IMG/VR virus record: IMGVR_UViG_3300021085_000051
Location: 1-49,064 of that record
DNA: 49,064 nucleotides
Strand: one strand, 5' to 3'
DNA from: a virus
Below, one piece after another: positions 1 through 49,064 of the stretch. The translations under genes and the position numbers were made by a program. The number at the start of each line of letters is the position of its first letter. Position 1 is the stretch's first letter. Under the pieces are notes generated by a model, which saw only the letters and a list, made by a program, of their open reading frames with translations, did not search any database and had not been told where the DNA came from.

Positions 1-344
1 AATGGGATCATCTTTTCTTCTTGATCGCCTTGCTCGTTTTTCTCTGTGATCTTTATCTTTTTGAAGAAAATAACTTCGTGGCTTTTCTCACCTTTCTTGA
101 TCTTTGCGCCCACCTCTTTCCATTTGTTGAATGTTGCAAATACTGGTGAATTGTATCCCATCACCGCCATTGTCATTCCAAGGTGCCAGCGGTTGATCCC
201 CTTGTAATCTTGTTTGTAGATTGAGATTGGTTGTCCGTTGTTTTTCGTCGTCGTTTTCCAAGGCTTCGACCAATTGATCCCCTCGTTTTCCATTAGCTTG
301 ATGACTTTGTTTGCGATTTCATTAAGAATATTTGACTGTGCCAT
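1..344 (-). CDS. ArdC-like antirestriction protein, N-terminal domain (cut by window edge)
   Basis: Reading leftward from an ATG at 344 gives 114 residues with no stop before the window edge. The pattern is that of the ArdC N-terminal ssDNA-binding domain: an early INWSKPWK stretch, then YKGINRWHLG, then FNKWKEVGAKIKKGEKS and a hydrophobic VIFFKKI strand. Known ArdC proteins bind single-stranded DNA and shield incoming DNA from host restriction; in polyvalent proteins this domain is often fused to a metalloprotease. GGAGG lies 7 bases before the ATG. A hairpin repeat (382-412) lies just upstream. If the window ends are joined, the frame ends after six more bases as F-G-P-stop, which would leave only the N-terminal domain. 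Function is by family resemblance. Confidence 0.75.
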   Translation of the reverse strand, partial: MAQSNILNEIANKVIKLMENEGINWSKPWKTTTKNNGQPISIYKQDYKGINRWHLGMTMAVMGYNSPVFATFNKWKEVGAKIKKGEKSHEVIFFKKIKITEKNEQGDQEEKMIP

Positions 345-381
345 GTTTGGCCTCCATAAGTTTGAGATTGTGATTGATATT

Positions 382-412
382 TATCCTCAACAGCTTTGCT
401 GTTGGTCGCGCG
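382..412 (-). repeat. Covarying hairpin repeat, copy 1
   Basis: Perfect 7-bp stem with a 3-base loop (388-394 with 398-404, loop TTT on the plus strand). It is flanked by constant TATCCT on the left and GTCGCGCG on the right. The stem sequence differs from copies 2 and 3 but pairing is kept. It lies 38 bases upstream of the ArdC-like start and just after the stop of the 693-418 gene. There is no T-tract, so it is not an ordinary intrinsic terminator. Confidence 0.8.
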
Positions 413-417
413 AGGGA

Positions 418-693
418 TTATTCCTCTGTTGGGATTTGAATTAAAACCTTGTGGCAATCGCTAGCCAAAACCCCAAGGTGCTGAACGTGGTGCCATTTCA
501 TAAATTGGCTTTCTTCGTCGCAATCAACGGCCCACCAGCTATGGTGCTTCTTGTCCATTTCTGCGCAAAATTTTTGATAGGTTTTGTAATCCGAATGATC
601 GTCCATTGGATCATCCATATCAAAACAGCTTTCATCGCCATTGATCAGGGCACCAGCCCAATGAGAGGGCAAATAATATTCTGCTAGTTCCAT
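418..693 (-). CDS. Conserved small phage/plasmid protein, DUF6926-like
   Basis: 91 residues, acidic and tryptophan-rich. The start LPSHWAGALINGD and the middle WWAVDCDEESQF resemble small accessory proteins of the DUF6926 type that accompany ArdC-like genes on plasmids and phages; the role is unknown. It starts 16 bases after the stop of the 921-709 gene with no hairpin between them, so the two probably share a transcript. There is no signal peptide or membrane segment. The family name is from memory of the motif. Confidence 0.65.
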   Translation of the reverse strand: MELAEYYLPSHWAGALINGDESCFDMDDPMDDHSDYKTYQKFCAEMDKKHHSWWAVDCDEESQFMKWHHVQHLGVLASDCHKVLIQIPTEE

Positions 694-708
694 GATTTTT
701 CCTTTCGT

Positions 709-921
709 TTAAGAGTAAAAGCGGCGGGTTCCTGCCCCTTCAGTTTCATCGGTTTCGAGGTATCGAAAGCCTTTGTAGTTTCCAGTTTCCATCAAGATTG
801 CTTCCAGCAAATTGCACTCACCAAGCCTTTCGGCATATTCGGAGCGATGGGACTTTTCGAGATAATGGTTCACCATTTCCTTGATGCGATTAACGTCGAT
901 TGTTTTCTTTTGTTTGGTCAT
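709..921 (-). CDS. Conserved small phage protein with NYKGFRYL motif
   Basis: 70 residues, soluble, mostly helical. It begins KKTIDVNRIKEMVNHYLE and contains LLEAILMETGNYKGFRYLE, a pattern recurring in small plasmid and phage accessory proteins of unknown function. GAGGAAAC lies before the ATG. Hairpin copy 2 (950-980) sits 29 bases upstream, making this the first gene of a probable two-gene leftward unit with 693-418. Confidence 0.7.
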   Translation of the reverse strand: MTKQKKTIDVNRIKEMVNHYLEKSHRSEYAERLGECNLLEAILMETGNYKGFRYLETDETEGAGTRRFYS

Positions 922-949
922 AATGTTTCCTCACTTTCTGATTGGGTTT

Positions 950-980
950 TATCCTCAAGGCTTTTAGCCTTGGTCGCGCG
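950..980 (-). repeat. Covarying hairpin repeat, copy 2
   Basis: Stem 956-962 with 966-972 (CAAGGCT/AGCCTTG), loop TTT, flanked by TATCCT and GTCGCGCG as in the other copies. A second small inverted repeat, GCGTAA...TTACGC, follows at 978-995. Located between the 1242-1036 and 921-709 genes, directly upstream of the latter. Confidence 0.8.
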
Positions 981-1035
981 TAAGAGAATTTACGCATCAA
1001 AACACCGCCAGATTGACGGTGCTTTCATAGGTAAA

Positions 1036-1242
1036 TTACTGTTTGGATGCTTCAATTTCGGCAAACATTTCTTGCTGCAACCGATCAAAACAGTCGAAGC
1101 GATTTTCATCGTCGGTAAATTCTCGGATGCAATCACAATAGGCTAAAGCCTTTGTGTAATATTCTGACTCATAGCCGATGTGGTGGTTTCTGCGCATTGC
1201 TCGTTTTGCTTTGCGTTCCCAATGATTGATAAGATTGCTCAT
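1036..1242 (-). CDS. Small hypothetical protein
   Basis: 68 residues, charged, predicted helical, with three cysteines and no recognised domain. It follows the 1439-1260 gene by 17 bases and carries an AAGGGAA ribosome site, so it is probably co-transcribed with it. Genes of this size and position in phages are often early host-takeover factors, but nothing in the sequence proves that here. Confidence 0.6.
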   Translation of the reverse strand: MSNLINHWERKAKRAMRRNHHIGYESEYYTKALAYCDCIREFTDDENRFDCFDRLQQEMFAEIEASKQ

Positions 1243-1259
1243 AGTATTTCCCTTCTTGA

Positions 1260-1439
1260 TTAGATGATTTCAAAAGTTACGAGGCCATCAGTCTCACTGA
1301 TCGGAGACCATGAAAGACCGTGCTGGCTGTCGATTGCGTCGATGGTGGCAATGGTTTCGTTTGACAGCTCTGGATCAGGATCGAAGTGCAGTGAAAAGAT
1401 TTCATTGATGACGTTCTGGGTAAGATTGATTGTAAACAT
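1260..1439 (-). CDS. Small acidic hypothetical protein (59 aa)
   Basis: A 59-residue frame, MFTINLTQNVINEIF to GLVTFEII, starts at an ATG with GGAG 8 bases upstream. It is chosen over the overlapping frame at 1480-1277 because that frame is serine/threonine-rich with no ribosome site, whereas this one has normal composition and fits the gene spacing. It is the first gene of the leftward block. Hairpin copy 3 lies 50 bases upstream. No family recognised. Confidence 0.65.
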   Translation of the reverse strand: MFTINLTQNVINEIFSLHFDPDPELSNETIATIDAIDSQHGLSWSPISETDGLVTFEII

Positions 1440-1488
1440 GATATAAACTCCAAGGTTATGGTTGGTTGCCTTATTGACACCCCAAATC

Positions 1489-1519
1489 TATCCTCAACAT
1501 CTTCGATGTTGGTCGCGCG
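1489..1519 (-). repeat. Covarying hairpin repeat, copy 3
   Basis: Stem 1495-1501 with 1505-1511 (CAACATC/GATGTTG), loop TTC, the same TATCCT and GTCGCGCG flanks. It sits upstream of the 1439-1260 gene and abuts a GGGGACGAT motif on the plus strand. Confidence 0.8.
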
Positions 1520-1522
1520 TAT

Positions 1523-1534
1523 AGGGGACGATCC
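1523..1534 (+). promoter_or_regulatory. GGGACGAC-type motif, variant
   Basis: AGGGGACGATCC, a near copy of the repeated TTAGGGACGAC word, about 300 bases before the terminase genes. Weaker than the others because it differs at two positions. Confidence 0.35.
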
Positions 1535-1837
1535 GATTTTGGTTTTCGGTTAAGGTTTGACCGTGGCACTCAAAAACCCTATGTTTTCAAGGCTGGGGAG
1601 CAGTTCTGAAAACGTCTTTGAGGGTCAAAAACGAGGGGGAAAACCTATAATAGAGGGCTGGTCACATCAATAAAATCAAGGACTTAGCGGGTGTGTGTGC
1701 TAAAAGGTGTGCAAATAGACAACCAAATCTATCGAAAAGGGGGGGGATAGTGGCACCCCGCGAAGTGGAATTTTGCAATTACAGTTACTCGACCCCCAGA
1801 GAAATCTGAGCAAATTTGAAAACGTCAGGAAACCATT

Positions 1838-2203
1838 ATGGGACGCTTACCAAGAAAATCTTTACCGCCTGAGAAGAAATTGACCCCTGCCCAAGTAGGC
1901 AGACTTCGATCCGACATTATGATGAAGGTGTCTGAGCAACTAACAGAGGCCCACGAAGTTGTGATGGGCAGACATGAGGATGGTTGGAACCCGACACAGG
2001 CCCGTGTCTTCGCCGCATTACTCAACAAGGTAATGCCCGACCTAACAGCCCAATTCGTCCAGCATGAACACCTGCAATCCGAGGCACCAGAGAAGCTATC
2101 GCGCAGCCAGCTTGAGGACATTGCGATGGGGATGAACGACATATTGGATGCGGAGATTGTTAGCGGGGAGGACGACGATGATAACGGCACAGGACGCAGC
2201 TAA
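1838..2203 (+). CDS. Putative small terminase subunit
   Basis: 121 residues with a basic N-terminus, a helical centre (WNPTQARVFAALLNKVMPDL) and an acidic DDDD tail, ending 26 bases inside the large terminase gene. Small terminases recognise the packaging site, form rings and regulate the large subunit. The assignment rests on position, size and overlap with the terminase rather than a clear motif. The QARVFAALLNKVMPDLTAQFV stretch is typical of phage proteins found at this place. It begins the rightward virion block. Confidence 0.6.
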   Translation: MGRLPRKSLPPEKKLTPAQVGRLRSDIMMKVSEQLTEAHEVVMGRHEDGWNPTQARVFAALLNKVMPDLTAQFVQHEHLQSEAPEKLSRSQLEDIAMGMNDILDAEIVSGEDDDDNGTGRS

Positions 2204-3779
2204 ACACCTTCTCAAACTCAAGAAAGCGGAAGAAAGCTTCAAGGGGTTTGTCCAGCTTCACAATCCAGAGTGGAAGTTGCCTGATTTCCACAAGACATTG
2301 ATCACAGCCCTGGACAGATTGGAGAGCGGCGAGGGTCCACGAAACCTTTTAATCACAATGCCGCCTCGTCATGGCAAGTCTACCTTTGGCAGCGTGTACT
2401 TCCCTGCCTATTTCATGGCGCGTAAGCCTTCTCGTTACATCATGTCCACCTCGTACAACAGCCAACTTGCCACCGACTTCGGACGCCAAGTGCGCGACCT
2501 TGTGAATGACCCACTAACTCGCCAAGCGTATCCCGACCTAGAAATGTCTCAAGACAGCCGCGCGGTTGACCAGTGGCGCACTACGGTTGGAGGGGCTGCG
2601 TACTTCATTGGTGTGGGCGGTACGACCACGGGCCGTGCTGCTAACATCTTATTGCTTGATGACCCTCTAAAGTCGCGTGAGGAAGCCGAGAGTGCCACCC
2701 AGCGCAACAAGGTGTGGGACTTCTATGTGTCTGGCCTCTCCACTCGCTTACAGCCTGACATAGATGGACAGCCACCCGCCCAGATCATCATCCTCACACG
2801 CTGGCACCCCGACGATATTGCGGGTCGGCTTATGCAGACTGACGATTGGAAGGAAGGAATGTGGTCACACATCAATTTCCAGGCCATTACAGAGAAGGTT
2901 GTGCGCGGGAAAGAGGGTAAGGATCGCCGCCAGCTTGCTCCTACTGACCCGAACTACATTAGTAACGAGGATGCGCGGCAAATATCAGCTAAGAAACGCT
3001 ACTTACCTGTCACTGAGCGCAACGCTTTATGGCCTGAACGCTTCTCATTGGAGGATTTAGAGCGCAGGGAACGTCTAAATCCGCGTGAATTTGCTAGTCT
3101 TTACCAGCAATCGCCCTTTATCCAAGGCGGCAACCTAATAAGATCGCAATGGTGGCGCACATATCCCGCTGATATGCGGCCAGAGCAGTTCACATCCCTC
3201 ATAATTGCGGCTGATACTGCGTTCAAAGCCAAGTCTACGTCCGATTATTCTGTAATGATGACGATGGGCTTAGACAAATCGGGCGACATTTACATTGTTG
3301 ACGTACACCGTGAGCGTTACGAGTTCCCTGATCTCAAGCGTAAGATGATAATGCTGAACAACCAGTGGCGTGGCCGAGGGTTGCGCGGCATTTACATTGA
3401 GGACAAGGCAAGCGGTCAGTCATTGCTGCAAGAATTGAAGCGTGAGAGCGGTGTATCCGTAATCCCTTACAAAATTTCTACAGATAAGGTCACGCGCCTA
3501 TCGGCGGTATTACCATTGATAGAGGGTGGTCGCGTTTTGCTTCCTGACAACGCGCCTTGGTTGGATGCGTTTCACGATGAATGCCAGACGTTTCCCGCTG
3601 GCACTCACGACGACCAGATAGACGCTTTATCCATTGGCCTCGACGTGTTGGCCCGTACTCCCCAGACGGGTGAGTATTATCGGCCCCCGACATTCGGGAA
3701 GCTCAACAAAGAAGACAGCTTATTCAGCCAAAAGTCGGACTTAAACCAAGGCACCTCATGGAGAAATTGGGGCGAATAA
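2178..3779 (+). CDS. Terminase large subunit
   Basis: 533 residues. An ATPase domain with Walker A MPPRHGKST (residues 61-69) and Walker B around NILLLDDP (about 155-162) is followed by LTRWHPDD, an adenine- or motor-motif region common in terminases. The C-terminal RNase H-like nuclease shows IIAADTAF and the late DDQIDALS acidic motif. It packages DNA into the procapsid and cuts concatemers. The ATG at 2178 is preferred over 2148 because GGGGAGG sits 6 bases upstream. It overlaps the preceding gene by 26 bases. The family is gp17-like, Terminase_6 type. Length is normal. Confidence 0.95.
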   Translation: MITAQDAAKHLLKLKKAEESFKGFVQLHNPEWKLPDFHKTLITALDRLESGEGPRNLLITMPPRHGKSTFGSVYFPAYFMARKPSRYIMSTSYNSQLATDFGRQVRDLVNDPLTRQAYPDLEMSQDSRAVDQWRTTVGGAAYFIGVGGTTTGRAANILLLDDPLKSREEAESATQRNKVWDFYVSGLSTRLQPDIDGQPPAQIIILTRWHPDDIAGRLMQTDDWKEGMWSHINFQAITEKVVRGKEGKDRRQLAPTDPNYISNEDARQISAKKRYLPVTERNALWPERFSLEDLERRERLNPREFASLYQQSPFIQGGNLIRSQWWRTYPADMRPEQFTSLIIAADTAFKAKSTSDYSVMMTMGLDKSGDIYIVDVHRERYEFPDLKRKMIMLNNQWRGRGLRGIYIEDKASGQSLLQELKRESGVSVIPYKISTDKVTRLSAVLPLIEGGRVLLPDNAPWLDAFHDECQTFPAGTHDDQIDALSIGLDVLARTPQTGEYYRPPTFGKLNKEDSLFSQKSDLNQGTSWRNWGE

Positions 3780-3790
3780 TGGGGACGACT
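3780..3790 (+). promoter_or_regulatory. GGGACGAC motif before portal gene
   Basis: TGGGGACGACT immediately follows the terminase stop codon and ends 30 bases before the portal ATG. It is one of the repeated intergenic copies proposed to be promoter or activator sites. Confidence 0.5.
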
Positions 3791-3820
3791 TGGGGTGCAG
3801 ATAAAAGGTAAAAAGAAATC

Positions 3821-5737
3821 ATGGCATTGATAACGAACCACTACAGATCAGAGTACACACCGCTCAATGACGGGATCGTTGTCGATCTGTCAGAACATGC
3901 GACGAAGCTTCTGGCCTATGAGGACATATCGTCGGACCTTACGGACGACCAAGAGCAAAAGCTCGTAGACTATATAAAGTCTGCGATGCAAATGTCGTAT
4001 GATCGTATCTCTCGACGCTACGACCATTGGAATGAAGCGGATCGGGCGCATGATGTTTATGTTCGTCCTGATGCCACCTCGTTTAGAGAGAAGGCGGTCA
4101 TTGCCGATACGCGCGCAATCGCAGATACGGTTCTAACGTACCTCATGGCGGCACTTACGGGCCGCAATCCTATGTTTCAGTTGGAGGGTTTGAACCGAAA
4201 ATCCCGCAAGTCTTCTGCAATCATTGAGCGTTTGATCCACCAACAGATGCGTCGAACAGCAGGGGAGGCCCGAATTGCGCAGCACCTTCTTGATTGTATC
4301 AGATATGGATACGCCCCCACCAAGATCACTTGGGATAATACAAACCGAACCAACCAGATTACAAACTTTGATCCGAGGCGCGTATTCCATGATCCGAGAG
4401 TCCAATGGGGCGATTGGGAGAGGATGCAATACATCATCTTCTCAGACTATTCCAGCTATGACGCCCTTTTACAGACAGGCATGTACCCCAAGCTCAGTCA
4501 GTACCCTGCGCTCCGCAACCGTATTACCCCACCAGCGGGTGGATGGGAAGGACACCGTTGGCATAAGGAAGCTGGACGAGGATTATCAATAGACCCAGCC
4601 GAGCGTAACAGGCGCGAGAACGGCGGCTCTTACTTCACGCTTGGTGACAGCCGAGTTGTGGACGAAATGTGGGTTCGCCTTGCGGGTTACGAGGTAAACC
4701 TTCCTCAGATTGACCACCTATGGATGGTCTGCACAGTTTTAGACGAGAGTGTGATCATTCGCGCTCAGTTAAACCCATATGGTCGTCAGTTCCCTGTGAC
4801 CATAGGCGGCTTGTACCACGATGCACACAAGACCTACTCCCAATCGCTCTATGACTTGCTCCTCCCCTTGCATGACATTGCGACATGGCTCTTGCGCTCC
4901 CGCATCGACAACGTGCAAGCCGCTCTTTCTAACCTGATCTTTGTGGACCCCACTCAGATTGCGATTGGCGACCTTATAGATCGCAACCCTCACGGCCTTG
5001 TCCGTACAATGCCAGGTGCCAAGCCTGGTGAGGGTGTGTTTGTTGCCCAAGTTCCTGATGTGACGCGCGGTCACTGGAATGACATCAACCAAATGTCACA
5101 GTTGAAACAGCGTCTTAGTGCGGCGTCTGATGCTCAACAGGGTATGCCCACAGCCGAGGGTGGTGTTCGCACGGCGACAGAAATCCAGCGTCTTACTCAA
5201 CTTGGTAGCCAGCGTTTGGGTGTTTTGTCCCGCGTAATATCTGCCACTTCTGTACGCCCGATGGTGCGTATGATGACTTCCAATGTCCAAGACTTCTTTG
5301 CGTCTGAGGGTTCCATTCGTTTGGGTTCTGACGACACGGCGGCACCGATAGCTAACATGGTGCAAGATGGTTACTTGGACTTCAACATTTCCGACATACA
5401 AGGCGAGATTGATTACCTCGTCGTTGATGGCACCTTACCGCTAGAACCCACCAGAAACGCCGAGACATGGATTAACATGCTGAAAGTATTGAATGATACT
5501 GGCATGGCTATGGAGTACAATGGCGGCAAGGTTGTTGAAGAGGCCATTCGTTCAATGGGTATTGCTGACTTGGATCAATTCAAGATCAGCAAAGAGCAAC
5601 AAGCCAAGGGTCCGACCCCTTCTCAGGAAATGATGCTTATGGAAAAGGCGCGAGGCGCGTCTGTCCAGCCAGCCCAAGACATTGAGCGTGAAGTTCAGAA
5701 GGGCAACTTGGTTCCCATGAAAGGAAACGAGCGATGA
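3821..5737 (+). CDS. Portal protein (head-to-tail connector)
   Basis: 638 residues, directly after the large terminase, the usual portal position. The N-terminal region is helical; a central block reads YGYAPTKITWDN, then FDPRRVFHDP, a pattern seen in portals of short-tailed phages. The C-terminus is long and helical, consistent with a barrel. Portals form a twelve-subunit ring at one vertex for DNA entry and exit. Its stop overlaps the next start as ATGA. No catalytic motif is expected. The call rests on length, order and general pattern; no specific family is named. Confidence 0.82.
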   Translation: MALITNHYRSEYTPLNDGIVVDLSEHATKLLAYEDISSDLTDDQEQKLVDYIKSAMQMSYDRISRRYDHWNEADRAHDVYVRPDATSFREKAVIADTRAIADTVLTYLMAALTGRNPMFQLEGLNRKSRKSSAIIERLIHQQMRRTAGEARIAQHLLDCIRYGYAPTKITWDNTNRTNQITNFDPRRVFHDPRVQWGDWERMQYIIFSDYSSYDALLQTGMYPKLSQYPALRNRITPPAGGWEGHRWHKEAGRGLSIDPAERNRRENGGSYFTLGDSRVVDEMWVRLAGYEVNLPQIDHLWMVCTVLDESVIIRAQLNPYGRQFPVTIGGLYHDAHKTYSQSLYDLLLPLHDIATWLLRSRIDNVQAALSNLIFVDPTQIAIGDLIDRNPHGLVRTMPGAKPGEGVFVAQVPDVTRGHWNDINQMSQLKQRLSAASDAQQGMPTAEGGVRTATEIQRLTQLGSQRLGVLSRVISATSVRPMVRMMTSNVQDFFASEGSIRLGSDDTAAPIANMVQDGYLDFNISDIQGEIDYLVVDGTLPLEPTRNAETWINMLKVLNDTGMAMEYNGGKVVEEAIRSMGIADLDQFKISKEQQAKGPTPSQEMMLMEKARGASVQPAQDIEREVQKGNLVPMKGNER

Positions 5738-6000
5738 CGAACCCCGTACACAGCCGTAATTGGGCGTCACAGGTTGATGCGGTAACGCGAGAATATATCA
5801 ACGCGCGGATAAACGAAGAGTTGAGGCCGATTAGGGACGACATGGACTCCCTTCGCGGTGCATTATTGAGCTTGAGAGAGACAGCCAATCTCAATTCTGG
5901 CAACTTGATTGGTCGTTTAAACAATATGGAAGAACTGTTGTCGTTGTCCTCAACTCGCATAGCGCAGTTACGGACTTTGGCGAATGAGGAAGGTAGTTAA
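5734..6000 (+). CDS. Small coiled-coil protein, translationally coupled to portal
   Basis: 88 residues, almost wholly helical with heptad-like leucines (LRGALLSLRETANLNSGNLIGRLNN). It starts within the portal stop (ATGA) and ends in the TAATG of the next gene, so expression is probably coupled. It could be a head-completion or fibre-attachment factor. An exact TTAGGGACGAC word lies inside it (5831-5841), 160 bases ahead of the next gene. Confidence 0.65.
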   Translation: MTNPVHSRNWASQVDAVTREYINARINEELRPIRDDMDSLRGALLSLRETANLNSGNLIGRLNNMEELLSLSSTRIAQLRTLANEEGS

Positions 6001-6536
6001 TGGCACGTACCCGCGTCCCCTCAGAACAGCTAAATTTCAGAAGTGCGAACACTGGTACGCACTTGCTGGACACGTATCTTGAGGATGCGGAAAAGGGTGG
6101 CCTCACCCTAGCTCAACTTATGGGTAAGCTGTTTGATGAAGCGACCGGCGAGATCGACGCCTTTACGTTTACCTACGACAGCACTAGCGGTGCTGAGAAG
6201 ATGAACCTTCAGATTGGTGAGGGTGGCGCGGTAACTGAGATTGCATCATTCACACAGCTATTCTCAGACCTTAACTCTTTCAAGACTACGGCCCTTGCTG
6301 ACATGGAAGGCAAGCGTGCTGACGCAGAGGCAAGTGCCACTGCGGCTGCTTCTTCTGAGACTGACGCCCAGACCGCGCAGGCTGCTTCTGAGGCGGCTCT
6401 TTCCGCAGCGCAGACAGCTAGGGACAACGCTCAGACCTACGCAAACCAAGCATTCCAAACAACACCAACGGTCATCGCACAGGGCATTCTTCTCGCACAA
6501 CTGCACGGCGGCCTTTTCGACGGGAGTACCCTATAA
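6000..6536 (+). CDS. Tail-fibre-like stalk protein
   Basis: 178 residues. The N-terminal 50 (THLLDTYLEDAEKGGLTLAQLMGKLFDE) resemble the N-terminus of the fibre encoded at 16562, suggesting a shared virion-docking domain. Residues about 100-155 are an alanine-rich helical stalk (AEASATAAASSETDAQTAQ), typical of trimeric phage fibres. The end is short with no receptor-binding domain, so it may be an adaptor on which the proteins encoded downstream assemble. Overlaps both neighbours by one base at the start and stop codons. Confidence 0.6.
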   Translation: MARTRVPSEQLNFRSANTGTHLLDTYLEDAEKGGLTLAQLMGKLFDEATGEIDAFTFTYDSTSGAEKMNLQIGEGGAVTEIASFTQLFSDLNSFKTTALADMEGKRADAEASATAAASSETDAQTAQAASEAALSAAQTARDNAQTYANQAFQTTPTVIAQGILLAQLHGGLFDGSTL

Positions 6537-6904
6537 TGCCAAGCATTTCAGTCGCAGACCAACAGGCTTTAGCCGACCAGTTAAGCACACGCCTCAACGG
6601 CTTAGATGCTTCTACACCTAACGCCGATCTCGTTTATCTCTCAAGGATGATCGAAATCTTCAACGGCAACGCGAACCTTTCTGCGGTCTCTGCCGAAGGC
6701 ACGGCTCAGATCGCTGCCGTTCAATCTGCAAGCGCAGACAAGACTGCCATAGTTACGGCAGAAGGTGCTACCCAAGTTGCAGCGGTACAGGCTGCGAGTA
6801 CAACAGAGCAAGCCGCTCTTAACGGACTACAGACAAGCATTCAGTCGGCTCTCAATGCCTATCAAATGTCTCCGTCCAAAGTCTATTTTCTGTCACAAAG
6901 TTAG
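6536..6904 (+). CDS. Alanine-rich helical structural protein
   Basis: 122 residues. After a predicted helical start it has repeated alanine/valine units such as TAQIAAVQSASADKT and ATQVAAVQAASTTEQ, which look like coiled-coil repeats. It starts at the TAATG overlapping the previous stop. Composition and neighbours point to a fibre stalk or chaperone. No family recognised. Confidence 0.6.
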   Translation: MPSISVADQQALADQLSTRLNGLDASTPNADLVYLSRMIEIFNGNANLSAVSAEGTAQIAAVQSASADKTAIVTAEGATQVAAVQAASTTEQAALNGLQTSIQSALNAYQMSPSKVYFLSQS

Positions 6905-6917
6905 TTAAGAGGATAAC

Positions 6918-8756
6918 ATGGCAAACGGATTATTAGGAAAAAAAGTCGTCGGAAGTCGGGATACGGAAGTTGTTTATACAGTTCCAGCGTCACGGACTGC
7001 GACAATGAATGTAAACATAGTTAACAATGGTTCCGAAACTGGCAACGTATTCCTTTACGTTTCAGACAAGGATTACCAAGCTATTGACTTCGAGGATTAC
7101 AAGCCTCTCGACGATAGCTGGACACTGGATGCGGAAGACTACTTAGATGTTGTAGGCTTCGACCAGTCTTCTTTGATGGCTACCTTGAAGAACACATCCC
7201 GCGATGTGACCAACACAGGTACAGTAGACGTTGAACTCACTCGGAAGATTTCCGTAGACAACGCTGCGGGGACCATGACTGTTGAGGCTCTCAACGCTGC
7301 GCAAAATGGTATGCCTTTGCCGTTCCTTGACGACACCGATTGGTATGTTCGTTCCGCGAACAACGGTTCGACTTACACACTTGCGAATTTCCTTTCAAAC
7401 GGCAGTGCTCAAACCACTGCTAACACATGGGGTCAAGACGCGACTGACAACAACCGCTGGGCTACAAACGTAGATGGCAAAACTGGCCTTTGCTATGTGA
7501 ACGGTACACCCGCTTCTGGCTCTACGACAGTTTCGTTTATTGCTGACTACCGCCGCAAGGATGCTGCAATTTACACAAACACCAATTGGGCGGCTGGTGC
7601 TATCTCTAGCTGCGTGGGCATTAAGACAACGGGTGAATACTTCCTTACTGGTGTTGTTTTCGGTACTGTCTACATTTCGTCAGATGGCAACCCAACAACT
7701 ACAACCATGTTGCAGAACTCTCAGTTCTCTCTCTCGGCAGTTTCGGCCGCAGCGGGTGGTATCATGGTGGGTGCTACAGCATGTGAAGGCGGGTCTGCTG
7801 GATCGGGCTACATCTACATGGCCTTGTCTTCTGATAAAGTTATCTACTCGACCTACGACAGCAACACGGCGGTTTCTTCTACGACTTCTGATTGGGAGTA
7901 CGCATTTGACTTCCCATCGGGCGTCACTTGGGAAGACCTCGTAGATGTGCGTTGCGGTAGTGCAGCAAACGAATTGCTCTTAGTTACCGATAAGAAGGTA
8001 TATCGCACAGTCGATCTGGGCGTCACCTGGACGAACACTCCAAACGCGGGAACAATGCCTTACAAGATCACAGTCGCGGCTGACGCCGCTGGTGCGAATA
8101 AGTACAACGTGAATGGCATTCTTGCTGGTGAAGTTGAGTTGATCCGAGGCCGCACATATCGTTTCTATGTTCACGATAGTACCGTCAACACGCATCCATT
8201 CTTGTTCTCTACAACAGAAAACGGAACTCACGCGACAGGCGGGGCAGCTTACGACACTGGCGTAACCTACTACCTTGGCGACCCAGATGATGACGGGGAT
8301 ACGACGCAGAAGTACGATACGGCTTCTGACTACACCACGAACTTCGCCACCTACAACGGCCAAGTAAGGTTTGTAGAAGTTGTAGTAGCTTCGGATGCGC
8401 CTGATACGCTTTACACTTATTGCCATACCCACAGCGGTATGGGCTTTACGGTAAACGTAGCAGACGCGCCTACCACTGCGCCAAACGATGATGAGACAAT
8501 CATGGTTGCTGCCTCTATCTGGGCAACGACAAGCGGTGACGTAACCAAGAAGTTTGATCTCTTTAAGAACGGCGAAACATACAGCCGTGAAAAGCGGTTC
8601 TTTGAGCTTCCCGAAGTGGACCTCTACGACAAAGCTGGCCTTGGGTCAGGTGCTCTCTTGGAACGGACTGCAATCATGGCGTCTTCTGGTGAGCAAATCA
8701 TTGTCAAAACATCGGGTGAAAACGTAGTCGTCCGTGTACACGGAATAGAGGAGTAA
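6918..8756 (+). CDS. Large virion adhesin with Asp-box repeats and a cupredoxin-like domain
   Basis: 612 residues. The N-terminus is beta-rich. The centre has Asp-box-like turns (VYRTVDLGVTWTN; also ISSDGNPTTTT), as in sialidase-type propellers. Residues about 390-515 look like a cupredoxin: a VELIRGRTYRFYV strand, then H426-P-F, and a C502-x2-H505-x2-M508 loop (YTYCHTHSGMGF). These four residues are the classical type-1 copper ligand set, as in amicyanin. Similar domains occur in marine phage structural proteins. It is probably part of the tail tip or capsid decoration that meets the host. Copper binding is inference from the ligand pattern. Confidence 0.65.
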   Translation: MANGLLGKKVVGSRDTEVVYTVPASRTATMNVNIVNNGSETGNVFLYVSDKDYQAIDFEDYKPLDDSWTLDAEDYLDVVGFDQSSLMATLKNTSRDVTNTGTVDVELTRKISVDNAAGTMTVEALNAAQNGMPLPFLDDTDWYVRSANNGSTYTLANFLSNGSAQTTANTWGQDATDNNRWATNVDGKTGLCYVNGTPASGSTTVSFIADYRRKDAAIYTNTNWAAGAISSCVGIKTTGEYFLTGVVFGTVYISSDGNPTTTTMLQNSQFSLSAVSAAAGGIMVGATACEGGSAGSGYIYMALSSDKVIYSTYDSNTAVSSTTSDWEYAFDFPSGVTWEDLVDVRCGSAANELLLVTDKKVYRTVDLGVTWTNTPNAGTMPYKITVAADAAGANKYNVNGILAGEVELIRGRTYRFYVHDSTVNTHPFLFSTTENGTHATGGAAYDTGVTYYLGDPDDDGDTTQKYDTASDYTTNFATYNGQVRFVEVVVASDAPDTLYTYCHTHSGMGFTVNVADAPTTAPNDDETIMVAASIWATTSGDVTKKFDLFKNGETYSREKRFFELPEVDLYDKAGLGSGALLERTAIMASSGEQIIVKTSGENVVVRVHGIEE

Positions 8757-8760
8757 TCTC

Positions 8761-10353
8761 ATGGGTCGCACACTTATAGGGGGTACGGCTGTAGCTACAG
8801 TCGCGCCCACACCCACCACACCAGCAGCAGGCTCATCAAGTAGCTCGGACCCTCGTAAAGAAGGTCTGCCAATGTTCGCATCTTGGGTAATGCACGACGA
8901 TAACTTTCGTGGCATCCAGTGTTCCACTTACAGCAGCGACGGTATGCAGACTAACAATCCTTGGGCTTACTCTCTCCATAGTAGCCCCGGTTCTAATTAC
9001 CACGGCGGGGTAATGAACGATAAGTATTTTGGCAAAAGCAGTGACAAGCCGCAGTGGTTTCGCACAAGCAGCGACATTAGTTCCAATAGTAGTAGCTACC
9101 TAGTGGGCCGTACTCAGGACAATACCCACTGGCCTTCTGCGATGTCGATGAATATTGGCCCTACGGGCCAGTTCGCTTCTAATATTATGAGTGGCACTAA
9201 CCACCGTGTTAAATCACACCGTTACATGACCACTCAGGTTCTTCCCGAGGGTGTTCGTCCTCGCATTTTTCTGGCAAATGACAACCTAACAATATACAGA
9301 ACATCCTCGCCTTCTATTGGTGCTCGTTACGGAGTGGGCGGTCAGTCACTTAATATCACAGAAAGTGCTATGACAGCAGCATTCCCCGGCATTTTAAGCC
9401 GCCGTTATGGTACAAGCTACGGCATGTCTGGCTACAATGAGAAAACTGGCTACTATGTCCTGTTCGCCAAGACCTCCAACGGCAATGTCGATATGTTCAA
9501 GTGGAAGATCGGTGCTGATTACCGCCTTACTGACCCGAAGGTAAACATAAGAGAAGCCTTCCTCAACGCGACTGATTTTGAATATCGTCAGATGGATAAC
9601 AGTTACAATTTGAGCGGCAGCGATGGTTACTACCGTGGTATTATTACCGTTGGCGACAACGGTTATTGCCGCTGGACCCGTTGGGGCGAAGGCAATGGTG
9701 TCTATACCCACTTGTTCCATTTGGACAGTTCGGTATCCAGTAATTTCATCACCTCCAACTCTCCTGACAGCACGGGAGAGACTTATAATTCAGACAATAA
9801 TAACTACAATTATAAAATAAGCATAACAACTACCTATGGGATAGACCAAGGTGACGACCATATCGGCATTGGTTATCAGTCCACATGGGATAATTGCTGG
9901 CACCTCGCTTTCGGCCAATATTACTATTACGGCGCGGGCATGATGGCTTACGTCACCAGCACAGCCGACCCACGGGTTTGCTATCGTATAGAAAATAACA
10001 ACTCTAGCTATGGCTGCTCTCCTATTGCTTCTGGCACCACTGGTTTTATTTTCAGCCGAGATCAAAACGCTGACGGTTCAAACCATTACTGGCATAACTT
10101 CAATATGTTAGGCGCGGTGAAGACGTATGAAGAGATTAATGCAAATATCGCTGCTGGCACGGATAACCCCAGAGGTTCGATATTCACTTACAACAATGTT
10201 AATCTTGGTTCGAATTACGAAAGCATCGCCCATACCGACCAAGGCGGCTTGGTGCCAAACCACGGCTATCATTCTACACAGTACCCCCGTCTTTTGAACG
10301 TAAATTGGTGGCCCACCAAAGACGGCATCATGCAATTCCCAGGAGATTACTAA
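8761..10353 (+). CDS. Putative tail spike or adhesin, Tyr/Ser/Asn-rich
   Basis: 530 residues. A short glycine/threonine/proline linker at the start (VAPTPTTPAAGSSSSSD) leads into a beta-rich body with many Tyr, Ser, Asn and Gly. The linker resembles those joining an anchoring peptide to a receptor-binding body. It lies 4 bases after the previous gene with AGAGGAG upstream and is followed by a small TAATG-coupled gene. No enzymatic motif is visible. Likely role: host recognition; basis: composition and place. Confidence 0.55.
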   Translation: MGRTLIGGTAVATVAPTPTTPAAGSSSSSDPRKEGLPMFASWVMHDDNFRGIQCSTYSSDGMQTNNPWAYSLHSSPGSNYHGGVMNDKYFGKSSDKPQWFRTSSDISSNSSSYLVGRTQDNTHWPSAMSMNIGPTGQFASNIMSGTNHRVKSHRYMTTQVLPEGVRPRIFLANDNLTIYRTSSPSIGARYGVGGQSLNITESAMTAAFPGILSRRYGTSYGMSGYNEKTGYYVLFAKTSNGNVDMFKWKIGADYRLTDPKVNIREAFLNATDFEYRQMDNSYNLSGSDGYYRGIITVGDNGYCRWTRWGEGNGVYTHLFHLDSSVSSNFITSNSPDSTGETYNSDNNNYNYKISITTTYGIDQGDDHIGIGYQSTWDNCWHLAFGQYYYYGAGMMAYVTSTADPRVCYRIENNNSSYGCSPIASGTTGFIFSRDQNADGSNHYWHNFNMLGAVKTYEEINANIAAGTDNPRGSIFTYNNVNLGSNYESIAHTDQGGLVPNHGYHSTQYPRLLNVNWWPTKDGIMQFPGDY

Positions 10354-10619
10354 TGACTAGATACGCGATGGTGTGGACCGAGGAAAATAAAATCACCCTG
10401 ATCGGTGACGATATAGAGGCAATGGACGGTCATACTCTTTTGGAGTTGCCAGACGACTTAGAGCCTTGGCGTTTTTCGGTGGATGCTGATGGTGATCTTG
10501 TAATTGCCTATGAGGGAGAGGACACCGAAACAGCCCTTGCCAGCCTTAAAGCAGATCAGGAGGCGGCTCAAGCCGTCAGTGAAGCCGCAGCCGCCGAAGG
10601 TAGGATTGATGGCGACTAA
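10353..10619 (+). CDS. Small acidic protein coupled to the adhesin gene
   Basis: 88 residues, MTRYAMVWTEENKI onward, ending in an alanine/glutamate helix. The ATG at 10353 overlaps the previous stop (TAATG) with AGGAG upstream, and is preferred over the ATG at 10305, which lies inside the adhesin gene. Small acidic proteins after fibre genes are often assembly chaperones; that role is inferred only from position. Confidence 0.65.
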   Translation: MTRYAMVWTEENKITLIGDDIEAMDGHTLLELPDDLEPWRFSVDADGDLVIAYEGEDTETALASLKADQEAAQAVSEAAAAEGRIDGD

Positions 10620-10869
10620 GCGCGTCAACAAAAAGTCTATGCCTTGCAATAAGCCTCGCCGTGCTCCGGCGGGGTCTAGCAAGAAGTCTGTTGTGAAGGC
10701 GTGTTCTGGCGGCAAGGAAAAGATCATTCGTTTTGGTGACAAGAAAATGTCCATCAAGAAAGGCACCCCTGCCCGTAAGAAATCTTACTGCGCTAGGTCG
10801 GGCGGGATCAAAGGTACTAGCAACAAACTGAGTGCAAACTATTGGTCGCGCAAAGCTTGGAATTGTTAA
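10609..10869 (+). CDS. Basic cysteine-containing small virion-type protein (86 aa)
   Basis: 86 residues, very rich in Lys and Arg, with MPCNKPRRAP at the start, KEKIIRFGDKKM in the middle and KLSANYWSRKAWNC at the end. This pattern (basic, RFG motif, YWSRKAWN end) is one I recognise from marine phages and some algal viruses, with no known function. The start at 10609 overlaps the preceding gene by 11 bases. It is the largest member of the cationic cluster and could bind packaged DNA. Confidence 0.7.
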   Translation: MATKRVNKKSMPCNKPRRAPAGSSKKSVVKACSGGKEKIIRFGDKKMSIKKGTPARKKSYCARSGGIKGTSNKLSANYWSRKAWNC

Positions 10870-10884
10870 AATAGGAGAACTGAA

Positions 10885-10995
10885 ATGCCTCAAGTCGGTA
10901 AAAAGAAATTCCCATATACCAAAGCTGGTAAGGTCGCTGCGGCCAAAGCCGCCAAGAAAACTGGCAAGCCCGTTAAAAAGAAAAAGGGCTACTAA
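10885..10995 (+). CDS. Tiny lysine-rich protein (36 aa)
   Basis: 36 residues, starting MPQVGKKKFPYT and ending KPVKKKKGY. ATAGGAGAAC gives a strong ribosome site 6-7 bases before the ATG, and the stop overlaps the next ATG (TAATG). Small proteins starting MPQVGKKKFPYT are familiar from marine phages. A cationic DNA-binding or capsid-lining role is inference. Confidence 0.7.
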   Translation: MPQVGKKKFPYTKAGKVAAAKAAKKTGKPVKKKKGY

Positions 10996-11087
10996 TGGCA
11001 AAGACCTCGAAAGCCGTAAAAAAGCTCGGTTCCAAAACACAGTCTGGAAACATGCAACATAAGGACTGCCCCTGCACACAAGGATAA
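10995..11087 (+). CDS. Tiny basic protein with HKDCPC motif (30 aa)
   Basis: 30 residues, starting MAKTSKAVKKLG and ending MQHKDCPCTQG. It begins in the TAATG overlap of the previous stop. The CPC pair near the end might bind metal. Supported by coupling and by its place within a run of similar tiny basic genes; too short for a family call. Confidence 0.55.
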   Translation: MAKTSKAVKKLGSKTQSGNMQHKDCPCTQG

Positions 11088-11090
11088 GTC

Positions 11091-11234
11091 ATGCCAGCCA
11101 AGAAAAAGAAACTCGACGCTTGCGCCAAGAAAGTGAAGTCTCGCTACAAGGTTTGGCCCTCGGCTTATGCAAGCGGTGCTGTTGCTAAGTGCAGGAAAGT
11201 AGGCGCAAAAAACTGGGGCAACAAAAAGAAATGA
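11091..11234 (+). CDS. Tiny basic protein with WPSAYASGA motif (47 aa)
   Basis: 47 residues: a lysine-rich start, then CAKKVKSRYKVWPSAYASGA and VAKCRKVGAKNWG. The KVWPSAYASG motif recurs in small basic proteins of phages and of large eukaryotic viruses and is a strong sign that this is a real gene. The stop overlaps the next start as ATGA. Function unknown; nucleic-acid condensation is a reasonable guess. Confidence 0.75.
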   Translation: MPAKKKKLDACAKKVKSRYKVWPSAYASGAVAKCRKVGAKNWGNKKK

Positions 11235-11446
11235 GTGACCTTCGTAAGTGGTTTGCCCAGAACGGTGGCAAGGGATGGATTGATTGCAAGACGGGCAAAC
11301 CTTGTGGACGACAGAAGGGTGAAAAACGCAGATCATATCCAGCATGTCGCCCAACCAAGGGGGCATGTAACAGCGCGGCGAGTAAGAAGACTTCCTCAAA
11401 GCGCATAAGCTGGAAAGGAAAGAAAAGTGGCAAAGGGTCCAAGTAA
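11231..11446 (+). CDS. Small basic cysteine-rich protein (71 aa)
   Basis: 71 residues with GGKGWIDCKTGKPCGR followed by YPACRPTKGACN. Four spaced cysteines suggest a small zinc-stabilised fold. The ATG at 11231 overlaps the upstream TGA; a longer start at 11189 would run back into the previous gene and lacks a ribosome site. It belongs to a family of small basic virus proteins of unknown function. Confidence 0.72.
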   Translation: MSDLRKWFAQNGGKGWIDCKTGKPCGRQKGEKRRSYPACRPTKGACNSAASKKTSSKRISWKGKKSGKGSK

Positions 11447-11537
11447 AGCATTGCGCAAGACAGGATGCGGCATGACCAAACCTGGCAAGGCACCGATTAA
11501 AAAGAAACCGAAATCAGGAATGAAAGTTTCCAAATAA
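11427..11537 (+). CDS. Tiny lysine-rich protein, GTG start (36 aa)
   Basis: 36 residues, beginning GTG-Ala-Lys-Gly-Pro at 11427 inside the end of the previous gene, with AAGGAAAG upstream. Lysine and proline pairs dominate (KAPIKKKPKSGMK). The stop lies 2 bases before the next gene. Supported by spacing and by likeness to its neighbours. Confidence 0.5.
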   Translation: MAKGPSKALRKTGCGMTKPGKAPIKKKPKSGMKVSK

Positions 11538-11539
11538 TT

Positions 11540-11824
11540 ATGACACTTAAATCTGACGTTAACGACCTGATCCAACTTTCGGAAAGTAGGGGATGGGCTA
11601 AGATCAACAAGGTCATGCACGATGAAATGTTACAACTCGCATTGAGCATGGCCCGAACTCCCGACATGACGCAGCAACAAATGGATTTCCAGCGTGGAAC
11701 CATTTGGGCGGCTGAACAATTACTGAATGTGCCACAACGTCTAATACATAAACTTGAAGGCGAAATGGCGATGGAACAAGCAACACACTCCGCTACGGCT
11801 GAGAAAGGATTTAACGATGGCTGA
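11540..11824 (+). CDS. Conserved small head-assembly-region protein
   Basis: 94 residues, helical, soluble (SRGWAKINKVMHDEML; FQRGTIWAAEQLLNVPQRLI). It overlaps the scaffold start by 8 bases. Proteins of this type often sit just before the scaffold in marine podoviruses; role unknown. Confidence 0.65.
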   Translation: MTLKSDVNDLIQLSESRGWAKINKVMHDEMLQLALSMARTPDMTQQQMDFQRGTIWAAEQLLNVPQRLIHKLEGEMAMEQATHSATAEKGFNDG

Positions 11825-12812
11825 TAAGAACCAAGACCAGATGGCACGTATTGCGGCAAAGCAATTAGGCGGCGAGGCACCGAAAGAAGCGGTAGCACCC
11901 GCAGCGAATGCCACCCCTCAAGAGCAAGCGGCCCAAGTTGCTTCGCCTCAAACTGAGGGCGACAAGTCGCAAGAGGCGGCAGTAATGTATAAGATCAAGA
12001 TGGGTGACAAAGAGCGTCAGCTTACACCTCAACAGATTTCCAGTACATTCGAGCGTTACCGCGACCTCAACCACAAGCAAGCGCAGATGAAGCCAGTTAT
12101 GGACTTGGCTGAAAAGATGATGAATGCTGGTGGCATTGACGGTGATGCGGCGGCGAAACTGATGCAAGCTTCTATGAAGGCTTACACTAAGAACGCCCAA
12201 ATGGGGAAAACACGCCCAGCGCAGCAAGGGGTAGCGGCACCACAACAGCCTAGCCCGAATGCTCAACAGCCCAACTTGGACAATGAGTTTAAAAAGTATG
12301 AAGACGAAAACGCTATTTCACTTCCCCCAGGATATAGGGAAGCGGCTGCACGTTTGAATGCTATGGAACAACGTCTTGGTCAGGGTATGCAGATGATGCA
12401 GCAAATGAACCAACGTATGGGTCAGCAAGCCCAGCAAGGCGTTCAGTCTGCGCAGCAAGCACAAGGTGATCGGATGCAAGCTGTTGAGCAAAGTATCCGC
12501 AACAACTTGGACCGCGCACAACAAGCGGCTGGATTGCCCGACGAAGCGGTTAAGGACTTCCAAGCTTATGCTGGTGAACGCGGCTACACTGCCGAGGATT
12601 TTGCCGACACCAATCTAACGATGAAGGTTGTGCAAGACTTTGCAAATCAGCGCAACACTCCTGAGTTTAAGCGGTTGAAGGACATGTCTTCTCGTCGCCA
12701 AGCTTTCTTGCAAACGCAGCAAGGTAGCCCCGCGTCATCGGCAGCAAAGCCTAAAGGCGACCAAACAATGGCTCGTATGGCAGCTAAAGCGATTGCAGGT
12801 CGCAATCAGTAA
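11817..12812 (+). CDS. Head scaffold protein (putative)
   Basis: 331 residues, hydrophilic, very rich in Gln, Ala and Met with long helical tracts (LGQGMQMMQQMNQRMGQQ), directly upstream of the major capsid gene. It contains YKIKMGDKERQLTPQQI, resembling scaffold N-terminal regions in other podoviruses. Scaffolds template procapsid assembly and leave before or during packaging. The start at 11817 is used because the longer frame to 11754 lies wholly in the previous gene. The call rests on composition and place. Confidence 0.75.
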   Translation: MADKNQDQMARIAAKQLGGEAPKEAVAPAANATPQEQAAQVASPQTEGDKSQEAAVMYKIKMGDKERQLTPQQISSTFERYRDLNHKQAQMKPVMDLAEKMMNAGGIDGDAAAKLMQASMKAYTKNAQMGKTRPAQQGVAAPQQPSPNAQQPNLDNEFKKYEDENAISLPPGYREAAARLNAMEQRLGQGMQMMQQMNQRMGQQAQQGVQSAQQAQGDRMQAVEQSIRNNLDRAQQAAGLPDEAVKDFQAYAGERGYTAEDFADTNLTMKVVQDFANQRNTPEFKRLKDMSSRRQAFLQTQQGSPASSAAKPKGDQTMARMAAKAIAGRNQ

Positions 12813-12814
12813 AA

Positions 12815-12825
12815 TTAGGGACGAC
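12815..12825 (+). promoter_or_regulatory. Exact TTAGGGACGAC motif before capsid gene
   Basis: Exact 11-mer, two bases after the scaffold stop codon and about 150 bases before the major capsid ATG. Its last two bases open the long hairpin at 12824-12914. Confidence 0.55.
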
Positions 12826-12914
12826 ACGCGACTGACAATTCCACATATTAGAGGTGAACAGACGCTACGGCTTCAACTTCATGTTCACCCCTTGGGAATT
12901 GTAAGGTCGCGTGT
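12824..12914 (+). promoter_or_regulatory. Three-helix structured leader of the major capsid gene
   Basis: Nested perfect pairings: 12824-12832 with 12906-12914 (9 bp), 12835-12842 with 12895-12902 (8 bp) and 12853-12860 with 12882-12889 (8 bp), around a 21-base loop. As RNA this would be a stable untranslated leader element; as DNA it could be a cruciform. No reading frame is supported here. Possible roles are transcript stability, an operator or a processing site. Confidence 0.6.
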
Positions 12915-12976
12915 TTTCCGCGTACTAAACAACGTCCCCCGATAAAACGTAACACCTATAGAAAAGGAGATCAGCA

Positions 12977-14143
12977 ATGGCTGGTATTCAAGGTCTTCGG
13001 GGTACAGGTCAGTTTGACAGTGACTTTCGCCCCAAAAATTACCGCGAACTTTTTTCGCTCCTCGAACCAAACGGAAATTCGCCTTTAAACAGCATGTTAG
13101 CAATGACAGGCTCCGAGGCAACGGACGATCCAAGCTATAAAAATTTCCGAGATGAACTTCCCAACCGTGCGCTTTCAGTAAACGGTGCGGTAGCTTCTGC
13201 CTCTACTACATCTATCACAGTGGATGCTGGTAACGACAACTTGTTTGCCGTTGCGGGTTCTATCATTGTGAACGCCCAAACTGGCGAAGTCATGCGTACT
13301 ACTGCTGACGCTTCGGCAACGGGCTTGGTTGTAGAGCGTAACATTGGTGGAACAAATCACCAGATTGCAGACGGGGCCGACTTGTTCATTGCTGGTACAG
13401 CATATGAAGAGGGCGCGAACTCTCCAACTGGCGTAAGCTTCGACGCAACCGTGTCAGAAAATTTCACTCAGATTTTCCGCACGGCCTTCACAGTCACCGA
13501 AACACTACGTGCAACTAACTTGCGCACAGGTGACAAAGAAGACGAAATGGCGACCAAAGCTCTCAAGATGCACATGATGGACATCGAACGAGCAATGTTT
13601 TTCGGTAAGAAAAACGAAAGCGCGGGTTCAACAGCCCAACCTCGTCGTTTCACAGGTGGCTTGATCAATACTCTATCTAACGTGATTGACCGTTCTTCTG
13701 CATCAAATACGATGACAGAAGATCAGTTTGATCGCTCGTTGATCGAAGACATCTTTGCGTTTGGTAGCAAACAGAAGATTATGTTCTGCGGTGCCAAAGT
13801 CGCTGGACACCTTCAAAAATTTGGTAAGGACCGTTGGTCCCCCCATGTTATTGAAGACACGTACGGCGTGTCACTTACGGGCTACGAGACTTTCGCCGGG
13901 ACGCTTGCGGTCCATCTTCACCCACAGTTCCGCATGGTTCCTGGGATGGAAAATGCGGCGGTGATCGTGGATTTCCCATACTTGAAGTATCGTTACATGG
14001 AAGGCCGCGACACATCGCTTTTGCGTGATCGTCAGTCCCCAGACGCCGATGCAGTCAAACATGAGTATTTGACCGAATGTGGCCTCGAATTGTTGCAAGA
14101 CAAGGTACACACATACATCAAAAATTGGGACGCAATTGCGTAA
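12977..14143 (+). CDS. Major capsid protein, SU10-like (DUF5309 type)
   Basis: 388 residues. It starts MAGIQGLRGTGQFDSDFRPKNYREL and contains the family pattern around ENFTQIFRTAFTVTETL, then MATKALKMHMMDIERAMFFG with RRFTGGLIN, typical of SU10-type HK97-fold capsids. It forms the icosahedral shell. AAAGGAG precedes the ATG by 7 bases. It stands alone between a motif/hairpin leader and a strong terminator, which fits an abundantly and separately transcribed gene. Confidence 0.88.
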   Translation: MAGIQGLRGTGQFDSDFRPKNYRELFSLLEPNGNSPLNSMLAMTGSEATDDPSYKNFRDELPNRALSVNGAVASASTTSITVDAGNDNLFAVAGSIIVNAQTGEVMRTTADASATGLVVERNIGGTNHQIADGADLFIAGTAYEEGANSPTGVSFDATVSENFTQIFRTAFTVTETLRATNLRTGDKEDEMATKALKMHMMDIERAMFFGKKNESAGSTAQPRRFTGGLINTLSNVIDRSSASNTMTEDQFDRSLIEDIFAFGSKQKIMFCGAKVAGHLQKFGKDRWSPHVIEDTYGVSLTGYETFAGTLAVHLHPQFRMVPGMENAAVIVDFPYLKYRYMEGRDTSLLRDRQSPDADAVKHEYLTECGLELLQDKVHTYIKNWDAIA

Positions 14144-14166
14144 CTTTTGATGCAGTGAAATTAGTT

Positions 14167-14193
14167 AAGGGCAGCTTCGGCTGCCCTTTTCTT
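14167..14193 (+). terminator. Intrinsic terminator after capsid gene
   Basis: AAGGGCAGC-TTCG-GCTGCCCTT stem (9 bp, TTCG tetraloop) followed by TTCTTT, 23 bases after the capsid stop. It runs straight into the next TTAGGGACGAC motif. Confidence 0.9.
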
Positions 14194-14203
14194 TAGGGAC
14201 GAC
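14193..14203 (+). promoter_or_regulatory. Exact TTAGGGACGAC motif after terminator
   Basis: Exact 11-mer fused to the end of a strong terminator, 55 bases before the next ATG. Because transcription should stop just upstream, a restart signal is needed here. A TAAAAT hexamer follows at 14213-14218. Confidence 0.6.
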
Positions 14204-14258
14204 TAAGGGTGGTAAAATCTGGATAAATAAAGGTGAACCATCATTAGGAGCTACTTTT

Positions 14259-14609
14259 ATGGCGAAGAAACGCGCACGTAACGAAGACGGTCACTATATC
14301 GCAGATGATCCGACCACACCTCAGAATGAGGCTTGGGAAGAGCAAGAGCCTAGCCCAGCCAAGGCTAAACGCAAAGCCAAGCAAAGCCATGCTCCTAAGA
14401 AGGAAGCGGCATCGCCATTTACTTATTTTGTTTCGACGGGTGAAGAGTCCTCAGTTTTCGATCTTCGCATTGGTGACGTAAAGGTTCGCGGTTCGTGGGA
14501 CACTGGCCGTGAGCATGTTTTTTGGAAAGTACCTGCCGACATTGTTGCTAACGCAATGAAGCACCACCACATTTGGTCTGGGCGCATTATTCCAGCCGAG
14601 GACGACTGA
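14259..14609 (+). CDS. Head-associated hypothetical protein
   Basis: 116 residues. The start MAKKRARNEDGHYIADDP followed by TTPQNEAWE is a pattern seen next to capsid genes in marine podoviruses. The C-terminal half is a compact domain (FDLRIGDVKVRGSWD; HVFWKVPADIV). ATTAGGAGC lies upstream, and the stop overlaps the next start (TGATG). Probably a decoration or head-completion protein; the exact role is unknown. Confidence 0.65.
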   Translation: MAKKRARNEDGHYIADDPTTPQNEAWEEQEPSPAKAKRKAKQSHAPKKEAASPFTYFVSTGEESSVFDLRIGDVKVRGSWDTGREHVFWKVPADIVANAMKHHHIWSGRIIPAEDD

Positions 14610-15037
14610 TGGCAGAGCGGTCCGTAGTAAAGCCGTTTGCGGCGGGTAAGGAGAAATTTTCTCCCCTAGAAGACTTGGTAAGGTCGTCTTTAGTACGGGC
14701 TGGTAACTTCTCGCCTAGTCGCATTGATGGCGAAGTAATGATGATGATGATTGAACTCGCCAACCGAGTTGTCGAGGAAGTTCGCAAGCACCCGTACTGG
14801 TCGGGTAGTGACATAAACTATTACAATGACCCTACGGAAAGCCGCGACATTCCAGACATGGTAATGATTGATGGTTTGACCGCGCATTACTTGCTTCAGC
14901 AAGGTTCAGACAAAGCGATGGTGTTCTTACAGATATACCAATCCAACCTAACCGACACCCTGTTTACGCGAACCAATGGAAACAAAAAGATCGTTGTCAA
15001 CATAAGGGACGGTGGCTCAAACCAGCGGTATTACTAA
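14609..15037 (+). CDS. Head-tail adaptor (connector) protein, putative
   Basis: 142 residues, helical, starting at an ATG that overlaps the previous stop. A longer start at 14573 lies within that gene. It contains PSRIDGEVMMMMIELANRVVEEV, HPYWSGSDINYY and MIDGLTAHYLLQQGSDKA, resembling gp6-type connectors that sit below the portal. The next gene starts directly after its stop. Position between capsid and nozzle genes supports an adaptor role. Confidence 0.65.
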   Translation: MAERSVVKPFAAGKEKFSPLEDLVRSSLVRAGNFSPSRIDGEVMMMMIELANRVVEEVRKHPYWSGSDINYYNDPTESRDIPDMVMIDGLTAHYLLQQGSDKAMVFLQIYQSNLTDTLFTRTNGNKKIVVNIRDGGSNQRYY

Positions 15038-16558
15038 ATGGCAAGACTCAGTTATGCTCCCATAGCGATTAAATCTTCCGCGACCACTTACTATGGTTTT
15101 CGCGGCATTGATCGTTCACGCGACATCACAGCTATGGAAACTCAAAAAGAGCAAAACTTTTGGGTGTTGGATAACTGTTATGTTGACTACCGAGGGCAGC
15201 TAATCCGCGACCCGAAATTCTTTTTGCATTCTGGGTCCAATCGGTTCCCTGTTAAAGCACTGCGCTTCTACAATCGTGAGGGCGTTTGCTATGCAGAGGA
15301 AGACGCTAATGATACTCACCTCGCTTCGGATCGGGGACACAGGGTAGATCAAGCCTATCAAAAGGGCGCAGTCGTCAGCATGACAAACTTCAAGGGAAAG
15401 GTTCATATCTTTTCTGAGAACACCCGCATGTATCGGTACGATGGATTTCAATTCGACACAGCAACGACTTCCATAACCCCTTCATTCGGTGTTCCTATCC
15501 AACGGCGTTTGGCTGTTGCTGGTTTTAAGGATAGGCCAACCACGATTGAATTTAGCCGCGTCGATAACCCCGACATCTTTCTTGAGGAAGAGGCTATCAC
15601 TGAGGAAGTGACCCGTGCTTCCTTTATCGACATTTCCAATCTGATTGGTACAGCCGATGAAATCACAGGCTTGGGAACTTTCGAGGCCAACCGACTAGCG
15701 GTGTTCACCAAAGACCAAACGCTTGTCTACATCATCGACCCCGACTTTGAACAATGGCAACTCGACTCTCGCGCCAACCTTCGCATCGGTTGCATAAGCC
15801 ACAACTCAATCGTGAACGCTGGCTCAGACCTTTTGTTTTGTTCACGCCGAGGCATTCACTCAATCATGCGGTCCGAGCAAAACGGTATTACTATTGCGGA
15901 AGCATCTTTGTCCGACGAAGTTGAGCCTCTGTATCAGGAGCTTGTAAAGACAACGCCAGACCCACGAATGATTAGTGCGGTCTATGATCAGGACACTCAG
16001 ACCTATCATGTATTCTTCCCGCGTCCTGGGGGGACGCAAACCAAGCGTCTATCCATGAACTTCCGTTCTGGATACGAAATGGTGAACTTCCAGTTGGGTG
16101 ACACACTGCTACCAAGATGCGGCGCGTTCCTTGGTGGAAGACTTATGTTTGGAACTGCTGATGGGGTCTATGAGGCTACAGATCGTGTGATCACTCAGGA
16201 CACAGGATTGTCAGACTTACGGCGTTCACCGATGATCGCTGAAACCCCTACTTTGTGGCTGGGTGATTTTCTAAACAGTAAGCGTACACATTCGATGATC
16301 CTCCAAGCTACGGGCCGAGGTCGTTTTTACGTTGATGCTTTAGATGACGAAGACCGTCTTATGACCACTATCGAAGTCAACCTTGATCGTATTGAGGGAG
16401 ACAAGCATTGGGGCGATGCACCTTTGAAATCTGACTACTCGTTCCCATTCAACCACATATTTCGCGGGGTCAGGCTTCGGTTCCGTACAGATGAAAAAGA
16501 CGTTGACGCTGATGTAACGGTTATCAGCTTCGCGTTCTTAATGCACAAGGAGAAATAA
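15038..16558 (+). CDS. Tail tubular / nozzle-like protein (beta-propeller)
   Basis: 506 residues rich in beta strands, with repeats such as KALRFYNREGVCYAEE, GKVHIFSENTRMYRYDG and NRLAVFTKDQTLVYI. This blade-like pattern matches the propeller of short-tailed phage nozzles (T7 gp12-, P22 gp10- and SU10-like). It would close the tail channel below the adaptor. It begins immediately after the adaptor stop. Length is typical for the smaller nozzle proteins. Confidence 0.7.
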   Translation: MARLSYAPIAIKSSATTYYGFRGIDRSRDITAMETQKEQNFWVLDNCYVDYRGQLIRDPKFFLHSGSNRFPVKALRFYNREGVCYAEEDANDTHLASDRGHRVDQAYQKGAVVSMTNFKGKVHIFSENTRMYRYDGFQFDTATTSITPSFGVPIQRRLAVAGFKDRPTTIEFSRVDNPDIFLEEEAITEEVTRASFIDISNLIGTADEITGLGTFEANRLAVFTKDQTLVYIIDPDFEQWQLDSRANLRIGCISHNSIVNAGSDLLFCSRRGIHSIMRSEQNGITIAEASLSDEVEPLYQELVKTTPDPRMISAVYDQDTQTYHVFFPRPGGTQTKRLSMNFRSGYEMVNFQLGDTLLPRCGAFLGGRLMFGTADGVYEATDRVITQDTGLSDLRRSPMIAETPTLWLGDFLNSKRTHSMILQATGRGRFYVDALDDEDRLMTTIEVNLDRIEGDKHWGDAPLKSDYSFPFNHIFRGVRLRFRTDEKDVDADVTVISFAFLMHKEK

Positions 16559-16561
16559 GGC

Positions 16562-18130
16562 ATGGCCCGTCTAAAGGTATTATATCCTGGTAATCACACA
16601 TCCAGTGGCAACATCGGTGCGGATATTGAGAATATTGTCCGTTACCTCAACTCGTCTGAGCTTGGGGACCAAACAATCGCGGAGCTATTAAAAAAGCTTT
16701 TCGACACAGATGGTATTCTTCAAGCACCAGTAGAGCTTCGCAAAGATAACATCGAAGGTTTGCAATACCGTGTCGGTGAGTACACAGAAGCCGAGATCGG
16801 TTGGAAACAGCTTGCCACAGTAGACCAAATTCGCGGGGCGGCTGGTTCAGATGTAGGAACTATTGGTGCGCCTTTGTTTTCTGCACGTTTCGATGTTGTT
16901 GTTAATGAGGCAGATGGTGATGGTAACATTGCGTACCCTACAGGGACAACGGTGTTCAACTTCATCCATGAGCAAGCTGACGCAATTGTAGTATATTTGA
17001 ACGGCGCACTTCTAGCGGCGGGTGATTACACGAATGATCCGTCTGCGAACACTGTCACTTTGACGACAGCTACGGATGCTGATGATCTTGTAACCATTTA
17101 CAAGGTTCAGTCTGCTAACGACAGCGGCTTTGTGCGTGAGGATGTTGTCGCTGGTACGTCGCAAGCGGTTTTCCCATTCGTTCACTCTTCGGACCAGAAA
17201 GTTTTAGTTTACCGCAACGGTGTCCTTCAACGTCAGGGCGGTACTAACGACTATACGCAACAACCCGCCAACTCGACCATTACCTTCACATCGGCTCTAA
17301 CGTCTGGTGATTTGGTCACATTCATAATCGTAGAAGACACATCTCAGGTTCGCGTGTCTGGCTTGATGACTGAAGATAAGTTCACCAACACAAACGGCTT
17401 GATCCCTTACGACAAACTCGCAATCGAAGATGCAGATATTCCGCGATCTAAAGTTGAGGGTGTGACTGAACTACTGGCAAACCGAGGGCGTGTTTATGTT
17501 TCTGCGTCTGAGCCTATAGGGGCGAACGCTGGTGACATGTGGGTGGACACGGCAAGTAGCCCAAACGTGTTGAAGTTCTACAACGGCACAGGTTGGCTTC
17601 TGACCAGCCCCGATACGGGTATTCCCGCCTTCGGCACTATCAACGGCTTGCAGTTTCTCCGCGTAAACTCAACAGGCGGCGGCTTGGAATTTGCGGATGT
17701 TGATTTCACCGCGCTTGTCCCGAAAACTTATATCGGCGCAGCGGATGGTGTGGCTGGTTTGGACGCAACGGGCAAACTCCCAATCGCCCAGCTTCCCGAT
17801 ACCTTCGCCACTCGTTCATTCTTCTTTCAGCAATCAGGTAGCATAACAAACGGAGATTATGTAATCACCCGTGCGTTCAAACAAAACGTGCGTATCGACG
17901 CGATTGCAGTGAAGAGTAATAGCGGATCGGGCAACGTACAGTTGAAAATCAACGGTATTAACGCTGGTGATTTGGTTGCTGCATCAAGCACATTAACAGA
18001 ACAGAACTTGTCTGCCTCAATTGCTATTGATGCGGTAACAACCTCAAAGGAGATAGCTTTTTCCGTTTCGTCTGCGAACAACATGACCGATGTTGAAGTG
18101 ACATTGGCGGCGGTTATCACCAATGTCTAA
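16562..18130 (+). CDS. Tail fibre protein
   Basis: 522 residues. The N-terminal 60 (IENIVRYLNSSELGDQTIAE then LLKKLFDTDG) resemble the N-terminus of the 6000-6536 product. Two repeats of the phage-fibre type follow: VVYLNGALLAAGDYTNDP and VLVYRNGVLQRQGGTNDY. A later segment, AGDMWVDTASSPNVLKFYNG, is a common fibre element. It ends in a beta-rich tip with no protease motif. Likely a trimeric receptor-binding fibre. AAGGAG occurs upstream. Its end overlaps the next gene by 8 bases. Confidence 0.8.
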   Translation: MARLKVLYPGNHTSSGNIGADIENIVRYLNSSELGDQTIAELLKKLFDTDGILQAPVELRKDNIEGLQYRVGEYTEAEIGWKQLATVDQIRGAAGSDVGTIGAPLFSARFDVVVNEADGDGNIAYPTGTTVFNFIHEQADAIVVYLNGALLAAGDYTNDPSANTVTLTTATDADDLVTIYKVQSANDSGFVREDVVAGTSQAVFPFVHSSDQKVLVYRNGVLQRQGGTNDYTQQPANSTITFTSALTSGDLVTFIIVEDTSQVRVSGLMTEDKFTNTNGLIPYDKLAIEDADIPRSKVEGVTELLANRGRVYVSASEPIGANAGDMWVDTASSPNVLKFYNGTGWLLTSPDTGIPAFGTINGLQFLRVNSTGGGLEFADVDFTALVPKTYIGAADGVAGLDATGKLPIAQLPDTFATRSFFFQQSGSITNGDYVITRAFKQNVRIDAIAVKSNSGSGNVQLKINGINAGDLVAASSTLTEQNLSASIAIDAVTTSKEIAFSVSSANNMTDVEVTLAAVITNV

Positions 18131-19691
18131 TGATTTAACGCACGATCAATTGAAACGAATTGCGGAGTCTATGGCTAACATGGGCCGCAACGGGGACAGC
18201 GAGCTTGTTCACGTTATGCCAGAGGAAGTCGCCCTACTCGAAAAGATTGGGGCGGGGACTACTAACCCGCGCACAGGTTTGCGTGAGTTCAACACTACTC
18301 AAGAAAAGTTGAATGCGGCTCTAAAAGAAAGTGGTGGGTCGTGGACCAAGGAAGTAAATGACCTTGCGAAACAGCGTGACGCTGAGAAGGGTCAAACCTA
18401 CAACGCTTCGACAAAAACCTACACCTCGACAAATAGTAGTAATTCCAACCCAAGTTCCTCAAACTCGCAAGGCGATAACTCAATTCGTCAAGACTTGGCA
18501 AACTGGCTTACGCCAGACGATGGCATGACTTACAAAAACGGTATTTTGGTTAATGCTGACGGTAGCAAGGTTAATAAAAACACAAGCTACCAAGATACGG
18601 CTAATGCGAGTACACCTTTTGATGGCAAGTCTTATGTGAACGGACAACTCGTCAATGACAAGACGGGCAAATCAGTTACGAGTGGTCACGACAGTATATT
18701 CAAGACAGTTGCTAATGTGGTTGGTTTGGTAGCAAATCCAGTAGCTTACGTTGCTGGGAGGGCAATTAACAACGCCTTTGATAAAGATGGCGATGGTAAT
18801 ATGTTCACTACGGGTGGTGAATTTACATTCTTCAACAATGACAATGAAAGTTCCACTCAGTCATCCGCGACTAGAACCATTGTAAATAACAACGACGATA
18901 ACGACAGGTCAGCGGCTACCAATACCGCTTCAACGCAGTCAACTACGGGTGGTGACACTGACACAACAGGTGCTTCAAATGAAGAAGGTACATATTCAGA
19001 GATTAGTGACGCCCCCACCTACCGCGCTCCTGGGTTCACCTCTCGTCCAGAACGCCGCAAGTTCATAAACTATGATTATACAGATGGGACAGGTAAGCCT
19101 GTTGGAACGTACAATGGCAATGCCAAGCCTTTCCATGTGGCGACAAGTGCCGAAAGTATTGAAAGCTTTGTCTTGGCTGAGACTGCATCGAATGCAATCG
19201 ACACGATGGTTTCTAGTATGTCGCCCGAAGTCCAAGACAAGTTGAATGGGGACATTTCTGTTCAACTGACAGCAGACAACCAGATCGCATTGTATGTTGG
19301 CAATGATGATACTGGTTATGTCGAAGCTGTTTATGCGGCTGACGACAATGGCATGAACACGGCGATGACTGATGTTGCGAACATGCTGGCTTATGGTGAG
19401 AGTTCTGGTGATCTGAATATCGACGCTGGTTACACTGGTCGAGTTCGGTCAGCCGCTCGTTTCACGGGCTACGATGACAACACACTTAACCAACAGTATG
19501 CGATGCTTAAATCAGAGGGGTCCAATTATGAACAAGGCTCCCCGTTATACTTGCTTTGGTTAGAACGTGTCCAAGAATTTGAAGACGAAATCAAAAGGCG
19601 CGATGGCGACCCTGCGGCAAGTTCTGCTGAATACTCAGTCACGGGTTTGACTAGATCGGTAGCGGAATCTGCGGCTGGGTTCTTTGCGTAA
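18123..19691 (+). CDS. Virion protein with GRNGD N-terminal domain and low-complexity body
   Basis: 522 residues. Residues about 10-60 (RIAESMANMGRNGDSELVHV then NPRTGLREFN) form a small domain also carried by the 88-residue product at 19751. A Ser/Asn/Thr-rich, disordered middle follows, with a hydrophobic patch (FKTVANVVGLVANPVAYVAG) and a more ordered C-terminus. Such GRxGD domains are common in structural proteins of marine podoviruses. Probably internal or tail-associated; the exact role is unknown. Confidence 0.55.
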   Translation: MSNDLTHDQLKRIAESMANMGRNGDSELVHVMPEEVALLEKIGAGTTNPRTGLREFNTTQEKLNAALKESGGSWTKEVNDLAKQRDAEKGQTYNASTKTYTSTNSSNSNPSSSNSQGDNSIRQDLANWLTPDDGMTYKNGILVNADGSKVNKNTSYQDTANASTPFDGKSYVNGQLVNDKTGKSVTSGHDSIFKTVANVVGLVANPVAYVAGRAINNAFDKDGDGNMFTTGGEFTFFNNDNESSTQSSATRTIVNNNDDNDRSAATNTASTQSTTGGDTDTTGASNEEGTYSEISDAPTYRAPGFTSRPERRKFINYDYTDGTGKPVGTYNGNAKPFHVATSAESIESFVLAETASNAIDTMVSSMSPEVQDKLNGDISVQLTADNQIALYVGNDDTGYVEAVYAADDNGMNTAMTDVANMLAYGESSGDLNIDAGYTGRVRSAARFTGYDDNTLNQQYAMLKSEGSNYEQGSPLYLLWLERVQEFEDEIKRRDGDPAASSAEYSVTGLTRSVAESAAGFFA

Positions 19692-19702
19692 TTAGGGACG
19701 AC
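19692..19702 (+). promoter_or_regulatory. Exact TTAGGGACGAC motif
   Basis: Exact 11-mer directly after a TAA stop and 49 bases before the next ATG. Confidence 0.55.
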
Positions 19703-19750
19703 TTGGCCTTCCGTTAAAGGTTAAAGTCTACAAAAGTAAGGAGTTCTAAC

Positions 19751-20017
19751 ATGGCTTTTTCAACAGCTATCATGGGGTCGTCTGATGTGTTTGGTCCGAA
19801 CACTGGCACATCTATTGCCTCTCGCAAAGAAGCTTCGGCTGCGGGTGAGAAGATTGCCGAACAGGGGCGGTACGGCGACACAATGGTTATCCATGCTTCG
19901 CCATTCACGATGAAGCTTTTGACTGACATTGGTGGGGCTAACACCTTCAACCCGAAAACGGGGATGTTAGAGTTTTACAACGTCGATGACCTACTACGGA
20001 AAAAAGTGGGGTACTAG
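19751..20017 (+). CDS. Small GRxGD-domain protein
   Basis: 88 residues. KIAEQGRYGDTMVIHASPFT and NPKTGMLEFYNVDD align by eye with the N-terminal domain of the preceding 522-residue protein, so the two are paralogous. AAGGAG lies 9 bases before the ATG. It is the first gene of a new unit after the motif at 19692. Possibly a minor virion or assembly protein. Confidence 0.65.
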   Translation: MAFSTAIMGSSDVFGPNTGTSIASRKEASAAGEKIAEQGRYGDTMVIHASPFTMKLLTDIGGANTFNPKTGMLEFYNVDDLLRKKVGY

Positions 20018-20020
20018 GCT

Positions 20021-20479
20021 TTGTCTGATCGGTTGGCGATAGTAGGAGAGGTTGCTGAGTTATTTGCGCGTGACGCTTATTACAAAGAGAAGCCTATCTC
20101 ATTGCTATCCAATTCGATCTTCCCTGCTTTGGATCATGGTAAATGGTTGGCGCGGTTTTCAGAAGACAAGTCTCTAACAGGTTTTTGTTCGTATGCTTTT
20201 CTCAAGGCGTCAGAAATCGAAGAGAACAGGTTTGAAGGCAAGGAAGCCTTCTCACGAAAAGACGGTGAAGTTTTGCATATTTGCCAATTTGTTTGTGACG
20301 GTGACAAGAGAGAGGTCTTTTCCTTTGTTCGCTACATTCAAGAAACTTTGTCTAAGAAATATCCAGAGCGTCCGTTTGCATCTGCACGAAGGCTTGGAAG
20401 TGGGACACAAAGACCCGCGAAATATGTAAAGAAAAAAGCGGGTCTATGCGCCCCGAACTATGGTTCAGAAAGGATTTAA
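20021..20479 (+). CDS. HlyC-like toxin-activating acyltransferase homologue
   Basis: 152 residues, from a TTG three bases after the previous stop. The run IFPALDHGKW, then LTGFCSYAFLK, then a basic/acidic spacer and HICQFVCDGDKREVFSFVRYI follows the layout of the HlyC (RTX toxin lysine acyltransferase) fold, which also occurs in pelagic phages. In the enzymes a His near the start and an Asp in the IDFI strand are catalytic; here the matching places look like Tyr and Gln. The protein may therefore be inactive, or a binding module. The family call is by pattern and not certain. Confidence 0.5.
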   Translation: MSDRLAIVGEVAELFARDAYYKEKPISLLSNSIFPALDHGKWLARFSEDKSLTGFCSYAFLKASEIEENRFEGKEAFSRKDGEVLHICQFVCDGDKREVFSFVRYIQETLSKKYPERPFASARRLGSGTQRPAKYVKKKAGLCAPNYGSERI

Positions 20480-20480
20480 C

Positions 20481-22484
20481 ATGAGCCGCTTATACAATCC
20501 ATTCATGCCGAACCTTACGTTTGCATCTGGCCTTCTTCGTGACACTGACGGTGGCGGTGACCCTGGCGGAAGCGATGACAATAATAGTAGCTCCACAACT
20601 GTCAAAGCTGGCGATACAATGTCTGAAATCGCGGAAGCAAACAACATGTCCGTTGAAGAGTTGGCAGCGTCGAACAACATTACTAATGTTGATCAAATTC
20701 AAGTAGGTCAGACATTAGATTTGTCTGGTGCAAACTCTGGTAGCTCGACATACAATAACGGCGTGGGTACTGGCGGTATTGGCAGCAACAACAATGATGA
20801 TGATGACGCGCCTAATCCACTTGCGTCTGCCGTAGCTTCGGGACAGGCTGAAGCCGACAGCTTCCCGTCCTACGATGCGTTTGGAAACGAGTACGACACT
20901 TCTGGAGAAGCTGCGGCTGCGGATAATTTCGCAGAGTTTCAAGCTTCAACCACGACAGGCAGTTACGACGAAATTCCTAACATCTATACGCCCGACCCTA
21001 ACTCTGCTGGGGCTTCCAGCCAAGGCACTTCGTTTGCCAATTTCGACGACACAGACTCAGAGCCTTCCATTTATAACATGGATTTTGGCGAAGCTGGCCG
21101 TGGCGCGAATACTGGAGCCACGGCTAATTTTGGTGAGGAAGCTGCAAAAGCCACTGCCATGACTGACAACGAAATGAGTGCGCTGGACCAGCTTGCCCAA
21201 GATAACTTTAACGCTTCATTTGATGATGATAATAACCTAGTTGAAGGCAGTGTTGTGGACAACATAGCTAATGCCGCTGCTGCGGGTAACACTAACACTG
21301 ACATGTTAGGCAACAGCGCAGACGTGTTGGAAAGGGCTAATATATTCCAAGAAGATGCGAGTAATCAAAACGCTGGCAATAACAACACAACAGAGTTGAC
21401 TGATGCTCAAGTTGCAAACTCAATGGACGAAGACGAGCTTGATGGTGTTTCTAGGATACTTATCAACGATTATGGTTGGTCTTTAAGTGATGATGGGACA
21501 ACGGCGGTAAACCCAACTAACAATCAGGGCTATAACGGCGTAGATTATAACGACCCATCGGAAGCGGAAGCCGCTAAAGCTGCGCAGAACGATGCTGAAA
21601 ATGCGGGAAGCACCTACGACGATGCCCCAATAATCGCATCGCAAGACCCACAGATTGCTGCTGACGCAGTAATCGACAACAAAATGAACAATGACAATTA
21701 TCCAACCACAACGGTGGATGAAATACTTGTCGAGGAATACGGTTGGACAATGGGTGATGACGGTAGGGCTGTTAGCCCAGGTGGTCAAACTGTTGACGAG
21801 GTGAACGCTGTTGACCCAGCAGTCGATCCATCTACCGATCCAGTTGTCGATCCAGTAGTCGTGAATGATGATGATGATAATGATGCTGATCCAGTTGTTG
21901 TAGCCGACGACGATGACCTTCCACCTATGCCGACATTGGAAACTGATCCAAGAAGAGACCCAGAGGTTGATCCAGAAGAGCCAGTTGTTGATCCTGAAGT
22001 CGATCCAGTGGTTGATCCAGTGGTCGATCCTGAAGGTGATCCTGTTGATCCTGACGACCCAGGTGATGTCTTTGCCGACCAGAATGATGACGGTACGATA
22101 AGCTCACTAGAGGCGACAATCGCCAACCTTCGCCAACAGCTTGCGTTGCTGACAAACAGTTCCACGCAAGAAACAGATGGATTGAGCCGTGAGGAAATTC
22201 TCGCGCTTATCGCGGAGGCTATGCGAAACAATAACTCGAATAGCTACAACCCTCTTGCCTACATGAATGCGTTTGGGTTTTCTGCGCAGCCTAATTACTT
22301 CGGCAACCCAATTCCAACCTATATGTCTCAAGATGGCGTCTATGAGCGAAGGGCTGTTAAGGATCGGGATACGGGCGAAATTCGTTATGTAAATGTTCCT
22401 ATCGGAAACGCCTCATTAACTGGTACGGGCGGCTTCCAACGCCGTAGACGTGCGGGATTTGGCGGCAGCTTCGATACATTCTAG
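20481..22484 (+). CDS. LysM-containing acidic virion protein
   Basis: 667 residues. A clear LysM domain at about residues 40-83 (VKAGDTMSEIAEANNMSVEE then LQ-type IQVGQTLDL) binds peptidoglycan. Long Asp/Asn-rich low-complexity sequence follows, with a Val-Asp-Pro repeat run (about residues 445-525), a short coiled coil (LEATIANLRQQLALL) and an Arg-rich C-terminus (FQRRRRAGFGG). AAGGA lies upstream of the ATG at 20481. Probably a virion or ejected protein that holds the cell wall during entry. It shares a unit with the neighbouring internal-protein genes. Confidence 0.7.
   Translation: MSRLYNPFMPNLTFASGLLRDTDGGGDPGGSDDNNSSSTTVKAGDTMSEIAEANNMSVEELAASNNITNVDQIQVGQTLDLSGANSGSSTYNNGVGTGGIGSNNNDDDDAPNPLASAVASGQAEADSFPSYDAFGNEYDTSGEAAAADNFAEFQASTTTGSYDEIPNIYTPDPNSAGASSQGTSFANFDDTDSEPSIYNMDFGEAGRGANTGATANFGEEAAKATAMTDNEMSALDQLAQDNFNASFDDDNNLVEGSVVDNIANAAAAGNTNTDMLGNSADVLERANIFQEDASNQNAGNNNTTELTDAQVANSMDEDELDGVSRILINDYGWSLSDDGTTAVNPTNNQGYNGVDYNDPSEAEAAKAAQNDAENAGSTYDDAPIIASQDPQIAADAVIDNKMNNDNYPTTTVDEILVEEYGWTMGDDGRAVSPGGQTVDEVNAVDPAVDPSTDPVVDPVVVNDDDDNDADPVVVADDDDLPPMPTLETDPRRDPEVDPEEPVVDPEVDPVVDPVVDPEGDPVDPDDPGDVFADQNDDGTISSLEATIANLRQQLALLTNSSTQETDGLSREEILALIAEAMRNNNSNSYNPLAYMNAFGFSAQPNYFGNPIPTYMSQDGVYERRAVKDRDTGEIRYVNVPIGNASLTGTGGFQRRRRAGFGGSFDTF
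21813..22058 (+). repeat. Val-Asp-Pro coding repeat
   Basis: Imperfect tandem units of about 12 bases (gatccagtggtc-like) encode a DPVVDPEVDPVVDP-type run inside the LysM protein. This looks like a flexible acidic spacer and a likely place for length variation between related phages. Confidence 0.75.
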
Positions 22485-22495
22485 GAGACACTCGA

Positions 22496-23650
22496 ATGAG
22501 TTGGTCAAACATAATTGATATTGGCATGGGTGTTGGGAGCTTGGTCTCAGCCAACCGTGCCAATAATGAGGCTGAACGCCTAAACGCCCTGACAGAAGCG
22601 CAAGTCACGGCAGAAATAAACCGCAATCAGGAGGTTGCGGATTTGTATGCTGGTGGCGCAGACGTAATGTCTAACAACCTTAACAGGTTGCTCACTGAGT
22701 ACGGCGATTTTGGGCAGATCACTCCCTCGACTATCAATGACTTCAGTACATTTGTTAGTACCAACCGCGCACAGGAAGAGGCCGCAAACCGCAGAGAGGT
22801 GGATGGTCTTACTTCGTATGACCGTGCGCGGCTTCGCGGCATGGAAGACATGTACCGAGAGTTTTCAGATGTGAAGCTTGAGGAAGGTCGGGACGAGGTT
22901 TACTATCAAGACGAGAAGGCCAAGCTAACCGCGCCTCAGACGTTGCAGTTTGCTCAGATGCAAGATCAGATTGCTATGCAGTTTCAGAACTTGCGTAATC
23001 AAAACACAAACCGTGCGCTGGATAAACAATACTCGAAAGCGTTGGCGAACATTCCACCAGGAATGGAGAACTCTACGTTGCGCGTTCAAATGGAACGAGC
23101 TTCGGCTGACGCCTCACGGGAAGCGTACAACAATGACATGTTGGCGGCGGTTGGTGATGCACAGCAGTACATCGCTGGATTGCAAGGGGCTGCGTCCAAC
23201 CAGCAGAACATGACTAATGCTGAACGTAATATGCAGCGCAATTTGGTTACAGACCGATTGAACTATGGCACGACTACACTCAACAATTCATTGCGCGGCG
23301 GTCAATACGGCCAAGATTACTACGGCAATGAGAAAGCAATGCGTGGTCGGAACATTGAGGAAGTCGGTGCGTTGCAGAATATGCGTAACAACACAGCCTT
23401 ATCCGACTATACCAACTCGCTAAGTCTGGCTGGTGCTGAAAATTCTCTTGCAAATGATTTCATCAATCAAACGCTAGATTTGTCTACAGCCCCGTCCACA
23501 TATTCAGCGCAGGGACAGGCGAATATTTCAAACTCTAGTTCTATTAGTGCGCTTGGTACGATGGCGGCAAATCAGCAGACGTTAGCAAGCCAAGCTTCCT
23601 CTGGTTTAGGTGGTTGGTGGTCTAACTATAAGTCTGTCAACAATTTCTAG
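22496..23650 (+). CDS. Internal virion protein, putative
   Basis: 384 residues, helical, starting MSWSNIIDIGMGVGSLVSAN with a short hydrophobic glycine-rich stretch, then long Gln/Asn/Ala-rich helices. This form is typical of the first internal or ejection protein of podoviruses. TAGGAGA precedes the ATG. It lies directly before two larger internal-protein genes, so it may join them in the channel that carries DNA across the envelope. Confidence 0.65.
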   Translation: MSWSNIIDIGMGVGSLVSANRANNEAERLNALTEAQVTAEINRNQEVADLYAGGADVMSNNLNRLLTEYGDFGQITPSTINDFSTFVSTNRAQEEAANRREVDGLTSYDRARLRGMEDMYREFSDVKLEEGRDEVYYQDEKAKLTAPQTLQFAQMQDQIAMQFQNLRNQNTNRALDKQYSKALANIPPGMENSTLRVQMERASADASREAYNNDMLAAVGDAQQYIAGLQGAASNQQNMTNAERNMQRNLVTDRLNYGTTTLNNSLRGGQYGQDYYGNEKAMRGRNIEEVGALQNMRNNTALSDYTNSLSLAGAENSLANDFINQTLDLSTAPSTYSAQGQANISNSSSISALGTMAANQQTLASQASSGLGGWWSNYKSVNNF

Positions 23651-23661
23651 GATGACACAGA

Positions 23662-26112
23662 ATGATCAACTTCGGCGCGTTCCAGCAAGGCTACAACGAA
23701 AATGAAAAAATCCTTTCTGCGAAGCGGAAGGAAAATGCAGCACTGTATTCAGATTTTGTTAAGAGCAATCCTGGTGCAAGCGCAGATGAACGAGAGAAAT
23801 TTGCTGGTTCGTTGGCTGGTAACAACCAATCGTTCCGCGCCATACTTCCATCGCGCGAAACTATGGAAGGCAACGTAGCACGTTATAATCAAGCACAGTC
23901 AGCGGCTAAAGCGTCAGCGGCTCGTAAGCGGAAGTTGCAAGACCTTGAGGTTGCGGGTAAGGCGACATCTTATTATGCAGATTTATTGCAAACAACGGAT
24001 GCAAAGACAGCTAGTGAAATGACTAGCGGAATGTTTGGTGACTTACTAAACCCAGATATGATGCCAGCGGTAGCGGCACAAGCAAACCGTGTGGGCTGGG
24101 CTAAATTCCAACAGGACGCGGCACCTTTAATTAAGAACTTTCAAGACAACCCAACCCAAGCGAACTTGGACAGCCTAAATCGCGCTGGTTTTAATACCGA
24201 ATGGGGCGATCAGTTAAAGAAACAATACGCTCCGCAACTTACCACGGCCAAAGAACGTGCGATGGCATTGGCAGCGGCTAACGTGCTTGGGATTGCTGAA
24301 AAAGTTGATCTGGATGATGACAATGTATTTCGCACTCAGATGGAAGCGGAGCTTTCAAAGTACAACGACTTAATATCGCCCGAACAAAAAATGAAAATTG
24401 AGGCTGATGCGCGTGGTCAACTTGAAGCACGGCGTGGCAAACGTACCGCTACGCAAACTGCCCTCGCCAAGAGCTTGACTGCCCCCGTCCTTGATAGAAT
24501 TGGCACGGAAGGGTTCCAAACTCAGGCGCAAATACAGCGTCAGTTAGAAGCTGCGCTTGCTGCGAACTCTGACTTAAATGGTTTTGACACGACTTCCGTG
24601 ATGGCTGAAGCTGCGACAATGCTCGACGACAAGCGGCAAATAGCTTTAGACGAAAAGAATAGAGTCGAACAGCAGACGATCACTGAGAACCTTACCGACA
24701 GCATGACTAACCGTGGTTATAATGTAAAAAACCGCAATGTAATCGAAGATAAAGCTAAAGCGATGGTTGGCAAAGCCGGTGATGGTGAAAGTGAAGGGCA
24801 ACTCCTAGCACAGAAAACCACTGAAATTGAAAACAGTATAAGTCAACTTGGCAACATGGGCATAAATGTCAGCGACCCCGATATGGTCGGCACTTTAACT
24901 GCGGCGGCGATAGACGTTCAAAAGCGTGAAAGTGGTTTATTTACAGGTGACGAAGATGTGGATGTACCTATTGAGATTTCGCATGTCGCCCAAGCTTACG
25001 ACGAAATGCTTTTAAGCGGCGGTGTCGGAGCAATAGAAAAAATGGCGGTAGCTTCCGCATTGGAAGAACTAGGCTTTCGCAGTGTATCAGAAGCGGTCAA
25101 ATCTGGCAGTAACGCAAGCTTGCAATCTGGCATTCAGACAGCAATGAAAGAATTATATACGCAGATACATGACATTTACGACGACAACCAAACCACACTC
25201 GACGGTGTGTTGGCTAATACCAACAGCAAAATAGAAGCGTTAGACACTCAAGTTGCAGAACTAGGTGTTACCGAATTGCTGGACGCTGGCGGCTCAATGA
25301 TAGATGTTCCACTTGCTGATCTAAATTCAGACGACCTTACGACTTGGCAGGGCAATGCGAAGACCGCGCTCATGTCTATCGACAAAGCACAACAAGCTGT
25401 TGAGTCTGAAATCAAAAGGTTGGAAGCTCTAGCGCGGGATGACTTCTATAACGTGGATCAACAGCAAGCTAAAGCTGCGCTGGCTAGAGTTGAAGAACTT
25501 AAATCGAAATCAAAGGCAATTAGCAGTCAAGGTGAAGCTCTCGCTGGGCAAATCATTGATGCACAACAGAAGTTCTCTTTATCTGCAACGGCTGATGTTG
25601 GCGGAGGAACAGAGCGCACACCCGACGAAGTACGCGCGAACAAACAGATTAAATATAAATACAGTCTTGAGCAAGCAATTGAACAAATTAAGGCAAACGG
25701 CGGTGAAGTGGACCCAACAGCACTGTTTGCTCAACTCTTTGACGCCCTTCAAAAAGAAGAAGACAAGACATATTTGGGAACCATACAAGCCCCACGGGGT
25801 GGTGGCCCGATCAGAACCGAGACAGAGGGTCTGTTAGGTAAAGGCGTTCAACTTACCCCTGCCTCTGGGCCGTTTACTGGCACACCGAATACGGGGACAG
25901 CGGAACGCCTCACATATGGTAACGTCGATGTTCCTGATTACCTTCCGTTCATGGTCGGTATCTTTGAAGAACTTGGTCTTGAACCTCCAACGCCTGACCA
26001 GTTCCGCATAGCGACAGAAGGCATGGGAATAACCGAGAGCATAGAGCAAAGCGTTACGAATAGCCTCGAAACCATTGGTGGTTACGCCAAATACCTTTTC
26101 ACAGGCGAGTAA
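23662..26112 (+). CDS. Large helical internal virion protein, putative
   Basis: 816 residues, mostly helical and charged (AKASAARKRKLQDLEVAG; VESEIKRLEALARDD), with no signal peptide and no visible enzymatic motif. It resembles internal core or ejection proteins in composition and place, between the 384-residue protein and the giant gene. AGGA lies upstream. The stop is followed two bases later by a TTAGGGACGAT motif. Confidence 0.6.
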   Translation: MINFGAFQQGYNENEKILSAKRKENAALYSDFVKSNPGASADEREKFAGSLAGNNQSFRAILPSRETMEGNVARYNQAQSAAKASAARKRKLQDLEVAGKATSYYADLLQTTDAKTASEMTSGMFGDLLNPDMMPAVAAQANRVGWAKFQQDAAPLIKNFQDNPTQANLDSLNRAGFNTEWGDQLKKQYAPQLTTAKERAMALAAANVLGIAEKVDLDDDNVFRTQMEAELSKYNDLISPEQKMKIEADARGQLEARRGKRTATQTALAKSLTAPVLDRIGTEGFQTQAQIQRQLEAALAANSDLNGFDTTSVMAEAATMLDDKRQIALDEKNRVEQQTITENLTDSMTNRGYNVKNRNVIEDKAKAMVGKAGDGESEGQLLAQKTTEIENSISQLGNMGINVSDPDMVGTLTAAAIDVQKRESGLFTGDEDVDVPIEISHVAQAYDEMLLSGGVGAIEKMAVASALEELGFRSVSEAVKSGSNASLQSGIQTAMKELYTQIHDIYDDNQTTLDGVLANTNSKIEALDTQVAELGVTELLDAGGSMIDVPLADLNSDDLTTWQGNAKTALMSIDKAQQAVESEIKRLEALARDDFYNVDQQQAKAALARVEELKSKSKAISSQGEALAGQIIDAQQKFSLSATADVGGGTERTPDEVRANKQIKYKYSLEQAIEQIKANGGEVDPTALFAQLFDALQKEEDKTYLGTIQAPRGGGPIRTETEGLLGKGVQLTPASGPFTGTPNTGTAERLTYGNVDVPDYLPFMVGIFEELGLEPPTPDQFRIATEGMGITESIEQSVTNSLETIGGYAKYLFTGE

Positions 26113-26113
26113 A

Positions 26114-26124
26114 TTAGGGACGAT
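26114..26124 (+). promoter_or_regulatory. TTAGGGACGAT motif before giant gene
   Basis: Ten of eleven positions match the repeated word. It follows the TAA stop at 26110 and precedes the giant gene's ATG by 51 bases. Confidence 0.5.
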
Positions 26125-26175
26125 TGGATAGGTAACTTCATTTAATCTGTGATCAGGTTAAATGGAGTACCTAAA

Positions 26176-29100
26176 ATGGATCGTGATCTACTTAAACGCG
26201 CACTCGACGCTAACTTTGGTTCTGGGCTTACAGAACAAGCTGATGATTATAGCTATACAAATCTAAGCGGCGTTGACCTTCTTACAAACCAAGACGCGGT
26301 TAAGGATGTGCGCGACTACTACGCGGCACAAGGCGAGACATTCAGCAACTACAGTGACATGTGGGACAAGTTCTACAGCGACAGGCGGTGGAGCGATGTA
26401 AACACGATTGGCGCAGCTAGTTCACTTATCGAAAGCTCTATGGCTGGTGATGACCGTGATCGGTTGGCAAGACTATCAAAGATTTGGTCAAATGCGCCGA
26501 TGCGCGGCACGACACTTGATCGCGTTTGGGATTACGGCAAGGCCGCAATCCTTGATCCAACAAACTTAATTCCTGTTGTGGGTCAGGCTGGCAAGGCGAA
26601 GACAGCTTTCACAGCCGCTCGCACTGCTGGCAAAACTCTACAGCAATCGAAGAATGCTGGTCGAACTGCGGGTGCTTTGGGGGCAGCTAAACAAGAGGCA
26701 ATCATTGGCGGTGCAGTCGGTGGTGCGCAAGACTTGATGAAGCAAGCCACAGAAGTCCAGCAAGGTCTTTCTGACGGTATTGATGTTGGTCGTCTTGCAG
26801 GTTCAGTAGCTATAGACGCTGGCGCGTCTGGTGTTGCTGGTGGCCTTTTAGATCGCTTCGGCACCAGTAGTGTTGGCCGCAGCTTACCCGTTGTGAACCG
26901 CTTGCTTGGCGGTGATTATGCCGATGATTTAGGCAACTGGTCGAACACTACGAACTTAGGTCAGAACTTGACCAAAAGATCGCAAGCTCTTGCAAGAGAG
27001 TTGGACGATATTGAAACCAAGTTGGGCGAAGACTATCAACTAGAAGTTGACGCTGATGACCTAGCTGAACGTAAAACCAACATCGAACTAGAGCTTGCCG
27101 AGATTGAGGCAGATGGCGTTTTAGTCGATGATCTAAACACGAAGATGGATCAGCTTGCCGAGCAAATCCAAGCTGGTCAAAAGAACGGTGTTGACGTTAA
27201 GGGCGTTCAGCGTGAGTACCAGAAAACAGCCCGTGAGTTTGAGCGCACAACTAAAAAGAAACGCTTACCTTCTCGTCAGCAAGAGCCAGAAGCGGAGGCA
27301 CCCGATGTTGAGGTTGAGGCTGAAACTGGCGATCCTCTACAGATCACAGACCAATCCGAAACCAACCTTCTGCCACCCCCTTCCCAGCGCACGGTTGAAG
27401 AGGGTGAGGTTATTGCAATCGAGCCTCAAGAGGGCCAGATTTTAGAGGTTGATGAAACTGCCGAGGTAAAGACCACGGATACTACCGAGGACGAAGCCGT
27501 AGCATTGCCAGATGTGCCGTTAGTCGCTCGTAATAAGCAAGCCTTTACACAGTTACTTGAGTCTAACAGTGACATTATTAATCAGACAGAGATCAATGCT
27601 CTTGCGTCTGAGGGCAAGCTACGTCTGACAGCCAGCACACAAGCAATCGGCAAGAATGCAATGGAAGACTTGCAAAAGATTGTCGATGAACGCCGTGCTG
27701 TACCCGTACAAGAACCCGTACAACCAGCGGAGCCAAAGGCTCCCAAAGCAGAGACAACCACAACCGCTGAAACGGTAGACGCCGATGCGGGTACATCTGA
27801 GTTTGCACCATCCGCTGACCCTGATCTGGAAGACCAAGCGGATGAACTAATGCCACGCATGATGATGGAAGTGGCGGGGTCCAATACTGATCCTCTTGTC
27901 GCTATCCGCTCTCAAGCCATTCCAGGTCGTGATGACATTAGCCCACCACTAAAGCGCATTCTGATGCAGCGTTTGAACAACTTGGAAATGTCACGCGCAC
28001 GTAAGGCTGGTGCAAGTGTTCGCCAAGACGACACAACCACGGGCAAAACCAACAGCCGCACGGCAGACCGCACCGATGTTTCTATAGAACGCTTGCAAGA
28101 TGTGCCGCCATATGTGCCTGACGAAGCCACGGGCCGCATGGTTAGAAACCCACAATATGTGGAAGCGGGTATAGGTCCGTCACAAGCTATGAAAGCCAGC
28201 CGTGATATTGGTGGTGGCAACTTCTCAACATCATCAACAGGCACTCAACCAAGAGAGTTCGCCAGAACAGCCGCAATGCGAATGGCAGAAGCCGACTCTC
28301 GCAAGAAAGAAGGCAAGCTTTTCTACCCATACACTTCGTTTGTTGGTGACGTTCACGCAGATGGCAAAACTCAATCGGGTGAAGGCGCAGTGACCGCGTA
28401 TTACTTCCCTTACATGGGCAAGTCTTTCCGCGATATTAATACAGCCCTCAAAGCGATGGAAACAAACGGGATAAAGGTCAACGAAAACTACGCTGCGTAT
28501 GACGAAGATATGGTCCCAATATTCACAGACCGCGAATATGCGTCAGAGAAAGACAAATTACTAAAACGCTTTGGTGACAAGAAAATCACCAAGAAAGTGT
28601 TTGACCAAGAACTGATCAAGCTTAACCAACGCGCCGAAGGTGCAATGGACACGCCACAAAAGAAAGAAGTGGTTGGCCGTAACGGTGAAATCATTGAGCG
28701 TGTGAAGGCTGGTATTCCAAACACCAAAGGTAAAAAGATCATTGCGGCTATTCCGCGTAGCGAATTTTCACCGTCTGGAAATCTCGTAACTTCCAAGGTT
28801 CTTTCAGCCCGTCAACAAAAATCGGGTGTAAGCGCGGAAGCTTTGATTGGGAATGAGGACGCGAAGGATTGGTACATTGGCTATGTGCCAGCGAATATGC
28901 GTACCAAGACCACCGACATTGACGCGATGATTGAGAAGTTCGAGCCTCTTAATGAAAGCAACAAGGTCGGTGAAGTGAACCGAACTAACCCAACAGCCCC
29001 ACCCGCGCCGATTGACTTAGAATCTCGCGGCGATGTTTTGATAGTTGATACAAGCTCCCTCGAAACGAATGACATAAACAACTTATTCTTTGCTTCCTCA

Positions 29101-32100
29101 CTTGCAAAGAATAAAGGGATCAACCTTTTTGGCGATGTTAAAAGTCCCGAAGACTTGCGTAGCAAAGAAATCACGTTGCGTGACCTTACGCGACTTGAAG
29201 CAATCGTGGACAACGCCCCTTGGGAAATCGACTTTAACGTGAACGGCCAATCTGTGCCGATGAACAACAAGCTGCGTTTGAGGGTTCTCGCAACATTGCA
29301 TGACCTCAACGGTAGTGTAGCTCCTAGTGGCATTCGTCGTCCATCAATCGACATTGAAGAAAGCTTGGTCAAGCTTAACGGCATCTTCGACAAGTCCAGC
29401 CCAACCACTCGTTCTAACATGGAACGATTGATGCGTATGGTTGTACCAGATCAGCTTGCGCCGATCTTTGAGACTGCCGACATGGATGCTACTGTCCTGG
29501 GCCGTTTTGTTAATGACCGCAACGATGCTCTGAACCGTATCCAGCTAAACCCAGAGGCGATCAACAAGGCACTAAAGGAAAAGGGCTTATCAGAAACACA
29601 TGTCGTCGCGCATGAGTTGGGTCATTGGGTATATAACAACCTAATGTCTAACCCCGATAAGGCAGAATTTTGGAGAGCAATAGATCAATATTATGACGGT
29701 GAAGGTCGTCTGTATAAAGATGGTGATCGTGACGCGATGCGGGACATTGCTCTGCGTAGCCCTTACTTCAAGAGCGTTAAGAAGTCTGTTGGGTTCGACA
29801 ACGCATTGGACAGCCCATCTGAATACTTTGCCAATCAGTTCGCCCTGTTTATGAACCACAAATATGACTTGATGATGTGGCCTGACACGCCGTTCTTCAC
29901 CAAGGCAATGAAGCTGGCTAAGAAACTTTGGTATCTAATGTCTCGCAAAGAGATACTTGACCCCGAACTTGAGCCGATCTTTTCAAAGCTAATCTCTCGC
30001 AAAGACTTGCAGATGCGTGACCAATTCATGCGTCCGAAAGAGCCTACAAATAAATACTCGCTCACACTTATGGCGAACTATGAGAACTTGCGCGTGGGTA
30101 AGGCCGAGGTCGATAGGGCATTTAATAGTGCTGACATTTCTGCGTTCATAGAAAAAATCAAACAACCCGAACATGGTCTTGAAAGCCAACTACGCAGATT
30201 AGTCGCAACGCAGAACGATGCTAAGTTTTATGCGCGTCGAAAAGGTGAAGAGTACAAAGGTTACACGGGTGTTTTAGAGGCGATAAAAGAAAACGGACTT
30301 GCCCAGAGACTTCGCAATGTGTTGGTCGAGTTGGAAAGTATCGGTGTGGGTCGGACTGCCGAAGGCAAGAAAAGGTTTCTTGGCACCTTTGCAACTGAGT
30401 ATCCGATTGACGACATTCAAGCTATGACGCGGGTTTATGAAAATGATCTGGTCCCTGCAATCGAACAAGCGATGAAGCAACTGAATGATTCTTACTATCG
30501 TTTGGAAAAAGGAGACATCCCCACCGCAAAACTTGACAGCTATGATCTAAAAGCGCGTCAAGAAGTAGGCATGAAAAAAATAGAACAGTCTGCAACAGCG
30601 AAGGTCAACTTTAATGAGACTTCGCGCAAGCGCAATCAGCGTGAGAATTTTGTTGCTCAGTCTATCAAAGCATTAAAGGCAAAGAAAACGGACTTTAACG
30701 AAGCTGACTTTGGAGATTTCGCAGCAAGCCAATACCCCGACATGTTGCCATTGGTTGGTAAACTGGAAGAGGCTTTCAAGAAAGGCGCGAAGCCTAAACA
30801 GGTTCAAGGCATTGCAGATAGAATGCGCCAGATTCTTTCTAGTCAGTTAGCGGTAAGCGGCCCTGCCACGGTTGTTCGTACCACCAAGGCTGGTGAGGAA
30901 GGACCATACCAACTTGCAACCACTAACGAACTTGCTGTTGTATTGCGCGAAGGTTTGATGGGTACGGGTAACAAGGACAAGATACAAGACGTAGCTTGGG
31001 AATACACGCGCCGTGATAACAAGAACAAAGCGGTCATTCCAGACAGCAACGCGGTAATCAATGCGGTCAAGGCAGAGGCCGAGTTCAACCGTGGTGGTTT
31101 GGAAGACAATGGAATTGGTAGCAATACACCGTTCATTCTATCAAACTTTCTGTCAGAGATAACTGCCCGTACACCTCAGAAGGAAACAGCGGCCCGTAAA
31201 CTGGCTACTCGCGTACTTGCTTTGGGTTACGAAATTTCGCCTGACACTCGTACAGATGATTTCAAAGAGTTCCGCACAATGTCACGCCAACTGTCTGCTA
31301 ACTTGGAGACAGAGGACATTACACAGACTGTGCGTACCCTCACGAAAACATTGTACCCTACGTCGATCTTGTCAGACGGTACGCGAAACCTGTTAGAGAA
31401 CACAGCCGCCCGTATGGGTTACGATGCGGATAGCGTTCTTGAACAACTCGTCATCGAAGACGTGGACATGACGGTAGACCGTGTGTTGATGGATCAGATC
31501 AAGGACACTTTACCTGAGTTTGAAGGTTACGAGATTGAGGAAGCTGTCAACGAAGCCAGAGAGGCAATGCGTGATGCAATCGCCTACGCAGTCAACGGTT
31601 TAGTAGATGCGCCAGAGGCCCGTAGTCGGTTCTTGCCTTTGTCCTTGTATGGGGACATGGCATCTAGTGAAAGCTTAGTAACTCGCAACTCGCCAGCGGG
31701 TGTATATACAGATGCAGTACCAGCCGAGTTTGCGTCAGAGTTTGCAGCCGAAACTATCAACCGTATGTCGCAATCTTCTGTCGATGCAGTCAAAGACTTT
31801 ACTGGGTCAGACGACATCAAAATGATGTTCATAACACCAGAACGTGCGGATTCCATATTCGGGTCACTACCTGTGATCACAGATCGCCCAGCGAACACAA
31901 TGGACGCCATGCGTGATGCGATGGTCGATAGTGCGCCAGAAGCACGTAAGACAGTGGTTGCTGATTTGATTGATCAGTCTGAAGCCATACGGAACGGTAT
32001 CAATTCCGCACGGGCAGATGGCACCGCGTCTGATCTTAGTGATCACTACCTGTTTGACAGCGTTGTTAATACTCGCCTGTCTAACTTCAAAGCAAGTGAC

Positions 32101-35100
32101 CTAACGACAACCAAGCCAGTGTTCTTGCGGGACGATAAGCCAGCGGTTTTTGGACACCAGATGACTTTCAAAGATGACATGGTTCGCGGTGTTATCGAAG
32201 CCATACGTCAATCAGCCAAAACACCTAGCCGCCTCGAAAGCATTGATAACTTTGTTGCGGATAATCGTGGACTATTCAAAGGTCGTGAGTTGTTTAGTAG
32301 TCTGTCTGAATTGGCTGGTGGCAACGAACAGTTGCGCCGTATTATGCGTCAGGCAAACTACTCCACAATAACCGTTGATGGTCAGACAGTGTTGCTTACC
32401 CCTCGAAAAGCCCGTTCTGTTTCTAGCGAAGAGTTCATCAAGGCGCAGCCGTTGCTTGGTGAGGTCGAAGTTGGGTCAGGTGCAAACGCTCACATTGTAA
32501 GTGAAGCACGTATGGCTATTGATGATGGCGAAGCCGCCGTAATGCAGACAGCAGACGCATTAACAAAAGCTGGTATGCCGAAAGGCGCAGCCAAAGCTAT
32601 GATCAAAATGCGTAAGAAGAAAAGTCTGAATGAGCGTGACGTTCAAGAGGTGCGAACCGTTCTAACAACAGACACGCAATCAGGTATCATTCGACGTGCG
32701 GGTATGCCTTCTTTGGCCGATTTCGCAGAACCATCCGATGGCAGTGGTGGTCACTTTGAGCGCATACATGGCCGCATGGCTAAGTTCCTTTCGCCTATGA
32801 CCAAGGCTTTGAACGAGTTGCCTGATAGTAAAAATCCAATGGGTCGCTGGTTTGATGCTGGATTGCGCCAGATGTATGATACGACAGCCGAGTTTGCCGC
32901 CCGAAAGGTTGGTGATGGCGAGAACATCATGGGCTTCAATGTGGTTCGCGGAGAGCAACAACCTAAGTCTCACCGTCGAATTGCTGATGCGCTTGGCAAC
33001 CAGGACCAAATGCCGAGGCTCTTGAAGACCAAGAAAGAGCGCGAGATTTATTCAATGATCCGCAAGTATTTGGATGACGTTAAGAAGCGTCTTCAAGATG
33101 CTGGTGAAAACGTAGGCGTGATTGCAGAAAACTATTTCCCGCAAGTCTGGCGCGTTGACTTAATCAATTCAAACCGCCCTGAGTTTGAACGGAAGCTCGC
33201 CAAGTATTTTCTTGCAGAACATAAAGAAAGGTTCGGCAGCAACTCACTATCGCCAGCAGAGGCCGCTCAGAAAGCAAAAGACGTTACCAAACAGATCGTT
33301 GATGATGGTGGTGTAAACCTCCCTCGCAGCAAAGTGTTTAGTGCGGGTAGTGGTCAAGAGGATTTCTTCAAAGAACGTATGCTTCGCATTGACCAGTTCC
33401 CAGAGTTCAACGATGCAAGCAACATGAAAGACAACTTAGGTGTCTTCATGGAGAAAGACTTGATGGTGGTCATGTCTAAGTATTCTGAGAATGCTGAACG
33501 CCGCCTGGACATAACTGACAAGTTTGGTCCAGAGGGTCACGGCATGACAGACTATGTGACTATACTTCGTAACACACACGATGCAGTGTCACGCCTTTTG
33601 TCTACGCACAAAATTCTCAAGCCAGACTATCACGTTCTAGCATCTGGAAATGAGCCTGATCTAAACGGTCCAGCCGTAATGAAGATGCAAGGAAACTCTG
33701 CCTTGTTCAAAGCACCGTTTTCGTCAAAAGAAAAAGCTGATTTCTTCACAGAACAGTTGGTCAAGAAAGCGGCTGCGGGTGCGAAGCGGGACGAATTGGT
33801 ACGGTCAATAATGGATCGTATGCAGCCCACAGCAGACAGTGACGAGTTCAGCGATCAAATGCGCAAGAACTTCCGTAAACGTGCGGAGGCTATTGGGTCT
33901 GCCTTGGAGGACACCCGTGGCTTCACCAAGACGCCAAGCGAGAAGAACGTGGTACACGCTGAGAAGTACATTGATCTGGTCATGCAAAAGCCAAATGGCT
34001 CAGAAGCTTGGCGCAAGGCGTCATCTGCATTGCGGATGATCAACGGTGTAACACTACTCTCGTTCACAACTCTAACGTCCTTGGGTGATTTGGTTCTACC
34101 TCTGATCCGAAGCGGTGACTTCAAGTCATGGTCTACCGCGCTGGGCAACTACATGCGCGATCCAGTGGCGGGTTCAGCCTACCGCGACATGATCCGCAAC
34201 GTGGGGGTTGCAGTGGAGAACACTGTCCACCAACGCATGAGCAACAGCTACGGGATCGACGCCAACCGTTTCACTACTGGCTTTTTCACAGCAACAGCAC
34301 TGACGCCCTGGACTGATATGATGCGCGAGATTGCAGGGGCGACAGCCTTTGAGCATTTCAAGGCAAGCGCACGTATCGCACAAGAGGCACCTAACACTCG
34401 TCAAGGTCGCTTGGCGAAACGGGCCTTGGATGAATTTGGATTGCAACCTTTGTATGACAAAGGTGCGCCTCATATCGACATGATCATGCGCAGTGGTGGG
34501 ACCGAAGCCGAACACCCAATGTATGAAACTGTGCAAGCTGGTATGATTAAGTTCGCAAATGAAAGTATCTTTGCGCCAAACAAGAATGATCTTCCACAAT
34601 GGGCCACACACCCTGCGGGTCAGTTGATGTTCCAACTCAAATCGTTCCCTCTGAAAATGTTGCGGCTTGGTCGCTACGCATTCAAGGAAGCGTTACGGAG
34701 CGATGATCCAAATTATGCGCCCCTGCTACTCTACATGACAGCAGGGCCAGCGATGGGTTTCACAGCGGCAAACGTGAAGGATGTTGTTCAGTCACGCGGC
34801 GGTGAGGACAATCGACAGGCCGAGTTCAGAGAGCGCAAGCTATCCAAAACAGTTACCCCTCTTGAGGGGATGTTGAGTGACAATGCCGACAAAGCTTTGG
34901 GCTGGTATTGGGATGGATTTATGACAATGGGTGGCTTGGGTATCCTGGGCGAACTTATGTATGACACGGTTAATCAAGTCGATAACGGTGCCTACGGTAA
35001 GGTAAGGATTGCAGAGACATTCATGGGTCCATCATCTGGATTGTTCTTCGATGCGCTTACAATCGCAGAGGGTGGCATGTCAGCAGTTGGCGATGCAATT

Positions 35101-35238
35101 TCGGGCGAAGGGACTAACGGTAAGGAACGTGCAGCAGTCAGAGAAGTTGTCAGTCGCGCCCCATTCATTGGTCAACATTCGGGTATGCGTGAAAGCATAG
35201 TTGATAGGATTGCTGGTGAAAAAGGTTCAAGAGGCTAA
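26176..35238 (+). CDS. Giant polyvalent internal virion protein with HELGH metalloprotease motif (3020 aa)
   Basis: 3020 residues, 18 percent of the window. The N-terminus has an ordered domain and a Gly/Ala-rich hydrophobic region (ILDPTNLIPVVGQAGKA) that could insert in membranes. An acidic linker follows near residues 370-550. A zinc-protease motif HELGH (residues 1146-1150) has a likely third ligand in SEYFANQF (Glu 1216). Further on come an ENYFPQVWR module and a C-terminal LPD38-like region (GGLGILGELMYD; VVSRAPFIGQHSG). Polyvalent phage proteins of this kind are thought to be packaged and injected. The start at 26176 is chosen for GGAG 8 bases upstream. No T7/N4-type RNA polymerase motifs were found by eye. 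Confidence 0.75.
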   Translation: MDRDLLKRALDANFGSGLTEQADDYSYTNLSGVDLLTNQDAVKDVRDYYAAQGETFSNYSDMWDKFYSDRRWSDVNTIGAASSLIESSMAGDDRDRLARLSKIWSNAPMRGTTLDRVWDYGKAAILDPTNLIPVVGQAGKAKTAFTAARTAGKTLQQSKNAGRTAGALGAAKQEAIIGGAVGGAQDLMKQATEVQQGLSDGIDVGRLAGSVAIDAGASGVAGGLLDRFGTSSVGRSLPVVNRLLGGDYADDLGNWSNTTNLGQNLTKRSQALARELDDIETKLGEDYQLEVDADDLAERKTNIELELAEIEADGVLVDDLNTKMDQLAEQIQAGQKNGVDVKGVQREYQKTAREFERTTKKKRLPSRQQEPEAEAPDVEVEAETGDPLQITDQSETNLLPPPSQRTVEEGEVIAIEPQEGQILEVDETAEVKTTDTTEDEAVALPDVPLVARNKQAFTQLLESNSDIINQTEINALASEGKLRLTASTQAIGKNAMEDLQKIVDERRAVPVQEPVQPAEPKAPKAETTTTAETVDADAGTSEFAPSADPDLEDQADELMPRMMMEVAGSNTDPLVAIRSQAIPGRDDISPPLKRILMQRLNNLEMSRARKAGASVRQDDTTTGKTNSRTADRTDVSIERLQDVPPYVPDEATGRMVRNPQYVEAGIGPSQAMKASRDIGGGNFSTSSTGTQPREFARTAAMRMAEADSRKKEGKLFYPYTSFVGDVHADGKTQSGEGAVTAYYFPYMGKSFRDINTALKAMETNGIKVNENYAAYDEDMVPIFTDREYASEKDKLLKRFGDKKITKKVFDQELIKLNQRAEGAMDTPQKKEVVGRNGEIIERVKAGIPNTKGKKIIAAIPRSEFSPSGNLVTSKVLSARQQKSGVSAEALIGNEDAKDWYIGYVPANMRTKTTDIDAMIEKFEPLNESNKVGEVNRTNPTAPPAPIDLESRGDVLIVDTSSLETNDINNLFFASSLAKNKGINLFGDVKSPEDLRSKEITLRDLTRLEAIVDNAPWEIDFNVNGQSVPMNNKLRLRVLATLHDLNGSVAPSGIRRPSIDIEESLVKLNGIFDKSSPTTRSNMERLMRMVVPDQLAPIFETADMDATVLGRFVNDRNDALNRIQLNPEAINKALKEKGLSETHVVAHELGHWVYNNLMSNPDKAEFWRAIDQYYDGEGRLYKDGDRDAMRDIALRSPYFKSVKKSVGFDNALDSPSEYFANQFALFMNHKYDLMMWPDTPFFTKAMKLAKKLWYLMSRKEILDPELEPIFSKLISRKDLQMRDQFMRPKEPTNKYSLTLMANYENLRVGKAEVDRAFNSADISAFIEKIKQPEHGLESQLRRLVATQNDAKFYARRKGEEYKGYTGVLEAIKENGLAQRLRNVLVELESIGVGRTAEGKKRFLGTFATEYPIDDIQAMTRVYENDLVPAIEQAMKQLNDSYYRLEKGDIPTAKLDSYDLKARQEVGMKKIEQSATAKVNFNETSRKRNQRENFVAQSIKALKAKKTDFNEADFGDFAASQYPDMLPLVGKLEEAFKKGAKPKQVQGIADRMRQILSSQLAVSGPATVVRTTKAGEEGPYQLATTNELAVVLREGLMGTGNKDKIQDVAWEYTRRDNKNKAVIPDSNAVINAVKAEAEFNRGGLEDNGIGSNTPFILSNFLSEITARTPQKETAARKLATRVLALGYEISPDTRTDDFKEFRTMSRQLSANLETEDITQTVRTLTKTLYPTSILSDGTRNLLENTAARMGYDADSVLEQLVIEDVDMTVDRVLMDQIKDTLPEFEGYEIEEAVNEAREAMRDAIAYAVNGLVDAPEARSRFLPLSLYGDMASSESLVTRNSPAGVYTDAVPAEFASEFAAETINRMSQSSVDAVKDFTGSDDIKMMFITPERADSIFGSLPVITDRPANTMDAMRDAMVDSAPEARKTVVADLIDQSEAIRNGINSARADGTASDLSDHYLFDSVVNTRLSNFKASDLTTTKPVFLRDDKPAVFGHQMTFKDDMVRGVIEAIRQSAKTPSRLESIDNFVADNRGLFKGRELFSSLSELAGGNEQLRRIMRQANYSTITVDGQTVLLTPRKARSVSSEEFIKAQPLLGEVEVGSGANAHIVSEARMAIDDGEAAVMQTADALTKAGMPKGAAKAMIKMRKKKSLNERDVQEVRTVLTTDTQSGIIRRAGMPSLADFAEPSDGSGGHFERIHGRMAKFLSPMTKALNELPDSKNPMGRWFDAGLRQMYDTTAEFAARKVGDGENIMGFNVVRGEQQPKSHRRIADALGNQDQMPRLLKTKKEREIYSMIRKYLDDVKKRLQDAGENVGVIAENYFPQVWRVDLINSNRPEFERKLAKYFLAEHKERFGSNSLSPAEAAQKAKDVTKQIVDDGGVNLPRSKVFSAGSGQEDFFKERMLRIDQFPEFNDASNMKDNLGVFMEKDLMVVMSKYSENAERRLDITDKFGPEGHGMTDYVTILRNTHDAVSRLLSTHKILKPDYHVLASGNEPDLNGPAVMKMQGNSALFKAPFSSKEKADFFTEQLVKKAAAGAKRDELVRSIMDRMQPTADSDEFSDQMRKNFRKRAEAIGSALEDTRGFTKTPSEKNVVHAEKYIDLVMQKPNGSEAWRKASSALRMINGVTLLSFTTLTSLGDLVLPLIRSGDFKSWSTALGNYMRDPVAGSAYRDMIRNVGVAVENTVHQRMSNSYGIDANRFTTGFFTATALTPWTDMMREIAGATAFEHFKASARIAQEAPNTRQGRLAKRALDEFGLQPLYDKGAPHIDMIMRSGGTEAEHPMYETVQAGMIKFANESIFAPNKNDLPQWATHPAGQLMFQLKSFPLKMLRLGRYAFKEALRSDDPNYAPLLLYMTAGPAMGFTAANVKDVVQSRGGEDNRQAEFRERKLSKTVTPLEGMLSDNADKALGWYWDGFMTMGGLGILGELMYDTVNQVDNGAYGKVRIAETFMGPSSGLFFDALTIAEGGMSAVGDAISGEGTNGKERAAVREVVSRAPFIGQHSGMRESIVDRIAGEKGSRG

Positions 35239-35356
35239 GTTGGTCGAGCGCGGTAGTAAATATTATGTTTACTATCGCGGTCAACTCATGGTGATAACGA
35301 GGGATAAAAAGATCGCACTCAACATTCAAAAAAAGCCCCGCCAGAGCGGGGCTTAG
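35216..35356 (+). CDS. Small basic protein overlapping the giant gene's end (46 aa)
   Basis: 46 residues from a GTG inside the last codons of the giant gene. It contains ERGSKYYVYYRGQLMVITRD, which looks like a real small beta-strand domain rather than a shadow, and fills the gap exactly to a TAG at 35354. Its last codons form the terminator stem. An imperfect inverted repeat (GCGGTAGTAAA/TTTACTATCGC) within it may be a result of coding or a structure. No family recognised. Confidence 0.5.
   Translation: MKKVQEAKLVERGSKYYVYYRGQLMVITRDKKIALNIQKKPRQSGA
35327..35354 (-). terminator. Intrinsic terminator of the leftward recombination operon
   Basis: AAGCCCCGC-loop-GCGGGGCTT, 9 bp. On the minus strand it is followed by a run of T (plus-strand A-tract 35327-35334). 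It closes the operon ending at 35392 and may also weakly stop rightward transcripts. Confidence 0.88.
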
Positions 35357-35391
35357 TTGGGAGAAAAATAGTGAACTATTTAATGGTACGG

Positions 35392-35694
35392 TTATGTTCG
35401 GGGCGATCTACCCTTTTTTTCCATTTCATATGCTAATGCTGAATAGCCAATTTTATCGCGGTAAGAATCTTCGTGATCAATAGAATTGAGAAGGCGGCAT
35501 GTCTTAACCCAATCCATCATAATCGCAGCGTGTGCAGCGGTTATCTCACCATGCTTTTCTAATGCTTCACGGGCGATGACTGTCCACCCGATAGCTATAT
35601 TTTTATGGTTCCAGAGGGCGTCACCGTAATCAACCGATCTAGCACCGTTGATAGTTTCTTTCGCGCTATCAATTATGGCGTCACGGTCAAGCAT
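35392..35694 (-). CDS. DUF6378-type phage protein
   Basis: 100 residues with the family pattern: NGARSVDYGDALWNHKNIAI, then AAIMMDWVKTCRLLNS and a DSYRDKIGYSALAYE ending. Found in many phages near replication and recombination genes; biochemical role unknown, possibly nucleotide metabolism as the fold resembles all-alpha NTP pyrophosphatases (inference). Last gene of the leftward operon, overlapping its neighbour by 8 bases. Confidence 0.8.
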   Translation of the reverse strand: MLDRDAIIDSAKETINGARSVDYGDALWNHKNIAIGWTVIAREALEKHGEITAAHAAIMMDWVKTCRLLNSIDHEDSYRDKIGYSALAYEMEKKGRSPRT

Positions 35695-35950
35695 ATGGAA
35701 GGCCCATTGCCAGACCAGCCTTGGTCAACAGGACATCATGCTCGGTTGCAACCTTTTGTATATCGACCAGAGTTTCCTTGGTATGCTTGAGCTTCATTCG
35801 TGCTTTGTGAAGGTCATCGAAGTTCTTAACCTCGCCCTCTTTTTCAAGCTGAACAATGCGGTCAGAAATACTTTCTATCTCTGCCTTTTTTTCGATAATG
35901 TCTTTGCGAGTATGGGTGATCAAGTCCCAATTTATATCTGTTGTAACCAT
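35687..35950 (-). CDS. Small coiled-coil protein in recombination operon
   Basis: 87 residues, helical with long charged heptads (IESISDRIVQLEKEGEVKNF). The start overlaps the nuclease stop (TAATG) and the end overlaps the DUF6378 gene by 8 bases. Probably an accessory or structural factor. No family recognised. Confidence 0.65.
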   Translation of the reverse strand: MVTTDINWDLITHTRKDIIEKKAEIESISDRIVQLEKEGEVKNFDDLHKARMKLKHTKETLVDIQKVATEHDVLLTKAGLAMGLPYA

Positions 35951-36783
35951 TACTTTGCCGCCATTGTGAATTGTTCGTATTTATCACACGCCTCTGCCTC
36001 TTGCTTATTGGTAAGCTTGCATGTGAACCCACCCTGATCGTCAGGGCGAGAGTGTTTGCAGAATTGACATGCTGGCGAGAGAGGAGGATTTTCCCAACAC
36101 GCCGTTCTTTTAAAGCACATCTTACACCGCCAATCTTCGGGGTAAGAACTCACTCGCCAAGCATGTCCATCAAGCGCAGCTTGAATATTACTATAGATTT
36201 CGTCCCATTCTAATTGGTCGAAGTGGACTATTTCCGCGTGATATTTAGAGTTATCTTTACAGTAAGAAATAAAAAAGCTGCGCTCAATTCCGAACATTGC
36301 CATCATCATCATCATTTGTGAGTAGTATTTTTTATGTGAAGCTTTCACACCATACGTCACAAACTTGTTGTAGTTGGCCGCGTTCATAGATTTGATTTCA
36401 AGAATTAGTTGTTCAGACCCATCCTCGAAATCTACTAGCCCGTCACTATGACAGACCACATGACCGCCCAACCAAGAGCGTTCATGCTGTCTTCCTGTCA
36501 CCCCATCGTTTGGATACACCCGAAGGTCAGCCATGCGTTGAAGGTCACGAACAACCTGATCCTCAAGCCTATGCCCTTCGCGGAAGATACGCATCAACTG
36601 CGGCGGCACCATATCGTTAGGAAACCCTCGTAAGGATAACTGCAATCTCGCAACGCAGTCGTGTCCAGACGAGGCACCTATGTAGCACCGCGAAGTTTCA
36701 TTGCGCTCTTCTGCCTGTTTGTGAAAGCCAGCATCTATAGCTTCGACAACGGCACGGGCTTGGGGATCAAATGGGTGAGACAT
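35950..36783 (-). CDS. Cas4-like PD-(D/E)XK exonuclease
   Basis: 277 residues. Nuclease motifs are in order: FREGHRLED (about 67-75), HSDG with Asp 114, and LEIKS with Glu 129 and Lys 131. Cysteines at 33 and 43 and a cysteine-rich C-terminus (WRCKMCFKRTAC and later CQFCKH) may hold an iron-sulphur cluster or zinc as in Cas4/RecB-like enzymes. It lies with SSB and a RecA-like ATPase, so it likely resects ends for recombination-dependent replication. The run of five Met (MMMMMAMF) is unusual but in frame. Confidence 0.8.
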   Translation of the reverse strand: MSHPFDPQARAVVEAIDAGFHKQAEERNETSRCYIGASSGHDCVARLQLSLRGFPNDMVPPQLMRIFREGHRLEDQVVRDLQRMADLRVYPNDGVTGRQHERSWLGGHVVCHSDGLVDFEDGSEQLILEIKSMNAANYNKFVTYGVKASHKKYYSQMMMMMAMFGIERSFFISYCKDNSKYHAEIVHFDQLEWDEIYSNIQAALDGHAWRVSSYPEDWRCKMCFKRTACWENPPLSPACQFCKHSRPDDQGGFTCKLTNKQEAEACDKYEQFTMAAK

Positions 36784-37244
36784 TAGAATGGAATTTCATC
36801 ATCCAGATCGGCGGGTGGGGCTTGGTTAAAGTCTTCTGCGCCAGCGTCTAGCGATGCAATCTTAGACTTATTAACTCGTCCGACCCTCAAGTTACCTGTG
36901 TTCTTGTCAGGCCAGATTTCAATCTCGCAAGCCTTGCCAGCAAACCAATCAACCTCTGGCGGGTTCGATCCTGTCCACCCAAGAACATCCAAGACACCTT
37001 TTAGTTCTTGAAGGCCATACATTGTGTTTTGTTCTGACTGAGGGTTGTTTACCATGATCCAATGCTTGCGAGAACCATTGTCATTTTTGTAGTTGATTTC
37101 GATTTGATCACCACCCTTTGAAGTTTTCTTGATTGCTGCACTCTCAATCATTACTTCATGTGTGCCACGATCAAGTAGGCTGCTTCCCGATGGTCGTTCA
37201 CTGGTTTTAACTTTCGACAGATCGACATTTAAATACGCGCTCAT
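36783..37244 (-). CDS. ssb: Single-stranded DNA-binding protein
   Basis: 153 residues with an OB-fold-like body (beta strands around HEVMIESAAIKKTSKGGDQI and ACEIEIWPDKNTGNLRV) and the diagnostic acidic tip DLDDEIPF, through which SSBs recruit partner proteins. It is translationally coupled to the ATPase upstream (ATGA). Role: protect ssDNA and recruit the recombinase and nuclease of this operon. Confidence 0.85.
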   Translation of the reverse strand: MSAYLNVDLSKVKTSERPSGSSLLDRGTHEVMIESAAIKKTSKGGDQIEINYKNDNGSRKHWIMVNNPQSEQNTMYGLQELKGVLDVLGWTGSNPPEVDWFAGKACEIEIWPDKNTGNLRVGRVNKSKIASLDAGAEDFNQAPPADLDDEIPF

Positions 37245-38047
37245 TGTGCTACTCCTACACGTTTAGTTTTTTCAAATTGTTCTTTGGTCATCATCATGCG
37301 CTTGACCAACTCAGGCACATCTGTGCCATCCTCGACGGGGCGAATGCGCCCATGTGGATCGCGGTTCTTACCGTGCCATCCGTGGACTTGATCGCACAGC
37401 ATGTATCTGCGCAGGGCCATCTTATCCTTGCCGCCTTGCACCTTTTGCGTTTCGGTCTTGGCAACCAACGCGCACACCAGATCGAAGTCACCAATGTATT
37501 TCTTTTGCTTAGACTTCTGGTGGAGCATGGGCCAGAAATGGGTCTTACCATTATCGTCTTGTTCTTCGGCGGCGAGTGCAGTGACGATTGTATGGATTGG
37601 CAAGTCGCGCAGATCACCGATCAGTGGATCAATTTTCTGGCTGTAAATCTGGTAAGGTTTGAAGTTGTTGTTCTTGTCAGGATTTTCGGCGTGTGCCTCA
37701 AGAAAGGCACGGCGTGACAACTCAGTTATACTGTCCACCGCCAACCATTTGTAACCAGCCTGTTGAAAGTCTGGGCTACGAATAAAGCTCATTATCTCTT
37801 TGAAGGAATAACCGTCAGGGTATTGAGCTTTATCTACGGTGTGATCAAACGAATAGAACGGAATGAAGTCTATGTCCTTATCGCTGATTGAGGACAGACC
37901 CCCTTCGCCCGATATGATCAGACCCTTACCAAACGTGTCAGCAAACTTACCAATCGCGGTGGTTTTGCCAGCCCCACCGTGGCCGTATAGAAGGATGTTA
38001 AGGTTGAGCGCAGTAACATCGCTCGTCTTAAAAGGTTTAATTTTCAT
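37241..38047 (-). CDS. RecA-like ATPase, Sak4-type phage recombinase
   Basis: 268 residues with Walker A GHGGAGKTT (residues 22-30), Walker B WLAVDSI, and the length and context of Sak4-type single-strand annealing ATPases (phage nucleotide-binding protein family). Known members anneal or exchange ssDNA with SSB help. It overlaps both neighbours by 4 bases. The adjacent SSB and Cas4-like nuclease complete the module. Confidence 0.85.
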   Translation of the reverse strand: MKIKPFKTSDVTALNLNILLYGHGGAGKTTAIGKFADTFGKGLIISGEGGLSSISDKDIDFIPFYSFDHTVDKAQYPDGYSFKEIMSFIRSPDFQQAGYKWLAVDSITELSRRAFLEAHAENPDKNNNFKPYQIYSQKIDPLIGDLRDLPIHTIVTALAAEEQDDNGKTHFWPMLHQKSKQKKYIGDFDLVCALVAKTETQKVQGGKDKMALRRYMLCDQVHGWHGKNRDPHGRIRPVEDGTDVPELVKRMMMTKEQFEKTKRVGVAQ

Positions 38048-38460
38048 GTTTTGAGAACCTTCACTGTGACTGTGCCGCGTTTGATCGTGAGAGCTTCACG
38101 AAGTTTATCCTTCACCAATTCGTCTGCGGCATCATAAAGACGTTTGTTGACGGTGAAGTTTTGGGAAACACATTCGGGCAAGGGTTGTTCATCGAACAGC
38201 TTTGCAAGCACAGCCTTGTCCCAATCAAATTTTTCTGGGGTGTTGATCTTGAGGCGACCACTATCTGCGAAAGGTATTTCAACCTCGCCATATTCTTCTG
38301 GAAGTTCAGAAAGAATTTGATGCTTTAGGTAGTCAAGCTTTTCCTTGACCTGATCTAACTCGTTAGCCGCCGTTCTGTATTGCTCACAGTATTCGGAAAG
38401 ACGTTCATCGCGTGTTGATGTCGGGAGCGTAATATCACCAAAGATCATTTCGTCATTCAT
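38044..38460 (-). CDS. Hypothetical coiled-coil protein, first gene of recombination operon
   Basis: 138 residues from an ATG at 38460; an alternative GTG at 38505 lies within the palindromic operator region and is less likely, and an ATG at 38448 is possible. It shows a helical segment (ANELDQVKEKLDYLKHQIL) and a C-terminal conserved-looking domain (LREALTIKRGTVTVKVL). Proteins of this shape precede recombinase genes in other phages. Function unknown. Confidence 0.6.
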   Translation of the reverse strand: MNDEMIFGDITLPTSTRDERLSEYCEQYRTAANELDQVKEKLDYLKHQILSELPEEYGEVEIPFADSGRLKINTPEKFDWDKAVLAKLFDEQPLPECVSQNFTVNKRLYDAADELVKDKLREALTIKRGTVTVKVLKT

Positions 38461-38480
38461 AAAGATTAACCATTGCGTAA

Positions 38481-38516
38481 GTTGTGTTCGTCGTGTTAGT
38501 AACACAACCGTTACAC
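38481..38516. promoter_or_regulatory. Palindromic operator region between divergent genes
   Basis: Contains the perfect palindrome GTGTTA-G-TAACAC (38493-38505), an inverted pair GTTGTGTT (38481-38488) and AACACAAC (38501-38508), and CGTTACAC. It lies between the leftward recombination operon and the rightward Cro-like gene, so it is the natural operator for both. Confidence 0.6.
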
Positions 38517-38534
38517 CTGAGCAAGAGAGAAAAT

Positions 38535-38759
38535 ATGCACTTCAATATTCAACGATTAGTTGACGATCTGGGGGGAGCCACCGCCGTTGCCAAGCAAGTC
38601 GGCATTGGTCGTACTGTCCCTTATGGTTGGGTGCGCCGATCTTTCATAAGTTCACATCACCTTTCACTCATTAAAGAAGCCAACCCACTGTTGGATATTA
38701 ACTGTTACTTTGAACATGAGGACGCGCATGACACAGACAACCTTGGATGCAGCACTTGA
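38535..38759 (+). CDS. Cro/CI-like helix-turn-helix regulator
   Basis: 74 residues. ATAVAKQVGIGRTVPYGWVR fits a Cro/YdaS-like helix-turn-helix. Its size and position beside a palindromic operator suggest an autoregulating repressor controlling the divergent operon and the replication gene downstream, which it overlaps by 32 bases. The ATG at 38535 is preferred over an upstream GTG because AGAGAGAAA precedes it and the protein keeps normal length. Confidence 0.75.
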   Translation: MHFNIQRLVDDLGGATAVAKQVGIGRTVPYGWVRRSFISSHHLSLIKEANPLLDINCYFEHEDAHDTDNLGCST

Positions 38760-40611
38760 ATACTTAGATCGCGGCTGGTCAGTCATACCGATTAAAAATG
38801 GAACGAAGGTTCCACCGTTTAGTTGGAAAGAATTTCAGTATAGGCTCCCCACCGAAGACGAGATTTACAAGTGGTTCGATGGAACCGATCACGACATAGC
38901 TGTAGTATGCGGATCAGTTAGCAACCTCGTCGTACTTGATACGGACGATCAACAAGCTACTGACCATGCGAAGGCTATGGGATGGGATAGAACGCCGTAC
39001 CAAGTGAAAACTTCCAAGGGTTATCACTTCTACTTTTCATCGGACGAAAAGATACAGAAGGGCAAGGTCAAAGATAAGACTGACCTTCAAGCCGAAGGTG
39101 CTTATGTAGTCGCCCCGCCTTCGGCAAACAAATCACTTGCCTTACAAGTTGGGTGCGATCCATACGATCTTCCTAAGTACAACGGGCCGAGGGTTGGCTT
39201 TGAGGATAACGTCATTCCTTTCACGCCCACCCCGTATGATCAGATCAACCTGGACCTAATTAAATCCAAATTAAACGCATGGGAAGAGGCAGAAATATTT
39301 GTCGAGAGGGAAGGCCGCAAGCTACAGGCTGGGGATAGCTGTCACAATCGTATTGTCAGTTGGGTCGGCCACTTAATATCTTTGAGCCTTGACCACCAAA
39401 CCGTCTATGACAGAACCCTTGAGTTCTGTGAACAATTTATGGATGACCCCTTCGATGACAAGAAAATCCTTGAGACTATCAAGGGTTTGCTTCGTAAGGA
39501 AAAGGTAGAGGAACACTTCGATCCCAAGCCAAAGCCCGAACCAATTAGGTTTGACCCGATCACAACGTCAAGCATTGATGTACTCGCTCAAACTATTGGT
39601 GAACAACGCTTCTTTGTTGACCCAATCATTCCATCTAATGATGCGTCATTGACTATGATCTTTGGGTACTCTGGGCATGGTAAGTCGATGTTCACGCGAA
39701 ACATGTTGTATGCAGCCTGTGTCGGCAAGATGAACTATGGGCCATTCATCTTATCTGATAAGCCGCGTGTTCTTTATCTTGACCTAGAGAATGGCAAGCG
39801 GAACATATTGAGGTTCTTGAAGCAAGCCAAGGCGACCTATGGCGATGCGGGTGACAGGTTTATGATGTTCGCTGGTTTCCAACACGGCGATATGAACCTC
39901 AAGACAGACGAGGGTGTTGCAAGTTTACAGTCTTGGATCAATGCCACTCGCCCCAACATCGTTTGCATTGACACAGTTCGCACGGCCTTTGTTGGTATGC
40001 AAGAGAACGAAGGCAAGGAGTGGTCAGGTATTAACCAGTTGATCCTTGCGCTGCGCAACGCTGGCATATCGGTGGTCCTAGTACACCACGCCAACAAGCC
40101 GCAAGGGGACGGGGCAAGTGGATCATACGCTGGCTCAACCAACGCACTCACCAACCTAGAGTTTGGCATCAAGGTCACACAAATCTTTGACGATCAGGAC
40201 ATGGCTAGAACCAAGGCTGGGCTGTATGCTGGTGATATAGAAAGCCCCATGCTCCACAAGCTTTACCACCCTGCGGCACTCAAGAAGGGTGAACACATGG
40301 CAGTCAAGCTTGAAGTTCGTTTTGTTAAGAACCGTGAGGCAGACGAGAGTTTAGAAGACTTGAGCTACGTTGCTTATGCCACTGACTATGACCGTGACAC
40401 ATTCAGATGCGTGTCAACTACAACCTCTAAACAGAAGGCTCTTGTATGGTGTCGGCCACACAGGGATAGCAGCGGTACAGTTGTTCCACCCCTGTCTAAT
40501 GATGACATCGCCAGAAAATTAAACATACATAGTAGTGTAATTGAGGATTGGGTTCGTCCATTAACTTCCAATAATGTCCCAAATAAAATAGCTAATCTGC
40601 AAAAAAGTTGA
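38728..40611 (+). CDS. Bifunctional primase-polymerase / AAA helicase-like replication protein
   Basis: 627 residues. The N-terminal prim-pol domain has the metal motif VVLDTDD (Asp 71, Asp 73) and KGYHFYF with His 100. A linker is followed by a RepA/AAA_25-type ATPase with Walker A GYSGHGKS (313-320), Walker B VCIDT (412-416) and VVLVHHANK. The end carries a helix-turn-helix-like region (NDDIARKLNIHSSVIEDWV). It probably primes and unwinds at the phage origin. The ATG at 38728 with GAGG upstream is preferred. No separate DNA polymerase gene is seen, so the host polymerase is probably used. Confidence 0.88.
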   Translation: MTQTTLDAALEYLDRGWSVIPIKNGTKVPPFSWKEFQYRLPTEDEIYKWFDGTDHDIAVVCGSVSNLVVLDTDDQQATDHAKAMGWDRTPYQVKTSKGYHFYFSSDEKIQKGKVKDKTDLQAEGAYVVAPPSANKSLALQVGCDPYDLPKYNGPRVGFEDNVIPFTPTPYDQINLDLIKSKLNAWEEAEIFVEREGRKLQAGDSCHNRIVSWVGHLISLSLDHQTVYDRTLEFCEQFMDDPFDDKKILETIKGLLRKEKVEEHFDPKPKPEPIRFDPITTSSIDVLAQTIGEQRFFVDPIIPSNDASLTMIFGYSGHGKSMFTRNMLYAACVGKMNYGPFILSDKPRVLYLDLENGKRNILRFLKQAKATYGDAGDRFMMFAGFQHGDMNLKTDEGVASLQSWINATRPNIVCIDTVRTAFVGMQENEGKEWSGINQLILALRNAGISVVLVHHANKPQGDGASGSYAGSTNALTNLEFGIKVTQIFDDQDMARTKAGLYAGDIESPMLHKLYHPAALKKGEHMAVKLEVRFVKNREADESLEDLSYVAYATDYDRDTFRCVSTTTSKQKALVWCRPHRDSSGTVVPPLSNDDIARKLNIHSSVIEDWVRPLTSNNVPNKIANLQKS

Positions 40612-40623
40612 GAGGTAGGAAGT

Positions 40624-40703
40624 TAAACTCGCGTTCCTTCTTGTCGAACTGCGCGGCTCCTAAAGAGCCGCTCGTTATCTCCGACAACTCGTCAGCGAGT
40701 TTA
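40624..40703 (+). promoter_or_regulatory. Nested structured region downstream of prim-pol gene
   Basis: Three nested pairings: 40624-40632 with 40695-40703 (9 bp), 40641-40646 with 40682-40687 (6 bp) and 40653-40659 with 40665-40671 (7 bp). A competing local hairpin, AACTCG-TCAG-CGAGTT (40686-40701), would break the outer two stems. It could be an attenuator, structured RNA, terminator or origin element. No gene fits here. Confidence 0.5.
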
Positions 40704-40730
40704 CACCTGTTCGCTAAAAAGTCAATACTG

Positions 40731-40765
40731 GTTGTGTAAAAAGTTGTGTAGTGTTATATCCGTTA
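40731..40765 (+). promoter_or_regulatory. GTTGTGTA direct repeats and CGTTACA: candidate operator
   Basis: GTTGTGTA at 40731-40738 and 40743-40750, 12 bases apart, followed by GTGTTATATCCGTTACA. The words match the operator at 38481 and the region at 48686. Located just before the HTH-zinc protein gene. Confidence 0.45.
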
Positions 40766-40787
40766 CAAAGTTCTTTTGGAGTTGGGT

Positions 40788-41192
40788 ATGTCATCACGTT
40801 CCCCCATCACTCCCGAAGTTGAGCAGTATTTAAAACTTAACCATAAACTTTACACTCATAAAGAACTTGCTCAACACATCGGGTGCTGCGTCGAGACTGT
40901 TCGCCGTGCGCTAATGCGGCTCGAACTAGAAATTATTTACGGTGCCAAGTACCAACGCAGACAGCCACCTAAAAAGTGGAAACGTCCTTGCATCATTTGC
41001 GGCTGCACGAAACAGCGTCCTAAGTCTCAGTACAAATGCACCGCCTGTCACGACAGAGAGCGCGACCAGAACAAGCATTTCAGTCACTCGCGTACATCGA
41101 CGATCACCTTACCCAAATTGAGAGAGCTTAAATTATGTCGAGACAAAAACGAAAAGGCGATGGCTATGAACGTGAACTTGCTCACTGGCTAA
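40788..41192 (+). CDS. HTH and zinc-ribbon DNA-binding protein
   Basis: 134 residues. The N-terminal helix-turn-helix (YTHKELAQHIGCCVETVRRAL) precedes a CxxC...CxxC zinc ribbon (CIICGC; CTACHD) and a basic tail. It could be a late-gene activator or a replication accessory factor; it is one of few candidates to read the TTAGGGACGAC sites. The ATG at 40788 is preferred over the TTG at 40776 for spacing to TTGGAGTTGGG. It overlaps the next gene by 58 bases. Confidence 0.7.
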   Translation: MSSRSPITPEVEQYLKLNHKLYTHKELAQHIGCCVETVRRALMRLELEIIYGAKYQRRQPPKKWKRPCIICGCTKQRPKSQYKCTACHDRERDQNKHFSHSRTSTITLPKLRELKLCRDKNEKAMAMNVNLLTG

Positions 41193-41509
41193 ACGAGAAC
41201 GTCTACAAAGAAGAGAGGTGTGAACGCGCACCTTTATCTGGTGGTGGTTCGGTAAACATGGCAGCGGGTGGTGCAGACTTACTTGGAACGCCAGGAATAT
41301 TTGTCGAAGCGAAGCGAGTAGAAAAGTTACCTTGGCGTGACGCGCTTGCGCAAGCTGAACGCAACTCTGCCCATCGCAAAACAGACCAAACTCCCTTGGT
41401 AATTACTCGCCGCAATCGTGAAGCAACTGAGGACAGTGTATGCTTCCTCAGATTAAAAGAGTTTGCGAAGTATTATGAGGCGTATCTTAGAGAGCAAATG
41501 AAACTCTAG
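41135..41509 (+). CDS. Holliday junction resolvase-like PD-(D/E)XK nuclease
   Basis: 124 residues: KGDGYERELAHWL (motif I Glu), GGADLLG (Asp) and FVEAKRVE (Glu-x-Lys), the order of Hjc/resolvase-type nucleases. It likely resolves branched DNA before packaging, which suits a recombination-dependent replicator. Overlap with the upstream HTH gene suggests coupling. A TCTAGGACGAC motif overlaps its stop. Confidence 0.75.
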   Translation: MSRQKRKGDGYERELAHWLNENVYKEERCERAPLSGGGSVNMAAGGADLLGTPGIFVEAKRVEKLPWRDALAQAERNSAHRKTDQTPLVITRRNREATEDSVCFLRLKEFAKYYEAYLREQMKL

Positions 41510-41515
41510 GACGAC
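41505..41515 (+). promoter_or_regulatory. TCTAGGACGAC motif
   Basis: One G shorter than the repeated word. It overlaps the resolvase stop codon and is followed by AT-rich DNA (TATATAAATATATAAG) and a gene start 83 bases on. Confidence 0.4.
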
Positions 41516-41597
41516 AAAGCCTATATAAATATATAAGTTAAAGACACCTTAAAACTAAACATCATCCTAAACTTAACTAACTGTGTGGGGGTGGTGT

Positions 41598-42068
41598 ATG
41601 GCTATCGTTGAAGTGATCGCGCTTGCTGGTGCTGTTACAAAAATTAGTAGTAGTATTTCGTCTGCTGTCAAAGCAGGGAAAGATGTGCATTCATTGTTGC
41701 CAGCTTTCGGTAAGTTGGCACAGGTTGAGGCGCAAATAAATCTCGCGGAATCTGGCAAGCATAAAGGTTTTCTTGGTAGGCTCACGTCTACTGAGGCAGA
41801 CGCATTCGAGATCGCGTCTGCAAAAATGGCTCACAAGCAAGCTCAATCAGATTTGAAGTCTGTGTGCCAGTTGTACGGGCCACCTGGAATGTGGGACTTG
41901 GTGGTGCAAGAGCAAGCCGCTGCCCGTGTTCGCAAGCGCAAGGCACTAGAGGAAGAGGCTAAGAAGCGTGACAAGTTCTTCTTTATAATGTCTGTAATCC
42001 TCGGCGGTACAGTATTCATCATCGGTTCTGGGTTCATGTTCTACGGGGCAAGTCTTCTAGCGAACTAA
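41598..42068 (+). CDS. Conserved phage membrane protein, possible holin
   Basis: 156 residues. The N-terminal helical region and centre (FEIASAKMAHKQAQSDLKSV then LYGPPGMWDLVVQEQAAARV) match a conserved marine-phage family of unknown function. The C-terminus has one clear membrane helix (FFFIMSVILGGTVFIIGSGF). First gene of the lysis-side cluster, so a holin-like or membrane-anchor role is possible. Start at the ATG, not the GTG at 41583, as GGGGTGG lies just upstream. Confidence 0.65.
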   Translation: MAIVEVIALAGAVTKISSSISSAVKAGKDVHSLLPAFGKLAQVEAQINLAESGKHKGFLGRLTSTEADAFEIASAKMAHKQAQSDLKSVCQLYGPPGMWDLVVQEQAAARVRKRKALEEEAKKRDKFFFIMSVILGGTVFIIGSGFMFYGASLLAN

Positions 42069-42070
42069 AT

Positions 42071-42110
42071 GGCGCGGCTCCGCTTGAGGCTACGCCGTTA
42101 TATTTTTTTT
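42071..42110 (+). terminator. Possible intrinsic terminator
   Basis: A GC-rich imperfect stem (GGCG 42071-42074 with CGCC 42093-42096 and an inner CTC/GAG) followed by TTATA and eight T. The stem is weaker than the capsid terminator. It is directly followed by a GGGACGAC motif, as at 14193. Confidence 0.5.
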
Positions 42111-42111
42111 G

Positions 42112-42123
42112 TTATGGGACGAC
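42112..42123 (+). promoter_or_regulatory. TTATGGGACGAC motif after terminator
   Basis: One extra base relative to the common word. It follows the T-tract and precedes the next ATG by 51 bases. Confidence 0.5.
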
Positions 42124-42174
42124 ACGCCACATGAGCGGATGTTATTTGTTGAATAGCCAACAAAGGAATACTTT

Positions 42175-42447
42175 ATGGGACTTGAACACATAATAACTGT
42201 GTTGATTGCCCTCGCTGGATCGGCGGGTTTTTGGTCCTTCATTACTATGAAGGAAAAGAATAAGCGCGAAGTCCAGACGGAGTATCAGAATACATTGAAA
42301 GATCAGGTAGACAGGTTGGCAGAGAAGTTGGATGTCTACACGAAAGACAAAGAAGAACTCTTGAAAGAGATTGGTAAGCTGCGTTCCGAGTTGGCAAGGG
42401 CGCAGACCACTATCCAGCACTTGGAGAACTTACTTCGGACTAGGTGA
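42175..42447 (+). CDS. Membrane-anchored coiled-coil protein (holin/spanin-type candidate)
   Basis: 90 residues: an N-terminal membrane helix (HIITVLIALAGSAGFWSFI) followed by a long coiled coil (VDRLAEKLDVYTKDKEELLK). AAAGGAA precedes the ATG. The shape fits a small holin or inner-membrane lysis accessory; a true spanin pair is found further on, so its task is open. It abuts the next gene. Confidence 0.65.
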   Translation: MGLEHIITVLIALAGSAGFWSFITMKEKNKREVQTEYQNTLKDQVDRLAEKLDVYTKDKEELLKEIGKLRSELARAQTTIQHLENLLRTR

Positions 42448-42834
42448 ATGGCGAGAACTGACCAGATACAAATTGGTCGGCGTGGTGAATTTTTAGCAGC
42501 TTACATACTTGAAACTTATGGGATCACGACAACCCACGTTGATCTGCAATACGACGATCTATGGTGCCGCACCCACAAAGGCGAACTGTTTAGGGTGCAA
42601 GTGAAGTCCACACTGAAGCCCATCAACTACACAACCAACCTCGAAAAGAAACGCTACCAGTTTTGGCTGGGGGACACTGCGCCGTATCAAGGCGTCTATG
42701 TCTGCGTAGCCCTCGACAGAGAACTTTGCCTTGCGTTTAGGGACGACAGGGCGGTCAAGACTTTTAAACTGAGGGACAGTTGTTTCACAGAACAGAAACA
42801 AACTGACAGCATTCGAGAGGCGTTTTCACTATGA
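42448..42834 (+). CDS. PD-(D/E)XK-type nuclease, PDDEXK_11-like
   Basis: 128 residues: GRRGEFLAAYILETYG (motif I Glu), DLQYDDLWCR (Asp) and LFRVQVKST (Q-V-K variant of Glu-x-Lys), the pattern of PDDEXK_11/intron-associated endonuclease-like proteins common in phages. Its setting just before the endolysin gene is odd for DNA metabolism. An exact TTAGGGACGAC word lies near its end (42737-42747). Overlaps the endolysin as ATGA. Confidence 0.65.
   Translation: MARTDQIQIGRRGEFLAAYILETYGITTTHVDLQYDDLWCRTHKGELFRVQVKSTLKPINYTTNLEKKRYQFWLGDTAPYQGVYVCVALDRELCLAFRDDRAVKTFKLRDSCFTEQKQTDSIREAFSL
42737..42747 (+). promoter_or_regulatory. Exact TTAGGGACGAC motif inside coding sequence
   Basis: Exact 11-mer, 84 bases before the endolysin start. 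It may be an internal promoter or chance; recorded because exact copies are rare. Confidence 0.35.
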
Positions 42835-43499
42835 CTGTAAAACATGATGGCATCATTGTTCACTGCGCGGCTACCCAACCACAATGGATGGAAAAAAACT
42901 CAGCCGTTGATCAGATGAAAGAGATCGACAAGTGGCACCGTGACCGTGGGTTCCGCATGATAGGATACCATTACTACATCGCTCGTAGTGGAGAGGTGGT
43001 TGTTGGTCGGCAGCTTGGCACAATGGGCGCACACGCGAAGGGCCACAACCAGACCATAGGTATCTGCCTAGCGGGTGGGTTCGGATCAGACGCCGACGAT
43101 CTAGCAACAGATCACTTCACCGCCGTTCAACTCGCCGCCGCTTATGATCTAATCCGAAAGCTTCAAGACCAGTACCAAATCTCTAATGATAAGGTCATCG
43201 GACATAACAGAGTAAGTACCAAGGCTTGTCCTGGGTTCCGCGTACAGAAGTGGTTGGCTGGCATGTCCCTATCCGAAGCAACTCAAAAGAAACCAGAGCG
43301 CACGAAGCCAGCCCAATCAAAGACGGTCAAGGCATCTGCCGTTACAGTAGCAGCATCGGCTGGCACAACCATCACCGCACTCAGCGGCATGAATGAGACA
43401 GCGCAGTACATCATCCTTGGATTTGCTGGCATCACGATTTTGTTTGGCATCTACATAATGAAGGAACGGCTCAAGGCTTGGGCCGAAGGCTGGCACTAA
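42831..43499 (+). CDS. N-acetylmuramoyl-L-alanine amidase endolysin with C-terminal membrane helix
   Basis: 222 residues. The amidase_2/T7-lysozyme-like domain holds zinc ligands His 11 (IVHCAAT), His 125 and Cys 133 (HNRVSTKACPG), with Tyr 46 and Lys 131 matching the catalytic pair. A linker rich in Ser, Lys and Ala leads to a membrane helix at about 190-212 (YIILGFAGITILFGIYIMKE). It cuts the amide bond between sugar and peptide in the wall. A tail-anchored endolysin is unusual. It overlaps its upstream neighbour and is followed by the small membrane and spanin genes. Confidence 0.88.
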   Translation: MTVKHDGIIVHCAATQPQWMEKNSAVDQMKEIDKWHRDRGFRMIGYHYYIARSGEVVVGRQLGTMGAHAKGHNQTIGICLAGGFGSDADDLATDHFTAVQLAAAYDLIRKLQDQYQISNDKVIGHNRVSTKACPGFRVQKWLAGMSLSEATQKKPERTKPAQSKTVKASAVTVAASAGTTITALSGMNETAQYIILGFAGITILFGIYIMKERLKAWAEGWH

Positions 43500-43500
43500 C

Positions 43501-43692
43501 ATGTGGGTGATTGTTGTCCTCTTCCTTGTGCCAGATGCGTACAAAGTGGGCAGCGATCAAGTGATCTATAAAGACAAGCACACTTGCGAGGTCGGGCGCA
43601 GTCAGCTTGTTGCAAGACTAAACGCAACTGCCCCGCCAGAGGGGAAAACTTTTGTCAGATGCGTAAACATGCGTGGAGGTTTGAGCGCGTAA
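43501..43692 (+). CDS. Small lysis-region protein with hydrophobic N-terminus
   Basis: 63 residues: a short hydrophobic start (MWVIVVLFLVPDAY) and a compact body with two cysteines (HTCEVG and FVRCVN). It could be secreted or membrane-bound. It abuts the endolysin and the i-spanin. Function not identified. Confidence 0.6.
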   Translation: MWVIVVLFLVPDAYKVGSDQVIYKDKHTCEVGRSQLVARLNATAPPEGKTFVRCVNMRGGLSA

Positions 43693-43932
43693 ATGTTCGG
43701 AATAAACAAACTACAAATGTACGGCTTGATTGCCGCTACCTTCGTACTCGGATTGCTTGGCATCTATTCTGCCGGAGTAAGTCGGGGGCAAGATAAAATC
43801 AAACGCAAGCTGGATCAAAAGCTGATCGACAGCATGAGAACCGCCAAGGATATTGATGATGAAATTGACACGCTTACTGACACCTCTCTTGCTGATCGGG
43901 CTAATGAGTGGGTGCGCAAAGATAACGGCTGA
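43693..43932 (+). CDS. Inner-membrane spanin (Rz-like)
   Basis: 79 residues with an N-terminal membrane helix (MYGLIAATFVLGLLGIYSAG) and a short charged helical periplasmic part. With the lipoprotein encoded at 43856 in another frame it forms the Rz/Rz1-type pair that fuses inner and outer membranes during lysis of Gram-negative hosts. Confidence 0.7.
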   Translation: MFGINKLQMYGLIAATFVLGLLGIYSAGVSRGQDKIKRKLDQKLIDSMRTAKDIDDEIDTLTDTSLADRANEWVRKDNG

Positions 43933-44065
43933 TACCTACTGTGACGTAGCCAACCCACACTTCTTTAGCTCAGAGGCAACCGTTGATTGGTTGATCAAGA
44001 ACGATAAGCCCTTCCTCAAAGACAACCTAAAGCACAACGAGACATACAACACCTTGTGCAGTTAG
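43856..44065 (+). CDS. Outer-membrane lipoprotein spanin (Rz1-like), overlapping
   Basis: 69 residues from ATG 43856 (a TTG at 43853 and an ATG at 43859 are alternatives). A signal peptide with lipobox LMSGC gives Cys 20 for lipidation. The first 77 bases overlap the i-spanin gene in another frame, the usual spanin arrangement. AAGGA lies 5 bases upstream. The mature part is short with a cysteine near each end. Confidence 0.75.
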   Translation: MMKLTRLLTPLLLIGLMSGCAKITADTYCDVANPHFFSSEATVDWLIKNDKPFLKDNLKHNETYNTLCS

Positions 44066-44135
44066 GGTGTTATACAGCTTGCCCTTACAAGATGTTGTAA
44101 TTTCTGTTAGGATCGCCACAAGGAAGTGAGGCGTC

Positions 44136-44567
44136 TTGGACAATCTTAATAAACTATATGCTCGTAACTTGATCGACTTAGAACTTATACAAGTAAAGGG
44201 CGAAGTATATAATTCAGACGACGACCCAGAGGAAAATGCTCTCAGGCAATACTGCATGTCCACTACGAATCGTAGGACATTCGCTATACTGTGTGTACGC
44301 GCAGCCCTAGATGACATTGGCTTACTGCCTAGTGATGCAGTCAAGGAGCTTGGCGCAACACGACAGACCGTTGATACAATGATCACTGAAATGAGTGACG
44401 CTGGATATATCAATGTGAAACGTCTGGAGAACAACCATCGAACAATTTTCGCTAGTGATACATTGACTGGAGCCTATGTAAAATACGCTGCTGCGTTGGC
44501 TGATTTGAGCCAGGGCCTCGACTTGGCTGGGATCAACACCGCTCGAAAATACCGCCAAGTAACTTAG
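44136..44567 (+). CDS. Winged-helix (MarR-like) regulator
   Basis: 143 residues from TTG with AAGGAAGTGAGG upstream. DAVKELGATRQTVDTMITEM then AGYINVKRLENNHRTIF is a winged helix-turn-helix with its wing, similar to MarR-type regulators. It begins the lysogeny cluster (regulator, LuxR-type protein, integrase). Likely a transcription regulator; the operator is unknown. Confidence 0.7.
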   Translation: MDNLNKLYARNLIDLELIQVKGEVYNSDDDPEENALRQYCMSTTNRRTFAILCVRAALDDIGLLPSDAVKELGATRQTVDTMITEMSDAGYINVKRLENNHRTIFASDTLTGAYVKYAAALADLSQGLDLAGINTARKYRQVT

Positions 44568-44645
44568 CACTCTTCTACTAAACCGCTGGGCATTCACCTA
44601 CCGTAACTGTGTCGGATATTATACACCAACAGGGGGGTATATACG

Positions 44646-45206
44646 ATGAATTATGGTGAAGGGTTGACAAACGAGTATCATATGCGCAACTATGGGGGCC
44701 GTATTAACACACCTATAGGAGATTATCAGACGATGAATGACAACCTACGCATGGATATGGCAAGGTTGGAAGCTAAGATGGACGTTATAATTAGTATGCT
44801 CCAAAACAGGGTCGGTAATAATTCAGACGCCCCTATTAACCATGAGTTTTCAACCGCGCTTACAGTATCCGAGAGCGCATTATTACGCAGACTAACTATT
44901 AAACAACACTGTGTTGCCCAACTACTCGTAAAGGGTTGGAAGAACGCAGACATAGCCGCACTCATGGGTGTCACTGACAACACAGTAAAGTTGCATGTGT
45001 CAGCCGTGGGAAAAAAGATGGGCCTCAAAACCAGAGGACAGATCGCCGTTGCATTTAGGGATGTATGTTCCAAGTCATCCATTGGCGAATATGAAGGTGC
45101 ATCTGGTGGACTGCCCATGAATTGGGGAGACACAGCACACATCGGAATGGATGATAAGCTTGCTCCGCTGTATGCTCCGCAGAAGAAAGGTAGCAAATGG
45201 GACTGA
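44646..45206 (+). CDS. LuxR/GerE-type transcription regulator
   Basis: 186 residues with a LuxR-type HTH at about 80-145 (LTIKQHCVAQLLVKGWKNAD then VTDNTVKLHVSAVGKKMGL). The N-terminal half is short, without a recognisable autoinducer or receiver domain. It overlaps the integrase start by 10 bases, so the two are co-expressed. A sensor-less activator tied to integration is uncommon and may set the lysogeny decision. Confidence 0.85.
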   Translation: MNYGEGLTNEYHMRNYGGRINTPIGDYQTMNDNLRMDMARLEAKMDVIISMLQNRVGNNSDAPINHEFSTALTVSESALLRRLTIKQHCVAQLLVKGWKNADIAALMGVTDNTVKLHVSAVGKKMGLKTRGQIAVAFRDVCSKSSIGEYEGASGGLPMNWGDTAHIGMDDKLAPLYAPQKKGSKWD

Positions 45207-46252
45207 GTGTAAAAACCAGAGGTCGGTCCTCAATGCTGCAAGCAAAGGGATCGCTAAAAGTAAATGGAGTGATCACGCAAATTCGTGAGAGCCTTCACAC
45301 GTCTGACCCCGACGAAGCTCACCGCAAATGTCTTCAATTAGAAATGGACATATTGCTGGGCAAAAAAATAGTCGGGCGTAAGGTAAGTGCCACGCAAGTA
45401 TTGTTCAGCGATTTGATCAAACGCTTCCTTGCCGATCCAACTACTGGATCAGGTAAGACTGTGCATCAAATTTTGGAAAAGTTGGATGATCATTATGGCT
45501 CTACCCTTGTGTCAGACTTCACCAAGGCAGACGCCACTCACTACATCTACGAGAACCACACATCGAAGGGACATGGCAACAACCACACTCGCCGTGTCAT
45601 CACACAAATCCAATCGCTTCTAAACTATGCTCACGAACAAGGCTTCCGCAATGAGCGGATCACCCTTCGCAAGCCACCAGAAGACATAAAGGATTTGGAA
45701 GTTCTCTCACCATCTGAGATCGACGCGGTGTTCAAAAGGCTCAAGCCCTGCAATCGTAGGCTTGCATCCTTCATCCTCTATACTGGCGCAAGACCAGCCG
45801 AGGCATACACGCTGCGCCGTAAGGATGTGGACTTCCCTCGCAAGACTTGTGTTCTCACATCTATCAAGGGGCGCAACCGTGTCCCTCGTAAGCGCACCAT
45901 CCCGCTCAATGCAAAAGCATATGCGGCAGCGCACGGCAATCAACTTGCCGAACTCGACAAGGGCAGTGACCTTATGTTCACCTATATGGTAGACAAAGAA
46001 CATCGCCCGTATCATACTGTTGGTGGGTATTCGTACTTCATAAATGATTGGAGTGAAGCGTGTACCCGTGCCAAGGTTGTCGGTAAATCACCGTACACAT
46101 TGCGGCACACCTTTGGCTCACGCCTTGGTGACAACAACACCCCGTTTGCTGTTATCTCACAGCTAATGGGACACACCGATCCGAAGACAACGATGCGCTA
46201 TGTGCATCCCACATTCGAGGATCATCTTACTGCTGTCACATCTATTTTGTAG
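45197..46252 (+). CDS. int: Tyrosine recombinase integrase
   Basis: 351 residues. The catalytic domain has Arg 199 (GARPAEAYTLRR), a Lys in the beta-hairpin (KGRNRVPRKRT), TLRHTF with Arg 303, GHTDPKTTMRY with His 326 and nucleophile Tyr 335. The usual first His of HxxR is Tyr (SPYTLRH), as in several integrases. It joins attP to a host tRNA gene; the half tRNA sits 33 bases after its stop. Confidence 0.93.
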   Translation: MGLSVKTRGRSSMLQAKGSLKVNGVITQIRESLHTSDPDEAHRKCLQLEMDILLGKKIVGRKVSATQVLFSDLIKRFLADPTTGSGKTVHQILEKLDDHYGSTLVSDFTKADATHYIYENHTSKGHGNNHTRRVITQIQSLLNYAHEQGFRNERITLRKPPEDIKDLEVLSPSEIDAVFKRLKPCNRRLASFILYTGARPAEAYTLRRKDVDFPRKTCVLTSIKGRNRVPRKRTIPLNAKAYAAAHGNQLAELDKGSDLMFTYMVDKEHRPYHTVGGYSYFINDWSEACTRAKVVGKSPYTLRHTFGSRLGDNNTPFAVISQLMGHTDPKTTMRYVHPTFEDHLTAVTSIL

Positions 46253-46270
46253 GTGTGCCAATCACACAAC

Positions 46271-46357
46271 GCTGAAAGTTGTCATGGCCCCGTGGCTCAA
46301 CTGGATAGAGCAGCCCCCTCCTAAGGGTCTCGCCATCACTCCAACACAACTTTCGGC
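46271..46357 (+). other. attP with 5' half of a tRNA-Arg(CCU) gene
   Basis: 46286-46327 matches the 5' half of a tRNA: acceptor GGCCCCG, D-arm GCTC-loop-GAGC, then anticodon loop CTCCTAA (anticodon CCT, 46318-46324). Pairing fails after GGG at 46327, and no T-arm or 3' acceptor follows. Inverted arms GCTGAAAGTTGT (46271-46282) and ACAACTTTCGGC (46346-46357) flank it. This is the likely integration core. Confidence 0.75.
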
Positions 46358-46442
46358 ATTACTTGTAACATCATTCTGTTGTTACATTTATAATTTAAAT
46401 ATGTCCCACTCAGGCGCGGGACACACGCCGAGGCAAATAACT

Positions 46443-46667
46443 ATGAGCAACAAAGCAAGCAACGTCATTCAGTTCATGGCAACCAACACAGACAACAAAG
46501 ACATACATCAGTATGCGTTAAAGGATATGCCCTACAATGAATTGAGAGATGTGGTTGAACAGGAACTACAACAACTCGTAAAGAACGTGCTGCCTCACAA
46601 CTTCAACCCAGAAGACATAAGGCTTTTAGATACAGTCTTGAGAGAGTTATTATTCACTGACGAATAA
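46443..46667 (+). CDS. Small hypothetical protein downstream of attP
   Basis: 74 residues, helical and acidic (YNELRDVVEQELQQLVKN). GAGG lies 9 bases upstream. The longer frame to 46200 would translate the attP region and is not accepted. Its end overlaps the convergent gene at 46654 by 14 bases. No family. Confidence 0.6.
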   Translation: MSNKASNVIQFMATNTDNKDIHQYALKDMPYNELRDVVEQELQQLVKNVLPHNFNPEDIRLLDTVLRELLFTDE

Positions 46668-46914
46668 GACTAAAGGCAGTGACCATCCGACTTGTGCGGG
46701 TGGTCTTACCAACGAAGTGCTTGTCCATCGCGGCAAGCATTTTCTTTTTCCAGGCTTCATTCTTGAGTGACAGGTAGATCGCAAGCACCAGCTTGTCATT
46801 GTCTCCCATCTTCTCACTCAGTCCACAGCGGACGTAGCCATCAGCATCAATGCTGATAGCTGGCGTACTCTCGACAACATAGAGTTGTTTGCGGGTGGCT
46901 TGTATCTTTGTCAT
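46654..46914 (-). CDS. Hypothetical protein, last gene of leftward right-arm operon
   Basis: 86 residues, basic C-terminus (FVGKTTRTSRMVTAFSLIRQ). GAGGTGAG precedes the ATG. Its start overlaps the small upstream gene as ATGA. No family recognised. Confidence 0.6.
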   Translation of the reverse strand: MTKIQATRKQLYVVESTPAISIDADGYVRCGLSEKMGDNDKLVLAIYLSLKNEAWKKKMLAAMDKHFVGKTTRTSRMVTAFSLIRQ

Positions 46915-47033
46915 CGCTCACCTCGCATCCATTTTATTTCGGACAACAGATCACTCTTCTCTTTAGTAACCTTCTCAAGTTTTTGCAGCAGCCTAGCAAT
47001 CTCACTCGTTTGCTTCGCCAACTTTGATTGCAT
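46911..47033 (-). CDS. Tiny coiled-coil protein (40 aa)
   Basis: 40 residues (MQSKLAKQTSEIARLLQKLE then KVTKEKSDLLSEIKW), a regular leucine/isoleucine heptad. AAGGAAG is 5 bases upstream, and the stop overlaps the next start. A TTG start a little upstream is possible. Supported by coupling and composition. Confidence 0.55.
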   Translation of the reverse strand: MQSKLAKQTSEIARLLQKLEKVTKEKSDLLSEIKWMRGER

Positions 47034-47050
47034 CTTCGCTTCCTTGTCGG

Positions 47051-47341
47051 TCAACTCGCTGTCCTCTTCGTGCGAAAGAACCCATCATGCTCTGGGTGGT
47101 TGAACATAAACAAACGTGCGTAGTATGCCCGATGGTTGTTAGACAGTTTGAATTGCTCCCCCTCTGTCTCAATGTCGGTGTGCCACCTGATCCTCTCGAA
47201 CACTGAGTTGATCGAATAGTTTTCATACCCTCGTTCAATGATGTCGAAGGTGAAGTGTTCAACCAGATCGTACACATGAGGATTACCTTTGTGATACACC
47301 CACCACTTCTCTTTCAATGATAGATCATCAGTCATCAGCAT
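47051..47341 (-). CDS. Conserved phage protein with ERIRWHT motif
   Basis: 96 residues; KGNPHVYDLVEHFTFDIIER, INSVFERIRWHTDIETEGEQ and NNHRAYYARLFMFNHPEHDG form a pattern seen in many phage proteins of unknown function. Overlaps the upstream gene by 14 bases. Start at ATG 47341 or 47335. Confidence 0.75.
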   Translation of the reverse strand: MLMTDDLSLKEKWWVYHKGNPHVYDLVEHFTFDIIERGYENYSINSVFERIRWHTDIETEGEQFKLSNNHRAYYARLFMFNHPEHDGFFRTKRTAS

Positions 47342-47525
47342 GATCCCTCACCCAATCAGAATAGACCATGACCTTTTCCTCTGGCTTGTACTTGCCCCGA
47401 TCAATCGCAATGGCCTGACGCTCAACATCATAGATGTTCACCTTGCCTGTCTGAGTATATGATGACGCCGCCCCCTTAATCAGAGACAAAAGGTAACGGT
47501 ACTTAAACTCTGCATCGGTGTTCAT
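47328..47525 (-). CDS. Small hypothetical protein
   Basis: 65 residues, soluble (FKYRYLLSLIKGAASSYTQT). The start overlaps the upstream stop as ATGA, and the end overlaps the next start. Supported by tight coupling; no family. Confidence 0.6.
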   Translation of the reverse strand: MNTDAEFKYRYLLSLIKGAASSYTQTGKVNIYDVERQAIAIDRGKYKPEEKVMVYSDWVRDHADD

Positions 47526-47902
47526 ATCATGCCCTCGTCTTTAAAATCTTTCTCTAATTTCTCTGCCAGTTCGGGGTCGATGTGCCGCATCTTGTGCAGC
47601 ATTTCCATCGCCTCAGTCCTCACCGCCAGCTTCGCCATCCGTGTCTTCGATCTGTCCTCCCCCACTACACGCTTCGCAATCCTCGGTTTCCGTGTCGATG
47701 TATCCTCCGTTGTAGTAGTCGATGACGGGGACTTCGTATTCGATAGACCCAGAACCACCACATTCGTCGCACCATTTAAGTCGCATGGTAGGAAGCCTCT
47801 TCTTTTTCTTTTGAAATACTCTCGTTCAAGGGCAAGCATCGCCTTGCCCAGCGCAGCTTCGTCCCAATCGCCAAACCGCCTGTTATAAAATGGCTTAATC
47901 AT
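47522..47902 (-). CDS. Hypothetical protein, frame shared with a nested zinc-finger gene
   Basis: 126 residues. The N-terminal 40 (MIKPFYNRRFGDWDEAALGK) and last 35 (MLHKMRHIDPELAEKLEKDF) look like real protein. The middle is Ser/Thr-rich and coincides with the nested gene at 47613-47786 in another frame, so it may be shadow. Either one protein is dual-coded, or two short genes lie either side. It starts in the upstream stop (ATGA). Confidence 0.45.
   Translation of the reverse strand: MIKPFYNRRFGDWDEAALGKAMLALEREYFKRKRRGFLPCDLNGATNVVVLGLSNTKSPSSTTTTEDTSTRKPRIAKRVVGEDRSKTRMAKLAVRTEAMEMLHKMRHIDPELAEKLEKDFKDEGMI
47613..47786 (-). CDS. Small zinc-finger protein, DnaJ-type CxxCxGxG (57 aa)
   Basis: 57 residues: WCDECGGSGSIEYEVPV, a linker with DYYNGGYIDTET, then CEACSGGGQIED. 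Two CxxCxGxG knuckles make a typical small zinc ribbon found in many phages. The frame lies wholly inside the 47902-47522 frame. This frame has the conserved pattern, so it is more certain than the host frame's middle part. Confidence 0.7.
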   Translation of the reverse strand: MRLKWCDECGGSGSIEYEVPVIDYYNGGYIDTETEDCEACSGGGQIEDTDGEAGGED

Positions 47903-48060
47903 TCGTGTAGTTTCCCTGCCGATTGCTTCACTCGTTCAATGAGTGTTTCCAATTCATCTATTTGATGTTTCATTCCAGGCTGACACATCATCCGCATCAG
48001 CTTGAGCTTCGCCTCAATCCGCTCAATCCATTGCACCGTTTCAACCATTGCCCCCATCAT
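47899..48060 (-). CDS. Small helical protein (53 aa)
   Basis: 53 residues (VQWIERIEAKLKLMRMMCQP then HQIDELETLIERVKQSAG). Its ATG overlaps the stop of the wall-hydrolase gene and its stop overlaps the next ATG. Supported by coupling at both ends; coiled-coil likely, function unknown. Confidence 0.6.
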   Translation of the reverse strand: MMGAMVETVQWIERIEAKLKLMRMMCQPGMKHQIDELETLIERVKQSAGKLHE

Positions 48061-48452
48061 CCAGCCTCATAAAATATATGACTGCCGATAACGCCCACCT
48101 GTCTCATTTCCTTTGACCAGTAGGGGGTCACGCTCTTGGCGTGGTAGTAGAGGACGGTCTGCCTAAAGATACGCATGTCCTCTATCTCGTAGTCATCAAT
48201 GGCATTGGCTGCGATGGACAGTGCTTGGCTCCACGCCTCGGCGTCAGTCGGCTTGTCTGACTTACCGTCATGCGTCCATGAGAATTGCTTGTCTTGCCAA
48301 ACCACCTCGCAAACATCATCGGGGTAATCAGGAGAGGCGACACGATTAAGTGTCACCTCGGCTACCGCATACTGTCCCACGCGGTCTTCACTTCTCGCCT
48401 CAAAATATATGTTAGTAGCAAGACACGTTACGGATGCTATGGTTAATAACAT
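48057..48452 (-). CDS. SleB-like cell wall hydrolase
   Basis: 131 residues. A short hydrophobic start (MLLTIASVTCLATNIYFEAR), catalytic-type Glu in YFEARSE, then VAEVTLNRVASPDYPDDVCE, FSWTHDGKSD and LYYHAKSVTPYW, the SleB/Hydrolase_2 pattern that cleaves peptidoglycan glycan strands. Start 48452 is chosen for AAGGAAG upstream, not 48494. It is a second wall enzyme, far from the lysis cluster and on the other strand, so it may serve entry or superinfection functions. Confidence 0.85.
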   Translation of the reverse strand: MLLTIASVTCLATNIYFEARSEDRVGQYAVAEVTLNRVASPDYPDDVCEVVWQDKQFSWTHDGKSDKPTDAEAWSQALSIAANAIDDYEIEDMRIFRQTVLYYHAKSVTPYWSKEMRQVGVIGSHIFYEAG

Positions 48453-48660
48453 GTGGCTTCCTTTCGTTTTTGTAATGGGGGTAATGCTCGTCAATCAATC
48501 GACATACAGTCGTGATCTTGTCGAAGTCCTTGTGCCGAACCTTGTTGGTCCTCACGACACAACCCACTCGCCACCAAAACATTCGTGGTCGCCAAGGATA
48601 CAGCTTGTACCAAGTGTCCTTGACTGTGGGTGACATTCGTTGATCAAACTTTAACTTCAT
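48412..48660 (-). CDS. Small basic hypothetical protein
   Basis: 82 residues, aromatic and basic (TWYKLYPWRPRMFWWRVGCV). GGGAG precedes the ATG. Its last 13 codons overlap the SleB-like start. Starts the leftward right-arm operon. Confidence 0.6.
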   Translation of the reverse strand: MKLKFDQRMSPTVKDTWYKLYPWRPRMFWWRVGCVVRTNKVRHKDFDKITTVCRLIDEHYPHYKNERKPHVINHSIRNVSCY

Positions 48661-48685
48661 GTGATCTACTCCCTTGTGTCCTTAC

Positions 48686-48711
48686 CGTTACACTAAAGTT
48701 GTGTTGGTTGT
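48686..48711 (-). promoter_or_regulatory. CGTTACAC / GTTGTGTT control region
   Basis: Shares the words GTTGTGTT and CGTTACAC with the operator at 38481. Lies between the terminator at 48713 and the leftward gene start at 48660, where a TTGACA-like -35 element also occurs on the minus strand. Confidence 0.45.
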
Positions 48712-48712
48712 C

Positions 48713-48743
48713 AAAAAGAAAAAGGCTCACCCGAAGGCAAGCC
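48713..48743 (-). terminator. Intrinsic terminator after the 48966-48775 gene
   Basis: On the minus strand GGCTTGCC-TTCG-GGTGAGCC (8 bp with two G-U pairs) is followed by TTTTTCTTTTT. The G-U pairs would be C-A mismatches on the other strand, so it works leftward only. Confidence 0.85.
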
Positions 48744-48774
48744 AATCAAATCAACCCAACAGTGATGCGTATTG

Positions 48775-48966
48775 TTACGCTCTCGACACGCTCTCAAAGT
48801 CTATGAGGTCCAAGCCCATGATGTCTTCTCTCTCATTAGATTGAGGGCCAGTATTAAACAATTCCCGTATCTTAGCCCTCGCTTCGTCGCCCGTCTTCGC
48901 TTCAATGTTATAATCAATAGTCTCTATTCGTTTGACTATCGCTTCTACTTTAACATTCCAATTCAT
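48775..48966 (-). CDS. Small protein in its own transcription unit
   Basis: 63 residues (MNWNVKVEAIVKRIETIDYN then GDEARAKIRELFN), probably a small alpha/beta domain. It is a single gene between a reverse GGACGAC motif upstream and a strong terminator downstream. No family recognised. Confidence 0.65.
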   Translation of the reverse strand: MNWNVKVEAIVKRIETIDYNIEAKTGDEARAKIRELFNTGPQSNEREDIMGLDLIDFESVSRA

Positions 48967-49027
48967 TAGCTTCGCCGCCTTTGCTATGGTTGTTGTGACA
49001 CATACACTACAACAACTAATGATGCTA

Positions 49028-49038
49028 GTCGTCCTTAA
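49028..49038 (-). promoter_or_regulatory. TTAAGGACGAC motif on the minus strand
   Basis: Near copy of the repeated word, oriented leftward and 62 bases upstream of the leftward 48966 start. Its orientation follows the gene, which argues for a strand-specific signal. Confidence 0.5.
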
Positions 49039-49064
49039 TGTACTGTGTGTTGGCTCAAGGCCCA

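Follow-up and report, generated by a model that had tools for sequence, protein, structure and literature searches.

Leader hairpins that bring about transcriptional read-through are established, as in LoaP/dfn (PMC12691694) and put of phage HK022, the latter an RNA of ~70 nt that acts on the zinc-binding domain of the RNA polymerase β′ subunit (PMC9378689). Hairpins also form part of the promoters of phage N4, in which the template strand carries a three-nucleotide loop with purines, including a central purine at −11, at a fixed distance from +1 (PMC4496689). Here, we consider a small repeated hairpin in a 49,064-nucleotide stretch of viral DNA (IMG/VR record IMGVR_UViG_3300021085_000051, positions 1 to 49,064; hereafter "the window"). 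The TerL of the window shares 60% identity with that of Roseobacter phage CRP-810, placing it among the CRP-810-type temperate podoviruses. Phages of this type occur in seas worldwide (PMC11288001); we found no account of their early-gene control in the literature consulted. By reading, the part of the window in which a LuxR-type regulator adjoins a tyrosine integrase (44646–46252) has the identical order in CRP-810.

In the window, the pattern TATCCT-N17-GTCGCGCG has three exact matches, and any other match needs three mismatches, which is the chance level. On the minus strand, in which the leftward early genes are read as sense, these matches take the form CGCGCGAC-stem-RAA-stem-AGGATA. Copy A (1489–1519; GCGCGAC, stem CAACATC/GATGTTG, loop GAA, AGGATA) is the first in the leftward operon and lies in the 5′ leader of a 59-aa early gene with no assigned function (1260–1439, minus strand). 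Copy B (950–980; GCGCGAC, CAAGGCT/AGCCTTG, loop AAA, AGGATA) occupies the 5′ leader of a 70-aa early gene, also without an assigned function (709–921, minus strand), and copy C (382–412; GCGCGAC, CAACAGC/GCTGTTG, loop AAA, AGGATA) that of an ArdC-like anti-restriction gene, of which the window holds the N-terminal part (1–344, minus strand; Pfam ArdcN, 4e-25) before it runs off the contig end. A preliminary description of this DNA had reported three 7-3-7 hairpins with constant flanks, differing but perfectly paired stems, a position ahead of the genes at 344, 921 and 1439, and the absence of a T-tract from the hairpins themselves. All of this holds: none of the fixed bases is mismatched, the three stems all differ and are each 7/7 paired, the distance from AGGAT to the ATG is 29–50 nt, and the hairpins carry no T-tract. 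The contig ends on its left inside the ArdC-like gene, whereas relatives go on with a fourth hairpin and more early genes; positions 1–3452 of one of them, L015, correspond to the region beyond this left end, and the window thus lacks a fourth copy together with some of the early region. No tRNA, tmRNA or Rfam family was found in the window (0 Rfam matches at the curated threshold).

The relatives of these phages allow the pairing itself to be examined. IMG/VR was scanned with GCGCGAC-N7-RAA-N7-AGGAT, pairing not being demanded, and relatives identified through TerL were added. Copy A is orthologous in eight phages, with differing, compensated stems. Upstream of the 59-aa gene, the stems include AACATC (window, L042), AACCCT (L015) and AACAGC (L031, L038), and upstream of ArdC they include CAACAGC (window), CAACATC (L015) and CAAGACT (L031, L038, L042). 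Across 27 sequences, both sides change at each of the seven pairs, with 59 such cells against 14.6 after shuffling and a covariation score of 0.869, which falls to 0.223 on shuffling and to 0.15 or less on sliding; the rows for this count were chosen with pairing, and two misaligned rows with 6-bp stems are the only source of unpaired or wobble cells. A pairing-blind check of the clade loci, taking only flanks at the right spacing, gave 18 distinct hairpins, all 7/7 Watson-Crick, and chance matches to the flanks were mostly unpaired. G-U pairs are likewise missing from these 18 hairpins (0/126), compared with 32/170 (19%) in the predicted terminators of the same operons (Fisher 3e-9, a value that takes in one 5/7 chance hit and rests on pairs that are not independent). 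Absence from relatives, or stem changes left uncompensated, had been named in the preliminary description as the outcomes that would speak against its view of a conserved structure; instead, relatives retain the motif at these sites and their stems are compensated, and the conclusion that the paired structure is conserved and functional is strongly supported.

Taken over all sites, the motif can be written CGAC-stem(6–9 bp)-(U)RAA-stem-AGGA, with stems of 6, 7 or 9 bp, the 6-bp stem with a UAAA loop being one form of it; it is always untranslated and always on the coding (sense) strand. Two phages, L028 and L087, carry four copies each, ~330 nt apart; one further scan for arrays revealed no additional ones. 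Among the bacterial chromosomes of 84,980 species genomes the strict pattern gave no convincing copy, its five matches with 6 or 7 pairs (four in near-identical SAR86 stretches and one other) being judged coincidental. A TerL search of 391 genomes from the order that includes Shimia gave no match, and DNA similarity of the early region to cultured phages was confined to one chance-like match of 38 bases.

Where the motif occurs in arrays, the stem ends 32–59 nt before an ATG, each gene has its own Shine-Dalgarno sequence and the upstream distance is variable; at the operon-first sites of the L001 clade the distance to the ATG is ~110 nt. Operon-first sites share a TCGTCC box, which in the window lies upstream of copy A (1526–1531, minus strand), is invariant at these sites in 12 aligned phages, stands 8–11 nt upstream of the motif and is absent from internal sites. 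The leader of CRP-810 keeps TCGTCCCTTATACGCGTGCGCGAC with a GAA-loop hairpin; both the TCGTCC box and GCGCGAC are retained. In CRP-810 (L078), CCCGAAGGGACTTC recurs in three early-gene leaders, at 840, at 1758 (before cobS) and at 57600 of the record, with an identical hairpin core and hence no covariation among the three. The first leader of the L001 clade (L097:1–222, L102:2899–3128, L006, L088) has a second covarying hairpin on the 3′ side of the motif, this one including wobble pairs, as well as an upstream palindrome, GTTACGCA..TGCGTAAC, that looks operator-like.

A sigma-70 promoter was looked for at each motif and not found. The candidate leftward promoter is a conserved −10-like TATTAT (1647–1652, minus strand) ~130 nt upstream of copy A, a weak prediction with no clear −35. 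Farther upstream, in the divergent region before the small terminase, a run of 6–8 C residues, read leftward (G on the plus strand; window 1739–1748), is kept in 8/8 aligned phages. Three interpretations of the motif were rejected: AGGA as a Shine-Dalgarno sequence, because it lies too far from genes that already possess one of their own; an RNase III site, for which the stem is too short; and a double-stranded DNA operator, which would not be expected to have half-sites that vary yet stay symmetric.

The early operons that carry the motif are also punctuated by predicted intrinsic terminators. Strong terminators on the sense strand were predicted at 0.28–1.07 per kb in seven of the eight early operons examined (0 in that of G009), compared with 0.03 per kb in two late operons, that of the window and that of CRP-810. 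The window's 33-kb late operon has a single strong sense terminator, at 14167–14188, just past a 388-aa gene that ends at 14143 and is probably the major capsid gene. Within the early operon, the predicted internal terminator T1 (998–1022, hairpin 1002–1022, minus strand; GCACCGTCAATCTGGCGGTGT-TTT, −12.2 kcal/mol) lies directly upstream of copy B, and its distance to this second motif is constant in eight records although the T1 stem changes. A second small hairpin, GCGTAA-ATTCTC-TTACGC (978–995, minus strand), is directly 5′ of copy B, with a C-G pair replaced by T-A in L031 and L085; at this site RNAalifold returns three hairpins in a row, namely T1, GYGTAA/TTACRC and the motif.

Several genes lie very close behind such terminators. 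The next ATG follows at 47–48 nt after the terminator behind ArdC (L031, L081, L042, L085) and at 11–16 nt after T2 (L031, L015); by reading, ~38 nt separate the terminator behind the first gene of L102 and G007 from the next start codon, and the gp01–gp02 terminator of CRP-810 lies ~30 nt before gp02. These start codons, 11–48 nt behind their terminators, are reached with neither an intervening motif nor a promoter, and upstream of each terminator that lacks promoter room there is a motif or leader element. Genes so placed must rely on read-through. In a second class of site (L036, L049, G007, G009, G012), the hairpin ends 9–11 nt before an intrinsic terminator, which is followed by a TTGACA promoter and cobS; in G009 there is no internal terminator between the first motif and the motif of this class.

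We infer that the motif is read as RNA and acts on termination, and we tentatively favor, with rather less than even confidence, a nut/put- or LoaP-like antitermination signal in early-gene leaders. In CRP-810-type phages, the hairpin would act in cis, as an RNA signal within early-gene leaders that are not translated. As transcribed, the element would comprise the TCGTCC box (at operon starts), GCGAC, a perfect stem of 6–9 bp, an A-rich loop and AGGA; it would be recognized by a phage factor, a host factor or RNA polymerase itself, and the elongating host RNA polymerase would then read through the intrinsic terminators of the early operon. This proposal is consistent with the compensated stems at orthologous sites, the constant sense orientation and untranslated position, the enrichment of internal terminators in early relative to late operons, the second-class hairpins just ahead of the terminator preceding cobS, the nut-like layout (boxA-spacer-boxB) of TCGTCC, spacer and hairpin at operon starts, and the precedent of LoaP/dfn and put. 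Antitermination is preferred over a promoter for each unit because the terminators lie too close before the genes and each has a motif or leader element upstream. Other features fit it less well. One processive signal per operon is usually enough, yet there are three or four copies here; copy B sits just after a terminator rather than before one; it is unusual for a stem in RNA to be wholly free of G-U; and the terminators are predictions, with none between the two motifs of G009. Furthermore, no antiterminator protein was recognized among eight early proteins scanned; G007 encodes an Arg-rich 73-aa protein without a database match.

The other way to read the element as RNA, a 5′-leader element of the mRNA, is possible but doubtful: the hairpin would shield the 5′ ends of early mRNAs from a 5′ exonuclease after cleavage or termination, or would be bound by a protein for translation control. 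The position of the array-class stems, 32–59 nt ahead of genes that have their own Shine-Dalgarno sequences, suits such a role, and the constantly spaced order of terminator, linker, hairpin and gene at copy B is what processed mRNA ends would show. However, the second-class hairpins close an operon on its 3′ side and are followed directly by a terminator and a separate promoter, so that they have no mRNA start to protect, the ATG is ~110 nt away at the operon-first sites of the L001 clade, and the enrichment of terminators is left unexplained; we think that antitermination fits better than RNA processing or translation control. The G-U contrast invites a reading as DNA. In an N4-like DNA-hairpin promoter, the palindrome would extrude and be bound by a virion-borne or other polymerase, with transcription starting at the GG of AGGAT. 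Short stems, three-base loops and a GG beside the stem base occur in N4 as well, the DNA hairpin energies are similar to that of N4 P2, perfect Watson-Crick pairing without G-U is what a DNA hairpin would demand, and the arrays consist of motif-genes-terminator units. The likeness to N4 early promoters raised in the preliminary description nevertheless finds no support, and the two reservations expressed there stand. The loop polarity is reversed, the template-strand loop being TTY (TTT or TTC) where N4 needs purines, and no single-subunit RNA polymerase (PF00940) was detected in the left-truncated window or in the relatives G007 and G009 (~55 kb each) by a search that found those of T7 and N4, although a strongly divergent enzyme, or one encoded beyond the truncated left end of the window, might have escaped it. 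Moreover, AGGA always adjoins the base of a stem that can be 6, 7 or 9 bp long, so that the distance to a start site is not fixed, second-class sites would yield an RNA of only ~45 nt, some hairpins stand directly before a terminator that a separate TTGACA promoter follows, and several genes behind terminators have no motif. The 3029-aa virion protein of the window, P0001, has no significant BLAST match to the N4 vRNAP and lacks the Rx3Kx(6-8)YG motif (motif B). An N4-like promoter is thus unlikely. Encoded at 26149–35238, this giant protein has a zincin-like HELGH motif and corresponds to two separate proteins of CRP-810, gp35 plus gp34, so that either a fusion in the window or a split in CRP-810 has taken place.

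The absence of G-U pairs from the hairpins, set against 19% in adjacent terminators, would suit a DNA hairpin more generally, and single-strand DNA-hairpin promoters served by a polymerase of an unrecognized kind outside the N4 group are also conceivable; improbable though such a reading is, it draws some weight from this absence and from the motif-gene-terminator units seen in the arrays. A DNA-level site unrelated to transcription (a recombination boundary between gene cassettes, a transposase-type hairpin, or a priming or origin hairpin) is very improbable. The gene-sized spacing of ~330 nt in L028 and L087 and stems that are nearly all different within one genome, without G-U, would suit it; the strictly single orientation, the restriction to early operons and the tie to leaders and terminators argue against it, and no Y1 transposase or relaxase was found among the subset of gene products scanned. 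Finally, quasi-palindrome correction by template switching yields perfect palindromes without wobble, and a hairpin kept perfect in this way might have no function at all. The stems do have this appearance, but flanks, loop type, orientation and position are fixed across several phage clades, and perfect pairing at 18 of 18 pairing-blind clade sites, next to unpaired chance matches to the flanks, makes a neutral product scarcely credible.

If antitermination is correct, the joint presence of a compact signal, repeated and covarying, and of early operons punctuated by terminators would amount to a new antitermination design; the less likely alternative is that hairpin promoters exist in a second kind. 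Both the TCGTCC...GCGCGAC leader and an internal terminator are retained in CRP-810, so the question can be tested in culture with an isolated phage.

It is informative to compare the motif with described elements in this light. The N4 vRNAP promoters (PMC4496689, PMC3715699) share with it a three-base loop, a stem of 5–7 bp with free identity, a GG close downstream and an early location, and differ in loop polarity, in the stem length (6–9 bp here) and in having a known polymerase, none having been found here. The SAS/ESAS repeats of cluster K mycobacteriophages (PMC3203893) also bear inverted repeats upstream of some small genes in one genome arm, with unknown function; the ESAS inverted repeats are 17-bp, imperfect and conserved in sequence and abut the start-associated repeat, whereas the motif is short, perfect and variable. 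In LoaP/dfn (PMC12691694), too, a small hairpin in the leader precedes an operon that contains several intrinsic terminators, although this system belongs to Firmicute chromosomal operons, has a UNCG-type loop and uses a NusG paralogue, none having been seen in these phages. The lambda nut site (boxA-boxB) with N (PMC3526286) has, in early leaders, a conserved single-stranded box, a spacer and a small hairpin whose stem varies and whose loop is rich in purines. In the motif, however, the box is TCGTCC, which does not match boxA (CGCTCTTA), the loop is a triloop RAA or UAAA, there are extra conserved CGAC and AGGA flanks, the element is repeated along the operon, and no N protein was found among the early proteins scanned. 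The put RNA of HK022 (PMC9378689) is also a cis-acting hairpin RNA in the early leaders of a temperate phage with terminators to read through; it spans ~70 nt, has two long bulged stem-loops and occurs once per operon (putL, putR), whereas the motif is one short perfect hairpin in up to four copies, and we claim no sequence relation. In structure, copy B has two adjacent hairpins over ~45 nt, most sites having one. We do not file the motif under put, nut/N or LoaP/dfn, the defining sequences or partners of which have not been recognized here. Nonetheless, it has in common with phage processive antitermination signals, as a functional class, that internal intrinsic terminators lie downstream of it.
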